From Calothrix sp. NIES-4101 (GTDB taxonomy: Bacteria; Cyanobacteriota; Cyanobacteriia; Cyanobacteriales; Nostocaceae), in assembly GCA_004296455.1 (NCBI GenBank), contig AP018280.1, positions 1,860,001 through 1,924,000 of the forward strand: a stretch of 64,000 nt of DNA. The letters run 5' to 3'. Numbering within the stretch: position 1 is the stretch's first letter; each line of letters starts with the position of its first letter. Below are positions 1 to 64,000 of this stretch, one piece after another. Under the pieces are notes generated by a model. The model ran no database searches. It saw nothing but the letters and a program-made list of their open reading frames with translations, and was not told where the DNA came from. Both the position numbers and the translations under genes were made by a program.

Positions 1-515
1 CGAGCTAGGTCGCTACCATTGTCCGCTACTATTTGTACTGGTACGCCGACTTTTTGACTGATTTTTTCTAGTTTTGATTCTATAATCTCTCCTTTCGTAG
101 AATCCATAATTTCTAATCCGAAAATTTTCACGTCTTCATGCGCCAACCCTCTTTTCTGCTTCATCACATTTTCTTCAATATGCTGCTGTGAAACGCCTAA
201 AATTACCAACGCTTTTTGTTTCCCTAATTCTAATGTCAAATCGACAATAAATATCCAATCATCACGATATTCTTTCTCTTTTGTCAATTCATATATTCCA
301 ATCCGAGCCAACCACTTTCTCACACAACTGAAACTTGGAGTTGCCTGCTCTTCATAATTATTAAACAACTCAAATACTTTTTCTACTCCTCTAAAACTGA
401 TACCACATTCAATTAAAAGTAAGAGTGCTTGCTGAATTATTTTGGCATCATAATGATGACCCTTCACATTTAATTCCATAGCTTCTATGATTTCTGCTTC
501 GACTTGAATTTCCTC
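1..515 (-). CDS. DDE transposase, frame-b part, truncated by window edge
   Basis: Seen: an open minus-strand frame running off the left edge. It picks up exactly where the 83-aa frame (485-736) would continue after a -1 shift. It reads about 170 residues, with a helical start, a core with IVDLTLELG and a segment VADNGSDLA at the edge. Asp-containing strands spaced like this are typical of DDE/RNase H-fold transposases, and the final catalytic Glu would lie outside the window. Many cyanobacterial transposases have the same layout: a basic coiled N-terminus followed by a catalytic domain. The IS family could not be assigned. It could be a functional fusion made by frameshifting or a decayed copy; see the frameshift entry. 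Confidence 0.6.
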
Positions 516-736
516 TTTTTTTCGTCTAAATCTCCTTCAATGTTTAACTCTTTTAGTTTTGACTCTGCCATCAACGCGCGATTTTTCCATTCTTCTCTTG
601 AATCTAATAGATCTCTAACCTTGATTTCTAAGGCTCTAATCTTTTTTTGTTTTAATAGTGCTTTTTCTTTCCAGTTATCTCGACCTTTCTGAAACAAACG
701 TGCTAATCTACTAACTGGGCTTTTAAACTCCTGCAT
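485..736 (-). CDS. Transposase N-terminal frame (basic coiled coil), upstream half of a frameshifted gene
   Basis: This 83-residue protein starts MQEFKSPVSRLARLF and is very rich in Lys, Arg and Glu with heptad-like spacing, so it is probably a DNA-binding or dimerising coiled coil. It stops soon after an A7 run, while the next frame stays open into a DDE-like domain. The two frames together look like one transposase. On its own the protein has no recognisable catalytic domain. Spurious translation is unlikely because the frame matches the N-terminal style of cyanobacterial transposases. Confidence 0.6.
   Translation of the reverse strand: MQEFKSPVSRLARLFQKGRDNWKEKALLKQKKIRALEIKVRDLLDSREEWKNRALMAESKLKELNIEGDLDEKKRKFKSKQKS
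515..537 (-). promoter_or_regulatory. Putative programmed -1 frameshift signal
   Basis: On the minus strand an AAGGAG sequence (532-537) is followed by exactly 10 nt and then the slippery heptamer A_AAA_AAG (515-521), correctly phased with the upstream frame (codons AAA AAG). A Shine-Dalgarno-like element about 10 nt before A_AAA_AAG is the arrangement known from dnaX and several IS elements. A -1 slip joins the 83-aa frame to the downstream transposase frame. Confidence 0.6.
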
Positions 737-807
737 GGGCTTTGAATGTGCTAAGTATTAACGACACTATTATTGTATGAAGCAATGGTGCCTTAAAACC
801 AACAAAG

Positions 808-900
808 TCAACAGCCTAGGTTTAGTGCGATCGCTCGAATAATTTCTCCATCAGGCATTATCGCATCTGTTAGGTCTGCATCGTTGAAAATCTGAAATGA
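808..900 (-). pseudogene. Remnant of a pentapeptide-repeat protein C-terminus
   Basis: The minus strand reads FNDADLTDAIMPDGE followed by a short tail and a stop, with an in-frame TAA just upstream. The A(D/N)LxxAIMPDG ending is the usual C-terminus of cyanobacterial pentapeptide-repeat proteins. The kinase gene ending at 37756 in this window finishes in the same way. No start codon or repeat array remains. It lies directly upstream of the transposase gene, so it may have been cut by insertion or deletion. Confidence 0.5.
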
Positions 901-950
901 TTATCCAGTCTATTGTCTGTAGATGTAAATATATTTAAAGCTGGTTGAAT

Positions 951-1670
951 ATGGTGTTAGCAAAGCGACTGTTATTGGTAGCTGGTAGTTTAGTTACGGC
1001 GATGGCATTCTTTGTTTTGTTTGTCTGGTACCAGTTCACGCGAATGCCAACTAGTTTACAGTCTCAGCGATCTCATTCTGGTAATTCTTCTCAAATTGTA
1101 ACTCCAGTTTTACCGCAAACTCCCGCACAACTTCGGGAAGCGGAAAATCGTATTTTTACTAAAATCACTACTACTCTGGCAAAATTTCCCTCCAGTCGTG
1201 GTGAAGTCACATTAAATCAAAATGATATAGATATTTTAGTGCGATCGCAATTTGTGGGAGATATTGTTAAGGATGCAATTACTAGTATTGAAAATGGCAA
1301 GTTAAAAATTAGTACCATAGTTGATACACAAGCAATTGCAAATGATTTAAGTGAAGGGAATCGGGCTGAACTTGCCCAAGCATTATCAAAGATACCTGGA
1401 ATTAAAGATAATTCTCTCTATATCGAAGTTGAGGGAAAACCAATCATTAGTAATAATAGTCGCAATCTAATTGCTTTAGAAAATCAGACTAATTTCAAGT
1501 TAGGAAATTTGCCAATCAGTATTTCCCAATTATCTCAATATACTGGCATTTCGGAAGTTGATTTCCAAAATAAAATTACTGGTAAAGGTATTTTGGTTCC
1601 CATTGAGATAGAGAATGTCAAGGTTGCAGGAGAAAGTCTGATCATTTATGGTTCCGGAACCGCTTGGTAA
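951..1670 (+). CDS. Conserved hypothetical membrane-anchored protein
   Basis: The protein has about 239 residues. An N-terminal hydrophobic segment (about residues 4-28) follows a short basic stretch, so it is a signal anchor or uncleaved signal. The rest is soluble, beginning with a Ser/Thr/Gln-rich linker to about residue 60. I do not recognise a catalytic motif. A TTG six bases upstream could also serve as start; the ATG was preferred. Neighbours are a transposon remnant upstream and a convergent Nudix gene downstream. The function is unknown. Confidence 0.75.
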   Translation: MVLAKRLLLVAGSLVTAMAFFVLFVWYQFTRMPTSLQSQRSHSGNSSQIVTPVLPQTPAQLREAENRIFTKITTTLAKFPSSRGEVTLNQNDIDILVRSQFVGDIVKDAITSIENGKLKISTIVDTQAIANDLSEGNRAELAQALSKIPGIKDNSLYIEVEGKPIISNNSRNLIALENQTNFKLGNLPISISQLSQYTGISEVDFQNKITGKGILVPIEIENVKVAGESLIIYGSGTAW

Positions 1671-1707
1671 TTAGGCAGTCGAGAGGAAATATATCCTAAT
1701 TCCCTGA

Positions 1708-2148
1708 TTAAAGAGCCAATTTCGGACGTATACCGTAATTTCGATATTTCAAGTAGTCGCTTAAAATGCGATCGTGATCAAAGCATAATTGATTTAAGAT
1801 GTTGGGAACCTGCCAAGGATCAAAAATCCCCAAATTCTTGGCATCATCTCCAGCTTTAGCTGCTCCCGTGGCGGTGGCAAGAAACACAATACTTAATGTA
1901 TGTTGGCGTGGGTCGCGTTTAGGGTCAGAATAAACTAATAATTGCTCGATTAATTCCACCTGTAGTCCTGTTTCTTCTTGGGCTTCGCGTTTTGCGGCAA
2001 ATTCTACAGATTCACCATAATCTACGAAACCGCCTGGTATAGCCCATCCGAATGGTTCATGATGACGCTCAATTAAGACTATTGGACGATGAGGGCGATC
2101 GCTCAGTTCAATGATGATATCAACTGTGGGTACTGGATTTCGATACAT
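1708..2148 (-). CDS. Nudix hydrolase
   Basis: This 146-aa protein hydrolyses nucleoside diphosphate linked to another moiety X. The Nudix box is complete at about residues 34-57: GGFVDYGES, then REAQEETGL, fitting GX5EX7REUXEEXGU. The size is that of a single-domain family member. The substrate cannot be read from sequence; the NUDIX proteins closest in style act on ADP-ribose, NADH or oxidised nucleotides. It starts with ATG and is convergent with the gene at 951-1670. Confidence 0.9.
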
Positions 2149-2218
2149 AGAATTAATCTGATTTTGTTTCGTGCTAAATTCGTTGGGTTATCGGTTCCTT
2201 TTATAAGTTAGGGTATTT

Positions 2219-3727
2219 ATGCCATTTCCTCGTTCCAGTGGTGTTTTGTTACATCCAACCAGTTTCCCTAGTCGGTTTGGGGTTGGTGATTTGGGTGATG
2301 AAGCTTATCGTTTTATTGACTTTCTGAAAGATGGTTTTCAACAGTATTGGCAGGTTTTACCATTGGGGCCTACTGGTTATGGTAATTCTCCCTATATGTC
2401 TTATTCTGCGATCGCTGGTAATCCACTACTTATAAGTCTTGATAAGTTACAGGAAGAACATCTCTTAGCTGATTGGGATTTTGGCAGTATACCGGGTTTT
2501 CCAGCACATAAAGTTGATTATGACCAAGCTATATCTTACAAAACTAATTTACTCAAATTAGCTTGTCAAAATTTTAAAAATCAAGCGGAAGCGAAACAAA
2601 AAAAAGAATTTACTAAATTTTGCGAAAAAAAAGCCAAATGGTTAGACGATTATGCTTTGTTTATGGCTTTGAAAGAAGTTAATCAAAATGCTAGTTGGAT
2701 GCAGTGGGAACCAGAATTAGCAAAGCGTCAACCAGAAAGAATTACTAAAGCAACTCAAGAACTCGCTGATTTAATTTTTTACCATAAATTCCTCCAATTT
2801 CAATTCTTTTATCAGTGGTCGCAACTCAAAACCTACGCCAACGAGCAAGGGATCGAAATTATTGGTGATATTCCCATTTATGTGGCTCAGGATAGTGCCG
2901 ATGTTTGGTCGAATCCAGATATCTTTTGTTTGGATGAGGAAACGAGCGAAGCAGCTTTAATGGCTGGTGTACCACCTGATTACTTTAGTGCTACAGGTCA
3001 ACTCTGGGGTAATCCTGTTTACAACTGGGAAGCACTTCAAAAACAAAACTTCAAATGGTGGATACAGCGTTTTGAAGCAATGCTTGATTATGTCGATATT
3101 ATTCGTATCGACCATTTTCGCGGATTTGAGGCTTATTGGGCTGTGGAGCAAGGTGAGGAAACCGCAGAAAATGGCGAATGGGTAAAAGCTCCTGGAGATG
3201 AGTTATTTGCTGCTATTCGCCAACAATTAGGTAAACTACCCGTTTTAGCTGAAGATTTGGGAGTTATAACCCCAGAAGTCGAGCAATTGCGCGATAAATA
3301 TGAATTTCCCGGAATGAAAGTCTTACAATTTGCCTTTGGTTCCGATCCTGGAAACCCATTTTTACCATTTAACTACCAACGTAATGCTGTAGTTTATACA
3401 GGTACTCATGATAATGATACGACTGTGGGATGGTGGAATAACGCGAATGATTGGGAAAAACGCAATCTCTGGATGTATTTAGGTAGTATCAGTAACGACG
3501 GTATCCACTGGGATTTAATTCGCTTGGCATTAAGCGCGATCGCAAATCAAGCGATAATTCCATTACAGGATATCTTCGGCTTGGGAAACGATGCGCGGAT
3601 GAATTTTCCTGGCAAACCTGAAGGTAACTGGGAATGGCGATATCACCCTGATATGCTCACTTCAGACCTAAGCACAAAATTGCGAGATTTAACTATTCTC
3701 TACGGACGCGCCCCCCAGAAGAAGTAG
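2219..3727 (+). CDS. malQ: 4-alpha-glucanotransferase (amylomaltase)
   Basis: This 502-residue GH77 enzyme transfers alpha-1,4-glucan segments between chains in glycogen and maltodextrin metabolism, in the cytosol. Seen: the N-terminal RSSGVLLHPTSFPS motif, GDIPIYVAQDSADVW, IIRIDHFRGFEAYW (catalytic Asp nucleophile region), LAEDLGVITPEV (acid/base Glu) and TGTHDNDTT. Length is normal for the short MalQ type. It starts at ATG and ends shortly before a convergent rodZ-like gene. It complements the debranching enzyme-like protein at 20348-22435. Confidence 0.96.
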   Translation: MPFPRSSGVLLHPTSFPSRFGVGDLGDEAYRFIDFLKDGFQQYWQVLPLGPTGYGNSPYMSYSAIAGNPLLISLDKLQEEHLLADWDFGSIPGFPAHKVDYDQAISYKTNLLKLACQNFKNQAEAKQKKEFTKFCEKKAKWLDDYALFMALKEVNQNASWMQWEPELAKRQPERITKATQELADLIFYHKFLQFQFFYQWSQLKTYANEQGIEIIGDIPIYVAQDSADVWSNPDIFCLDEETSEAALMAGVPPDYFSATGQLWGNPVYNWEALQKQNFKWWIQRFEAMLDYVDIIRIDHFRGFEAYWAVEQGEETAENGEWVKAPGDELFAAIRQQLGKLPVLAEDLGVITPEVEQLRDKYEFPGMKVLQFAFGSDPGNPFLPFNYQRNAVVYTGTHDNDTTVGWWNNANDWEKRNLWMYLGSISNDGIHWDLIRLALSAIANQAIIPLQDIFGLGNDARMNFPGKPEGNWEWRYHPDMLTSDLSTKLRDLTILYGRAPQKK

Positions 3728-3844
3728 CAAGATCAGAAAGGGAAAAGGCGAACAGTAAGGGGGAGAGGTAAAGAGGAAGGTCGGAAAGAGAGATATTTTC
3801 CAAATCTCTTTCGCCTCCGCGCCCCCGCATCCCCGTGTCTTTCC
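3728..3844. repeat. G-rich repeat-like spacer with imperfect hairpin
   Basis: The spacer between convergent malQ and the RodZ-like gene holds purine-rich short repeats. An imperfect inverted repeat around 3784-3813 (GAAAGAGA versus TCTCTTTC) could act as a bidirectional terminator. It also has a GGGGATGCGGGG-type block (seen on the minus strand) that recurs at the 3' end of trmD. Confidence 0.45.
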
Positions 3845-4654
3845 TCAGGATCGAGTATTTGCCGCAACTGTAACTTGTTCAGCTTTTCCTAATTTTCCCA
3901 TTGGCTTGGGTTGTTCTTGGTTGACACTAACCATCACCCCTCCCGCATTATCAGTTTTGACGGTTAGTTGTGATTGTGCTTTCCAAGTACGATTAGTTCC
4001 TTGAGGTAAACGTCCTTCAAATTCCGTCTTCCCGTCAACTTCCACACGAACCCATGATGAGTCTTTGAGAACTACCCCAACTTGTACCTGTTTATTGTTC
4101 AAGCCGTCGTTACTGTTTTGTTTGTTTTTTACAGATTCTAGGGATAATTGCTTGTCTTGTTGTTTAGAAGTAAATACTTCTTTCTGAGATTTTGCTTCTA
4201 ATTCTAAATTATTTGTAATTGTTGTTGTATTTAAAACATGGGAGAGACTACTAACCGAACATACAATTACACCGATATAAAGTAAATACAAATGGAATGG
4301 ACGGAGTTGCCTGGAATTTACTGTCCAACTGGGTTTAAGGGTGACAGGGCGAACCTGCTCTTCTATTGGAAGTTGGTTTGCCATTTGCTCTCCGTCTAAA
4401 CCGAGTGCATCAGCATATCTTCTGATTAAACCCCGAATATAAACTGGTTCCGGTAGATTGTTTAAATCGGCCTCTTCAATTGCTTCTAACAATTTGCGAA
4501 CTATTTTTGTGTAGGTAACCACATTATCAAGCTCAAAACCATATCCTTCCCGTGTAGATTTTAGTTTTGCTCCGATTTCTGCAAGTGCTTGCTCTCTTTG
4601 TTCGTCAACTGAAGGATTTAGTGTTTGTGTTTCCTTCCTTCGCAACCATTTCAT
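3845..4654 (-). CDS. RodZ-like helix-turn-helix membrane protein
   Basis: This 269-residue protein has the RodZ architecture. An N-terminal HTH domain of the Cro/CI type lies at about residues 22-85, including YIRGLIRRYADALGLD. One membrane segment lies at about 124-145. A periplasmic C-terminal domain of the DUF4115 type carries the LKDSSWVRVEVDGK and GRLPQGTNRTW pattern. RodZ links MreB to the envelope and helps to set rod shape, but cyanobacterial members are poorly studied. The start is an ATG with GGAG about 11 nt upstream. It lies just downstream of the rluB-like gene on the same strand. Confidence 0.85.
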   Translation of the reverse strand: MKWLRRKETQTLNPSVDEQREQALAEIGAKLKSTREGYGFELDNVVTYTKIVRKLLEAIEEADLNNLPEPVYIRGLIRRYADALGLDGEQMANQLPIEEQVRPVTLKPSWTVNSRQLRPFHLYLLYIGVIVCSVSSLSHVLNTTTITNNLELEAKSQKEVFTSKQQDKQLSLESVKNKQNSNDGLNNKQVQVGVVLKDSSWVRVEVDGKTEFEGRLPQGTNRTWKAQSQLTVKTDNAGGVMVSVNQEQPKPMGKLGKAEQVTVAANTRS

Positions 4655-4686
4655 TTTCTTTATTACTCCTTAACTCAGCAAAATCG

Positions 4687-5445
4687 TCAATAGGAACCAA
4701 TTGAAACAGATGAACGCAAATTGCAAATTTCCAAATCTGTGAGGGAACGATAGGAACCCTCTGGTAAAAAAGATTGTCCTGGTGAATGTAATTTAATTGG
4801 ACCGATCGCAGTCCTCTGTAGTTTGATTACTGGATATCCCAAAATCTCAGCAACACGACGAATTTGGCGATTTCGTCCCTCCTTTAACACAATCTCTATA
4901 CTGGTTTGGTTTGCCAATTTTTTGATGACACGCACTAATGCTTTTCGCGTTTTTCTACCGTCAAGTATTACTCCCTGTCGCCATGTTTCTAACACACTTT
5001 CGGGCGGATGTCCTTGCAGGAGAACACGGTATGTTTTAGATATACTGTGACGCGGATGCGTAAGTTGATAAGTCAACTCGCCATCATTGGTCAAAATTAA
5101 TGCTCCGGTTGATTCAAAATCAAGACGACCAACGGGGTGAATCCCTTGACCAGAAGTTAATTCTTGCGGTAGCAAATCTAAAACTGTTGGCCTTCCTTGC
5201 GGATCGTCGCAAGTCGAAACGACTCCAACTGGTTTATTTAGCAATAAATATATCAATTCTGGACGTGCTGCTACAGTAATCGGATTACCATCAACAGTGA
5301 TGATGTCACAATCGGGATCGACTTTTTGTCCGATATGCGCCAATGTGCCATTTATCCGCACTCGCGATTGCCGAATCATTTCCTCGGCTTGGCGACGCGA
5401 GGCCACTCCCCACTGAGAAAGTATTTTTTGTAACCTAGCCTCCAT
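4687..5445 (-). CDS. RsuA/RluB-family rRNA pseudouridine synthase
   Basis: The protein has 252 residues from the ATG chosen at 5445; longer reading to 5502 is possible but the S4 domain starts here. Seen: an S4 RNA-binding domain (MEARLQKILSQWG, then SRRQAEEMIRQSRV), the catalytic motif HPVGRLDFESTGALILTND with the Asp nucleophile, and the C-terminal LKEGRNRQIRR motif. It isomerises a uridine in rRNA; small-subunit versus large-subunit target cannot be decided, although RluB-type is likely. It is probably co-transcribed with the downstream RodZ-like gene (33 nt gap). Confidence 0.9.
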   Translation of the reverse strand: MEARLQKILSQWGVASRRQAEEMIRQSRVRINGTLAHIGQKVDPDCDIITVDGNPITVAARPELIYLLLNKPVGVVSTCDDPQGRPTVLDLLPQELTSGQGIHPVGRLDFESTGALILTNDGELTYQLTHPRHSISKTYRVLLQGHPPESVLETWRQGVILDGRKTRKALVRVIKKLANQTSIEIVLKEGRNRQIRRVAEILGYPVIKLQRTAIGPIKLHSPGQSFLPEGSYRSLTDLEICNLRSSVSIGSY

Positions 5446-5593
5446 GATATTAATACTTAGTGTACACGAGTTAGAGTTTAGTAAATAGTATATGTTTTGC
5501 AATCTACTAACTAAAGTCGAATGTGACAGTTCAAACTTGTTTGAGCAATGATTTTGTCTTGACTAAACTAAATATTTGTGGTTGAAAAATAAA

Positions 5594-6316
5594 ATGTCCC
5601 AAATAAATTCACAAATGACACAAACCTCCGGCTTCCGTTTGGTTACTAGGGTGCTAAAAGCTGCACTTCAGCTTTTTTTGCGATCGCAAGTTAGCGCAAT
5701 CCAAGATTTGGAAATTGATATTCAAGCCAGTGATAGACAACTTTTGACTGGCACAATACCTAAAATTTCTATTTTTGCTAATCGCGCTGTTTATCAAGGA
5801 CTTCACCTCACATCAATTCAACTCACAGCCGAAAATATTCGCGTTAATATTAGCTCCGTTCTCAAAGGTCAACCACTACGATTGTTAGAAATTATACCAG
5901 TAACGGGCAAGCTAATTTTAGAGGAAAGTGACTTAAATGCTTCCCTCACATCTGCGTTATTGTCCACTGCTTTAAAAGATGCCCTCGTAAAATTATTACC
6001 AGAACTTAGTGTAAATTCCAAGACAATTATTTGGCAAAAAATAATTCTTGGCAATAACCAGTTGATCCTATTTGTAAATCCTGGTACTGAAGGGGAAACA
6101 ACAGTTCCAGAAGTTTTGAGAATCGGCATCGGCTTAGAATTATTGAGCGGCAATGAGTTAAAATTAACACTCCTTGAACACCCAAAACATCAGTGTTTGA
6201 ATTCGGAAACAGAAAACGAACACTATTTCGATCTTGGCTGCGATGTTGAGATTGAGAATTTAACAACAATCCCTGGCAAGCTAAGTTGTTGCGGGCAGAT
6301 AAATGTCAATCCGTAA
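5594..6316 (+). CDS. DUF2993 family protein
   Basis: This protein of about 240 residues fits the DUF2993/LmeA-like family, which is common in cyanobacteria. Supporting patterns are VSAIQDLEIDIQASDRQLLTG, then a long run of beta-strand-like segments and an ending VEIENLTTIPGKLSC. Family members are thought to bind lipid, but the cyanobacterial role is unknown. ATG at 5594 was preferred to TTG at 5576. It is divergent from the pseudouridine synthase gene. Confidence 0.75.
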   Translation: MSQINSQMTQTSGFRLVTRVLKAALQLFLRSQVSAIQDLEIDIQASDRQLLTGTIPKISIFANRAVYQGLHLTSIQLTAENIRVNISSVLKGQPLRLLEIIPVTGKLILEESDLNASLTSALLSTALKDALVKLLPELSVNSKTIIWQKIILGNNQLILFVNPGTEGETTVPEVLRIGIGLELLSGNELKLTLLEHPKHQCLNSETENEHYFDLGCDVEIENLTTIPGKLSCCGQINVNP

Positions 6317-7110
6317 AAGTAAGGGATGATAGGACTTCTCACTGACACACACAGTCCAACAATTTCCCAAGCTTGTGCTTTGAGGCACAGAAGAGCTGTC
6401 TTTGGGGGATGGAGTTTATATGTAATTGGACGTAATTGAGAAGCTCTATGGGCAATCAAAAATCGAAAATTTCAACTCTTAACTCCTAATATACCTCTAA
6501 TGGTAGTTGCAAAAAATAAAATCAGTTGCATTGTAACAGTTGTCACTGGTTTTGGCTATCGTATTTCAGTACAAAAAAGCGATCGCAGTTTTGGGTTGAT
6601 TTGGAATCTGACTGGGATTAAGGCGATAATTATCAGTACCATCCATCAATTCTTCCTGGTGATGACAAGATTATGAAAAGTGGTACAGCACCTTAATCTA
6701 AGCACAATGTAGAGAAGTTGATTGCAACAACTCAAAACTGTTCGCTTAAATTATGATCCCCATTATTCCCTGCATCTAGAGATTAGCATCCATAGATTAA
6801 GGCGATCGTGATCAATAAGTTAATCTTGTTAATCGCATCGCAATAGCAGTAGGCAATGGGGAAACTAGTAAGGGCTGAACACCACTAACCGAAATTAAAT
6901 AGGGACTTTCACACTTTCAAATAACCATATAGAATCATGTGTATTGCTGTATAGAAGATTGTTGCTGTTTAATTAGAAGATTATTGCTGTTCAGAAAATT
7001 CTGGATGAAGATTTATATCAACTCTGGCTAATCAGTTATCTTTTCTCCTTGCCCTCCTGACTTTTTATCTCCGCATCCATGGCATCGTGAGTATTGAGGC
7101 GATTCTCCTC
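6317..7110. other. Long spacer without a supported gene; small tandem repeat near 6942-6993
   Basis: I see no convincing coding frame on either strand. A degenerate repeat of about 22 bp carries TTGCTGT three times (6942-6993), including two closely matching copies of TAGAAGATTRTTGCTGTT. One HIP1 site lies near 6580. The rest is AT-rich and unremarkable. Confidence 0.6.
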
Positions 7111-8025
7111 TTAAGGGTTGGCTCTGCCATGATTACGAATGACCTCTTGTGGTGTAACTCCAACTAAGCGTTTGAAGTGACGTGAAAACTGGCTTTGATC
7201 GGAAAATCCCACCATTGAGGCAACTTCGGAAATTCTTCTTTTTTCTTTGGAGAGCAATATCTTAGCACGTTCGATTCGACATTTAATCACGTATTGGTAA
7301 GGTGAAAGCCCAGTGGATTGTTTGAATAAACGCGCAAAGTGATATTTACTCATCCCTATTTCATCAGCAATCGTCCCGATTAATAGATCTTCGGTGAGAT
7401 GATTCAAGATAAATTCTTGGACTTTTCGCAGTTTTGTGTTTGTCAATCCTTGATAACATTCTTGATGAGGCTGCCTCCGGATAGAGTAATGCTGTAATAA
7501 ATGTACTGCTAGTGCAGTTGCCATTGAGTCAGCATAGAAATGATTACCAATAGTTCCTGATGTGAGGGTGTTTTTCAAGGCTAACCCGATTTGATAAATT
7601 AGGGGATCAGGTTTGGCAAAATGTGGTGTCACCTCAACAACCCCACTTTCCCAACCGTCGCCAACAACTCTATTAATCAAATCTGCATCCAGCATCAAAA
7701 TTATAAACTCTGACTTTTGTGTCGTCGTGGCTGCATGAATTGCACGAGGAGGAATTACTACAACATCACCCGGCTTCAATCTTTCCAATTTCCGAAATTC
7801 GCCCAACCTTCGCTGTAACTGTGATTCGCATCCTAGATAAATTACCAACGTATAATCTAAGGTGTAATGTTCTGGGCTTTCAAATGCAGGCTGTTGATAA
7901 TACTCCAGACAGATATTTTCCCATCCGGCTTGATAGCTACATATTAGAGGTTGCTTTGGCAAAATGCACCTGCGATTTTCTGCCTTAGTGACATCGATTG
8001 CCAATGACTGATGCTTTTTCAACAT
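7111..8025 (-). CDS. AraC-family transcriptional regulator
   Basis: The protein has about 304 residues from the ATG at 8025, which has GAGG 8 nt upstream; a TTG at 8046 is the longer alternative. The N-terminal half is a cupin-like sensing domain (LKPGDVVVIPPRAIHAA). The C-terminal ~100 residues form the two-HTH AraC domain: IADEIGMSKYHFARLFKQST, then RRISEVASMVGFSDQSQFSR and FKRLVGVTPQEV. It is a DNA-binding regulator with an unknown effector. Neither neighbouring gene is an obvious target, so its regulon is probably elsewhere. Confidence 0.93.
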   Translation of the reverse strand: MLKKHQSLAIDVTKAENRRCILPKQPLICSYQAGWENICLEYYQQPAFESPEHYTLDYTLVIYLGCESQLQRRLGEFRKLERLKPGDVVVIPPRAIHAATTTQKSEFIILMLDADLINRVVGDGWESGVVEVTPHFAKPDPLIYQIGLALKNTLTSGTIGNHFYADSMATALAVHLLQHYSIRRQPHQECYQGLTNTKLRKVQEFILNHLTEDLLIGTIADEIGMSKYHFARLFKQSTGLSPYQYVIKCRIERAKILLSKEKRRISEVASMVGFSDQSQFSRHFKRLVGVTPQEVIRNHGRANP

Positions 8026-8267
8026 AAATCGCACCTCTTCTAACAACCTGCTTCAGCGATCGCCATTAACACATCTAACAAATAATTTCTGGAAAATCCT
8101 CATCGCATCATAAGTAAGTCTAATGGCGTTTATTGGTTTTAATTATTACTTTACATGGCTATATGCCAATATTAAATAATTAGTTATTTGGTTAAATATA
8201 TTAGTAAACTAATTAGTTGTTTAGCCATTAAACGAATCTAAAAACTCTCATACTCAATGCTCTTTTC

Positions 8268-9152
8268 CTACTTTAACAATGGTAATAAAAGCGTCACAAA
8301 ATAGTAGACAATAGGGGCAGTAAAAATATAACTATCAGTACGGTCTAAAATACCACCATGACCAGGAATTAATTGTCCTGAATCTTTAACCCCTGCATCC
8401 CTTTTCAGCATTGACTCAGTCAAATCGCCCAACAAACTGGCAATGCCGATTAATAAACCCAACGAGATACCTGTTAGTATATAATGCGACCAGTGCAAAT
8501 AGTAAGCCCCTGCTGTGGCGACGACGATACTACCCCCAATCCCAAAGACAGCACCTTCAACAGTTTTTTTGGGACTGATATCCGACAAATGGGTTTTGCC
8601 AAAGTATTTACCCACAAAGTAAGCGCCAATATCCGCAGCCCAAATACATAAAAAAGTCAGCACAGTCACACACAAACCTTGAGGTACAGAAGAAATTTGT
8701 GACCTTTGAAACAAGTCACTCCAATCTACTGGTAAATATCCGCTCAAAGGTAAATTGGTGTGATTTGCACTGTCAATACCGCGCAAGCGTACCCAAAAAC
8801 TAGGTAAATATCCAGTATAAAATAGTCCCAAAATTGAAGCAGAAATATCAGCAATAGTCGCTATTTTGGGTTGAAATAGTAAATAGAAACAGATAAAAGT
8901 ACCAGCAAGAGGTAAAACAGCATCAGCAAGAGAAACATTGACAGTCGAAATTGCCAATAAAGCGAGACTAACCACAAGGGTAGTTTTTGCCGCCGGAGCT
9001 ATACTTTTAGCACGAACAAGATCGAAAAACTCATTTTGACCTAAATAAACAATTACTACATAGGTGAAGGTAAAGTACCAACCTCCCAATAAAGTAGTAG
9101 TTAGCGCGATCGCGATCGCAATAATTCCGCTAATAATTCTCGTCCAAGGCAT
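8268..9152 (-). CDS. cdsA: Phosphatidate cytidylyltransferase
   Basis: This 294-residue integral membrane enzyme makes CDP-diacylglycerol from phosphatidate and CTP, the precursor of phosphatidylglycerol. Several hydrophobic segments run through the protein. The family signature lies near the C-terminus: SMLKRDAGVKDSG, then PGHGGILDRTDS. WAADIGAYFVGKYFGKTHLS is the conserved preceding motif. The ATG start and length are normal. It lies downstream of cbiT on the same strand with a gap of 134 nt. Confidence 0.95.
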   Translation of the reverse strand: MPWTRIISGIIAIAIALTTTLLGGWYFTFTYVVIVYLGQNEFFDLVRAKSIAPAAKTTLVVSLALLAISTVNVSLADAVLPLAGTFICFYLLFQPKIATIADISASILGLFYTGYLPSFWVRLRGIDSANHTNLPLSGYLPVDWSDLFQRSQISSVPQGLCVTVLTFLCIWAADIGAYFVGKYFGKTHLSDISPKKTVEGAVFGIGGSIVVATAGAYYLHWSHYILTGISLGLLIGIASLLGDLTESMLKRDAGVKDSGQLIPGHGGILDRTDSYIFTAPIVYYFVTLLLPLLK

Positions 9153-9286
9153 AGCAATATGAATATTGGTAATTGGGCAACCCTGCGGGAAGGCGCAAAG
9201 TCTCTATAGGTATTGGAGATAATCAAAGAAAATTGCGAATTTTTCCCTTCCTGATTTTTCCTGTTTCCCTTGTCCCATTTCCCTAT

Positions 9287-9889
9287 TTAATCTAACTTCT
9301 CGCCACTGAAGATAAATATGGGATCAACGGCAGCGAAGGTTTGAGAGAATCCGCGCATTTCCAAACGGTTAACGGCGGATTGAACGACTTCAATATTTAC
9401 GGCTCGCAATTGGGCAAAGCTTTGAGAAATCGCATACAGACTCTCTAGATTACCAGCTGTTGCTACAACTCGTCCTGAGGGGGGTAAATAACTCCATGCA
9501 GTTTGGATAATCTCAGCAATCGCTCGTCCACCTTCAATACATACACGATCAGGTTTTTGGTGCAAATCGTGCAAGCATTCCGGGGCACTTCCCTCAATCA
9601 CTTCGACATTTTTGACCTCAAAGCGATCGCAATTACGACGAATTAAATTGGCAACTTCCTCATCGCGTTCAATTGCCAAGATTTTACCCTGTGGACACAA
9701 CAGTCCTACTTCCACGGGAATAGTTCCTGTCCCCGCACCAATATCCCACAAAACAGAATCAGCTTTTAAACGCAATTGTGAAAGTAATTGCAAACGAATT
9801 TCGCGCTGACTCATCGGAATCCCCGGTAAATGCTCAAATAAATCATCGGGGATACCAGGAGTTACAAAAGACCAAAGTTTAGAAGTCAT
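9287..9889 (-). CDS. cbiT: Precorrin-6B C15-methyltransferase, CbiT subunit (decarboxylating)
   Basis: The protein has 200 residues. It is a SAM-dependent methyltransferase of the corrin pathway, adding the C15 methyl group with decarboxylation during cobalamin synthesis. Seen: N-terminal WSFVTPGIPDDLFEH and PGIPMSQREIR, then the SAM motif DIGAGTGTIPVEVG and the acidic loop AIERDE. It is a stand-alone CbiT rather than the CbiE-CbiT fusion (CobL). Start taken at MTSKLW; two codons earlier is also possible. Confidence 0.92.
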   Translation of the reverse strand: MTSKLWSFVTPGIPDDLFEHLPGIPMSQREIRLQLLSQLRLKADSVLWDIGAGTGTIPVEVGLLCPQGKILAIERDEEVANLIRRNCDRFEVKNVEVIEGSAPECLHDLHQKPDRVCIEGGRAIAEIIQTAWSYLPPSGRVVATAGNLESLYAISQSFAQLRAVNIEVVQSAVNRLEMRGFSQTFAAVDPIFIFSGEKLD

Positions 9890-10200
9890 AATCAAAATTC
9901 AGAATTCCATCATGCATCAAAAACAAACCAATATTCGCGTACCCTATGGTAGGACTGACACTAAACACTAGCGCATATAACCCTGTAGGGATATCTGCAT
10001 TTAATTACATTCACCATAATCTTTAATCTGATTAACTTCAAATTAACTTTACAAGTATCCCATCAACGTCAAGATTACACTAAGTATTATTTTTATCTCC
10101 CTATTTATGCTCAAATCAGTAATTATATCTGGCTAAAATAGCTATATTACAAAACTACTAATTAAAACTGTCCACTCAATCTATTTAGTTATTCACAAAC
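9890..10200. promoter_or_regulatory. Divergent intergenic region
   Basis: The region lies between cbiT (minus) and the exported protein gene (plus), so it should carry both promoters. Small inverted repeats are visible (TACCCTATGGTA near 9940, CCCTGTAGGG near 9991). No clear -10/-35 pair could be assigned. Confidence 0.35.
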
Positions 10201-10788
10201 ATGAAAATAATCATCAAATTTATCTTCTTCGCTACTATATTAACCCTATTTACCCCTCATCATTTTTTTGCCAGTATCGCGATCGCAGCCCAGCAAAAAA
10301 ATCCCCAATCAAATCTAATTCGAGATAGAAAGGGAAACATTATCGGTATAAATAATATGACGATAGATAAGAAACGCTACAACATTAAATTTAGATATGG
10401 TACCTTTAGCGAGATTTATCACCCTAATAATCAAACCAAGACAAATCCAACATTTTGGCAAAATCCTCAAGCTGCAACTCAAGCGCTAGTTGCTATCAAT
10501 ACAGCCTTAAATTCCCGTAAACCAATCTCCTCGAAACTGGGAATTATCTCTAGTAAATATGAATCTACTGCGTTTTCTGGTAGTGGTAATAGTTTTATGA
10601 TTCCAGTATCGAGCGATCGCACAGTCCGCGAATACGGTATCCAGCGTACTGAAAATATATACGTGAATGGTGTGATAGGCAGCTTTGAAGCTAATAAGAA
10701 ATCCTGGATTAACTATTCATTTCCCGACTTTTTCCTAACCCCAAATACACCCTTTACCTACGTTCAAATAAATCCTGTCAATAACTAA
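10201..10788 (+). CDS. Exported protein related to the N-terminal domain of cyanobacterial PEP-CTERM proteins
   Basis: This 195-residue protein has a clear signal peptide (about residues 1-29, cleavage near AIAA). The mature part has the pattern GNIIGINNMTIDKKRYNIKF, then PTFWQNPQAATQALVAINTAL. From memory this resembles a domain common in secreted cyanobacterial PEP-CTERM proteins (INNLxVxGxxYxVxF...). No C-terminal PEP motif or membrane anchor is present, so it should be released to the periplasm or outside. The function is unknown. Confidence 0.7.
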   Translation: MKIIIKFIFFATILTLFTPHHFFASIAIAAQQKNPQSNLIRDRKGNIIGINNMTIDKKRYNIKFRYGTFSEIYHPNNQTKTNPTFWQNPQAATQALVAINTALNSRKPISSKLGIISSKYESTAFSGSGNSFMIPVSSDRTVREYGIQRTENIYVNGVIGSFEANKKSWINYSFPDFFLTPNTPFTYVQINPVNN

Positions 10789-10927
10789 AACTTTTCGGGA
10801 AAAAGTAATTAAACAATATTTTTATAGTACTTACAAGCTTCTTGGTATTTATCAAAACCAAATCTAATAGTAGTCTCAGGTAAATTTGAGTTTATAGTTA
10901 TTAAAGGAAGAGTTACAGGTAAAACCA

Positions 10928-11104
10928 ATGTTTGGACTGGGATGGACGGAAGTAGCCTTAATTGCTATTGTGGCACTACTAGTTTTTGGCCCCAAAAAAA
11001 TTCCCGAACTGGGTAGCGCATTAGGCAAAACCCTACGGGGGTTCAAGGAAGAAATTAATCATCCCAATGAAGAAGCTAGTCAGGATGAGGAAGAAGAAAA
11101 ATAG
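10928..11104 (+). CDS. tatA: TatA/TatE-family twin-arginine translocase subunit
   Basis: This 58-residue protein has a short N-terminal membrane helix (WTEVALIAIVALLVFGPKK), the conserved hinge FGPKKIPELG, an amphipathic helix (ALGKTLRGFKEE) and an acidic tail ending DEEEEK. This is exactly the TatA architecture. It forms the pore-like part of the translocase that exports folded proteins across the plasma and thylakoid membranes. No tatC is adjacent, as is usual in cyanobacteria. AAAGGAAG lies about 20 nt upstream of the ATG. Confidence 0.9.
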   Translation: MFGLGWTEVALIAIVALLVFGPKKIPELGSALGKTLRGFKEEINHPNEEASQDEEEEK

Positions 11105-11217
11105 TTATTGGTTATTTGCTATTCGTTAATAGTTAAATAGTCGCTGATTAGTGTTGTGGTAGTTAGAATAATGAGTCAACTAATGACTAACAAGCATCAA
11201 CTAAATAAATAACAACT

Positions 11218-11238
11218 AACAAATAACAAATAACAAAT
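11218..11238 (+). repeat. Heptanucleotide tandem repeat (AACAAAT)x3
   Basis: Three perfect copies of AACAAAT sit between tatA and the 3' end of cphA, within a longer AT-rich stretch of related units. Such short tandemly repeated repetitive (STRR) sequences are characteristic of heterocystous cyanobacteria. Confidence 0.75.
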
Positions 11239-11240
11239 GA

Positions 11241-13943
11241 CTACAGCCTATTCACTACAGTTGTCGGAGAATTCCCAACTTGAGAGGAATCACCGAGATT
11301 CGTAGATTGATTTTGCTGTACTTCTTCTTTGACAACGCCACGGGCTTTAATCAACTTAATCGCACGGTTAATGCTTTCCGGTAAAATTACCACCAAGCTG
11401 TTTTCGGGCGCTGAATCCAATGCTTTATTGATTGCTTGGGTTTCGTCGAGTACTGTTTCGTAAGCTAAGTCTGGCTTAACTTGCTTGATACCCTTCGAGA
11501 TTAATTCAGCACCAGAACCTCGTGCCCTACCTCGCGTATCGTCATCTTCTTTGATGATTATCTTGTCAAAAATATCGGCAGCTAGCTTACCCAAAGTCAC
11601 AAAATCTTCGTCGCGCCTGTCTCCAGGACCACCAACAACACCAATGCGCTGTCCTGAGTTCCAATTTCTAACAAACGAACCTAGAGCTTCATAACTGTGG
11701 GGGTTGTGGGCATAGTCTACCAATGCATGATAATTACCCAAGTTGAACAAATTCATCCGTCCTGGCGTTTGGCTCACGGAGGCGCGGAATGTATTTAAAC
11801 CAGCCCGAATTTGCTCAATGGTGACATTCTGCACAAATGCGGCAAGAGAAGCTGCTAGCGCATTCGCAATCATAAATGGCGCACGTCCACCCATTGTTAA
11901 GGGAATATTTTCGACTTTCTCAATGCGGTGTGTCCAGTCGCCCTTCAGTATGGAAATGTAACCATTCTCGTACAATGCCGCTACTCCTCCTTTTTGAATA
12001 TGATCGCGGACTAGTTGCGAGTCATTATTCATGGTGAAGTAGGCAATATTTGCCTTAGTTTTTTCTGCCATTGCCGCGACACGAGGGTCATCAGCATTCA
12101 AAACTGCATAACCATCGGGATATACAGCTTCAGCAACTACACTCTTAAGGTGTGCCAGTTGATCGATGTTATCGATATCACCCAACCCTAAGTGGTCGGC
12201 GGCAACATTTAAGACTATACCGACATTTGATGATTCAAAAGCTAAACCAGAACGTAGGATGCCACCACGGGCTGTTTCTAACACAGCGACTTGGACTGTC
12301 GGGTCTTGGAGAATCAACTGAGCACTTTGAGGCCCCGTATTATCACCTGATTCTACTAAGTATTCCCCGATATAAGTTCCATCAGTGGTTGTATAACCAA
12401 TAACTTTACCTGTTTGTCTAAAGATATGCGCTAACAAGCGGGTTGTAGTGGTTTTTCCATTTGTGCCTGTGACACTGAGAATGGGGACGCGGCTTGCTTG
12501 TTCGTTTTTGAACAGCATATCGACAACTGCACCAGCGACATTACGGGGTGTACCGTAGCTAGGAGCAATATGCATTCGGAAACCCGGTGCGGCGTTGACT
12601 TCGACAATTACACCCTCAGTTTCCCGCAGGGGACGACTAATATCATTGGTGACAACATCAATACCAGCGATATCTAAGCCGATCGTTTTGACGATGCGTT
12701 GTGCCAACCAAATATTTTCGGGATGAATTTCGTCGGTTCTGTCAACGGCAATACCACCTGTACTGAGGTTAGCAGTTGCTCGGAGATAACAAGTTTCATC
12801 TTTAGGTAGAACGCTGTTTAGGGTTAGACCTTGCCTTTCTAGTAATTGGTAACTAGTGCGGTCTAATTCAATTTTAGTAAGAACTTTATCATGTCCGTCA
12901 CCGCGATTCGGGTCGTTATTGGTATCTTCGATGAGTTCAGCGATCGTTAATTTTCCATCGCCAACCACATGTGCTGGAACACGTTCAGCAACTGCAACAA
13001 CTTTACCATCAACAACCAATACACGATGATCGCGTCCGGTGTAGTATTTTTCAACAATAACACTACGAGAAATTTGTCTTGCGGCATCGTAGGCAGCTTC
13101 GGCTTCACTCCAACTGCGAATATCGATTGTGATACCGCGTCCGTGGTTGCCATCTAGGGGTTTAATTACAATTGGATACCCACCAACGTACTCGATCGCT
13201 TCTTCCAAATCATCAAGGAAATTGATGACATTCCCTTTAGGAACAGGAACACCGGCTTCTGCCAAAATACGTTTTGTAGCTTCCTTATCGCAAGCCAGTT
13301 CAACTCCGAGAATACCAGTGTTGTTGGTCATGGTAGCCTGGATACGTTTCTGGCTAGCTCCATAGCCCAACTGGATTAGGAAACGTGCACCAAGTGCCAT
13401 CCAAGGAATACCCTTTTTCTCGGCTTCCTTGACAATTGCTTCAGTTGAGGGTCCTAAGGCTGAGTCGCGGGCAAAGTCACGCAAGTCTTGTAAATCTTGC
13501 TCTAATTCGGCTTTCGGATAGCGACCTCGGTCGGCAATGCTTTGGCACAAGCGTACAGCGGCTCTCCCAGCATAGCGTCCGGCTTCCTCGTTTTCGTACT
13601 CGAATACAACCTGGTAGACTCCCGGTGTGGCAGTTTCCCGGGTACGACCGAAGGCTGCGGGCATACCAACAAGTTCTTGCAATTCTAAGGCAACATGTTC
13701 GATGATATGGCCCATCATTGTGCCTTCTCGAACTCGCATTAGGAAACCACCGCGACAGCCCGGCGAACAATAGTGACCCTCCAGACTTGGCAGCGCCTCA
13801 ACTAATCCTTCGTAAAAACCGGGGATTTCATTCGAGGGCGACTCGGCGAGGTTTTCTAAATCGAGGCGCATGACTATCAACTTGTGGCGTCGAATGCTCC
13901 AATAGTTGGGACCGCGTAAGGTCTGGATTTTGAGGATTCTCAT
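11241..13943 (-). CDS. cphA: Cyanophycin synthetase
   Basis: The 900-residue CphA polymerises Asp and Arg into cyanophycin, a nitrogen reserve, using two ATP-dependent active sites. Seen: an N-terminal domain with HYCSPGCRGGFLMRVREGT (about 57-75), an ATP-grasp domain (about 215-470, with GYPIVIKPLDGNHGRG at 255-270 and VEVNAAPGFRMHIAPS), and a Mur-ligase-like domain starting at the P-loop VTGTNGKTTTTR (491-502). Length is typical. ATG start. cphB lies upstream on the same strand, so the two form the usual cphBA unit that balances synthesis and breakdown. Confidence 0.98.
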   Translation of the reverse strand: MRILKIQTLRGPNYWSIRRHKLIVMRLDLENLAESPSNEIPGFYEGLVEALPSLEGHYCSPGCRGGFLMRVREGTMMGHIIEHVALELQELVGMPAAFGRTRETATPGVYQVVFEYENEEAGRYAGRAAVRLCQSIADRGRYPKAELEQDLQDLRDFARDSALGPSTEAIVKEAEKKGIPWMALGARFLIQLGYGASQKRIQATMTNNTGILGVELACDKEATKRILAEAGVPVPKGNVINFLDDLEEAIEYVGGYPIVIKPLDGNHGRGITIDIRSWSEAEAAYDAARQISRSVIVEKYYTGRDHRVLVVDGKVVAVAERVPAHVVGDGKLTIAELIEDTNNDPNRGDGHDKVLTKIELDRTSYQLLERQGLTLNSVLPKDETCYLRATANLSTGGIAVDRTDEIHPENIWLAQRIVKTIGLDIAGIDVVTNDISRPLRETEGVIVEVNAAPGFRMHIAPSYGTPRNVAGAVVDMLFKNEQASRVPILSVTGTNGKTTTTRLLAHIFRQTGKVIGYTTTDGTYIGEYLVESGDNTGPQSAQLILQDPTVQVAVLETARGGILRSGLAFESSNVGIVLNVAADHLGLGDIDNIDQLAHLKSVVAEAVYPDGYAVLNADDPRVAAMAEKTKANIAYFTMNNDSQLVRDHIQKGGVAALYENGYISILKGDWTHRIEKVENIPLTMGGRAPFMIANALAASLAAFVQNVTIEQIRAGLNTFRASVSQTPGRMNLFNLGNYHALVDYAHNPHSYEALGSFVRNWNSGQRIGVVGGPGDRRDEDFVTLGKLAADIFDKIIIKEDDDTRGRARGSGAELISKGIKQVKPDLAYETVLDETQAINKALDSAPENSLVVILPESINRAIKLIKARGVVKEEVQQNQSTNLGDSSQVGNSPTTVVNRL

Positions 13944-14164
13944 GGGAATAGGTAGATGGAGATTCGGAGTCTCTTCTAGTTTCTTACTGGAATTGACCGC
14001 TTAACTGTTATTAAAAAACAGTTTTTTCTTACATCGTATTTATTCTGCCTCATGAAACTTACTCAAAGTAGAGTACTTTGATGTTCACTTCTTGCTTTAT
14101 CCAAGGTCGTAATTAGCGGTCAACTCAGTGTAACCGCAGACAAACAATTCCGCCAGATAGTTTT

Positions 14165-14197
14165 TTAGCTAGAAATTAGCTAGAAATTAGCTAGAAT
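14165..14197. repeat. 11-bp tandem repeat TTAGCTAGAAA x3
   Basis: Three copies (two perfect, the last ending in T) lie in the 286-bp spacer between cphB and cphA. A related CTAGCTAG block recurs near 14229. No terminator-like T-run accompanies it. Confidence 0.75.
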
Positions 14198-14229
14198 TAC
14201 CGAATACTGAACTTGGACATAGCGAGAAA

Positions 14230-15093
14230 CTAGCTAGAGATACGATAGTTAGCTGGTAAGGCAGTGCGCTGGTAGAGGTGGTACTTGTCGCCGTGGCTAA
14301 GGATATGCATCCGCATATTATGAATTGTTAACGGCTCGGTAGCGCCGACGTTAGGTTCGTTAGTGTGGGTGACTTCGGTGGGGTCAACCACTGTGACGCT
14401 ACCTTTTCCTAAAACTTGCATCCAGCCATCTTTCTCAAACATAGCGCATGTATCTTCATCGATGCCAATGCCAATGCGGTCGGGGTGAGATGCGATCGCG
14501 CTGACTAATCTAACCATCCGATTGCGATTATGGAAGTGCTGGTCAACGATGACTTCGGGAATTAACCCCAAACCTGTTGCCATGTCCACTAAAGAACGGT
14601 TGGGAGACTCTCCCGAACCACCTCCTGCGATCATGTGGTGTCCCATCACCGCAGCTCCGGCAGAAGTGCCTGCTAGGGTTAATTGGCCGGAACGTACTCG
14701 TTGGCGAATTACTTCCATCACAGATGTATCAGATAATACACCACACAGCCGCAGTTGGTCGCCCCCTGTCAAAAAAACCCCCGTACAATTTTCCAGGGAC
14801 TCTTTGAAATGGAGGTCTTCACACTGGTCGCGATCGCGGATATCTAAAAGCTCAACTTTGCTGGCACCCATCTCCTCAAAAATGCGGATGTAGCGCCCAC
14901 CAATTATACCGGGTTCGCGGGAAGCCGACGGAATAATGGTAATGTGAGCATCGCTAGCACCAGAACGGGCTACAAATGTCCGCAAAATCTCGCGTCCGTG
15001 AACCTTATCTTCTGCGCCTCCAATTACGAGAACGGCGGTTTTAGTTGCTTGGGGTGTCGTCATTTCCAGCCATTTAGCCTTTAATTGCCGCAT
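14230..15093 (-). CDS. cphB: Cyanophycinase
   Basis: This 287-residue Ser-type exopeptidase of the S51 family degrades cyanophycin to beta-Asp-Arg dipeptides. Seen: VIGGAEDKVHGREILRTF, GVFLTGGDQLRL, and the nucleophile elbow AGTSAGAAVMG with Ser at about 144. VDQHFHNRNRMVRL and GIGIDEDTC follow. The ATG start has AGGAGA 7 nt upstream, which decides it. It lies upstream of cphA in the same direction, so the genes can be co-transcribed. A perfect inverted repeat lies about 110 nt upstream. Confidence 0.97.
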   Translation of the reverse strand: MRQLKAKWLEMTTPQATKTAVLVIGGAEDKVHGREILRTFVARSGASDAHITIIPSASREPGIIGGRYIRIFEEMGASKVELLDIRDRDQCEDLHFKESLENCTGVFLTGGDQLRLCGVLSDTSVMEVIRQRVRSGQLTLAGTSAGAAVMGHHMIAGGGSGESPNRSLVDMATGLGLIPEVIVDQHFHNRNRMVRLVSAIASHPDRIGIGIDEDTCAMFEKDGWMQVLGKGSVTVVDPTEVTHTNEPNVGATEPLTIHNMRMHILSHGDKYHLYQRTALPANYRISS

Positions 15094-15201
15094 TGTGTTT
15101 CTCCTGTCAACAACTTCAGGTGAATTAAACCAGTCATGCCAGCTTTAATCGATGTTTCTGCTTTACTGTTTTAAAGGACACTAATTTAGCTTTTAGGTGA
15201 G

Positions 15202-15224
15202 AAGGTAATCTTGATAATTACCTT
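15202..15224. promoter_or_regulatory. Perfect 8-bp inverted repeat upstream of cphB
   Basis: AAGGTAAT - 7 nt - ATTACCTT, about 110 nt before the cphB start. It could be a regulator-binding palindrome or an RNA hairpin. It is not a classical NtcA site: GTA and TAC are 11 nt apart instead of 8. Confidence 0.45.
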
Positions 15225-15764
15225 TCCTTCACTGAAATGTGCTTCCAGATGCAGATGCTTATGACTTAACTCTACTCTTGAAAGGCAACTTCTTTGAGGT
15301 TAGAAAAACCCGTTCCAGGGAAAGAGCAGTCCGTACAAAGCTATCTCATCAGATGTCGCCTTGAGTGGATGGTAAAGTAAAGTCGAAAAAGTGTTAAACA
15401 TCGTGCCCTCATAACTCTCGATGTTGTTGCCTAAAGCCAACGTCTTGATGTTCACCTGTTGATTTTTCCAGACTGACAAGGTACTGCTTGGGGGAAAGCA
15501 GGATTTAATCTGCCTAATTCTGGAATCAGTTTGATGCATCCTGGAAGTTGTTAACCTAGTTAATCTATTAATTTAAATGTAGATGTGACAATATTTAAAC
15601 ATAAATTAAGTAATTAGAAAAACTTTTGTCTTTGAGAGATAAGCAACAACGATTTGCCATAATTTTAGACACTCTCTAGCGAAGATACATGTGTCCAAAA
15701 TAACATCGACTTTTATTTTTTCAACATTCTAATTTAACAATAGTGTCCTCGAATACGAAATACT
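15225..15764. other. Spacer between cphB and trmD
   Basis: It should hold the cphBA and trmD promoters, which are divergent. A minus-strand frame of 79 codons (15300-15539) exists but has no usable ribosome-binding site at its first start and no recognisable family. I see no tRNA or riboswitch. Confidence 0.4.
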
Positions 15765-16475
15765 GTGCGCTTTGATATAGTTACGCTGTTTCCTGACTGT
15801 TTTACCTCAGTTCTCAATTCCGGGTTGTTGAGTAAAGCCCTAGCCAAGCAGATAGCCCAAGTAAATCTGGTTAACCCACGGGACTTTACTAACGACAAGC
15901 ACCGCAAAGTGGATGACGAACCTTATGGCGGTGGAGTTGGTATGTTGATGAAACCTGAACCAATTTTTGCCGCAGTTGAGTCACTGCCGATTCTACCGCG
16001 ACGAGAAATAATTTTAATGAGTCCCCAAGGACAAACTATCAACCAACCTCTACTGCGCGAACTAGCGACAAATTACGACCAATTGATTGTCATTTGCGGA
16101 CATTATGAAGGTGTAGACGAACGGGTGCTGGAATTAGTTACCCGTGAAGTCTCTTTAGGTGACTTTATTTTGACTGGTGGCGAAATTCCCGCAATGGCGT
16201 TAGTCAATGGAGTCACTCGCCTCCTGCCGGGGACAGTTGGCAAAGTCGAATCCTTGAAAAGTGAGAGTTTTGAGGAAGGGTTACTTGATTATCCCCAATA
16301 TACCCGTCCCGCCAATTTCCGTGGTTGGAAAGTGCCAAATATTCTCCTTTCTGGGAATCATGCTGCGATCGCCAAATGGCGCTTTGAACAACAAATCGAA
16401 CGCACCCGCAAACGTCGTCCTGACTTACTGGAAACATGGGAAGAGGAAAAAGGATGCGGGGATGCAGGGACATAG
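15765..16475 (+). CDS. trmD: tRNA (guanine37-N1)-methyltransferase
   Basis: This 236-residue SPOUT methyltransferase makes m1G37 in tRNA and so prevents +1 frameshifts. Seen: MRFDIVTLFPDCF, DEPYGGGVGMLMKPEP, ICGHYEGVDERV, and the SAM-binding trefoil knot SLGDFILTGGEIPAMALV. The start is GTG. The last residues (KGCGDAGT) are encoded by a GGATGCGGGGATGCAGGG repeat that also occurs in intergenic DNA, so the natural C-terminus has been replaced or extended. ispF follows 96 nt downstream. Confidence 0.96.
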   Translation: MRFDIVTLFPDCFTSVLNSGLLSKALAKQIAQVNLVNPRDFTNDKHRKVDDEPYGGGVGMLMKPEPIFAAVESLPILPRREIILMSPQGQTINQPLLRELATNYDQLIVICGHYEGVDERVLELVTREVSLGDFILTGGEIPAMALVNGVTRLLPGTVGKVESLKSESFEEGLLDYPQYTRPANFRGWKVPNILLSGNHAAIAKWRFEQQIERTRKRRPDLLETWEEEKGCGDAGT

Positions 16476-16571
16476 GGGTATAGGGACAAAAATCAAAATT
16501 TGCTTTGTGTCTTTCCATGACTTATTCCCAATCTCAAAATACCAAATCCAAGATCATCCAAAATACATACT

Positions 16572-17048
16572 ATGACTATTCGCATTGGTAATGGCTACGA
16601 TATTCACCGCCTAACACCTGAAAGAAAGTTAATTCTTGGTGGTGTGGAAATTACCCATGAACTAGGTTTACTAGGACACAGTGATGCTGATGTTCTCACA
16701 CACGCAATTATGGACGCAATGTTAGGCGCTTTATCGCTAGGTGATATCGGCCATTATTTTCCACCAACAGACCCCAAATGGAAGGGCGCTGATAGTCTAA
16801 TGCTGCTGAGTCAGGTTAATCAGCTTGTTCTAGATCGAGGCTGGAAAATTGGCAATATTGACTCGGTAATTGTCGCCGAACGTCCGAAATTAAAACCTCA
16901 TATTGAGAAAATGCGAGAAAAAATTGCCGGAGTTTTACAATTAGAACCAAATCAAGTCGGTGTCAAAGCAACTACTAATGAAAAATTAGATGCTGTTGGC
17001 CGAGAAGAAGGTATTTGTGCTTATGCCGTGGTTCTATTGGAAAAATAA
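16572..17048 (+). CDS. ispF: 2-C-methyl-D-erythritol 2,4-cyclodiphosphate synthase
   Basis: This 158-residue enzyme of the MEP isoprenoid pathway produces MEcPP for carotenoids, chlorophyll phytyl chains and quinones. Seen: GNGYDIHRL (metal-binding Asp and His), [33 protein letters not shown], and the C-terminal [18 protein letters not shown]. Length is typical and the start is ATG. It is in the same direction as trmD and possibly co-transcribed. Confidence 0.97.
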
Positions 17049-17487
17049 TGCCTGGGGTTATTTATTAGCAGGAGTAGTTGAATTTATGTAATATTTCTTT
17101 ACTATTTATTTTCATCATGAGAAATAGTAATCAGCTAAAGAATATTGAAATGCATAGTCACAAATCTAAAACTTCTCTGGAATTGGCATTCCAGCCTATC
17201 CCTTATGGGAATTAAAGACATATTTACTTAGTAGCTAGGATTAACACCAATCCCGAAAAGCCAAGCACAAATGAGGCAAAGAAAAACTTATTAAGTATAA
17301 TGCGAAATGCCAATTGAGATAGTGATGACACAAAAATGTTTTTAAGCTCTAACTTCCGAGAGTTTCGTCAGCGAGAAGTAAATAAAATTTGACAAAATGT
17401 AAGCATTGTTTATTTCCGTAAAACTCACAACTTTCTCAGCTAGCGGCAGTCTCAGAACTGATAACTCAGCATTTCACCCTCAATCAT
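17049..17487. other. Spacer with a small perfect hairpin
   Basis: A perfect 7-bp stem with a 4-nt loop (CTGGAAT TGGC ATTCCAG, 17177-17194) lies about 130 nt after ispF but has no U-run. A hydrophobic minus-strand frame of about 35 codons (17224-17331) is described under findings. Nothing else is supported. Confidence 0.4.
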
Positions 17488-19287
17488 ATGAATCGGAATA
17501 TTTCTCATTTTTCTAGTAAATTTTTGATGAAACGCAGTTGGATTTTGGCATTAGCTGGGGTGTTTATCACCTTAACTCTTAATGCCTGCAACCCCAACAA
17601 CTTTAAAACTCAAGCTGCCCAGGTTTCTCAACTAGTCTATTCAATTACTGCTGAACCAAAAACTTTTAACTATGTCCTCAGCAAAGAGTCCCCAAATGTA
17701 TTTGGTCCGATTTATGAGGGAATGCTGGCGGAAAATGGAGTTACGGCTGAACTTGAGCCTGCCTTAGCTGAATCTTGGCAGGAAGAGGGACAGAAAATTA
17801 TATTCAAGTTGCGAAAAGATTTAAAGTGGTCGGATGGAAAACCACTCACCGCAGATGATGTTGTGTTTACTTTCAACGATATCTATACGAATAAAGCTAT
17901 TCCTACGAGTATTCGTGATGTTCTCGCAATTGGTAAAAGTCGTTTCTTTCCTAAAGTTACCAAAATAGACGATCGCACAGTCGAAGTGACTTCTCCCGAA
18001 CCTTTTGCACCATTATTGCGAACTGTAGGCGGCTTGGCAATTATGCCAAAACATGCATTGGAAAGTACCCTCAAAAATAAAGATACCAGCGGAAATCTCC
18101 AGTTTTTGTCAACTTGGAATACAGGAACTGATCCAAAAACTGTTGTTTCCAATGGTCCATTTATCTTGGACAGTTACAAAACTAGCGAACGGGTGGTATT
18201 TAAACCAAATCCTTATTATTGGCGGCGCGATGGTCAAGGCAAGCAAATGCCTTATATTCAACGTATGGTTTGGCAAATCGTCGAAAGTCCTGATACCGCC
18301 TTGATGCAATTTCGCTCTGGTGGCTTAGATATGTTGGAAGTTGCACCTCGAAATTTCTCGCTGCTGAAAAAAGAAGAAAAACGCGGTCAATTTGCAATAC
18401 TGGATGGTGGACCCGACCAAGCAGCGATTTTTATTAGTTTTAATCAAAATTCCGGTAGCCGTAATGGAAAGCCTTTTGTAAACCCAATTAAGTCACGTTG
18501 GTTTAGAACCAAAGAATTTCGCCAAGCCATAGCCCATGCAATTGATCGTTCGAGTATGTTAACTAACGTCTATCGAGGCATCGGCGAATTGCAATACTCG
18601 GCGACATTTTCTGGTAGTCCTTTCTATCTTTCTCCAGAGAAAGGATTAAAAGCATATGACTATAATCCTCAAAAAGCGAAACAACTTCTTCTCAAAGCTG
18701 GATTTAAATATAACGAAAAAGGGCAATTACTCGATCAAGATGGTAATCGAGTGCGCTTTAGTTTAATGGCTCCCACAGGCAGTCGAACGGGAGAAATTGT
18801 GGCATCACAAATGAAACTGGACTTGGAAAAAATTGGTATTCAAATGGATTTCCAGCAGCTAGATTTTGGCGTGATGGGAGATAGACTTGGTAATTCCTTC
18901 GACTGGGAAGCATATTTTGGCGCAGTTGGGGGTGGTGGCATAGATCCCAATGGTGCGGCCAATTTTTGGGCTGTTGAGGGTGAGTTTCGTCCCTTTAATC
19001 AAGCTCCCACAGCCGGACAAGCACCTGTTCAAGGACGTATTGTTGAGCCTTGGGAGGAAAAAATTGGCCAATTATATATCGAAGGAGCGCAGGAACTGAA
19101 CGAACAAAAACGCAAAGAAATCTATTGGGAAACACAGCGTATCGCTGCTGAAGAATTACCTTATATTCACTTGTTTAATCCGCGATCGCTTTTAGCAGTA
19201 CGTAACCGAGTTGAAAATATGAAATACTCTGCTTACGGTGGTGCGCTGTGGAATGTCTATGAATTAAAAGTTACTGATCAAAAATAG
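17488..19287 (+). CDS. ABC-type peptide/solute-binding lipoprotein (SBP family 5)
   Basis: This 599-residue extracytoplasmic binding protein resembles the DppA/OppA/NikA type. Seen: signal sequence and lipobox LNAC with the lipidated Cys at about residue 34 (internal Met at 14 may be the true start), then EPKTFNYVLSKESPNVFGPIYEG, WSDGKPLTADDVVFTFNDIY and FRQAIAHAIDRSSMLTNVY. The permease and ATPase genes are not adjacent. It probably works with components encoded elsewhere; the ligand is a peptide or similar. Confidence 0.93.
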   Translation: MNRNISHFSSKFLMKRSWILALAGVFITLTLNACNPNNFKTQAAQVSQLVYSITAEPKTFNYVLSKESPNVFGPIYEGMLAENGVTAELEPALAESWQEEGQKIIFKLRKDLKWSDGKPLTADDVVFTFNDIYTNKAIPTSIRDVLAIGKSRFFPKVTKIDDRTVEVTSPEPFAPLLRTVGGLAIMPKHALESTLKNKDTSGNLQFLSTWNTGTDPKTVVSNGPFILDSYKTSERVVFKPNPYYWRRDGQGKQMPYIQRMVWQIVESPDTALMQFRSGGLDMLEVAPRNFSLLKKEEKRGQFAILDGGPDQAAIFISFNQNSGSRNGKPFVNPIKSRWFRTKEFRQAIAHAIDRSSMLTNVYRGIGELQYSATFSGSPFYLSPEKGLKAYDYNPQKAKQLLLKAGFKYNEKGQLLDQDGNRVRFSLMAPTGSRTGEIVASQMKLDLEKIGIQMDFQQLDFGVMGDRLGNSFDWEAYFGAVGGGGIDPNGAANFWAVEGEFRPFNQAPTAGQAPVQGRIVEPWEEKIGQLYIEGAQELNEQKRKEIYWETQRIAAEELPYIHLFNPRSLLAVRNRVENMKYSAYGGALWNVYELKVTDQK

Positions 19288-19449
19288 ATCAAAGTTGATC
19301 ACCCATAGATTCATATCTTCATGAAATTTGACTTAAAGTTGCCAAAATTAACAACAATTGATAAGCTGAAACACTAATGGAATAAGCCTTCTGGCGCTTT
19401 TTCTGTCGTTAAATCAGAAACTAGCCGACACTAAATTAGGAGCGTTTCC

Positions 19450-19884
19450 GTGAATGCAGCTGAAATGGCAACTAGCCTCGATTTCGCCAGCAAGATAGCC
19501 ACAGTAGTCAATTTGTTCAAGCAGGAATTTCCAGATGCCAAATCTGACCTCAAACCCTGGCAAAATGATCCCGATACAAGAGAGTTAATTGACCCTGATT
19601 CTATAGATATTGGTTTTCATTTTCCAGGAGTTAGTCGTTCTTGGCGAAGTCGTAGTCTGTTATTTCAGATTCGTTTATACAAAGACCCCACAAATAATTT
19701 GCGTCGAGTCATTGGTGTGGAAGTAGCTGGATTTGACCATCAGGGTGAAGCTTGGAGACTCTCTACAGTGGAAAACTGGAGTTTTGTCGGCAGAACCCAT
19801 CCATCTACAGAAATAGGCGATCGCCTCAAAAAGTTTTGTCGCCACATTTTGGAAATCTTTAACAAATCTACTGATGCTGAATAA
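19450..19884 (+). CDS. Conserved hypothetical protein
   Basis: This 144-residue soluble protein starts at GTG with AGGAG 7 nt upstream, which supports that start; MATSLDF seven codons on is an alternative. Notable segments are FPDAKSDLKPWQNDPDT, DIGFHFPGVSRSWRSRSLLFQIRLY and GVEVAGFDHQGEAWRLSTV. It looks like a family limited to cyanobacteria, but I do not know a function. No membrane segment or signal peptide. Confidence 0.75.
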   Translation: MNAAEMATSLDFASKIATVVNLFKQEFPDAKSDLKPWQNDPDTRELIDPDSIDIGFHFPGVSRSWRSRSLLFQIRLYKDPTNNLRRVIGVEVAGFDHQGEAWRLSTVENWSFVGRTHPSTEIGDRLKKFCRHILEIFNKSTDAE

Positions 19885-19918
19885 TTTGTAATTGCTCTAA
19901 AATTTCTAATCAAGACTA

Positions 19919-20335
19919 TTAACTACTAACTTCTTGTTGGCAACTCCCATCAGTACAAAACTGCGATTGATAAGTAGTTTCACGCCTGCCAAAAAGTGTA
20001 TAACGATGATCGCGAATTTGTTCGTAAAATCTGTCTCCCATCCATTTCATTCCAGGTAGTGCCCGATACAGATCAACAAATACATTTCCCATTGGTAACA
20101 AACGCCCAATTTCTTCTGCGGCATCACTACCTTGCCAACGTCTGTTTGGCATGTTGGCATCAATTAAAATCATTCCCATTCTCCCCTCTTCGGGGGCAAT
20201 CTCCCACTGCAACAGTGTTTTGTTGTCTTGCATAGGAACGTAGGAAAACAACTTACCTTGGTCGAGATTTTCTAGTAATTGCACTAGGGTAACGCAAAGG
20301 TTGCAGTTGCCATCATATATTACGTAATAACTCAT
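19919..20335 (-). CDS. DCC-family thiol-disulfide oxidoreductase-like protein (DUF393)
   Basis: The protein has about 138 residues. The N-terminal YDGNCNLCVTLVQLLE matches the DxxCxxC signature of the DCC/DUF393 family, a thioredoxin-like redox fold. Later RRWQGSDAAEEIGRLLP is also family-like. The role in cyanobacteria is unknown. ATG at 20335 was chosen; a TTG start at 20344 is possible. It follows the debranching enzyme gene by a few nucleotides on the same strand, so the two are probably one transcript. Confidence 0.85.
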   Translation of the reverse strand: MSYYVIYDGNCNLCVTLVQLLENLDQGKLFSYVPMQDNKTLLQWEIAPEEGRMGMILIDANMPNRRWQGSDAAEEIGRLLPMGNVFVDLYRALPGMKWMGDRFYEQIRDHRYTLFGRRETTYQSQFCTDGSCQQEVSS

Positions 20336-20347
20336 AACTCTCAAACC

Positions 20348-22435
20348 CTAACTCAATACTATTTTTACATGACGAATCACCTCAGCCACTGACTTGGCTT
20401 GCGCGATCGCACCTCGTGGTGTATGTGGTACATCTCCATCAAAAATTTCGGAAATTGAACCCATACAAGCTTCAGAAGTGAAATGTTTGAGTAAAGGTTG
20501 CCAATCAAAGGGCAAGGGTTTATGAATGTAAAATCTTTGCCAACCTCGGATGAAAGCACCAATTAACCAACACCAAACTGTACCTTGATGATAAGCGCGA
20601 TCGCGTTGTTGTTGATTCCCAATATACTGACCAATATAATCTGGGTCACTGGGATTGAGACTACGTAAGCCGTAAGGAGTTAGTAAACAGGATTGTGCCA
20701 AATCTAAAATACTTTGCCCTTGCTGTACCGTGAAAGCGCAATGAGCAAACGACAAGGCTAAAACCGCATTTGGACGTATTTGAGCATTGCGGCGATCGTC
20801 TGGCTCGATTGTATCGAAAAGATAGCCCAGTTGTGAATTCCAAAACTTTTGTAGAGAAGTTTTCACTTGTTCAGCTTGCATTGTATAGCGCCGTGCTTGT
20901 TTGGCTAAACGTCCCTGCTCAGCAATATCCCCATGTTCGCTCAGAATTTCTGCCCATCGTGAAGCCCAACATAAACAGGAATACCACAAAGCATTAACTT
21001 CCACTGGTTTACCTCGACGAGGTGTGACAGGCTGTCCATCGACTACAGCATCCATCCAAGTCAATGCTACACCTCGATTATCCCAGCTAACTAATCCATC
21101 TGTAGAATCAACCTGAATGTTATAGCGAGTACCCCCAATCAAAGCTTTATAAATTTGCTGTACGACTGGATATTGTGCAATCAGAAATTCCCAATCATGG
21201 GTAGCTTCAAGATAAAGCCCTAGTGTTTCTACCCACCACAGAGCTGTATCCATACTGTTATATAAGGGTTCTCTATTTACATTTGGAAATGCATTGGGAA
21301 TCAAACCGTAGCGACAGTAATTACCAAAAGTTGCCAAAATTTCCTTGGCAACTCCATAACGCCCAGTTGTCAAAGTTAATCCAGGTAAGGCAATTAAAGT
21401 ATCTCTTCCCCAATCATTAAACCAGTGATACCCAGCAATCACAGTCAGGCTATCGGTGGATTGACGATAAACAATAAATTGATCGCTGGCTTGTAAGAGT
21501 TTTTTGTATAAATGGGAAGTGGGGCAAGTGAGAAAACAATATAAATCCTCTTTGTCTGCTTTTGCCCCTGGCTTTGTTTCTAATTTCCCTTCCTCATGAT
21601 CAAAAATCTGACATAGTCGCTCTTGCTCAGTTTCAACCGCTTCATCAAAAGTTGTTGATGTCAAAAGTTCTTGGTTTTGTTCGGGAAAACCTAACTGTGC
21701 TTCCAGGGTGACTGTATCTCCTGGTTGTAAAGTAACACTCAAATAACCTGGACTATATAAATCCTCGCGATCGCTCAATCCTCTTTGAGTTTCTTCACTT
21801 AAAGCATAACTCCAATACCAAACGGCATCCGGTTGATACTCACCTTTTGTCCATCGTAAATGCCAAGGTATACCAAAACGACCCGCTATTATCGCTTGCA
21901 AACAAACTTGTTGTTTACCCAACATCTGAGAAAACTGTAATTCCGGTATTTTTGTTTGCTGATGATGTAAATTGCGATCAGCAGTGAGAAGGCGCAGTCG
22001 TAAAACCGCAACTTCGACACCCTCATAACGATATTGAACTAACAAATTATTTTTTTTCTCGTCTTTCCCCTTAACCCATTTCCCATTACCCCTTTTCCAA
22101 TGTGGCATGATTAAAAGTCGAGTCAACTGCCAATTATTCCCACCCCAAATCCATTTTGGAATTGGATTAATCTCGAAAGAACGCAAAAATTGATAGCCAT
22201 TCGGGTCGATCAGACCGTTGCCCCAAACATTACTTCCTAATGCTATGGTGTCTTCCGGTAATTCTAAGCTCGTTTCCAGATGCGACAACAATAGGTTACG
22301 AACCGAAGGTGGTTCCGTTGCCGCAAACAGCCATCCATGATAAGTCCGGGTGCGGATATCCGTAACTGTACCCCCAGCAAAGCCCCCTAAACCATTGGTA
22401 AGTATCCATTCTCGTGCATCTAAGTCTTTAATCAT
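20348..22435 (-). CDS. Amylo-alpha-1,6-glucosidase / glycogen debranching enzyme-like protein
   Basis: This 695-residue protein has an N-terminal GDE_N-type domain (REWILTNGLGGFAGGTV, TRTYHGWLFA) and a C-terminal (alpha/alpha)6 barrel (about 320-690; GYHWFNDWGRDTLIALPGL, GTVWCWLIGAFIRGW). It is predicted to cleave alpha-1,6 branches of glycogen. An insert at about residues 113-129 (KRGNGKWVKGKDEKKNN) is encoded by CCCATTT-type repeat DNA. ATG start. The partner in glucan turnover could be malQ at 2219-3727. Confidence 0.92.
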   Translation of the reverse strand: MIKDLDAREWILTNGLGGFAGGTVTDIRTRTYHGWLFAATEPPSVRNLLLSHLETSLELPEDTIALGSNVWGNGLIDPNGYQFLRSFEINPIPKWIWGGNNWQLTRLLIMPHWKRGNGKWVKGKDEKKNNLLVQYRYEGVEVAVLRLRLLTADRNLHHQQTKIPELQFSQMLGKQQVCLQAIIAGRFGIPWHLRWTKGEYQPDAVWYWSYALSEETQRGLSDREDLYSPGYLSVTLQPGDTVTLEAQLGFPEQNQELLTSTTFDEAVETEQERLCQIFDHEEGKLETKPGAKADKEDLYCFLTCPTSHLYKKLLQASDQFIVYRQSTDSLTVIAGYHWFNDWGRDTLIALPGLTLTTGRYGVAKEILATFGNYCRYGLIPNAFPNVNREPLYNSMDTALWWVETLGLYLEATHDWEFLIAQYPVVQQIYKALIGGTRYNIQVDSTDGLVSWDNRGVALTWMDAVVDGQPVTPRRGKPVEVNALWYSCLCWASRWAEILSEHGDIAEQGRLAKQARRYTMQAEQVKTSLQKFWNSQLGYLFDTIEPDDRRNAQIRPNAVLALSFAHCAFTVQQGQSILDLAQSCLLTPYGLRSLNPSDPDYIGQYIGNQQQRDRAYHQGTVWCWLIGAFIRGWQRFYIHKPLPFDWQPLLKHFTSEACMGSISEIFDGDVPHTPRGAIAQAKSVAEVIRHVKIVLS

Positions 22436-22573
22436 TAGCTACTCACAATCGTTATGAGTATGATATATTTGTAACAGTTCGTAATCAAATCACCACAGCG
22501 TAGAAACTAGTAGCACTAAGCAACAAAGTTCGACGCAACACTTATAAATATTTAGGCTGAAGGAGAATCATAT

Positions 22574-23167
22574 ATGACAGAATGCATTCGTGTAGGTCAA
22601 ACAGCTCCTGACTTTACAGCAACAGCAGTTGTAGATCAAGAATTTAAAACAGTAAAACTTTCCGACTATCGTGGTAAGTACATAGTTCTGTTTTTTTATC
22701 CCCTAGACTTTACATTCGTTTGCCCAACAGAAATCACTGCCTTCAGCGATCGCTATGAAGAATTCAAAAAGCTGAACACTGAAATTTTAGGCGTATCAGT
22801 TGATAGCGAATTCTCACACCTTGCTTGGATTCAAACTGACCGTAAGTCTGGTGGAGTTGGCGACCTTAATTATCCGCTAGTTTCCGACATTAAAAAAGAA
22901 ATTAGCTCTGCATACAATGTATTAGACCCCGCAGCCGGAATTGCTTTACGCGGTCTATTTATCATTGACAAAGATGGAACTATTCAGCACGCTACCATCA
23001 ACAACCTCGCATTTGGTCGTAGTGTTGAAGAAACTCTACGAACACTGCAAGCTATCCAGCACGTACAATCGCACCCCGATGAAGTTTGCCCCGCCGGTTG
23101 GCAACCTGGTGACAAAACCATGAATCCAGACCCAGTCAAGTCTAAAGTCTACTTCTCTGCCGTTTAA
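22574..23167 (+). CDS. Typical 2-Cys peroxiredoxin
   Basis: This 197-residue thiol peroxidase reduces hydrogen and alkyl peroxides with electrons from thioredoxin. The peroxidatic Cys lies in [15 protein letters not shown] and the resolving Cys in [11 protein letters not shown] near residue 170. The C-terminal tail ends YFSAV, so the YF element linked to sensitivity to over-oxidation in eukaryote-like Prx is present. The start has AAGGAG with good spacing. It is transcribed divergently from the debranching gene and lies upstream of the rRNA operon. Confidence 0.96.
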
Positions 23168-23625
23168 ACTGTAATAGCAAACCAACTCTAACAACTTGGA
23201 GTTACAACCATTATCAAAATAACCACAGATAAACACGTATAAATTATTGCTTTATTTTCTTTTAATCTTGGGCAACGTCAAGAAATAGAAAAGCACAAAC
23301 TGCAAAACATCGTGTTTAGCTGTGGTTTTTTAACTGTGTACGCTACAGTTATGGCAAATATTAGTAATGTGGTTGAGTCGATCAAATTAATTCCTGTAAT
23401 TTTCCCCGTCAATCTGTTTAAAAATTTGGAGTTTTAGACTAACTTTTACCTAATATAAACCGCTAAATACTTAGTCCAGAGAAGTTTTGACGATTTTTCG
23501 GATTGATTAACAGCCAACATCGACAACCCTTGCCCAATAAGATTTATAGCCTCAAAAGTCAAAAAAATAAAATTTTAGGCCGAACTTCACTAGAAAGAAA
23601 AATAAAAAAGATTAGGGTGAGGGGG
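23168..23625. other. Spacer between peroxiredoxin gene and rRNA promoter
   Basis: AT-rich sequence with no supported coding frame. The region probably includes the peroxiredoxin 3' end signals and upstream elements of the rRNA promoter. Confidence 0.4.
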
Positions 23626-23654
23626 TTGACAAAGGGGGTGAGAGTTGTTAGATT
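23626..23654 (+). promoter_or_regulatory. Putative rRNA operon promoter
   Basis: TTGACA (23626-23631), 17 nt spacer, TAGATT (23649-23654). The -35 hexamer is perfect and the -10 matches 4 of 6. It lies about 180 nt upstream of mature 16S, the expected distance for a sigma-70-type rRNA promoter. Confidence 0.65.
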
Positions 23655-23709
23655 AGTTCGAGTGAGCGGTTGAGAGAAAAGCGCGTCACGCCGAACCGAA
23701 AAAAGTAAA

Positions 23710-23724
23710 TAGTTTGAAAGTCAA
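23710..23724 (+). other. 5' arm of the 16S processing stem
   Basis: This 15-nt leader stretch is perfectly complementary to 25433-25447 in the 16S-23S spacer. The two arms bracket 16S and would form the double-stranded stem cut by RNase III-like enzymes. Confidence 0.75.
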
Positions 23725-23837
23725 AGTAACATAAATCCTCGTCAATGAAATGAGAAGTCCGAGATAAGAATCTGGGACTGAGATTAAAGAGGAAACGGAA
23801 ATTGTATTTCCGAGCCTCATCAAACTGCTTCAGAAGC

Positions 23838-25325
<1,488 letters not shown>

Positions 25326-25680
25326 ATAGGGAGACCTAAACCCTTAGGGACAGAAACGAGAGGAAGTAGAAGTACTTGTTTGAGGAATAAGAAACTAAGA
25401 GGTCATTCCCAAGGTCGGTCGAGGAGAAGTAATTGACTTTCAAACTAAAACTGGTTCGGAATAAGATAAAGAAAAGAGGATGAGTTCAGCACCTGCTAAG
25501 TAAAGTGGTAGACTGCTGGGTGAAACCAGTAAATGAACCTTGAAAACTGCATAGTGACAGAAAAGTAGCAATTGAAAGTTCAAAAGAGCAAGAGATTGTG
25601 AAAGGCAGTTCGTAGTGTAGCAGCTACGGATAAAAACACCAATATTAGAGAGAAGAGAAGAGAAGAAAAGAATATTGAGT
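25326..25680 (+). other. 16S-23S internal transcribed spacer without tRNA genes
   Basis: It contains a D1-D1' helix (GACCT 25333-25337 with AGGTC 25400-25404), the conserved D2 block with TTGACTTTCAAACTA (25433-25447) that pairs with the leader, a box B-like CAGCACCTGCTAAG...CTGCTGG helix near 25489-25520, and a box A-like GAACCTTGAAAACTGCATA near 25534-25552. I see neither tRNA-Ile nor tRNA-Ala. Cyanobacteria often carry spacers with and without tRNAs in different operons. Confidence 0.85.
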
Positions 25681-28574
<2,894 letters not shown>

Positions 28575-28659
28575 CTAATCTTTTCTTGAATCTAATCTCT
28601 TCAATTGAGTTTTTGTTCTGTCACTGTGCAGTCTTCAGGGTTTGATGCCCTACAAGTTT

Positions 28660-28778
28660 TCCTGGTGCTTATGGCGCGGTGGAACCACTCTGATACCATC
28701 CCGAACTCAGTTGTGAAACGCTGTTGCGGCTACGATAGTCTGGGGGTTGCCCCATGCAACAATTGCTCAGTGCCAGGG
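28660..28778 (+). rRNA. rrf: 5S ribosomal RNA
   Basis: The gene is about 119 nt. TCCTGGTGCTTATGGCGCGG starts and GTGCCAGGG ends it, and the two ends pair as helix I. The internal GAACCACTCTGATACCATCC and CCGAACTCAGTTGTGAAAC are classical 5S sequence. It is the last gene of the rRNA operon. Confidence 0.95.
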
Positions 28779-28794
28779 CTATTCATACATCATC

Positions 28795-28835
28795 AAAGGC
28801 TTCTCTAAACACTATTAGAGAAGCCTTTGCTTTTT
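28795..28835 (+). terminator. rRNA operon terminator
   Basis: A perfect 14-bp stem (28795-28808 with 28815-28828, AAAGGCTTCTCTAA and its complement) and a 6-nt loop are followed by GC and five T. This is a textbook intrinsic terminator 16 nt after 5S. Confidence 0.92.
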
Positions 28836-28845
28836 AAGTTAAATA

Positions 28846-29054
28846 GGGTCTGCTGAAAAACTCCACAAAGCAAATCTAGATGCCACACAGTCCAAAAAAT
28901 GGTAGCTTTAGGCATTGGTTTCTAAATTCACCCCACAATTTTCCGCCGAAATGCAAGGATTTTTAGCTTCTGAATACTATAACCTTCACCTACTTGGAAT
29001 AAAAAAGATTGAAACCCTTGCTTTGATTAGGTTCTAGATTTATTCAGCAAGCCC
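28846..29054. mobile_element. MITE-like non-autonomous element with target-site duplication
   Basis: The 209-bp element has inverted ends GGGTCTGCTGAAAAACT and (complement of the right end) GGGCTTGCTGAATAAAT, matching at about 13 of 17 positions. TAAATA lies directly on both sides (28840-28845 and 29055-29060), as a 6-bp duplicated target. There is no coding frame inside, so it must be moved by a transposase elsewhere. It landed just after the rRNA terminator. The IS family is not determined. Confidence 0.75.
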
Positions 29055-29129
29055 TAAATAGGAAACAAGCCTTCAATTACAAGAATTTCCATATACCCAG
29101 ATTTGATATTACACCCAAATTAATTTTCC

Positions 29130-29942
29130 CTATTTTCCCAACTCTTGGGAACGAGTTGTAGCAGCTTTTACTGCTTGAATTAATGCCGATCGCAAGCCTG
29201 CTTTTTCCAGTTCAATAATACCCGCAATTGTCGTACCACCAGGGCTAGTCACTCTATCCTTTAATTCGGCTGGATGCATCTTAGTATCATTTAATAACTT
29301 TGCTGTACCCAGTACAGTTTGTAATGCTAATTTGGTTGCAATTGGACGGGGTAAACCAGATGCAACTCCACCATCTGCTAAAGCTTCTACTATTAACGCT
29401 ACATATGCAGGGCCACTACCCGATAACCCCGTGACAGCATCCATCAAACTTTCGCTAATTTCGACGACTTCCCCAACTGCTGCAAACAATTGATGTGCTT
29501 TCTCAAGATGAATTGCCTTTGTATAAGCACCTGCACATATTGCTGTCACACCTGCACCAACTGTAGCGGGTGTGTTTGGCATGGCACGAATGACTGGTAA
29601 ACGGGGAAAAGCTGCTTCTAACTGCGACAAAGATACACCCGCCAAAATCGATACTACCAATGGCGAATGACTTTGCTCAATGACTGATGAAATTTCTTGG
29701 GCGATCGCACTAAATATTTGTGGTTTGACTGCCAAAAATACCACTTCCTCGCTGGCAGTAAACACTTGGAAATTGTTGTCTGTAACACCAACGCCATATT
29801 CCTGGATCAAAAAATTCTGTCGTTTTGATAGGGGCTCACTAACGACAATCTCTGACGCTTGATAAATACCAAGATTCAAGAGGCGAGATAATAGCGCTTC
29901 ACCCATTACCCCGCCACCAATTAAACCAAATTTTAAAGACAA
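29130..29942 (-). CDS. proC: Pyrroline-5-carboxylate reductase
   Basis: The 270-residue enzyme makes the last step of proline synthesis, reducing P5C with NAD(P)H. Seen: the Rossmann start FGLIGGGVMGEALLSRLL, VFLAVKPQIF, RAMPNTPATVGAGVTAIC, and the C-terminal signature with GLSGSGPAYVALIVEALADGG and SPGGTTIAGI. The ATG start and length are typical. It is the last gene of a same-strand block after sepF. Confidence 0.97.
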   Translation of the reverse strand: MSLKFGLIGGGVMGEALLSRLLNLGIYQASEIVVSEPLSKRQNFLIQEYGVGVTDNNFQVFTASEEVVFLAVKPQIFSAIAQEISSVIEQSHSPLVVSILAGVSLSQLEAAFPRLPVIRAMPNTPATVGAGVTAICAGAYTKAIHLEKAHQLFAAVGEVVEISESLMDAVTGLSGSGPAYVALIVEALADGGVASGLPRPIATKLALQTVLGTAKLLNDTKMHPAELKDRVTSPGGTTIAGIIELEKAGLRSALIQAVKAATTRSQELGK

Positions 29943-30186
29943 GTCAAATTTTCCCTAATTAAAGCTTAAATACCAAATCTGGATAAATAGTATCGCTTCC
30001 TGGAAAACGAAACAATCATAATTAAGGGATTTTAATTTATGTTTATAACCTAATAAATAAAAAATCCGTAGATGCGTGAATTAAAATCCAAAATTGGTAC
30101 TGCCAAAATAGCCACAGTCAATCAAATGATTTGGAATTTTAGATGCAATCCCTTATCTAAAACCCCAAATCGCACAATTCCTGAAA

Positions 30187-30795
30187 TTACTGCGCCATGC
30201 GATTCGGCTCAGTTCCCCATGTCTGATTGGTTGGAGCTGTACGAGTTTGGCGTGCGGGAGGCTGAGATACAACAGGTACTTCATGCAACACTCCACCTTG
30301 GGTGCTAACTTGCACACAACTTGGTGTAAACAAGAAGATGCTTTCGCCAATCCGCTCTTGATGACCATCTAGGGCGTAAGTACCACCAGCAACAAAGTCT
30401 ACTGCTCGTTGTGCTTGGTCAGGGTCCATTATTGTCAAATTTAATACAATCGATTTGCGCTCACGCAGGGCTTGAATTGCTTGGGGCATTTCTTCAAATG
30501 TGCGGGGCTCAAGCACTAATACTTCCGAAATACCGTTTAAAGCTCCTGGCATTCCAATTACGTTACTCATGGTGGTTTTTGTATTTGCTGCTACATCAGT
30601 ACCCATTGTAGGCATGGGTTCGCGCCAACGTCGATTCTGTGCTGGGGGTTCTTGAGGTACTGCCGCTTGGGGTGGATTTTGCTCTTGATAGATATTTTGA
30701 TAGCTATCGGTGTCTACTTCTTCGTAATACTCCTCGTACTCTACGGGTTCGTTGAGACCAACGAAGTCTCTAAGCTTGGAAAAGATATTGTTCAT
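30187..30795 (-). CDS. sepF: Cell division protein SepF (Cdv2/YlmF)
   Basis: This 202-residue protein has an N-terminal amphipathic stretch ([16 protein letters not shown]), an acidic linker, and a C-terminal core (about 90-180) with [39 protein letters not shown] and [13 protein letters not shown]. SepF tethers FtsZ to the membrane and in cyanobacteria replaces FtsA. The start has AGGAG 9 nt upstream. It follows pipY, and this association with YggS-type genes is widely conserved. Confidence 0.95.
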
Positions 30796-31086
30796 TTTGA
30801 CACGCTCCTGGTGCTTGTTACCTTGACTAAGAAGGCAAAATCAATAAATCAATGGTTGCTGATAGAAGAAGCAAACAGCTGAAAATTGTATCGCTGTTTG
30901 TAGCATTAATCGCCAAATTATAGTTACGAACTTTGCATTTTTCAATGCTGGATATTAACTATACACAACAATGAGTCAAGATTATACCCTAAGTAGTTTA
31001 GTAAGGGAAGTTACTTTGAATCCAATTTTTTTTAGATTCACTTTTGTAAATACTATATTTTCTATGGCTTCGTGAAGGAGGACACA

Positions 31087-31203
31087 ATGTCTTTTTTATG
31101 TAGCAAATTACCTCAGTATTTTAGATGTGGTGCTGTTGGCAAATGCTCCAATCTATGCAAAGGGATGTTACTAGTCATAATTAATACATTATTTAACCTA
31201 TAG
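31087..31203 (+). CDS. Candidate small Cys-rich protein, 38 residues
   Basis: A perfect Shine-Dalgarno AAGGAGG (31075-31081) sits 5 nt before the ATG. The peptide has four Cys at positions 5, 14, 20 and 24 and a hydrophobic C-terminus (MLLVIINTLFNL). Its stop overlaps the 3' end of the convergent pipY by three to six bases. No family is recognised. A -10-like TATATT lies about 30 nt upstream. The strong ribosome-binding site is the main reason to list it; chance cannot be excluded. Confidence 0.4.
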   Translation: MSFLCSKLPQYFRCGAVGKCSNLCKGMLLVIINTLFNL

Positions 31204-31893
31204 CGATCGCTCTCCAAATAAAATGGTACCCAGTCTCACCATTGTCGCACCCGCCTTGATTGCTAGTTGGTAGTCACCAGACATACCCATTGATAGCTGC
31301 TGCATATGAATATTTGACCACCCTTGTGACTGGATATCTGCTGCCAACTCGCTAGCACAATTAAATACTTCTAAGGTTTGTAATTCATTTAAACCCAAAG
31401 GGGGTATTGTCATCAAACCTTGAAATTGTAAATTTTTGCATTGATTTAAAGCGAATAAATCCTCCAAAAGTTGAGGAATTTCCCAACCAGCTTTATTGGA
31501 ATCGGGGAGAATTTTGATTTGTAGACAGATATTTGGCTGGAGATTAAGTTCGCCAGCGAGTTGGTTGAGGCGTTGGGCGAGTTTAAGATTATCAACGGAG
31601 TGAATCCATTGAAACTGTTCCAGGGCTTTTTTGGCTTTGTTGGTTTGTAAATGTCCAATTAAATGCCAGGTAACATCCGGTAAGTCGTGGAGTTGGGCTT
31701 GTTTGGTTGTGGCTTCCTGGATGCGATTTTCACCAAAATCGCGGATTCCTGCGGCATAGGCGATGCGAATGATGTCCGCAGGAACGGTTTTGGTGACGGC
31801 AATTAACCGGACAGAAGGTGGTAGTTGAGAGCGAATAGTGGTGATGCGCTCACGTAGCGACTCGTCAAGGAAATCGCGCTTAGAGTTGCTCAT
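31198..31893 (-). CDS. pipY: PLP homeostasis protein PipY (YggS/PLPBP family)
   Basis: This 231-residue alanine-racemase-fold protein binds PLP and buffers the cellular pool. Seen: RLIAVTKTVPADIIRIAYAAG (PLP Lys in VTK), DFGENRIQEATTKQ, WHLIGHLQTNKAKKAL, and the C-terminal SMGMSGDYQLAIKAGATMVRLG. It lies 29 nt downstream of pipX, as in other cyanobacteria where the pair is co-transcribed and functionally linked. Confidence 0.96.
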   Translation of the reverse strand: MSNSKRDFLDESLRERITTIRSQLPPSVRLIAVTKTVPADIIRIAYAAGIRDFGENRIQEATTKQAQLHDLPDVTWHLIGHLQTNKAKKALEQFQWIHSVDNLKLAQRLNQLAGELNLQPNICLQIKILPDSNKAGWEIPQLLEDLFALNQCKNLQFQGLMTIPPLGLNELQTLEVFNCASELAADIQSQGWSNIHMQQLSMGMSGDYQLAIKAGATMVRLGTILFGERSL

Positions 31894-31922
31894 AAATGGA
31901 GGAAGAGCCGAACTTCAGAATG

Positions 31923-32201
31923 TTAGTTGAAGGTGCGTTGAAAGACACCCTGAAGTTGATCGTACTCAAAAGAAGGCCCACTTCGTCGGAGGTTTCGCAG
32001 ACGATTTTCTAACATCATGCGAGCCTCGGTACGTCCGATAGGCTGAAACTTCATGTTTTTGCCTTCAACAGTGACAACAAAAAATAGACGTTGAGCGTAG
32101 AGTGTAGTAAAAAGTTCTTGGCTCTCATCCACCATGCAAATTCTGTAGAGCAAACCCCAAGTTGGATGATTAATATAAGTTTCTGGGCTTTCTGAGTTCA
32201 T
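31923..32201 (-). CDS. pipX: PII-interacting protein X
   Basis: This 92-residue protein has an N-terminal Tudor-like domain (YINHPTWGLLYRICMVDES, TLYAQRLFFVVTVEG) and C-terminal helices (RTEARMMLENRLRNLRR, QLQGVFQRTFN). PipX binds PII (GlnB) when nitrogen is plentiful and co-activates NtcA under nitrogen shortage. It is confined to cyanobacteria, which supports the taxonomic call. It is the upstream gene of the pipX-pipY pair and lies 153 nt after acpS. Confidence 0.96.
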   Translation of the reverse strand: MNSESPETYINHPTWGLLYRICMVDESQELFTTLYAQRLFFVVTVEGKNMKFQPIGRTEARMMLENRLRNLRRSGPSFEYDQLQGVFQRTFN

Positions 32202-32354
32202 CTAATACAGTTTGTTCGGGTACATATTATCTTTTCGCTCTCTCCAACAAAAATTCAGACGATCGCGACCCGATATCGCCTGAAGATTTGCTTAAAATAC
32301 GAAAATCTGGGAACTTCTGTCCACAATAGCGTTCTTGGGGACAATCGAGAAAGT

Positions 32355-32852
32355 TCATCGAGAGACAAAAATCGCAGTTGCGATCGCATAATCACGATCA
32401 TGACTCAAACTGAGTTGCCATTCGCAAGAGGAGGGTGACAGTGGAGAGGGGGGAAATGACAGAGAAAAATCCTCCGTGTTTCCACTTCTTTGCGTCTCCT
32501 GGTCATTTTCCCATGTTGCCACAATTTTGGCTGCGTTGTTATGTAGCACGACAAATGGAGCACCAGTTGCACTGCGGCAAATTTCGACATCGGTGTAGTT
32601 AATCCCTTGCCATCCGGTTCCCAAAGCTTTAACAACAGCCTCCTTAGCAGCCCAACGTCCTGCAAACTTAGCGATCGCCATCCGAGTCATTTCGCATTCA
32701 GTAGAGTTTAACCCCTCTGGCGTATGCCAACAACCGCAATTTTGCTGTTCGATGGAAGTATACACGCGTTGCAAAAAGCGTTTGCCAAAACGGTTTATTA
32801 ATGCATGAATTCTTGGAATGTAAACGATATCGGTTCCCAGTCGAATAGTCAT
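32355..32852 (-). CDS. acpS: Holo-[acyl-carrier-protein] synthase
   Basis: This 165-residue enzyme moves 4'-phosphopantetheine from CoA to ACP in fatty-acid synthesis. The core motifs are RLGTDIVYIPRI (with the Mg-binding Asp) and FAGRWAAKEAVVKALGTG (Glu in WAAKEA). It is longer than the usual 120-140 residues because of a Ser/Pro-rich insert at about 116-143 (SLSFPPSPLSPSS) just before the final strand, encoded by repeat-like G-rich DNA. AGTCAAT heptads lie right at the start codon. The assignment is solid; activity with the insert is likely but not shown. Confidence 0.93.
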   Translation of the reverse strand: MTIRLGTDIVYIPRIHALINRFGKRFLQRVYTSIEQQNCGCWHTPEGLNSTECEMTRMAIAKFAGRWAAKEAVVKALGTGWQGINYTDVEICRSATGAPFVVLHNNAAKIVATWENDQETQRSGNTEDFSLSFPPSPLSPSSCEWQLSLSHDRDYAIATAIFVSR

Positions 32853-32886
32853 TTAGTCAATAGTCAATGGTCACTAGTCAATGGTA
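32852..32886. repeat. Heptad repeats upstream of acpS
   Basis: Several copies of AGTCAAT and near-variants (AGTCAATAGTCAATGGTCAC) lie between pabB-like and acpS and touch the acpS start codon. They belong to the STRR class. Confidence 0.65.
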
Positions 32887-32939
32887 AGGGGGAAAGCGGA
32901 AAGCGGAAAGGGGAGGCTCAGACAATTTTCTCCATGCCT

Positions 32940-34412
32940 CTAACTCTCACATTCCTCATTTTTCGTGAAGACTTGTGCCAATGCGGCTAGTTGTGCTTGG
33001 GCTTTATGTAATGATTCATACCATTCTCTTTCCGGGTCACTATCGGCAACAATTCCCGCCCCTACTTGACCCCAGACTGTTTTTAATGATGAATTTTCCG
33101 GGATTGGAGTTAGTAATAATGTGCGAATTAATATATTTAAATCTAAATTCCCCTGTATATCTAAGTAGCCGCAGGAGCCGTAGAATAAGCTGCGACGGAC
33201 AGGTTCTAACTCTTCGATAATTTCCATGCAGCGAACTTTCGGACAGCCGGTAATTGTGCCACCTGGGAACATTGCCCGAATTAAATCAATGCTGTGGCAA
33301 TCTGGCGCTAAATTTCCGACAACATTGCTAACGAGATGCATAACGTGACTATAACGTTCGATAGTCAGTAATTCGTCTACTTTTACCGTGCCCCACTCAC
33401 ACACTCTTCCTAAATCGTTGCGTTCCAAGTCTACGAGCATGATATGTTCAGCTCGTTCTTTGGTGTGATTGAGTAATTCTTCTGCCAGTTTTGCATCCTG
33501 TTCTTTAGTAATACCACGCGATCGCGTTCCGGCGATTGGTCTTGTTTGTGCTTTTTTATCCTGTAGTTCCACCAATCTTTCGGGGGAACAACTAACTACT
33601 TCCCCCCAAGGTGTTCTGTAATAGCAGGCAAATGGCGAAGGATTGATACTTTGCAAGGCTTGGTAAATTTCCCATCCCGAAGCTGTGGTTTGAGTTGTAA
33701 AACGCAAAGATAGATTCGTCTGAAAGATATCTCCGGCTTGAATGTATTTTTTAGCTTTTTGAACAGCTAGTTCGTATTCTTCCTGGGAGGAGAGAAATTT
33801 TGTAGATACTTCAGGTGAAGGAGGGGGAGAACTGCTAATTTGTCGAATCGAACCCTCTCCCTGTAGCCTTCTAGGGCTATTTTCTGCGGCTAACCTTGGT
33901 TCTACCTCATCTAACCAATTTGGTGCGCTTGCTGCCAGCCAGAGAACCTGTTCCCAATGATCTAAAACTGCAAAATTTTCGGGTTCGTACCAAAAAGCAA
34001 CAGGAAACGGTAGTGAATCTTCTTTTGTATGGGGTAATTCTTCGATTTCCCAGACGACATCATAACCAAGCCAGCCTAACCAACCACCTGTAAAGGGGAG
34101 ATGAGGAGGAGGGGATGTATCCTCAAATCTATTTCGTGCGTCTTCTTGCCCTTTTTTTAATAAACCGTGGAGAAAAGGGAAAATTTCCCCAACTTGGGGT
34201 GTCCACATTTGCACTTTGCCGTTAATTACTCGTGGTTTCCCCGCACAAATCGAGTAGCGCGTCAGTCGGGGATTATCGCTATTGTTGGGGTAGGGACTTT
34301 CTAAAATGGTGGCAATATCAGAATGCGGGTTTGAGTTAAATAGAAGCGTAAAAATATCCGAGCCTGTAAGATGATTGAGAGGATGCGATCGCCAATACCA
34401 AGCGCTAGTCAT
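32940..34412 (-). CDS. Chorismate-binding enzyme, PabB/TrpE family (component I)
   Basis: This 490-residue protein converts chorismate with ammonia or a glutaminase partner. The C-terminal chorismate domain (about 205-475) shows GDIFQTNLSLRF, the PIAGTRSRG motif at 292-300, RNDLGRVCEWG and GGTITGCPKVRCMEIIEELE. The last motif resembles PabB of enterobacteria, but the PIKGT Lys of classical PabB is Ala here, as in TrpE. So the product (aminodeoxychorismate or anthranilate) is not settled; PabB is favoured. An insert at about 176-203 looks repeat-derived. Confidence 0.85.
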   Translation of the reverse strand: MTSAWYWRSHPLNHLTGSDIFTLLFNSNPHSDIATILESPYPNNSDNPRLTRYSICAGKPRVINGKVQMWTPQVGEIFPFLHGLLKKGQEDARNRFEDTSPPPHLPFTGGWLGWLGYDVVWEIEELPHTKEDSLPFPVAFWYEPENFAVLDHWEQVLWLAASAPNWLDEVEPRLAAENSPRRLQGEGSIRQISSSPPPSPEVSTKFLSSQEEYELAVQKAKKYIQAGDIFQTNLSLRFTTQTTASGWEIYQALQSINPSPFACYYRTPWGEVVSCSPERLVELQDKKAQTRPIAGTRSRGITKEQDAKLAEELLNHTKERAEHIMLVDLERNDLGRVCEWGTVKVDELLTIERYSHVMHLVSNVVGNLAPDCHSIDLIRAMFPGGTITGCPKVRCMEIIEELEPVRRSLFYGSCGYLDIQGNLDLNILIRTLLLTPIPENSSLKTVWGQVGAGIVADSDPEREWYESLHKAQAQLAALAQVFTKNEECES

Positions 34413-34582
34413 TAGTTAGTTAATTGTTAGTAGTAATTTGTTAACAGTTAAGTGTTATTGTTTTGGCTTGTTATCCCTTAACCAATACCTTAGTGTTGCA
34501 TTTTCTGTAACCAAGCATCTCAAAACTGAATTCAAATAGTACAACAATTACATTGGCTTGTTTCAGTTTTTGGACTCTTCAG

Positions 34583-36301
34583 ATGGAATGTTTTGGTTAT
34601 AAGGCTTGGCAAAATATAAAAATTACGTCAAAGACAATACAAATCTTGGGATTTGCTATTTTACTTGGATATTATTTGGGTGCGTGTGTTAGTAGGGAAA
34701 TAGCAACAACCAATACATCTGGTTCGCAACCTTCACCAACAAATCAAGTTCCTGTGCAAGGGCAACCTAACGTAGCAGCAAAATCGGAAAGTTCAAAGTC
34801 AGTTCCAAAGCAAATAAATAAATTACAAGCAACTGCACCTACTACCAGAGGTAGGACAGATGTAGAGGAAAATCGAGAACAATATTCTCGTCTTCCTGAA
34901 AATGAGTTTCAAGCTGTCAGCGCCAATCCGCGTTCGACATTTGCCATTGATGTTGATACTGCTTCTTATAGTAATATTCGCCGCTTTATTAATGAAGGAC
35001 AACTGCCGCCAGTGGATGCAGTGCGTCTGGAAGAAATGATTAATTATTTCAAATACGATTATCCACAACTAACCGATAATAAACCCTTTGCTGTCACCAC
35101 AGAAGTAACTCAAACACCGTGGAATCACCAACATCGCCTTGTTCAAGTGGGGTTGTATTCTCAAAATACCTCAATAGAAAAGTTACCTGCTAACAACTTG
35201 GTATTTCTCATTGATGTATCGGGTTCAATGTCAGATGCGAACAAATTACCTTTGTTAAAATCTGCACTACGGTTAATGGTAAATCAATTACGTCCCAACG
35301 ATCAAGTTGCGATCGCAGTATATGCGGGACAAGCTGGTTTAGTATTACCCCCAACTCCAGGTTCACAAAAACAAAAAATTATTGATGCGCTGGAGAAATT
35401 GGAAGCTGGTGGTTCTACTGCTGGTGGTGAAGGAATTGAATTAGCTTATCAGGTAGCACGTAATAATTTCCTTAAATCTGGAAATAATCGAGTTATTTTA
35501 GCCACTGATGGTGATTTTAATGTTGGTGCTAGCAGTGATGAAGAATTAGTAAAATTAATTGAGCAGCAGCGTCAAAGTGGAGTCTTTCTTTCTGTTTTAG
35601 GCTTGGGTACAGGTAATATCCAAGATGGCAAGATGGAAAAGCTCGCGAATAAGGGTAATGGAAATTATGCTTATATAGATAGTTTATTAGAAGCAAAGAA
35701 AGTTCTGGTGAAGGAACTCGGTGCAACTTTATTTACTATTGCCAAGGATGTAAAAATCCAGGTTGAATTTAATCCTACGAAAGTTCAAGCTTACCGTTTA
35801 ATCGGGTACGAAAATCGCTTGCTGCAAACTCAATATTTTAACGATGATCAAAAAGATGCTGGAGAATTAGGAGCCGGGCATACGGTGACAGCTTTATATG
35901 AAATTATCCCTGTTGGTGTTGAGAGCAATGTTTCTTTAGGGAAAGTAGAGCCGTTAAAATATCAAAATCCAATAATTGCTAAAAGTGCTATTCAAAATAA
36001 TGAAATTATGCAGGTTAACTTACGCTATAAACAACCTCAAGAAAATACTTCTCAACTTGTTAGTTATCCAGTTACAGACACAGAAATAAAATTAGATAAT
36101 GCATCTAACAACATTAAATTCGCATCTGCGATCGCAATGTTTGGGATGTTACTGCAAGATTCTCAATACAAAGGTTCTACAAATTTTGATACAACATTAC
36201 AACTTGCACGTCAATCAGTTGGCGCGGATTTAGATGGTTATCGTGCTGAATTCATTCGGTTGGTGGAAAAGAGTAAAAACCTGAAAATAAGTCGTAATTG
36301 A
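34583..36301 (+). CDS. VWA-domain lipoprotein (YfbK-like)
   Basis: The protein has about 572 residues from the ATG; a TTG ten codons earlier is also possible. It has a membrane segment with lipobox LGAC near residues 32-35, then a Ser/Thr/Gln linker. A von Willebrand N-terminal domain follows (FAIDVDTASYSNIRRFINEG), then the VWA domain with the MIDAS motif VFLIDVSGSMSDAN, and a DUF3520-like C-terminus. It should sit on the outer face of the membrane and bind a protein partner through a metal ion. The partner is unknown. Confidence 0.9.
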   Translation: MECFGYKAWQNIKITSKTIQILGFAILLGYYLGACVSREIATTNTSGSQPSPTNQVPVQGQPNVAAKSESSKSVPKQINKLQATAPTTRGRTDVEENREQYSRLPENEFQAVSANPRSTFAIDVDTASYSNIRRFINEGQLPPVDAVRLEEMINYFKYDYPQLTDNKPFAVTTEVTQTPWNHQHRLVQVGLYSQNTSIEKLPANNLVFLIDVSGSMSDANKLPLLKSALRLMVNQLRPNDQVAIAVYAGQAGLVLPPTPGSQKQKIIDALEKLEAGGSTAGGEGIELAYQVARNNFLKSGNNRVILATDGDFNVGASSDEELVKLIEQQRQSGVFLSVLGLGTGNIQDGKMEKLANKGNGNYAYIDSLLEAKKVLVKELGATLFTIAKDVKIQVEFNPTKVQAYRLIGYENRLLQTQYFNDDQKDAGELGAGHTVTALYEIIPVGVESNVSLGKVEPLKYQNPIIAKSAIQNNEIMQVNLRYKQPQENTSQLVSYPVTDTEIKLDNASNNIKFASAIAMFGMLLQDSQYKGSTNFDTTLQLARQSVGADLDGYRAEFIRLVEKSKNLKISRN

Positions 36302-36303
36302 TA

Positions 36304-36383
36304 ATTACAGTCAAACTGTAATCAAAAGATAATAAATTCAGACAAAAATTCTTCTTTTAATTCTGATACTTTTTGTCTGAATT
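36304..36383 (+). terminator. Two stem-loops after the VWA gene
   Basis: A perfect 8-bp stem with a 3-nt loop (36304-36322) is followed by a perfect 14-bp inverted repeat (36335-36348 with 36370-36383; AATTCAGACAAAAA and complement) and a T-rich tail. Together they probably end the VWA transcript before the kinase gene. Confidence 0.65.
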
Positions 36384-36433
36384 CTTAGTTTTTAACTGTG
36401 AAAATGAGTAATTAAATTTGTAAGGACAAAAAG

Positions 36434-37756
36434 ATGGAAAATTTTAACCAAAATACCAATCCAGTTAGTCCAAATATCACTAACAGTTTAAATCACAACT
36501 TAAATAATGAATATCAATTTCCTGACTTTAGCAAACAAGGATATCAAATCGAAAGCATCCTCGGACAAAATTATTGTGGAGGAAGAGTTACATACCAAGC
36601 TATTAATATTGAAAATCAAGAACTAGTTGTGATTAAGCAGTTTCAATTTGCCACAATTGGTGCAAGTTGGTCTGGTTTTGTAGCTTTTCAAAGAGAAATA
36701 GAATTACTCAAAAAAATCAGCCATTCGCGAATACCTAAATATATCAATTGCTTTGAAACCACCTCAGGATTTTGTTTAGTACAAGAATATAAAAACGCAC
36801 CAAGTCTTGCTCAAAAACGTTTTTTACTGCTGGACTTAAATTTGACAAATATCAGTAAAATTGCCATTAGTGCATTAGAAATTTTAGCTTATTTACAACA
36901 GCAAGAAACATCAATTATTCATCGCGATATCAAACCAGAAAATATCCTGATTGATGGAGAATTTAATACTTATCTCGTCGATTTTGGTTTAGCGAGAATT
37001 AGTGATGAAGAGATGTCTGCTAGTACCACTGTCAAAGGTACATTAGGTTTTATGCCACCCGAACAAATATTTGGCAAACCATTAACTAATGCTTCCGACT
37101 TATATAGCTTAGGTGCAACTCTGATTTGCTTACTAACACAAACCCCATCTCAGCAAGTTGGTAACTTAATCGATGATTCATTCCGCTTCAAAATCCATCA
37201 ACTATTACCCGAATTAAATCTACATTGGGTTGACTGGTTAGAAAAGATGGTAGCACCAAGTCAAGCAGAACGTTTTCCCAATGCTGTCACAGCTTTAAAT
37301 GCACTGAAAACAATAAATGATCATATCGCCAATGGAATTATTCCTAGTACCCAAGATAAATGCCAACGCAAACTTCCGAAAGTAGTTGTCGCCAGTTTGG
37401 GAATGATGACTGTACTCGCATTCGCTTCACACCTACAAGCACCTCAACCATATCCGACACCTCTACTGATTGAGAATAACATGCGATCGCTACCAAAACC
37501 CGATTTTAAACGGCGCTTAAAAAGAAGTCGAGAATGTGTCGGATGTTTCTTGAGATATACAGTTTTGCGTGAAGAAGATTTAAGAAGTCTCAATTTAGAA
37601 AAGATTGATTTGACAGGTGCCGATTTAACTGGTGCAGATTTACGTGGCACTTATCTTGGAGGGGCAAATTTAAATGGTGCCAAGTTAGAAGGGGCAAATT
37701 TAGAAAGTACCGACTTACGGGGTGCAATTATGCCTGATGGCTCAATTCATCCCTAA
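36434..37756 (+). CDS. Ser/Thr protein kinase with C-terminal pentapeptide repeats
   Basis: The protein has 440 residues. A Hanks-type kinase domain lies at about 38-290, with VVIKQF (Lys 68), HRDIKPENILIDG (163-175), DFGLARI (183-189) and the APE-like FMPPEQ. A membrane segment lies at about 317-333, then CVGC (368-371), then pentapeptide repeats (IDLTGADLTGADLRG) to about 432. The kinase core is complete and probably active. The topology puts the repeat domain outside and the kinase inside. ATG start, with AAGGA a few nt upstream. Confidence 0.95.
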   Translation: MENFNQNTNPVSPNITNSLNHNLNNEYQFPDFSKQGYQIESILGQNYCGGRVTYQAINIENQELVVIKQFQFATIGASWSGFVAFQREIELLKKISHSRIPKYINCFETTSGFCLVQEYKNAPSLAQKRFLLLDLNLTNISKIAISALEILAYLQQQETSIIHRDIKPENILIDGEFNTYLVDFGLARISDEEMSASTTVKGTLGFMPPEQIFGKPLTNASDLYSLGATLICLLTQTPSQQVGNLIDDSFRFKIHQLLPELNLHWVDWLEKMVAPSQAERFPNAVTALNALKTINDHIANGIIPSTQDKCQRKLPKVVVASLGMMTVLAFASHLQAPQPYPTPLLIENNMRSLPKPDFKRRLKRSRECVGCFLRYTVLREEDLRSLNLEKIDLTGADLTGADLRGTYLGGANLNGAKLEGANLESTDLRGAIMPDGSIHP

Positions 37757-37896
37757 TTTTAGCTTTCACTGATGTGACTTGTATCCTATTCTGTTAATAG
37801 TTAGTAGTTATTACTTCCCTGATAATCATTAACTAAGTATTCATAATTAATAACTAACAAACCAGTAACTATAAAAATTAACAGAAAGGAAGTACT

Positions 37897-39006
37897 GTGA
37901 ATTACCACATTGTACTTAGTCGTGTATTTGACTTAGAAACTATTAACCGCAATGCCAAAGCGGGGAAATGTCCATGTCATGTCATGTGGGAAGCTAGCCA
38001 AATCTTGAATGCTAGAATTCACATGCCAAGTGCAGATTATATCAAAGCATCACATATTCAAACTTTTGAACAAATGGGATTCCAACAGCAAGCTACACTC
38101 AGGCGCTTGGTTGGTAATCCTGAACATTGGCTACTAGCAAGCCATTTATCCCAACAATTAACCGATGAAGATGTGGTTTTTTGTACTGGAGAAGATGTAG
38201 GGATTCCAGTTGCAGAGTTATGTGGGGTGAAGAAAAAACGCCCCAAAATTGTAGTGCTCATCCACAATATCAATCGACTGCGGGGAAGGTTGGCGTTGAA
38301 GTTATTTCGAGTCAGAGACAAAATAGATTTGTTTCTAACTTATACCCCAGGTATCGCCGAATTTTTAGGTGCATATCTCCATTTACCAGAAAATCGCCTA
38401 TCTCTGTTTTCTGAACAACCTACAGATATCTCTTTTTTTAAACCAGGTTCTGCATCTTTTGACAAAATACGTCCAGTCATTGCTAGTGGGGGATTAGAAA
38501 AACGCGATTATCGTACCCTTGCCGCAGCAACAGAAGATTTAGATATTGATGTCAAAATCTGTGCAACTTCACCAAATGCAAAAGTAAATTCTCAAGCATT
38601 TCCCAAAGTACTGCCAAATAATATGTCCTGTCGTTATTATGAATGGTTGGAATTTGTTCAACTTTATCGTGATGCGAACATTGTTGTCATTCCTCTATTT
38701 AAAAATAACTATCAAGCAGGTTTGAGTGTCATGTTTGAAGCGATGGCATGTCGTCGTCCTGTCATAATTACAAAATCACCAGGAATTATCCAAGAATTGA
38801 TTGAAGCGGGAATAGTTATAGGGGTGAGAGAAGGTGATGTCAACGACTTACGTTGTGCAATTATCAAATTATTACAAAATCCCTCACAAGCAGAGTTACA
38901 AGCACAACGAGGTTATGAATTAGTTTTACAAAAATATAATCATCAAAAATATATTCATACTTTTGTGAATAAAATGTATTCTCTTGCACTTGTGAATCAT
39001 TTGTAG
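37897..39006 (+). CDS. GT-B glycosyltransferase (family 4-like)
   Basis: The protein has 369 residues. The C-terminal half carries the nucleotide-sugar-binding pattern NNYQAGLSVMFEAMACRRPVI and GVREGDVNDLRCAIIKLL; PVIASGGLEKRDYRTLAAA is the start of the second Rossmann half. The start is GTG with AAGGAAG upstream. The acceptor is unknown, perhaps an exopolysaccharide or glycolipid. No other sugar-polymer gene is nearby. Confidence 0.88.
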   Translation: MNYHIVLSRVFDLETINRNAKAGKCPCHVMWEASQILNARIHMPSADYIKASHIQTFEQMGFQQQATLRRLVGNPEHWLLASHLSQQLTDEDVVFCTGEDVGIPVAELCGVKKKRPKIVVLIHNINRLRGRLALKLFRVRDKIDLFLTYTPGIAEFLGAYLHLPENRLSLFSEQPTDISFFKPGSASFDKIRPVIASGGLEKRDYRTLAAATEDLDIDVKICATSPNAKVNSQAFPKVLPNNMSCRYYEWLEFVQLYRDANIVVIPLFKNNYQAGLSVMFEAMACRRPVIITKSPGIIQELIEAGIVIGVREGDVNDLRCAIIKLLQNPSQAELQAQRGYELVLQKYNHQKYIHTFVNKMYSLALVNHL

Positions 39007-39530
39007 AAAATCATAAACTAGTTAATCAATTAATCAATAAACTGTAGATTTATTTGCGTACTGTTGGAAACATAAACTATCTAGATTAATCCTCTGGGCT
39101 GTTTAATTGCTGCAAATTCAAACTATATATTATGTAGAAACTTTAATAATACAGATTTAAAAAATGTTTGCAATACATCCATAATATAAGACGCGACACA
39201 TCACATATCAACAAAATTCATCTCCGCATTTATTTTTCAGATTGGTATAACTTTGCATAACTATTTTTGACTAAATATACATCAGCATTAAAAACATAAT
39301 TATACAGATTATTCATCTCATTTATTGAACATCTATTGAAATGTTTGAGTATATAAACCTAGATATTCTAGTCATCTATCTTTTTACATAAATATAAATA
39401 ACACTAACTATTTCATTTGGTTGATGCTTAATTTCACCAAAAATTCCAACAATGATAGATGGCAGTAAAAATAATCTCAACAAAACGTTACAACTAGAAC
39501 TTTCTATTTAATTTCCATTGATTTCGATGC
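39007..39530. other. AT-rich spacer before katE
   Basis: No coding frame is supported. The length and the absence of repeats suggest a promoter-bearing region for the catalase gene. I cannot point to a -10/-35 pair with confidence. Confidence 0.35.
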
Positions 39531-39555
39531 ACTTTTCTTTATGCACTAGAAAAGT
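39531..39555. promoter_or_regulatory. Perfect 8-bp inverted repeat upstream of katE
   Basis: ACTTTTCT - 9 nt - AGAAAAGT, ending about 44 nt before the katE start codon. It could be an operator or a leader hairpin. TGCACT occurs twice within it. Confidence 0.4.
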
Positions 39556-39598
39556 CTAATTAATCCCGACTCATTAACAAAGGGTAAACAAGAATTCT

Positions 39599-41716
39599 AT
39601 GAGCGATCGCACCAACGATAAAAATATCAATGAACAAAGCAAGAATCAAAGCTTGGAACAATTCCGCCAGCAACCTGGTGAATTTATTACGACTAATGAA
39701 GGTGTCAAAGTTACCAGCACCAATGATTCACTAAAAGCTGGTTCCAGGGGGCCAACTTTACTCGAAGATTTCCACTTCACGGAAAAAAATGCTCACTTTA
39801 ACCGTGAACGTATTCCCGAACGTGTAGTTCATGCACGCGGAGTTGGTGCACATGGCTATTTTCAAGTATACGAATCACTATCTGAATTAACGAAAGCGAA
39901 GTTTTTACAAGACCCTACCGTCAAAACTCCTGTATTTACAAGAATTTCGACAGTAGCGGGTTTTCGTGGTTCTCCAGACCCTGTACGGGATGTTAGAGGC
40001 TTCGCAGTCAAGTTTTATACAGAAGATGGTAATTATGATTTGGTAGGGAATAACATTCCTGTTTTCTTTATCCAAGATGCCATCAAGTTTCCCGATTTGG
40101 TTCATGCATTAAAGCCAGAACCCCACAACGAAATGCCTCAAGCATCGACAGCCCACGATAATTTCTGGGATTTCATCTCATTAATGCCGGAATCGATGCA
40201 CATGATTATGTGGATTTTGTCCAACAGAACTATTCCCCGCAGCTACAGAATGATGCAGGGTTTTGGTGTGCATACTTTCCGGTTTGTGAATGAGCAAGGG
40301 AAAGCAAGGTTTGTCAAATTTCACTGGAAACCTTTACTGGGTGTACATTCGGTAGTTTGGGATGAAATGCAGCAATTGGGAGGAAAAGATCCAGATTTCC
40401 ATCGTCGAGACTTATCGGCAGCGATTGAAATGGGGGATTATCCAGAGTATGAACTGGGAGTACAGATTATTGAGGAAGAGGATGAGTCTAAATTTGATTT
40501 TGATATTCTCGACGCTACAAAGTTAATTCCGGAAGAGTTAGTCCCAGTGAAACCAATTGGGAAAATGGTGCTGAATCGCAACCCCGATAATTTCTTTGCC
40601 GAAACCGAGCAAGTTGCTTTCCAACCAACAAATGTAGTTCCAGGTATCGACTTTTCCGATGATCCATTATTACAAGGTCGAATATTTTCTTACCCAGACA
40701 CTCAAAGACATCGTTTAGGCACTGCAAACTTTGAAAATCTACCGATAAATAAACCCGTTTGTCCGGTTCACAACGACCAACGCGACGGTTTTTCCCAGTA
40801 CAATATTCCCACTTCCAAGGTGAATTATTTCCCGAATTCCTTGGGTGGTGGTTGTCCAATGGCAGCGCCAGAAAATATGGGTGGTTTTGCTCATTACATG
40901 GAAAAGATGCAGGGACAGAAAGTTAGGGAACGGAGCCAAAGCTTTAGCGATCATTTTTCCCAAGCGACTTTATTTTGGAATAGTTTATCAGCAGTTGAAA
41001 AGGAGCATTTAGTTAAAGCTGCTCAATTTGAATTGGGTAAGGTAATGCATAAGGAAGTCAAAGAGCGTGTGGTTGGTTTGTTTAACCATGTTGAGCATGA
41101 ATTTGCCAAACGTGTTGCTATGGGATTAGGACTTCCTACACCAACAAAAGAAGTAATTCCCAACCATGGTAAGAGTTCCCCAGCTTTAAGTATCGAAAAT
41201 CAGCCCAAAAACTCAATTAAAACCCGGCAAATTGCGGTTTTAGCTAATGATGGTCTTAATTCCCAAGAATTGATGCGGGTGAAACAGGTGTTAGAAGCTG
41301 AAGGAGCAAAAGCTAAAATCGTCTCGAAATTTGGCGGTACGATTAAAAGTGTTGATGGTCAAGAAATTGAAGTAGATGGGACTCTGCTGACCACTGCTTC
41401 AGTTCTCTTTGATGCCGTCTATATCCCCGGTGGAGAAAAGAGCGTTGCTAGCTTACAATCTGATGACGATGCGATTCATTTTGTGAATGAAGCATTTAAG
41501 CATTGTAAAGCGATCGCAGCAACCGGTGAAGGTGTTGATTTGTTGATGGTTTCTAACATTAAAGATGTAAATATTGCAGATTCGCAACAAAAATTTGCAT
41601 CTGATCAAGGTGTGGTTACGAGTCGCAATGCTGGGGATGTAGAGAAAACTGCAAAAGAATTTGTAAGTGCGATCGCTCAACATCGTCATTGGATCAGGGA
41701 GCAAAAAAAAACTTGA
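39599..41716 (+). CDS. katE: Large-subunit monofunctional catalase (HPII type)
   Basis: This 705-residue heme catalase decomposes hydrogen peroxide. Seen: [14 protein letters not shown] with the distal His, [23 protein letters not shown], and [14 protein letters not shown] with the proximal Tyr. The C-terminal ~150 residues form a DJ-1/class I glutamine amidotransferase-like domain ([17 protein letters not shown] to [12 protein letters not shown]), typical of clade 2 catalases. The ATG start lies inside a HIP1 site. A terminator follows at 41768. Confidence 0.97.
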
Positions 41717-41767
41717 TGCCCGCATGATGGGCGCTTAGTTACAGAAAGTTTGGTAGATGAGTATACT

Positions 41768-41798
41768 CCGTCCTGTGTAGTACAGTGGCGGTTTTTTT
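41768..41798 (+). terminator. Terminator between katE and the methyltransferase gene
   Basis: An interrupted stem (CCG..CTGT / ACAG..CGG) is followed by seven T. It sits between two convergent genes and probably ends katE transcription. Confidence 0.65.
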
Positions 41799-41801
41799 AT
41801 T

Positions 41802-42518
41802 TTATTTCGTTGCCACCCAACCACCAATCCAAATACCTGTATAAAACCTGATAATCTTTGTAAATCCAGCTTGCTGTAATAATTCAAAAACTCGTGTTTC
41901 AGGAATTGGATAAACACCTGTAGCTAATCCCTCTAATAGTTCGGAAACCTTTTCTGGAGATACACCGGCTTCTTGCCAAAAACATTTCATCATCGAAATT
42001 TTTGCTTCTAATTCATCAGTACCTTTTTCACCAAAAACATCCACCAAAATAAAAGGTGCAGATGGTTTTAGACGTTGAAAAATATTTTCTAAAAAGTCTA
42101 ATTTACTACCATCATCGGGAATAAAATGCATGACCAAAATTGCCGTGGCTGCATCATAAATTGGGTTATTAGGCAACTGATGGATATATCCGGTGAATAC
42201 TTTGATCCGCTCTGATAAATTATGTTCCTGAATTTTCTGTGATGCGATCGCTAGCATATTCACTGATGGGTCAACACCCAACATACACCAATTTTGATTA
42301 GCCTGAGCATAATTCACCAACTCCATACCAGTGCCCGCGCCGACAATTAGTAAGTTCGCTGCTTTCTCTGACATTTTATGCAAATGCGATCGCAAACAAG
42401 CTAAAGTCATTTGGTGCATTGCTTCGTAACCGGGTAGTGCCATAGGAGCTAATTTATCGTATTCGCTACCTGCAATTGGAGCATTTTTGTCGAAATCTAT
42501 AATAATTACTTCTGACAT
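41802..42518 (-). CDS. Class I SAM-dependent methyltransferase
   Basis: The protein has about 238 residues from the ATG at 42518, which has AGGAG 6 nt upstream. The SAM motif is NLLIVGAGTGMELVNYAQ, with LGVDPSVNMLAIA and a post-motif II LVMHFIPDDG. The C-terminus contains VFELLQQAGFTKIIRFY. The substrate is not visible; small-molecule targets are typical of this shape. It is convergent with katE. Confidence 0.85.
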   Translation of the reverse strand: MSEVIIIDFDKNAPIAGSEYDKLAPMALPGYEAMHQMTLACLRSHLHKMSEKAANLLIVGAGTGMELVNYAQANQNWCMLGVDPSVNMLAIASQKIQEHNLSERIKVFTGYIHQLPNNPIYDAATAILVMHFIPDDGSKLDFLENIFQRLKPSAPFILVDVFGEKGTDELEAKISMMKCFWQEAGVSPEKVSELLEGLATGVYPIPETRVFELLQQAGFTKIIRFYTGIWIGGWVATK

Positions 42519-42906
42519 TAGGGACTCCTGATTTTGATTAAAAATTATGCTAATAATTACAAAGTCTGGATATATGCTACTATCAAAGTCATGATGTAGC
42601 ACTACTGTATTATGAAACGGCGACGAAGACGGTAATAAAGTTGATATTGAAGTATTATCACTAGCTATTCGAGCATTGGCTAAGTAGATAACTGATTTAT
42701 TCCGTCACAATATAAGCAATCTACCAAACCGAGTTTTCCTAGTCCGAAGCCTCAAAGAGGGAAGCTAACGGTAGAATACATAGGTCATATTGCATTTCAA
42801 TTAGGCTGGAACCAATTAAATTGAGTTTCTAGCTGAATTTAACCATTAACCCCAAATGATTTGTGGGTAGGATGCCGGGTAGATTGAGAGAGAAGAACAT
42901 TTACAT
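42519..42906. other. Divergent spacer between methyltransferase and argS
   Basis: It should hold both promoters. No RNA gene, T-box or coding frame is supported. Confidence 0.35.
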
Positions 42907-44661
42907 ATGAATGCTACACAAGAACAACTAAAATTAAAAGTAGAACAGGCATTGGTTGCAGCCTTCGGCACAGAGCTTTCTGGAACCGATCCAATGTTAG
43001 TGCCTGCCAGTAATCCTAAATTTGGCGATTATCAAGCTAATTTATCATTACCCCTATCGAAAAAACTGGGAAAACAACCACGAATTATAGCTCAACAAAT
43101 AGTCGATAAACTTGATGTATCAGATATCTGCGAAGCACCGGAAATTGCAGGGCCAGGTTTTATTAATTTACGCTTAAAAACAGATTATATCGAAGCACAA
43201 CTCAACGCCATCCAAGCAGATACAAGATTGGGTGTAGCTAAAGTCAAGCATCCCCAACGAGAAATTGTTGATTTTTCTAGCCCCAATATTGCCAAGGAAA
43301 TGCATGTCGGGCATTTGCGCTCAACGATTATTGGTGATAGTATTGCCCGGATTTTGGAATTTATTGGGCATGATGTATTGCGGTTGAATCATGTTGGTGA
43401 TTGGGGTACACAATTTGGAATGTTAATTACATATTTGCGGGAAGTGTCCCCAGATGCATTGACAACTGCAAATGCTTTAGAAATTGCTGATTTGGTTGAG
43501 TTTTACAAACAAGCCAAAAAGCGATTTGATGAGGATGATAATTTTAAGGAAACAGCACGCCAGGAAGTTGTCAGATTACAATCGGGTGCTGAAGATACCC
43601 TTCATGCTTGGAAGTTGCTTTGCGCCCAATCCCGCGAAGAATTTCAGGAAATTTATGACTTGCTGGATGTAAAACTTTGCGAACGTGGGGAGTCCTTCTA
43701 CAATCCCCTGCTTGCAGATGTCGTTAAAGATTTAGAAAAATCTGGTTTACTCGAAGAAAGCGATCGCGCCAAAGTCGTATTTTTGGATGGTTTTACTAAT
43801 AAGGAAGGGCAACCTTTACCGTTAATTATTCAGAAATCCGATGGTGGTTATAACTACGCAACTACAGATTTAGCAGCAATTCGTTACCGTACACAACAAG
43901 ACGAAGCCAAGCGAATCATTTATCTCACCGATGCCGGACAATCTGGACATTTTGCTGGTGTGTTTCAAGTAGCACGTCGGGCAGGTTGGATACCTGATGA
44001 TGTGGAAGTAGTCCATGTAGGCTTTGGGATGGTTTTGGGTGAAGATGGCAAAAGACTAAGAACCCGTGCCGGTGATACAGTCAGATTGCGTGATTTACTG
44101 GATGAAGCCGTCATGCGATCGCGTGCTGATTTGGATATGAGATTGCAGGAATCTGGACGGGAAGAAACGGATGAATTTAAAGCGAATGTCGCCCAAGTTG
44201 TTGGCATTAGTGCGGTAAAATACGCAGATTTAAGCCAAAATCGCATGACAGACTATAAGTTTAGCTTCGACAAAATGCTGTCATTGAAGGGAAATACCGC
44301 ACCATACATGCTTTATTCCTATGCCAGAACTCAAAGTATTGCACGGGAAGGAAACATTGATTTTCAACAATTGGGTGATGTTAAAATTCAACTGCAAGCA
44401 GATAGTGAATTTACTTTAGCAAAGCATTTGTTACAACTTGACGAGGTAATTACTGAAGTTGAGCAGGAACTGTTACCACATCGTTTATGTGAGTATTTAT
44501 ATCAACTCAGTGATAAATTCAATAAGTTCTACGAAAATTGCCCCGTGTTGAAATCAGAGGCAACTGTGCGAACATCGCGGTTAGCTTTGTGTTATTTAAC
44601 AGCAAGAACTTTGAAATTGGGGTTAAATTTACTCGGAATTCAGGTTTTGGAAAGAATGTAA
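42907..44661 (+). CDS. argS: Arginyl-tRNA synthetase
   Basis: This 584-residue class I synthetase charges tRNA-Arg. Seen: an N-terminal Add-1 domain (about 1-110), the HIGH-type motif in [31 protein letters not shown], the [14 protein letters not shown] segment replacing KMSKS, and the C-terminal anticodon-binding helices. ATG start. A degenerate partial copy lies 2.4 kb downstream at 47093-47471, beyond the COG0523 operon. Confidence 0.97.
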
Positions 44662-44686
44662 ACAAGGAGTCAAAATTTAAAAAACC

Positions 44687-45400
44687 TTAATCAAATCCAT
44701 AATGGACAGTCTTAAATTCGACTTGATTACTATTAGGGTTATAAAGGGTGTAAGTGGCTTCTCCTGGCTTTCTTCCAACATTTCCCACACCAATGACTTG
44801 ACGTAGAGTTGTGACAGTATCAGTATTTGCTAACATCGGTGTATCTAGAGTTGTGACGGTAGAAGTAATAGAACCACCTTGTAACTGATAATTGAATGCT
44901 AAACCAGAACGACCACAAAATAGATTATTTGCTTGCATTCGAGAAATGCGATCGCATATTACAATTGGGTGTGTTTCTGGTGTTAGCACTTCGTCAACTC
45001 CCAAGGGAGAACCATGTATTAACAAACAATCCAACTCAAAAAAGCCGAAATTTAGACTCTGTATCCATTGCAAAGTATCTCGTGAAACTGAATTAGCCAA
45101 ACTTGTGACAGTATCACCACCGTACTTTGTTAAAAGTTCTGTCGGCTCGCTCGCAGCAGCCAAACCGTATAAAATCAAACATTGTTCTTCCCACCAGCCT
45201 TTACATACCAAAGGCTCAAATTCACCTTTTTTGGGGTTTCGCACCCGTTCTACAACTGCTTCCGATTCTGGCGTGGCACCAACAACATCACCTAAAATAT
45301 ACACAGCCTCTAGATAACGACTTTGATGCTTAATATCACTGACGACTGCATTATAAGCTGCTAAATTACCCTCAATCCCACTTAAAATAGCCCACATCAT
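44687..45400 (-). CDS. Degenerate metallophosphoesterase-fold protein (probably inactive)
   Basis: The protein has about 237 residues from the ATG at 45400; a TTG at 45454 would overlap the upstream gene by 13 nt. It aligns end to end with its neighbour at 45442-46254: ILSGIEGNLAAYNAV, YILGDVVGATPESE, LLIHGSPLGVDE, and IGVGNVGRKPGEATY. Metal ligands are lost: DxH is GIE, the GNHD block is GWWEE, and GHTH is GRSG. It is probably a non-catalytic paralogue that kept the fold, perhaps as a partner of the first protein. It is the last gene of the three-gene operon. Confidence 0.7.
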   Translation of the reverse strand: MMWAILSGIEGNLAAYNAVVSDIKHQSRYLEAVYILGDVVGATPESEAVVERVRNPKKGEFEPLVCKGWWEEQCLILYGLAAASEPTELLTKYGGDTVTSLANSVSRDTLQWIQSLNFGFFELDCLLIHGSPLGVDEVLTPETHPIVICDRISRMQANNLFCGRSGLAFNYQLQGGSITSTVTTLDTPMLANTDTVTTLRQVIGVGNVGRKPGEATYTLYNPNSNQVEFKTVHYGFD

Positions 45401-45441
45401 AGTTTGTAAATGATAATTTCTAACTCTTCCTAACTCTGAAC

Positions 45442-46254
45442 TTATCTTGTACAAACATGCGTTGGATCATCAGCACGTTCAGCAAATTCAATTCCTTGTG
45501 CCAAACGCCAAGCAAAAATGGGTGGTAAACCTTTTTCTATGATTGCAACACAGGTTTTCTGATAGTCGTATTCAACTTCCCGTAATGTGACTTCCTGGCT
45601 ATCAGTATTGTAAATGACATATGTGGCATTTGGTCGCCCGTGTCGAGGTTCGCCAACAGAACCAACATTAATAATTCGTTTTAAAGGTGCATTAAAGCTC
45701 TTATCTGCGTGTTTTCCTCCTTCTCCTTCAACAGTAATTTTTAAATTTCCAGCATTGAGATTCCGTATATAAGGGATATGTGTATGTCCACAAAATAAGA
45801 TATCTGCCTCTGCTGATATAACTCTTTCTAACGCCAAAAATGCATCGAGTCCGGGTAATAAATACTCGTGATTGCTATGGGGGCTACCATGAACAAATGC
45901 CAAATTACCTTCTTTCAAAGAATGAGGTAATCTGGCTAAGTAATCTCTATTTTCGGGATGAATTTCTTGATTAGTCCATTCATGGGCTTGGATACCTCTT
46001 TTCTCTGCTAAAAGTGACGGATAGCTACATTCACATGCATTTAATCCTTCAACTATATCTTCATCCCAACATCCTGCACAGGTAGGAATATCTAAAGCAC
46101 GAATTTGAGCGACAACAGCATTAGGATAAGGCCCATAACCAACTAAATCACCAAGACAATATATTTTTTCTACTTTATGTTTATCTATATCTAGCAATAC
46201 TGCATCCAAGGCTTCATAGTTACCATGAATGCATGAAATGACAGCTATTTTCAC
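45442..46254 (-). CDS. Metallophosphoesterase-family protein with altered ligands
   Basis: The protein has 270 residues. The calcineurin-like pattern is clear: AVISCIHGNYEALDAVL, YCLGDLVGYGPYPNAVV, FVHGSPHSNHEY, FCGHTHIPYI and INVGSVGEPRHGRPNATY. Two positions deviate: the first Asp of DxH is Cys 8, and the GNHD block reads GCWDED (61-66). It may still bind one or two metals. The GTG start overlaps the upstream stop (GTGA), so translation is coupled to the COG0523-like gene. Substrate unknown. Confidence 0.8.
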   Translation of the reverse strand: MKIAVISCIHGNYEALDAVLLDIDKHKVEKIYCLGDLVGYGPYPNAVVAQIRALDIPTCAGCWDEDIVEGLNACECSYPSLLAEKRGIQAHEWTNQEIHPENRDYLARLPHSLKEGNLAFVHGSPHSNHEYLLPGLDAFLALERVISAEADILFCGHTHIPYIRNLNAGNLKITVEGEGGKHADKSFNAPLKRIINVGSVGEPRHGRPNATYVIYNTDSQEVTLREVEYDYQKTCVAIIEKGLPPIFAWRLAQGIEFAERADDPTHVCTR

Positions 46255-47033
46255 TCTACCAAATCCTCTAATAAAATTTGTTTTACCTGTTCTTGATATT
46301 GGCTAATTGCTGCATCTGCTAAACAACAATCTTCTAAAGTTTGTCGCATCGCAGCTTCATCTAAATCTGTTCCTAAAACTTCGACTCCGCTAAATCTTTG
46401 TGGTCTTCCTTCAAGGTGACGGGGTAAGTCTAATTCTAAAAAGTCAACCGATCGCACTCCATTAACAAAATCACTATAAATTTGTCTGCCATCGGCAACA
46501 TCAAATATGCCTTTAGCCCGAATTACTTGACCATAAGCACCATTCGTTACTTCATACCAAAATTCACTCAAACTATCTTCATCTATAACTTGACCCTGTG
46601 TTGGTACACGCCACAATTTTGTGGGGATAATACTAGTATTTACAGCAGCACCTGGAACTATTTCCTCTGCCCACATATGATACTCAGAATCTTTAATTTG
46701 TGGGGAAATCACAGCAACTTTTCGATAAGATAAATTATCCAAAATTTGTGCGATCGCATTTAATTCTAAATATGAAGGCAACTCCATAAATACAGCATTT
46801 GCTGACATGATTTTCTGGATAAATTCAATTTCCTGTCCATCTTTAAAAACCTCAATCTGGGGAAAGTCCGCAATCAAACGTATCTGATCAATTGGCAGAT
46901 TACCAGTACCAGGACAGAAGTATAAGATGTTTTTTATCTCTTTGGCTGTTATGGTGCTGATTTGTTGGGAAATCCAAGTAGTTTTACCGCAACCTGCATC
47001 ACCTGCAACAACCCTAATAGTGGTTATACTCAT
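46251..47033 (-). CDS. COG0523/CobW-like P-loop protein
   Basis: The protein has 260 residues. The Walker A is GDAGCGKTTW (11-20). A C-terminal part (about 160-245) matches the CobW_C pattern (QVIRAKGIFDVADGRQIY, RFSGVEVLGTDLDEAAMRQTLEDC). The usual CxCC metal motif of COG0523 proteins is not present between the P-loop and the next strand, so this is a divergent branch. COG0523 proteins are GTPase metallochaperones, several Zur-regulated. A Fur/Zur-like palindrome ends 10 nt before the ATG. First gene of the operon. Confidence 0.75.
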   Translation of the reverse strand: MSITTIRVVAGDAGCGKTTWISQQISTITAKEIKNILYFCPGTGNLPIDQIRLIADFPQIEVFKDGQEIEFIQKIMSANAVFMELPSYLELNAIAQILDNLSYRKVAVISPQIKDSEYHMWAEEIVPGAAVNTSIIPTKLWRVPTQGQVIDEDSLSEFWYEVTNGAYGQVIRAKGIFDVADGRQIYSDFVNGVRSVDFLELDLPRHLEGRPQRFSGVEVLGTDLDEAAMRQTLEDCCLADAAISQYQEQVKQILLEDLVE

Positions 47034-47042
47034 AATTATTAA

Positions 47043-47057
47043 TAATAATCATTTTTA
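47043..47057. promoter_or_regulatory. Fur/Zur-family box-like palindrome
   Basis: TAATAATCATTTTTA is a 7-1-7 palindrome with six of seven pairs. It matches 12 of 15 positions of the cyanobacterial Zur-type consensus TGATAATNATTATCA as I remember it, and it lies 10 nt upstream of the COG0523-like start. AT-richness raises the chance of a random match. Confidence 0.4.
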
Positions 47058-47092
47058 CGATTTTTGCAAGCAGACTTAAAACAACTTATCCC

Positions 47093-47471
47093 ACTAATAC
47101 CGGACAAGCAGTTTTAAGTCTTACATCGGGTAGCTTGGATTCATGATGATGTGGAAATATTTTATCTCGGCTTTGGGATGATTTTTAGTGAAGATGCGAC
47201 AAGACTGATAACCTGTTCAGGTGATACTTTGAATTTGCGGTATTTACTGAATGAATCAATAATGCGATCGCGCGCTGATTTTGGATACGAGATTACAAGA
47301 ATCAAATATCGCCCAAGTTGTTGGTATTAGGGCGGTGAAATATGCAGATTTAAGCCAAAATCCTATGACAAATGATTTCAGTTTAGCTTCGACAAAATAC
47401 TGTCATATTTAAGGTTATATTCCCTTTTAAGGTTATATTCCCTAGAAATTAAGGTTTTGGAGAGAATGTAA
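47093..47471 (+). pseudogene. Decayed partial copy of argS
   Basis: The DNA follows argS from about 43934 to the stop, with many substitutions, deletions and frame breaks. Matching landmarks are GGCTTTGGGATG, AATGCGATCGCG, GCCCAAGTTGTTGG, GCAGATTTAAGCCAAAATC, TTTAGCTTCGACAAAAT and the end GGTTTTGGAGAGAATGTAAAC (argS: GGTTTTGGAAAGAATGTAAAC). Everything upstream of the middle of argS and most of the anticodon-binding region are missing. It cannot encode a protein. Confidence 0.88.
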
Positions 47472-47775
47472 ACCAAAATTCAGGATTCAGAATTTAGAAA
47501 ACATTACCTATTCACGTAATTCTTGTCCTGGGGAAATCACTGCGATTTTCCCCAAAACTTAACCGTAACCACTCTTGTGATGACAACTAGGATTTCTATA
47601 AAGTCTATCCCGAAGTTGAAAAATTATTGCCAAACTCCAGAAGTATTCAGTAAGTAGTAGGACAAAATTAATTACACAATGTCATTGCGTCCGTCATTTT
47701 TGTCCATGTACTTATTGCTATGCAAATTTTCTGGCTGCTTCTATATATTTGGCTTAACTTATCATACAGTTCCTT
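47472..47775. other. Spacer between argS relic and rnj
   Basis: An imperfect hairpin (GGGGAAATC ... GATTTTCCCC, 47530-47553) is the only structured element. It has no U-run in either direction. No gene is supported. Confidence 0.45.
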
Positions 47776-49581
47776 CTAAGATGCCACTTGTGCAGCAGTC
47801 CGAGTACGTCTTCTTCTCCCATCTGTAGGGACTGTAGTAGTTAAATTTGTTGATGTCGAAACCTTTACAGATGTATTTTCCTCGGGAATTTGCATCAATA
47901 AGGTTACTGTGGGCTGACAGTGTAACTCTTTCCGCAAGGAACGTGCTAAATCTCTTTCAATCAAACCCTGTAAACCGCCCCAGTCTACTTCCAGTTTATC
48001 ATTAAAGCTTTCAGTAAATTCTGTCCAACGCAAGTTGAGAATTTCTTCAATTCTTTGCTGTACCCACTTTTGCAATAAAGGTTTCTCAATGGAGGTGACT
48101 ACACCACGCAAGTGAATTTCGGGTTTTGCTAATAATTTACCTTCCCAACTGATTGCTGCTGCAACTGTAACGAGTCCTTCTTCTGCCATTTTTTGACGTT
48201 CTTGGAGAACTTTGGCACTTACCATACCAGAACCAGAAGTATCAACTAATTCCAAGCCGGATGGAACTTTTCCGATGACGCGAATCGATTGTTGTGTTAA
48301 CTCAATCACATCACCGTTATTAAGAATCACCATATTCTCTGGGGGAACACCCATACTTTGCGCTGTTTGCGAATGCTTAACTAGCATTCGATGTTCACCG
48401 TGGAAGGGAACAAAAAACTTGGGTCGAGTTAGCGCTATCATTAATTTCTGGTCTTCTTGGCAACCATGCCCAGAGACGTGAATACCTTTATCGCGCCCGT
48501 AAATCACATTTGCCCCTTGCATCATCAATTTATCAATTGTATTGACAACAGCAATTGTGTTACCTGGGATGGGATTCGCTGAAAATACGACTGTGTCTCC
48601 TTGGCGAATCTTGATGTGGGGATGTTCCTTATTGGCAATACGTGTCATCGCTGACATGGGCTCACCCTGTGAACCAGTTGTCAAAATCAGTACACTCTCA
48701 TCAGGCAGATTCCGGATGGTGTTTAGTGGTTGTAACAAGTTATCTGGACATTTGATGTAACCGAGATTGCGGGCATGGGCAATCAGGTTAAGCATCGATC
48801 GCCCAACTACACTGACAATACGGTTATGCTTTTGCGCCAATTCCAGAATCATATTGATCCGGTGGACGCTAGAGGCAAAGGTTGTAATGAATAATCGACC
48901 TGTCGCTTGACTAAAAGTCCGATCAAGGTTGGGGTATACAGAACGTTCAGACGGAGTAAAACCAGGTGTTTCCGAATTTGTCGAGTCACTCAGAAGGCAC
49001 AATACGCCTTTTTCACCATGTTCTGCTAAGCGTTGAATATCGAAGCGCTCACCATCCACTGGGGTGTGGTCAAACTTAAAATCCCCAGTGTGAATAACTA
49101 TACCAAGTGGTGTGTGAATTGCTACCGTAAAACTATCAGCAATCGAATGGGTATTGCGAATATATTCCACTAAGAAATTTTTCCCAATCCGCACCATATC
49201 GCGAGGCATAACAGAACGTAACTCAGTTCTGTCGCGAACCCCGGCTTCTTCTAGTTTTCCTTCCAACATCGACATTGCTAGGCGAGGACCATAGATGACG
49301 GGAATTTCAAATTGCTTGAGGTGAAATGCAATCCCACCAATGTGATCTTCATGTCCGTGGGTGACAATCATTCCCTTGATTTTATGGCGATTTTCCCGCA
49401 CATAATTCATATCGGGAAGGACTATGTTCACTCCATGCATCCCATCAGTCGGGAATGCTAAACCTGCATCTAATAAAATGATTTCGTCTTCATACTCAAA
49501 TACACAAGTATTTTTACCAATTTCGTGCAAACCGCCCAATGGAATGATTTTTAAGGCGGCTGAATTTTCGTTTTTAGCCAT
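47776..49581 (-). CDS. rnj: Ribonuclease J
   Basis: The protein has about 601 residues from the ATG at 49581, which has AGGAGA just upstream; a longer reading to 49662 lacks such a signal. It is a beta-CASP metallo-beta-lactamase with the zinc motif HGHEDHIGG, LLDAGLAFPTDG, HTGDFKFDHTPVDG and SGHGCQED. It acts as endo- and 5'-3' exoribonuclease in RNA turnover. The C-terminal tail is Ser/Thr/Arg-rich. It is the last gene of asd-dapA-rnj. Confidence 0.95.
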   Translation of the reverse strand: MAKNENSAALKIIPLGGLHEIGKNTCVFEYEDEIILLDAGLAFPTDGMHGVNIVLPDMNYVRENRHKIKGMIVTHGHEDHIGGIAFHLKQFEIPVIYGPRLAMSMLEGKLEEAGVRDRTELRSVMPRDMVRIGKNFLVEYIRNTHSIADSFTVAIHTPLGIVIHTGDFKFDHTPVDGERFDIQRLAEHGEKGVLCLLSDSTNSETPGFTPSERSVYPNLDRTFSQATGRLFITTFASSVHRINMILELAQKHNRIVSVVGRSMLNLIAHARNLGYIKCPDNLLQPLNTIRNLPDESVLILTTGSQGEPMSAMTRIANKEHPHIKIRQGDTVVFSANPIPGNTIAVVNTIDKLMMQGANVIYGRDKGIHVSGHGCQEDQKLMIALTRPKFFVPFHGEHRMLVKHSQTAQSMGVPPENMVILNNGDVIELTQQSIRVIGKVPSGLELVDTSGSGMVSAKVLQERQKMAEEGLVTVAAAISWEGKLLAKPEIHLRGVVTSIEKPLLQKWVQQRIEEILNLRWTEFTESFNDKLEVDWGGLQGLIERDLARSLRKELHCQPTVTLLMQIPEENTSVKVSTSTNLTTTVPTDGRRRRTRTAAQVAS

Positions 49582-49881
49582 TTTCTCCTGAGATTGTTTT
49601 ACTTTTGTTTGTTCTGATGTTTTTTCACTGAAAAAAATTTGTAAAATTTTAATCGCAGACAATAACGAGATAGTTGTTAATTTAGTCTGGATACAGTTTA
49701 GGTTAAACCTAGGATACTCAATCGATTAGGTTCGATTGGCTTGAGTTGAATTGTCATAAATATATACATCAGTCGTAACACAGGTTTTTTTGCTATTACC
49801 TGGTAGAATCTACGCACTTTTTTATATGTATCTTCTATTACGTTAACTTGTTAAAGTCGAAAAAGAACTATATTAGTTTGT
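49582..49881. promoter_or_regulatory. Spacer upstream of rnj with a palindrome
   Basis: TAGGTTAAACCTA (49699-49711) is a perfect 6-1-6 palindrome upstream of rnj. It may be a binding site or coincidence. No coding frame is supported except the unlikely N-terminal extension of rnj. Confidence 0.35.
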
Positions 49882-50766
49882 TCAAATTAAATTTAGTTCT
49901 TTCAAAACAACCTCTAATCGCTGAGTAACTTCTGGTGATACGTCACAGAGTGGCGGACGGGAGGAACCTACTTGCCATCCACAAAGCTGAAGTGCAGCTT
50001 TTACTGGAATTGGATTAGTGGTGATGAATAAAGCTTTGAATAGAGGAAAAAGCCGCAGGTGAATTTCGGTTGCTTGCTGTACTTTACCCGAATTGTAAGC
50101 TTGTATCATCTGTTGTAGCTGTGTACCTACTATATGGGAAGCAACGCTAACCACACCTTTAGCACCAATCGCCAGTAAAGGTAAAGTCAAAGAATCATCT
50201 CCAGAGTAAATGTGAAACTCTGGTGGTGTCAAGCGACTAATCTCGCTGGCTTGGTCTATATTTCCACTTGCTTCTTTGATGCCAATAATATTATTGATCT
50301 CGGCTAGCTTTGCCACGGTTTCTGGCATTAAGTTTTGACCTGTACGACCAGGAACGTTATATAACAACACGGGTAAATCTGGTGTTGCTTCAGCGATCGC
50401 TTTAAAGTGTTGATATAATCCCGCTTGCGGCGGTTTATTATAATAGGGGACTACTTGTAAACAACCATGTACTCCTATATTAGCGGCTTTTTGCGTTGCT
50501 GCGATCGCCTCCTTTGTCGAATTAGAACCACATCCTGCCATTACTAGTGCTTTTCCAGCGACAGCTTGCAGTACCACACTAAACAATTGATATTCTTCGT
50601 CCCAAGAAAGTGTGGGGGACTCTCCGGTTGTGCCGCAGATTACCAGTGTATCGCTGCCATTATCAGCAAGATAGGCTGCTAATTGGGCTGCTAGGTCGTA
50701 ATCAACGCTACCGTCTTTCTTGAACGGTGTGACCATTGCGGTTAAAACTTTACCAAAATCTACCAC
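49882..50766 (-). CDS. dapA: 4-hydroxy-tetrahydrodipicolinate synthase
   Basis: This 294-residue enzyme condenses pyruvate with aspartate semialdehyde in the diaminopimelate/lysine pathway. Seen: [47 protein letters not shown], and the Schiff-base Lys in [12 protein letters not shown]. The start is GTG with AGGAG 10 nt upstream. It follows asd, which provides its substrate, on the same strand. Confidence 0.97.
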
Positions 50767-51081
50767 CCTTGTTTTACTCCTGATTCGTATTTACCTGTTG
50801 AAATTAGTGCGGTGGTTTTCTTAAAAATAGCTTACTTGCAAATTTATTTCAACTTTAATTGTTTGTTATTTGCTATTTGTTACTTATACTAATAATCAAT
50901 CACTAACAGTGGATAATTATTTTTATCAACTCTAAACAGAATAATCAAGGGGTGTGAATGTTCTATTCATAGTGATGAAATACTAATTACCCTATGCATA
51001 TCATCATGTCAGGACAGTGTTAATGCTGACAAACTAGATATCAAGCTATTTCTATTCCTGTAATTATCAATTCCGCACTTT
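50767..51081. other. Spacer between asd and dapA
   Basis: AT-rich, with short heptad-like repeats (TTTGTTATTTGCTATTTGTTAC near 50860). No gene or terminator is evident. Confidence 0.4.
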
Positions 51082-52125
51082 TTACCGTGAAACTGTTGCT
51101 GGTTCTGGCTTCACTATGTTTTTTTCTACCAACAATTCGGCAATTTGTACGGCATTTAAAGCGGCACCTTTGCGAATTTGGTCACCACACAACCACAATT
51201 CTAAACCGCAAGGATGAGAAATATCCTGACGAATTCTACCTACCAAAACTTCATCACGACCTGTAGCATCGACTGGCATAGGGAAATAGTTGGCTTGCCA
51301 ATCTTCTACTACTTTTACTCCTGGTGCTTTGTTGAGAATTTCTCTGGCTTCATCAGCAGAAAAAGGCTCGGCAAATTCTAAATTAATTGCTTCTGAATGG
51401 GCGCGTAGCACAGGAACACGCACACAAGTCGCTGTCACCCTGATATCTGGAGCCGCGAAAATCTTCCGGGTTTCGTTAACCATTTTCATTTCTTCTTCAC
51501 AATAACCCATCTCATTTAGTGGCGTATTGTGGGGAAACAAATTAAATGCTAGAGGATAGGGGAAAATATCGGTTGGTGGTTTTTCGCCGGTTAAAATCGC
51601 ACTAGCTTGGGCTTGTACCTCTGCCATTGCTTTTGCACCAGCTCCACTGGCTGATTGGTAAGTAGCGGCAACTATTCTCTGAATTTTTTTGACTTGGTGT
51701 AGTGGATAAATTGCCACTGCCATCAGGATTGTCGTGCAGTTAGGATTGGCAATAATTCCTTTGTGCTTGACTACAGCATCGGGATTAACTTCTGGCACAA
51801 CTAAGGGTACATCTGGGTTCATCCGGAATGCACTGGAATTATCAATGACTACTGCTCCCGCATCAACAGCTTTGTGTGCCCAAGCTCGAGATGTAGAACC
51901 ACCAGCACTTGCTAGTAAGATATCAACATTGTTAAAGGAATTTTCATCTACGGCTGCAACTGTAATATTTTCTCCCTTAAATGGTAAAGTCTGACCAGCA
52001 CTTCTGGGTGATGCTAATAATTTTAGATCAGCAAGGGGGAAATGACGACTTTCCAATAATTCCAGCAACTCATAACCGACTGCTCCGGTTGCTCCTAAAA
52101 TAGCGACAGTATAGGTTTTAGACAA
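51082..52125 (-). CDS. asd: Aspartate-semialdehyde dehydrogenase
   Basis: This 347-residue NADPH enzyme makes aspartate semialdehyde, the branch point to Lys, Met and Thr. Seen: VAILGATGAVGYELLELLE, the catalytic Cys in ANPNCTTILMAVAI, and QSASGAGAKAMAE. The start is TTG, supported by GGAGG 8 nt upstream and by the conserved N-terminus. It is transcribed divergently from tig across a 1-kb spacer. Confidence 0.97.
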   Translation of the reverse strand: MSKTYTVAILGATGAVGYELLELLESRHFPLADLKLLASPRSAGQTLPFKGENITVAAVDENSFNNVDILLASAGGSTSRAWAHKAVDAGAVVIDNSSAFRMNPDVPLVVPEVNPDAVVKHKGIIANPNCTTILMAVAIYPLHQVKKIQRIVAATYQSASGAGAKAMAEVQAQASAILTGEKPPTDIFPYPLAFNLFPHNTPLNEMGYCEEEMKMVNETRKIFAAPDIRVTATCVRVPVLRAHSEAINLEFAEPFSADEAREILNKAPGVKVVEDWQANYFPMPVDATGRDEVLVGRIRQDISHPCGLELWLCGDQIRKGAALNAVQIAELLVEKNIVKPEPATVSR

Positions 52126-53196
52126 ATTTACTTCCTCCGACGATTATTGACGAGTGTTTTTTAGTAAATGCCTTGGACGTATTGCCAAGTAAAAATGAAA
52201 TTTTTGAATCTGAATATAATTGATATTCTACTTATACTTTGGTGATCGAGAAAACATCAAAACAGAATTATTTTACGGTTTTATACTTAAAATTATGGGT
52301 CTTCTCTGGATAGACTTGCGAAATTTATACCTGAGTCTTCGTAAAATTATAATTTGTGATAGTTAAATAATAAATGAAATTTTTACCTAAATGACTAATA
52401 AGACAATATATTATATTGCAAAATTGCAAACATCAGTTTCTATAAAAACATCAGGAATCTGGCAGAAGAGATGATAGTGGGAATCGAATCAGAATCTGTC
52501 AGGTGTTTTCGTATGAAAGATTGATGTACTATGATTCAGAAGGAGAAAACATAGGCAAACAGGTTGAAATACTACTGAATAGCAGTCGTTTTACCTGGGC
52601 AATATGAGAGTTTGGTTGGGAATTCCCATTAGACAGGTTGCCAATAGGGAGTTTTAAAGTTAAAAATACTGTCTGAGAATCAGGATATCACAACTAAGCG
52701 ACGTGAAAAGTCAGAGGCTTTTCACAGTGGCAAAAAAATGACCGATGGAAATGACTCTCAGACCCATCCAATATTATGTAGTTAAGCCTAGTAAACCGAT
52801 TTTGTACTCCTTGTTTTAGATAAGGATTGCAAAGTTGTTATTTTTCACGTTTATTTATTGGAGGATTATATCAATAAATTTATTTACTATTTAAGTGTCA
52901 AGTGTTTTGACAAGCAGTAAACTTAAAATTCTGCATCAAGCGACAATGCCATTTCATTAAGCACGATCAGGCAGTGAATAGCAAATCGGACTCAAAGAGA
53001 TGGATATATCAATAGTCTAGTCTGAAGACACCTGACTCTGGCAACTTTAATTTCCAGTATTTATCGCTAAGGCTTTGAGATACTCACTCTCAGTTAGCTA
53101 GAGTCAAACAGTGATGTGTGAAAATGTGCAGAGGGAAACTTGTCCCTGTCAGATTTCACATGGGAGTAAAAACATCAAAAATAATCGAGACGAAGC
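52126..53196. promoter_or_regulatory. Long divergent region between asd and tig
   Basis: No gene is supported in 1071 bp. Two structured elements stand out: a perfect 8-bp hairpin GTGAAAAG - 7 nt - CTTTTCAC (52703-52725), and an imperfect 44-nt stem (53117-53160) from TGTGAAA to TTTCACA that ends 36 nt before the tig ATG. The second contains GAGGGA and TCCCTG arms. The tig mRNA may have a structured leader, or a small RNA may lie here. Confidence 0.45.
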
Positions 53197-54615
53197 ATGA
53201 AAGTCACCCAGGAGAAACTTCCCGCCAGTCAAATTGGTTTGGAAATCGAAATTACGCCGGAAACCACCAAAAAAACTTACGAACAGGTTGTGAATAACTT
53301 GTCTCGCACCGTTAACATTCCTGGGTTTCGTAAAGGCAAAGTACCCCGCCCAATATTGTTACAGCGTTTAGGAATGGCTCGCATTAAGGCAGCAGCGCTG
53401 GAAGAAATCATCCAAGATGGGATTACCAAAGCTTTGGAGCAAGAAAAAATCCCAGCGATAGGACAACCGCAATTGCGATCGCAGTTTGATGCTTTAATCG
53501 AAAATTATGAACCAGGTCAACCTTTTACTTTTTCAGCAGCAGTTGATGTAGAACCAGAAGTGCAGTTAAGTCAGTATACTGGACTACAAATCACCGCCGA
53601 AGAAGTAAAATACGATCCCACGCGAGTTGATACAGTTTTGGATGGCGAACGTCAACAGATGGGCACCCTAATCCCCATCGAAGGGCGCGCAGCACAAATC
53701 GGCGATGTTGCAGTTGTCGATTTTAAAGGAGTTATCGACAAAGGCGAAGGCGAAGAAGGGGAGCCCGAACCGATTCCCGGTGGAGAAGCTGAAGATTTTC
53801 AAGTAGAACTACAAGAAGATCGGTTTATTCCCGGATTTGTAACCGGAATTGTGGGGATGAATCCCGGTGAAACCAAAGAAATCAAAGCCACATTCCCCAC
53901 CCCCTATGCCAACGAGGAATTAGCTGGCAAACCAGCTACTTTTACTGTTACTGTCAAAGAACTGAAGGAAAAAGAACTGCCAGAATTAAATGATGACTTC
54001 GCCAAAGAAGTTAGCGAGTTTGAAACTTTAGCGGAACTGCGGGCATCATTGGAAGAACGTTTTCAGAAAGAAGCTAGCGACAAAACAAGGGCAAATAAAC
54101 AAGAGGCATTACTTAACGAACTAGTTAAGTATGTCGAAATCGACCTACCCGACACCATGATTCAGCAGGAAGTTGATGCCATGCTGACACAAACAGCAAT
54201 GCGCTTGCAACAGCAGGGTATGGACATCCGTAAATTGTTTACTGCTGATATTATTCCCAAACTACGCGAAAATTCTCGCGGCGAAGCCACCGATAGAATT
54301 AAACGTAGCCTCTCCTTGCGGGAAGTTGGTAAACGTGAATCCATCAAAGTTACTGATGAAGAAATTCAAAATCGTGTCACAGAATTGATGGCAGAATATG
54401 CTGATCAACAAGATATAGATGAAGATAGATTGCGTTCAGCAGTCGAAAATGAAATGCTAACCGAAAAAATAGTCGATTGGCTTTTAGAAAAGTCCAGCGT
54501 CGAGCTTGTTCCCGAAGGTTCTCTCCAAAAAGCAGAAGAAGCCGAAGTGAATGAAGAAACTGAAGAAACAGTAGTCGAAACCGTCGCCACTGAAGTATCA
54601 GAGGCTGGAGAATAG
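53197..54615 (+). CDS. tig: Trigger factor, ribosome-associated chaperone
   Basis: The protein has 472 residues. The ribosome-binding signature GFRKGKVPRPILLQRLG lies near residues 44-60. The FKBP-like PPIase domain (about 160-245) has AAQIGDVAVVDFKGVID and RFIPGFVTGIVGMNPGETK. The helical C-terminal arms follow, ending in an acidic EEAEVNEETEETVV tail. It folds nascent chains at the ribosome exit. The tig-clpP-clpX order is a classic bacterial cluster. Confidence 0.97.
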   Translation: MKVTQEKLPASQIGLEIEITPETTKKTYEQVVNNLSRTVNIPGFRKGKVPRPILLQRLGMARIKAAALEEIIQDGITKALEQEKIPAIGQPQLRSQFDALIENYEPGQPFTFSAAVDVEPEVQLSQYTGLQITAEEVKYDPTRVDTVLDGERQQMGTLIPIEGRAAQIGDVAVVDFKGVIDKGEGEEGEPEPIPGGEAEDFQVELQEDRFIPGFVTGIVGMNPGETKEIKATFPTPYANEELAGKPATFTVTVKELKEKELPELNDDFAKEVSEFETLAELRASLEERFQKEASDKTRANKQEALLNELVKYVEIDLPDTMIQQEVDAMLTQTAMRLQQQGMDIRKLFTADIIPKLRENSRGEATDRIKRSLSLREVGKRESIKVTDEEIQNRVTELMAEYADQQDIDEDRLRSAVENEMLTEKIVDWLLEKSSVELVPEGSLQKAEEAEVNEETEETVVETVATEVSEAGE

Positions 54616-54958
54616 AAAGTAAGCAGTAGGGATTCGGAATTCGGGTAAAATACCCAATTCCCAATTTCCCCATGCCTAATTCCCAATTCCCATTTACAAT
54701 TGAGTAAGCCAAAGAACTAATCGTGACGAATGTTACTAACTCAGTATGATCGCATGATTTGATGGTGTGATAACCGTACAGTTTAACCAAAAAAGGATAT
54801 CGCACGATCAGAATTTAGATGAGGCATAATGGTTAACACATACCCTAAAATACCAAAACTTTGTGCTTTGCAGTTCGCAGTATGAACTCAATTTTAAGCT
54901 CAAATGGCAAAAACTCCCCCATTTAACCCACAGTTCTATTGATTGTTAGGCGTTCTGT
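54616..54958. repeat. Spacer with CCCAATT-type STRR repeats
   Basis: Repeated ATTCCCAATT and TTCCC units (54645-54700) lie between tig and clpP. They include an imperfect hairpin GAATTCGGGT - AAAAT - ACCCAATTC near 54637-54660. No coding frame is supported. Confidence 0.6.
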
Positions 54959-55654
54959 ATGTTTTTATCGCAATCAGGAAATTATCCCATCGGTAGCTTG
55001 AGTAAATTAGCAATTAACTCCCTTGGCACTCCTAGCAACATCGTCCCGATGGTTGTAGAACAATCAGGTGTGGGAGAAAGGGCATTTGATATCTACTCCC
55101 GTTTACTGCGGGAGCGAATTGTATTCTTGGGTACGCCAGTTGACGACAATGTTGCCAACTCTATCATTGCCCAGTTATTATTTCTCGATGCTGAAGATTC
55201 CGAAAAAGATATTCAGCTTTATATCAATTCTCCTGGTGGTTCGGTTACAGCAGGAATGGCAATTTATGATACAATTCAGCAAATTCGTCCAGATGTTGTC
55301 ACCATTTGCTTCGGTTTAGCCGCTAGTATGGGGGCGTTTCTCCTAGCTGCTGGCACAGCTGGCAAACGGATGTCTTTACCCGATTCCCGAATTATGATTC
55401 ACCAACCACTCGGTGGCGCTCAGGGACAAGCAGTAGACATCGAAATTCAAGCCAAAGAAATTCTTTATCATAAGTCTAAGTTGAACCAGTTACTGGCACA
55501 CCATACTAGACAACCTTTAGAAAGAATTGAAGCTGACACGGAACGCGACTTTTTCATGTCGGCAGATGAAGCCAAAAATTATGGCCTTATCGACCAAGTA
55601 ATTTCCACATCCAATCTTCCCGCAGTTGGGGAAAACGTTACCATTGTCAAATAA
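54959..55654 (+). CDS. clpP: ATP-dependent Clp protease proteolytic subunit
   Basis: The protein has 231 residues from this ATG; Met 31 (55049, [14 protein letters not shown]) is where most ClpP proteins begin, so the true start may be there. Catalytic Ser is in [15 protein letters not shown] (about 123) and His in IMIHQPLGG (about 148). [19 protein letters not shown] is also standard. It pairs with ClpX, encoded 10 nt downstream, to unfold and degrade proteins. Confidence 0.96.
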
Positions 55655-55664
55655 TGAGGCTGGT

Positions 55665-57008
55665 ATGTCTAAGTACGACTCCCATTTAAAATGTTCGTTT
55701 TGTGGCAAGTCTCAAGAGCAGGTGCGTAAGCTAATCGCCGGACCGGGAGTCTACATCTGCGATGAATGCGTAGACTTGTGCAATGAAATACTAGATGAGG
55801 AGTTGCTCGACACAAACGGCGCTGCGGCGGCTCAACCTGCTCCCAAGTCCGAACAACCTCAGAAACGCCGTACCCGTTCCAGTAATCTTTCATTCAATCA
55901 AATACCGAAACCGCGAGAGATTAAAAAGTATCTTGATGAGCATGTTATCGGTCAAGATGAAGCTAAGAAGGTACTATCGGTTGCGGTGTATAACCACTAC
56001 AAACGATTGGCAATTATTCAGTCCAAGGGTAATAGCAAAGCTGCTACTGATGATGCAGTTGAATTGCAAAAGTCAAATATATTATTAATTGGTCCTACAG
56101 GTTGCGGGAAAACGCTTTTGGCGCAAACCCTGGCAAAAATCCTCGATGTACCCTTTGCAGTTGCTGACGCAACCACCCTCACCGAAGCTGGATATGTGGG
56201 TGAAGATGTAGAAAACATCTTACTACGATTGTTGCAGGTGGCAGATTTAGATGTAGAAGAAGCGCAACGGGGCATTATCTACATCGACGAAATTGATAAA
56301 ATTGCCCGCAAGAGTGAAAACCCATCAATTACCCGTGATGTATCGGGTGAAGGGGTACAGCAAGCCTTGCTGAAAATGCTCGAAGGCACTGTCGCTAACG
56401 TACCACCTCAAGGGGGGCGTAAACACCCCTATCAAGATTGTATTCAGATCGACACTAGCAATATTTTATTTATTTGTGGTGGTGCCTTCGTCGGTTTGGA
56501 AAAAGTGGTTGAGCAGAGAACTGGCAAAAAGTCAATGGGCTTTGTGCAACCGGGCGAAGGCCAATCAAAAGAAAAACGTATTGCCGATACACTGCATCAT
56601 TTAGAACCAGATGACCTAGTGAAATTTGGGATGATACCAGAGTTTATTGGGCGGGTTCCGATGGTGGCAGTTGTAGACCCACTCGACGAAGAAGCATTGA
56701 TGGCGATTTTGACGCAGCCGCGTAGCGCTCTGGTCAAGCAGTATCAAAAATTGCTGAAGATGGACAACGTCCAACTCGAATTTAAACCAGAAGCTTTACG
56801 AGCGATCGCCCAGGAAGCATACCGGAGAAAAACAGGTGCCAGAGCATTGCGCGGTATTATTGAGGAACTAATGCTAGATGTCATGTACGAAATGCCATCC
56901 CGTAAAGATGTGGGACACTGCTCTGTGACACGGGAAATGGTTGAGAAACGTTCTACGGCAGAGTTGATAGTGCATCCTTCTTCCTTACCTAAGCCTGAAT
57001 CAGCTTAG
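55665..57008 (+). CDS. clpX: ATP-dependent Clp protease ATPase subunit ClpX
   Basis: The protein has 447 residues. The start was set at MSKYDSHLK because the N-terminal zinc-binding domain (CSFCGK ... CDECVDLC) follows directly and a GAGG precedes the ATG. Walker A is [14 protein letters not shown], Walker [13 protein letters not shown], and the sensor region and [17 protein letters not shown] are standard. It selects and unfolds substrates for ClpP. Confidence 0.97.
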
Positions 57009-57123
57009 TTAGCTATTTACCTTAGGTATTTGTTAACAGTGATTAGTTATTTGTCCTTTGTAATTGGTGATCAGTCATAATCAGAAGCAGAGGACAAATG
57101 ACTGAGGGTAAAGGGCGAAATTT

Positions 57124-58035
57124 ATGTCCCACATTCAAGTTCGGGGTGTTGAACATTACTATGAATGGATTAGACAACCATCCGGTTCCGAAAGTAAACC
57201 TGTGATGGTTTTTATGCATGGTTGGGCTGGTTCATCTCGGTATTGGCAAAGTACGGCACAAGTATTGTCAGATAAGTTTGATTGTTTACTATATGACATG
57301 CGCGGCTTTGGACGTTCCCAAGGCAAAGCAAGAGCCTTAGAAAAAGCAGGGGAAGCTGTTGTAGAAGCAGGATCTATACCAGCACAAGAGGCAGCAGCAG
57401 CAGAATTGACTTATGAACTGGAAGAATATGCTGATGATTTAGCAGCACTACTAGATAACTTAGAGCTTGGAAAAGTATATATCAACGCCCATTCAATGGG
57501 TGCTTCAATAGCGACTTTATTTATTAACCGCTATTCGCAACGAGTCGAAAGAGCAATTTTAACTTGTAGCGGTGTATTTGAGTATGACAAAAAATCATTT
57601 GAAGCCTTCTATAAATTTGGCGGTTATGTAGTTAAATTTCGTCCTCAATGGTTAGGCAAAATACCATTTGTTAACCGTATGTTTATGGCAAGATTTTTGC
57701 ATCGTCCGATTCCAAATAAGGAAAGACAAGCATTTTTAGATGATTTTCTGATGGCAGATTATGATGCAGCTTTAGGAACAATATTCACATCAGTGAGTAA
57801 ATATCAAGCTGAGATAATGCCAGGAGAATTTAAAAAGTTAGCCGTATCAACATTGTTAATTGCTGGAGAATATGACCAAATTATTCCGGCGAAGTTAGCA
57901 GAAAAGGCGGCAGAATTCAACGATCAGGTTGAACTTGTTGTCATGAAAAATACAGGTCATTTTCCGATGTTGGAAGATGGAGATATGTATTTAAAAGTGG
58001 TACGAGAGTTTTTGAATTCTGGAATTAGGAAATAG
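57124..58035 (+). CDS. Alpha/beta hydrolase
   Basis: The protein has 303 residues. The fold motifs are MVFMHGWAGSSRYW (oxyanion region), LLYDMRGFGRSQGKA, the nucleophile elbow NAHSMGASIATL, LLIAGEYDQIIPAKLA (acid) and NTGHFPMLEDGD (His). A Glu/Ala-rich cap insertion (about 75-105) follows the second motif. The substrate is unknown. It is in the same direction as clpX, 115 nt downstream. Confidence 0.9.
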   Translation: MSHIQVRGVEHYYEWIRQPSGSESKPVMVFMHGWAGSSRYWQSTAQVLSDKFDCLLYDMRGFGRSQGKARALEKAGEAVVEAGSIPAQEAAAAELTYELEEYADDLAALLDNLELGKVYINAHSMGASIATLFINRYSQRVERAILTCSGVFEYDKKSFEAFYKFGGYVVKFRPQWLGKIPFVNRMFMARFLHRPIPNKERQAFLDDFLMADYDAALGTIFTSVSKYQAEIMPGEFKKLAVSTLLIAGEYDQIIPAKLAEKAAEFNDQVELVVMKNTGHFPMLEDGDMYLKVVREFLNSGIRK

Positions 58036-58116
58036 TTAATTCTGAATAGTTATATATTTCAAAGTGAATCTCTGAATATTAAATAAAGACATCAAGAACG
58101 ATGTACACAAGAAGAA

Positions 58117-60987
58117 CTATTTGACTGCTAGAGGTAGTAATAATCGGCTAACAATACGACTATCGGGAAGCTGATAAAAGTGTAATTCTCCTCCCATTTG
58201 TTGCATGAGGTTTTGGCAAATAAGTAAGTGTAAACCTGGGGGTTTGTTTAGGTGTGATAATCCTAATATGTCTTTTGGACTATCTTGGTATAGTTCTGTG
58301 AGTAGCTGCGGATCAATAGTGCCGTTATCAGTAATCGAAAGCTCTAAAGAACGCTCATCTAAGCGACGACACCAAAAGTCAATTCTCCCTCCAGAAACAG
58401 AACGCTCACAGGCTGATATTAACAACTCATTTAGTACAATCTCAATTTTAGCAATATCACCAATAATTATTAAAGAGTATTGTGATGACTGGGTATTGGT
58501 ATTAACTCTGCTATTAGCGTCGTCCGTTGCATTTTGGCCTAAACCATGTATACCCACCCATAATTTTTGTTGTTTGAGTAAACTATCGACTCGTTCAAGC
58601 GATCGCTTGAGTAAACTGGGGATTACTATCCGATCATGGGCAATATCTAATGTCCATTGTTCATCTCTTAATAATCCTGCTATTGATAAATTAGTATTTT
58701 CTAATTGGCGTAATATTTGTTGGTAACGCACCTGCGAGAATTCAGTTTTGGGAATACCTAAGTTTTTGATTTGGGTAATTAACGAGGCTAAATAACGTTG
58801 GTTCTCTTCATAGCGCCGGTGTTTATACCAATTCAGCTGTTGTAATTTTTTCTGATCAGTTAGGATGTTTTGCGTGACTAACTTTTGTCTTTGTGACCAG
58901 GATAATTGACAAATTATTGCCTCTGCTGCTTTTAAGCTTTGTTCTGACCAACGACGATGTAATGTATCAGCCATGACTATGACACCAGTTGCCTCGTAAT
59001 CTGGGGCTGCACGTAATGCCATTAATAATAACTGACCAATACCCTTCCCATACATCCACTTGCGAGTTTCTTCGGGTAAATCATAAGCTTTGACTAGTAA
59101 TATGCTGGGATGTGCATCTGGTGTTGTTAATGCCAATTGAATTAGCGCTTCGGCTTTCACTGGTATTAATGCATCAGTTTTGATATTAAAGTTATCCGCA
59201 ACGACTCCCAGTATAATTTCAGCATATTTTTCGCCAGGTATCCATGACAACATGAATACTAAAGGGCAAGTGAGAACTGATGCAATTTGTCGCAAGGAAA
59301 TCATTTCCAGGTGCTTGTTACCAGGTTCGCTATTAGCCACTTCAACTTGTTCGAGAATACGCAAACAATCCTGGAGGTTTTGCATAATTCTTTCTTGCTG
59401 CTTGCTGTTATGGTGGAGTTGCCACTGTCGAGTAATGACACCAAACTGTTGGCTGACAAGTTGCACTAATTCCTTTTCTTTAACTGTCCAAGCTCTGTTA
59501 TTTTCATGGGTAATCATTAACAAGGATTCGGGAGCTTTTCCCGCCACACAATTAGCAATAATAAAAGATTGTACGCCAACTTCCAGTAATGACGATCGCC
59601 AGTTAAAAAATCGCAAGTCTTCTGCATTTTCCACACCAATGGCTTCTTCGCTACGTTGCAACAGTTGCCAATCAACTTGGCGCAATTCGTCGAAATTAAG
59701 CTTTAAGGGACGATATTTATTTGCTTGGGCTTGATGCAAAATCTCGTATCTATTTTTGTCAGGATTATGAACAAGTAAAATCAACCTTGTCGCTCCCAAA
59801 TAGGCTAGAATTTTACCAGCGCAGTCACTAAAAATTTCTTCAAAGTCCCCTTCACTACAGATACCCCTAGCGACTTGACTGGTTAATTCAGCTTCATCAC
59901 GAATAGATTTAATTGTCGCTTCCATATCTGCAACTGGAGATGTCAACGAAATTAAACCTGCTGCACCTTGAACAAAGTTTTTATCGGTTTCCTTCCAAAT
60001 CCTTGGCTCATTGGCTTCGACGGCAATAAATCCTAGTAAATCCCTTTGCCAAATAATTGGAGCCGCCAGTAGCGATCGCACATGCAAACGTTGCATCAAT
60101 TGGACTGTAAAATGACTTTTGAGGGAAGTCCGTCCTTCCCCTATTGACACCATTTCATTTACTGCCAAAGCGTAATAAAAATCACTTAATTCCTCAACAG
60201 TAATGGAAGTTGGTGAAGACTTATCTTTACGCCCTGGTAATCCGTTTTTTTGATTGTACTGATTTGTAGCTCGTCTCCAAAAGTACCGACCTTCCCTTTC
60301 AAACCAGTAGATGTGTGTATAATTAGGAGCAACAAAATTGTGTGTTGTTTGTAAAACAGCTTCTAGTCGTTGTTCCAAGTTACTGAGTGTTTGTAAATTT
60401 TGTAACAAATCTAACAGAGGCGCTTCCAAACGCTTATTTTGTTTTTGTTGCCAATTCATCTCATATTGATGCAGGGCTGCGGCAAGTTCCCCCAATACCA
60501 TCATCAATCTGGCTTTGGCATCAGTCGGTAACAGATAACCCCAACGCAAGGAAGCTAGCATCAACAAACCTAAACATTTGTCTTTGTAACGAATTGGTAA
60601 AATTATGGTTCCTTGGAGTTGGTGCCTTTTAGCAAATTCCTGCCATCCTTCTGCACGTTTTTCGGCGCGTAAATCAGCGACACCAAGGGGACGTTGCTCG
60701 ATGACAACTTGTTCTAGTAAATCCCCAGGACTCAACACTAAACGTTGAGTGAGAAAATGAGGATTATTAGTATTCTCTGGCAATAAACCACCTTTACCGA
60801 TCAAGATGTGATTAAGGCGATCGTAAAGTGCCACCCAGACCAAGTTATAGTCAAACTGGTCTTTGACAAAAGAGATGATTGTTTCAATTAAAACATCAAC
60901 ATCGTCCTCTTCTCTCAGGCTTTGAAGAACCCGTCCCAAGGAAATTATATGCTGTTCGGCGGCTATAGGTCTTTGTGGCTGAACCAT
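58117..60987 (-). CDS. Multi-GAF protein with C-terminal HATPase-like domain
   Basis: The protein has 956 residues and no membrane segment, so it is soluble. At least two N-terminal GAF-type domains (about 10-180 and 190-355; DDVDVLIETIISFVKDQFDY, GTIILPIRYKDKCLGLLML) are followed by more GAF-like sequence. The C-terminal ~150 residues resemble a histidine-kinase ATPase domain (IEIVLNELLISACERSVSGG, LSITDNGTIDPQ, HLLICQNLMQQMGG). I do not see a clear phospho-accepting His box, and the glycine-rich G2 box is weak, so it may be a degenerate kinase. Confidence 0.78.
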   Translation of the reverse strand: MVQPQRPIAAEQHIISLGRVLQSLREEDDVDVLIETIISFVKDQFDYNLVWVALYDRLNHILIGKGGLLPENTNNPHFLTQRLVLSPGDLLEQVVIEQRPLGVADLRAEKRAEGWQEFAKRHQLQGTIILPIRYKDKCLGLLMLASLRWGYLLPTDAKARLMMVLGELAAALHQYEMNWQQKQNKRLEAPLLDLLQNLQTLSNLEQRLEAVLQTTHNFVAPNYTHIYWFEREGRYFWRRATNQYNQKNGLPGRKDKSSPTSITVEELSDFYYALAVNEMVSIGEGRTSLKSHFTVQLMQRLHVRSLLAAPIIWQRDLLGFIAVEANEPRIWKETDKNFVQGAAGLISLTSPVADMEATIKSIRDEAELTSQVARGICSEGDFEEIFSDCAGKILAYLGATRLILLVHNPDKNRYEILHQAQANKYRPLKLNFDELRQVDWQLLQRSEEAIGVENAEDLRFFNWRSSLLEVGVQSFIIANCVAGKAPESLLMITHENNRAWTVKEKELVQLVSQQFGVITRQWQLHHNSKQQERIMQNLQDCLRILEQVEVANSEPGNKHLEMISLRQIASVLTCPLVFMLSWIPGEKYAEIILGVVADNFNIKTDALIPVKAEALIQLALTTPDAHPSILLVKAYDLPEETRKWMYGKGIGQLLLMALRAAPDYEATGVIVMADTLHRRWSEQSLKAAEAIICQLSWSQRQKLVTQNILTDQKKLQQLNWYKHRRYEENQRYLASLITQIKNLGIPKTEFSQVRYQQILRQLENTNLSIAGLLRDEQWTLDIAHDRIVIPSLLKRSLERVDSLLKQQKLWVGIHGLGQNATDDANSRVNTNTQSSQYSLIIIGDIAKIEIVLNELLISACERSVSGGRIDFWCRRLDERSLELSITDNGTIDPQLLTELYQDSPKDILGLSHLNKPPGLHLLICQNLMQQMGGELHFYQLPDSRIVSRLLLPLAVK

Positions 60988-61099
60988 CTGGCGATCGCGT
61001 GAATATTAATTAATATAGATTGCTACTATATAGGATGCCCAAAATATTACTTCAATCTATAGTTCAGAAGGGAAAGAGTGCTGAGCGAGGAGTTGTAAT

Positions 61100-61143
<44 letters not shown>

Positions 61144-61307
61144 GGCACTGCCAAACAATAATCTTCATGAGGTTCTCTGGGAAACTCCATCCCCTTGCGG
61201 GTGGGGTTGTTGACATATGGTATGGGTTGAAATCTGGCTATAAATATTGATGCATATCTGGGAATACTAAATTCGGACGCCTCAAAAATTAAAAGGCATC
61301 ATCAACC

Positions 61308-62744
61308 ATGAAAAAACATCTTTATCAGCGTAGTAAATCTTCCCGTGGCTTAACCCGTCGGCAGATGATCTGGCTGACATTAAGCACCTTGACTGCTGCT
61401 TGTACAGCCAAGGCTCCAAGTATTACTCAATCTGCTGGCAATTCATCACCGGTATCGCTGGAAATTTGGTGGACGAAGGGGCTGGTTTTGGCTGAAGATG
61501 AAGCTATTCAGAAAATCGTGAAGGATTGGCAAAAGCAGAGTAGTATTGCCGTTAACCTTTCGTTCCACAAGCAAGATGATATTCTGCAAAAGTTAGAAAG
61601 GGCTTATCAGGCTGGCAATCCGCCGGATATTTTGTATGCCTATAAGGGAGATTTAGCCCTCAACCCACGCTTTGCTTGGGAAGGTAAACTGGTGGATATC
61701 TCAGATATTGTAGAACCTGTAAAGGCAGCCTATATTCCCACAGCCTTAGAAGCAGTCTCCTTCTATAATAACGTAGAGAAAAAACGCAGCTACTATGCGG
61801 TGCCTCTAAGTCAAGAAGCTACGTACATTTTTTATTTGCGGGATATCGTTGAGAAAGCCGGCTTGAGTGATGGACAAAGCCCCGCCAAAGGCGATCGCAA
61901 TATTCCCACCAACTGGGATGAATTCTGGAACTTTTGGCAGAACCTACAAAAGACCCTCCGCCCTCAAAATCCAGACCTCTATGGACTGGGCATCCAAACT
62001 TCGCCAGGGAATTCAGATACTTACGTATTTTTTGAAGAAGTCTTGCAAGCATACAATGTTCAATTGTTAGATGGGCAAGGCAAACTGCAACTCGACAACT
62101 CCACGGTGCGCCAGGGCATTATTCGCTGTTTGGAATGGTACACCAAGTTTTACAAGCAGGGTTATGCTCCACCAACTGCAACCAAGTGGTTGACACCAGA
62201 CAACAATCGTGCGTTGCTGAATCGGTCTGTAGCGATGACTGTGAATCCTTCGATGTCAATTCCAGTTTCCCAGCGAGACAATCAAGAACTTTATTTTCAG
62301 CAATTAGGCACGATGGATTTTCCCAATAAACCCGACGGTAAACCCCTGGAGCATCTAGTCTCGGTCAACCAAGTTGTAATTCTCTCATCATCCCAGAAAC
62401 AACAAGCAGCAAAAGCATTTTTATCCTATTTGATTCAACCGCAGGTATTGCAAAACTTCGTTAAAAGTTCCTGGGGGCGCTTTTTCCCCGTCATGCCAGA
62501 GGCTTGGCAGGATTCCTTCTGGACAAATGCGACTGATCCCCATATTCCCGTTTTGGCAAAGACACTACGCGATCGGCCAACCCGTCTTTTTTACTCTGTA
62601 CAATCCCCCGCCTACAGTCAAGTATTTCAACAGGATGTGTGGGGAAAGGTGATCAGTCAGATTGCAACCAATGCTCTAAGCGTTGAACAAGGGGGAGATG
62701 AAGCCATCCAGAAGATTCGGGAGATATTTGCTGGATGGCATTAG
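61308..62744 (+). CDS. Extracellular solute-binding lipoprotein (SBP family 1)
   Basis: The protein has 478 residues. The signal reads SRGLTRRQMIWLTLSTLTAAC: a twin-Arg pair followed by a lipobox LTAAC with Cys near 32, so Tat-type export and lipidation are possible. The mature part has the sugar-binding-protein pattern LEIWWTKG, PPDILYAYKGDLALNP and AKAFLSYLIQPQVLQNFV. No permease genes follow. The downstream sensor kinase gene overlaps its end by 10 bp, so it may be a sensor's ligand-binding subunit. Confidence 0.9.
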   Translation: MKKHLYQRSKSSRGLTRRQMIWLTLSTLTAACTAKAPSITQSAGNSSPVSLEIWWTKGLVLAEDEAIQKIVKDWQKQSSIAVNLSFHKQDDILQKLERAYQAGNPPDILYAYKGDLALNPRFAWEGKLVDISDIVEPVKAAYIPTALEAVSFYNNVEKKRSYYAVPLSQEATYIFYLRDIVEKAGLSDGQSPAKGDRNIPTNWDEFWNFWQNLQKTLRPQNPDLYGLGIQTSPGNSDTYVFFEEVLQAYNVQLLDGQGKLQLDNSTVRQGIIRCLEWYTKFYKQGYAPPTATKWLTPDNNRALLNRSVAMTVNPSMSIPVSQRDNQELYFQQLGTMDFPNKPDGKPLEHLVSVNQVVILSSSQKQQAAKAFLSYLIQPQVLQNFVKSSWGRFFPVMPEAWQDSFWTNATDPHIPVLAKTLRDRPTRLFYSVQSPAYSQVFQQDVWGKVISQIATNALSVEQGGDEAIQKIREIFAGWH

Positions 62745-64000
62745 TATACAATCTTTTCAGAAAAATTAAACCCTGGAAATGGTGGAAGCGACATCTTACG
62801 ACTCGACTGTCTGGATACTTCTTGTTACTGTCTTTGGTGTCGGTAGGTATCACTGGGGGAGCAACCTTCTGTTGGGCACAAACCTCTCTCCAACAGTCTG
62901 TGTTTGATCAACTCCGTGTGGCAGCAACCCTGAAGGAGAATGAAATTAACCGTTGGTTTGAGGATCAGCAACGCATTTTTCTCTCGATGACTCAGTTGCC
63001 AATGGTTCAAAGCCAAAGCCGAGTGCTACTGGATGCAAAAACAAATAGTGTCGATCGCGCTGCTGCAAAGCTCTTACTAGCAGAATATCTCACCTCAATC
63101 AACGACAGGCGGGGTAGTTTTACGGAACTTTCGCTTCTGGATCGTGGCGATCGCGTCATTGTATCAACCGATAAAGCCCGAGAGGGAGAGTACGAGTCCT
63201 CTGCTGACTTAACCTATTTCGAGGAGGTTAAACCTGGAAAACCCACAACGCCCATCTTTTATAGTTCCTCAGCCTCCGGCAAGCTGATTGTCACATTTGC
63301 AACGCCTTTACGGGGTACTAAAGGAGAACGTATTGGTGTTATCGTCACGCACCTCAATCTCAATCGATTAAGTGAGATAATGAAGGCACAGACAGGTTTA
63401 GGGACAGTAGTTGATGCTTACTTGATCAGCACTGTTGGGACAAGCAATACTCTAGTTTCCCAAACACTGAGCAATACTCCAGTTGGGCAAGCAGTTTCTA
63501 GTGTGGCTATTGACGCGGCGATGCGTGGACTTAATGGCAGTGGACTGTATCAAAACTATGCCCAGACATCTGTGATTGGTGTGTACCACAGTTTAAGTAA
63601 TCTGGGGCTGAGTTTGCTGGTGGAGGAGCGCCAGGATGTTGCCGACTTACCAGCTAAGAAATTAGCCCAGAAAATCATGTTAATGGGGTTGATCTCGGCT
63701 GGGACTCTTTCCGTGGGATTGTATTGGTTAGCCCGTCTGATTGTGCGCCCGGTTTTAGAGATTGCTCATACAGCCACTCAAGTTGCTGCTGGCAATCTTG
63801 AGCAACGTGCCCCTGTCCTGACTGAAGATGAAGTGGGTTTGTTGGCTCGGAAATTTAACTATATGGTCGAGCAACTGCAACTTTCTCGCCATCAGTCGGA
63901 GATGTACAGTCTCAGTCTGGAGCAAAAGGCACAGGAGTTGCAAACGGCATTACGGGAAGTGAGGTCAACCCAAGCCCAACTGGTGCAAAATGAAAAGATG
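62735..64000 (+). CDS. Membrane sensor histidine kinase, N-terminal part (cut by window end)
   Basis: 422 residues are visible from ATG 62735, which overlaps the lipoprotein stop. A first membrane helix lies at about 26-47, then an extracytoplasmic Cache-like sensor domain (about 50-310). A second helix (about 313-337) is followed by a HAMP domain (about 336-385, ATQVAAGNLEQRAP, EDEVGLLARKFNYM). A coiled coil follows, and the last visible residues STQAQLVQNEKM are the usual lead-in to a His-box dimerisation domain. Kinase type is inferred from that lead-in. Confidence 0.85.
   Translation, partial: MALVYNLFRKIKPWKWWKRHLTTRLSGYFLLLSLVSVGITGGATFCWAQTSLQQSVFDQLRVAATLKENEINRWFEDQQRIFLSMTQLPMVQSQSRVLLDAKTNSVDRAAAKLLLAEYLTSINDRRGSFTELSLLDRGDRVIVSTDKAREGEYESSADLTYFEEVKPGKPTTPIFYSSSASGKLIVTFATPLRGTKGERIGVIVTHLNLNRLSEIMKAQTGLGTVVDAYLISTVGTSNTLVSQTLSNTPVGQAVSSVAIDAAMRGLNGSGLYQNYAQTSVIGVYHSLSNLGLSLLVEERQDVADLPAKKLAQKIMLMGLISAGTLSVGLYWLARLIVRPVLEIAHTATQVAAGNLEQRAPVLTEDEVGLLARKFNYMVEQLQLSRHQSEMYSLSLEQKAQELQTALREVRSTQAQLVQNEKM

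Follow-up and report, generated by a model that had tools for sequence, protein, structure and literature searches.

A decayed, 5′-truncated argS duplicate beyond a COG0523 operon in Calothrix sp. NIES-4101

The arginine--tRNA ligase gene argS of Calothrix sp. NIES-4101 is followed by an operon headed by a COG0523-like gene and, beyond it, by a decayed partial copy of argS itself. Most likely, a rearrangement moved the operon to this place and left the copy behind as a direct, 5′-truncated duplicate. As a pseudogene the relic is ordinary, apart from a somewhat unusual boundary: it is the scar of a genome rearrangement and no working element. The window, that is, the whole stretch of 64,000 nucleotides that was analysed, sits in a 7.2-Mb contig of a 7.59-Mb genome, and the following features of it are used throughout:

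42907-44661, plus strand: intact argS, encoding arginine--tRNA ligase of 584 aa (NCBIfam TIGR00456, 584 bits against a cut-off of 262)
44662-44689, plus strand: 28-bp argS 3′ flank, which recurs in diverged form past the relic stop (anchored alignment)
44687-45454, minus strand: third operon gene, metallophosphoesterase-like (MPE1), no Pfam or NCBIfam match, orthologue in the congener G002
45442-46254, minus strand: second operon gene, metallophosphoesterase (MPE2; Pfam Metallophos_2, E 5.5e-21)
46251-47033, minus strand: first operon gene, COG0523-like (Pfam CobW_C, E 4e-6, above cut-off; P-loop by eye)
47042-47069, minus strand: promoter-like pair TTGCAA - 16 - TATTAT, overlapping a Zur/Fur-box-like site
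47071-47087, no strand: junction, from the last base homologous to the G002 operon upstream region (47071) to the first argS-aligned base (47087)
47087-47471, plus strand: argS relic, a frameshifted and stop-containing copy of the 3′ ~42% of the gene, with deletions
47472-47506, plus strand: decayed copy of the 28-bp argS 3′ flank (second blastn segment and anchored alignment)
47776-49662, minus strand: rnj, ribonuclease J (TIGR00649, 692 bits), first gene of a conserved neighbourhood that continues through dapA and asd

Comparison of 47034-47775 with the window by blastn matched argS twice, both times collinearly and on the same strand. The first segment pairs 47111-47406 of the relic with 43962-44284 of argS (73% with gaps, E 7e-56) and the second pairs 47431-47506 with 44621-44689 (75%, E 3e-9), a similarity well beyond chance that bears out the initial annotation in reading a relic in the same direction as the intact gene. 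That annotation had set the relic at 47093-47471, 2.4 kb after argS; the spacing holds (argS stop at 44661, relic start at 47087) and the end is exact, with a TAA stop codon at 47469-47471, but the start lay a few bases inside the copy, whose first base, 47087, is equivalent to 43921 in argS. In the alignment the relic corresponds to argS codons ~339-584. Relative to argS, it has lost 17 bp, 30 bp and ~336 bp, carries small insertions as well as stops in all three frames, and shows 61 mismatches over 317 aligned bases. No argS homology before codon ~339 was found by blastn or alignment, and a later 5′ deletion is possible. The truncated copy has neither start region nor N-terminal domain, lacks roughly two thirds of its catalytic domain, and is unlikely ever to have been functional. 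In a protein search of the whole genome its site was the sole other argS-like stretch (E 1.5e-14, with internal stops); argS at 42907-44661 is the only full copy found in the genome, and its open frame is intact. The nearest named argS genes among the matches listed belong to Nostocales, for example those of Calothrix sp. PCC 7716 (81%) and Goleter apudmare (79%).

The similarity runs on past the stop codon. In the anchored alignment, the relic flank and the argS flank resemble each other so closely that, over three scorings and two controls, 0 to 2 of 383 real flanks taken after stop codons did as well or better. When 17 argS flanks were compared, the relic 3′ flank was common only to the argS of its own genome and the 16 others scored lower, in a comparison that used the relic flank set one base off; the flanks of the two sampled congeners, G001 and G002, gave no match to it. 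A flank common to the relic and its own argS alone favours duplication on that lineage, unless the congeners replaced theirs. The 28-bp flank ends, at 44689, with the stop codon of the operon gene that converges on argS. Continuation of the relic homology into MPE1 was not significant (264/383 and 383/383 controls as good under two scorings), which counts against our preferred explanation. Furthermore, the gap between argS and MPE1 bears only weak homology to the 3′ flank of MPE1 in the congeners (controls as good in 3% of cases for G001, and in 9% and 15% for G002), so that the shared 28 bp may be either argS or operon flank.

Our results show that the relic originated within the genus. In trees built on the 317 aligned sites, the approximately unbiased (AU) test allowed it to group with its own argS (p 0.385), on the genus stem (p 0.745) or beside the two congeners (p 0.678), and rejected all nine placements with other genera (p 0.017 down to 1.6e-17). 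A horizontally acquired argS copy was discarded on these nine rejections, the SH test leaving one such tree standing, that of the relic with G021 (p 0.17). The relic is thus a local duplicate from within the genus and not foreign DNA. Since it sits equally well on the genus stem or beside the congeners, it is not firmly the sister of its own argS, and this too counts against the explanation we prefer. Relative to its own argS, the relic differs at 21/107, 13/105 and 27/105 first, second and third codon positions, respectively; the figures between the argS orthologues of G000 and G001 are 6/107, 7/105 and 26/105. Changes at all codon positions are as expected of an unconstrained copy, and, together with the stops and deletions, they agree with the decay of one copy proposed in the initial annotation; the relic looks to be decaying without clear constraint. 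Its divergence, by which that annotation had suggested dating it, is at third positions that found between species of the genus, making the relic about as old as the species split. Seven polarised changes of the own lineage were uninformative for dating, the relic having the state of its own genome at three of them, that of the congeners at three and another at one.

Between the two copies, the only open reading frames of at least 150 aa are the three minus-strand operon genes at 44687-47033, in keeping with the earlier view that the intervening block is the COG0523 operon. The G002 orthologue of MPE1 is 78% identical and also third in the same operon, and this orthologue also matches MPE2 at about 29%; the listed start of MPE1 overlaps the MPE2 end by 13 bp. 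The COG0523-like protein had no NCBIfam match, which makes two of the three operon proteins without one, and the operon is found across the order. We examined 29 relative loci, each consisting of the sequence around a COG0523 gene with up to 1.5 kb on either side: full-length MPE2 adjoins the COG0523 gene in 27 of them and MPE1 (matches of at least 35%) is present in 25, the exceptions being L051, which has neither MPE2 nor MPE1, L062, which has only a piece of MPE2, and L054 and L057, which lack MPE1. Both congeners carry the whole operon at 75-86% identity and provide its closest matches among the relatives searched; it is hence not foreign to the genus.

Insertion of a mobile element was considered and set aside: the interval between argS and the relic holds no transposase or integrase among its reading frames of at least 150 aa, only operon genes, and no tRNA that could have served as a target was found in the window. 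An RNA-family role was likewise dropped, since 44600-47900 matched no Rfam family at E 0.5 or below.

The relic is truncated at the operon boundary. Operon homology with G002 spans 44711-47071 and argS homology starts again at 47087 (codon ~339), so that the relic begins within 16 bp of the end of operon homology, just upstream of the promoter-like site. The operon retains 38 bp ahead of its first codon (47034-47071), including the promoter-like pair and the Zur/Fur-box-like dyad. Such promoter-like sites are not in excess in the region (8 versus 11.6 in shuffles). By eye, AATGATTATCATT stands directly upstream of the COG0523 gene in 8 of 18 relatives; the genome studied here has AATGATTATTATT in its place, a C-to-T change with respect to the congeners. 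By comparison with a consensus, we take the dyad to be a candidate Zur box.

The neighbourhoods of relatives, which the initial annotation had proposed to compare, show that the operon has moved. With the own genome left out, argS was present in 59/59 relatives and a COG0523 match in 30. In none of these 30 does the COG0523 gene lie beside argS on the same contig: 5 carry both genes on one contig at a great distance from each other, and the other 25 have them on separate contigs, so that a link might in principle be hidden by a contig break. Neither the operon nor rnj was present in the 16 argS neighbourhoods examined (16-19 kb each), among which the catalase gene found upstream of argS is common only to the two congeners. 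There, argS follows the same catalase gene, with no operon in that place and no relic found, and is followed by an SH3-like gene and then by sugar-ABC-transporter genes (from translations). Homology of the window with both congeners ends at the argS stop codon. Three of the genes lying downstream of argS in the congeners are found at 2.77 Mb in the genome studied here (0.87 Mb off) and others at 1.52 and 6.33 Mb; no argS remnant was found at the displaced block. The COG0523 gene has dapB as its divergent neighbour in 6 of 29 loci, those of both congeners and of four other genera (L034, L035, L038, L040, L043 and L051, from six genomes in five genera). The own dapB is located at 1.24 Mb, where neither blastn (to E 1e-3) nor tblastn (to E 0.01) detected anything of the operon.

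Two observations on the argS side may be recorded here. A methyltransferase gene at 41802-42602, between catalase and argS, matches G001 (L063, 13045-13134) in its final 30 codons alone, and no counterpart of it was found next to the argS of G002. In G002 itself, a frameshift near codon 50 breaks argS in two (L064, 12342-12509 and 10757-12364), perhaps through an assembly error.

On the other side, the order rnj-dapA-asd is kept in 11/11 relatives examined, in a neighbourhood without argS, and the order argS-operon-relic-rnj was found only in the own genome. With the relic and its flank as query, the own genome and 12 relatives (at most 40 candidates scored per genome) yielded the relic in the own genome only; other long matches were argS genes and the remaining ones covered at most 60 bases. 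Close relatives with both relic and operon in unrelated positions, the case that had been named as contradicting the initial reading, were thus not seen: the operon is elsewhere and the relic was found in none of the 12. The rnj ends of the congeners are only partly visible: rnj was not found in the G001 assembly, and in G002 the sequence runs on for only 868 bp after it. A single inversion between argS and rnj was rejected, as the genes downstream of argS in the congeners now lie at three other places in the own genome; that the nearest of them is not beside the genes lying downstream of rnj in relatives also speaks against it.

Between relic and rnj (47507-47775), nothing could be convincingly identified as left over from a second operon copy. 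The best candidate was a 23-column match between 47529-47550 and 46701-46723; read on the minus strand, it is similar to the KIAVISP stretch of the COG0523 protein. Only 2 of 200 shuffles were as good, but among 3754 real chunks 157, 371, 718 and 1143 were as good under four scorings (4% to 30%), a codon-alignment profile gave no match up to E 10, and at the protein level 247/914 and 40/457 comparisons were as good. The match was accordingly not taken as evidence of an operon remnant. An inverted repeat, GGGGAAATC...GATTTTCCCC at 47530-47553, seen by eye and not followed by a T run, overlaps it. Elsewhere in the gap, 47624-47658 resembles the sequence after argS in G001 (L063) in inverted orientation, with a 13-base exact match and weaker surroundings; 0/200 shuffles and 14/3754 real chunks were as good, which is borderline after the 16 comparisons (8 targets in 2 orientations) to which the 23-column match also belongs. 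A short interspersed repeat, AATTACACAATGTCATTGCG..., occupies 47651-47690 and recurs many times in the own and related genomes.

How the copy came to lie beyond the operon can be approached through its boundary. The coincidence of the 5′ end of the duplicate with the upstream edge of the operon would most simply be made in one step. We tentatively favour a pseudogene made by partial direct duplication, as a course of events with a little less than an even chance of being the true one. The 3′ neighbourhood of argS would have been rearranged in its own lineage, near or after the split from the two sampled congeners; the COG0523-MPE-MPE operon would have left dapB, and argS, operon and rnj would have become neighbours. 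A segment from argS codon ~339 through the operon would have been duplicated in tandem, creating in one step the junction of operon upstream region and argS codon 339; the second operon copy would have been lost and the second, truncated argS would have decayed, with selection keeping the intact gene. The homology, direct orientation, AU rejections and shared flank count for this explanation, as do the 16-bp boundary, the dapB placement in relatives, the 0/30 adjacency to argS, the empty dapB locus of the own genome and the pattern of differences across codon positions. Against it, a duplicated unit that included the operon predicts operon remnants at 47507-47775, and the lack of any convincing one there tells in the opposite direction; the relic being itself deleted in places, deletions do occur in the region.

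That absence needs no accounting for if a second operon copy never existed. A circle or linear piece carrying the operon together with an argS 3′ segment may have entered by crossover at argS, either in Campbell fashion or by homology-facilitated insertion in which the other end was joined illegitimately; homology-facilitated insertion is described in bacteria (PMC3240628). Copies of the argS 3′ end on both sides would arise in one step, which would also account for a copy cut short on its 5′ side at the edge of the operon and for a dapB locus empty of the operon. The donor, however, must already have joined the argS 3′ end to the operon, which supposes a prior junction, and the operon's closest matches are those of congeners; this entry by crossover is possible, with about one chance in three in our estimation. 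The initial annotation had offered a tandem duplication of argS or an insertion of the operon at argS sequence. What stands is duplication, within the genus, in direct orientation and with a shared 3′ flank, and the arrival of the operon, which sits beside dapB in the congeners and four other genera; a whole second argS finds no support, as the homology starts at codon ~339, and either event may have come first. If argS, whole or in its 3′ part, had been tandemly duplicated and the operon inserted between the copies later, the second then decaying, direct orientation and shared flank would follow, but the insertion must have landed no more than 16 bp from where the second copy begins, or the end of a 5′ deletion must lie there. 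A full tandem copy split afterwards fits this boundary less well than one composite event does, and we regard the two-step course as unlikely.

An old argS fragment near rnj could also have come before the rest, recombining with argS and joining the two loci during an inversion or translocation. The divergence of the relic is indeed like that between species of the genus, the genes downstream of argS and flanking the operon in congeners are scattered over the own chromosome, and a stretch between relic and rnj resembles, inverted, the post-argS sequence of G001 (the 14/3754 match, one of 16 comparisons). Yet no relic is present at the readable congener rnj end (868 bp, G002) and no argS remnant at the displaced block, and we consider such a history improbable. 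Hardly any more credible would be a role of the operon as a mobile cassette with its core promoter and Zur/Fur-like operator, moved by recombination and leaving direct partial copies of its new neighbours; if this were true, the cut would fall just upstream of the -35-like site, the argS relic would mark one such capture, and partial duplicates of adjoining genes would be expected wherever else a COG0523-MPE-MPE operon has relocated.

The argS relic changes no general view. A few hundred bases record the rebuilding of an essential gene's neighbourhood while the gene stayed intact, and a small, widespread, metal-related operon is found in a new place together with a promoter-like core. As a roughly dated neutral sequence, the relic could help to calibrate rates of decay and deletion in the genus.

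Partial-duplication pseudogenes form a general class in bacterial genomes, and the argS relic resembles them in being truncated, frameshifted, on the same strand and decaying at all codon positions. It differs in that the two argS copies are split by an intact operon sited elsewhere in relatives, and in that the truncation point is the upstream edge of this operon. No argS duplicate of comparable kind was found in searches of the open-licence literature. Partial chromosomal duplication in merodiploids, and insertion with homology at one end, are described in PMC3784515 and PMC3240628, and a partial duplication or one-end homology at the argS locus is similar; unlike there, the event at argS is old, and a donor, a competence step or a second operon copy is not demonstrable. 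Finally, PMC2770081 and PMC10957091 place cyanobacterial COG0523 genes within the Zur regulon. The operon studied here is like those genes in that its leading gene is COG0523-like and closely preceded by a Zur/Fur-box-like dyad, and unlike them in its two metallophosphoesterase-type genes and in the C-to-T change of its dyad, Zur control being putative.
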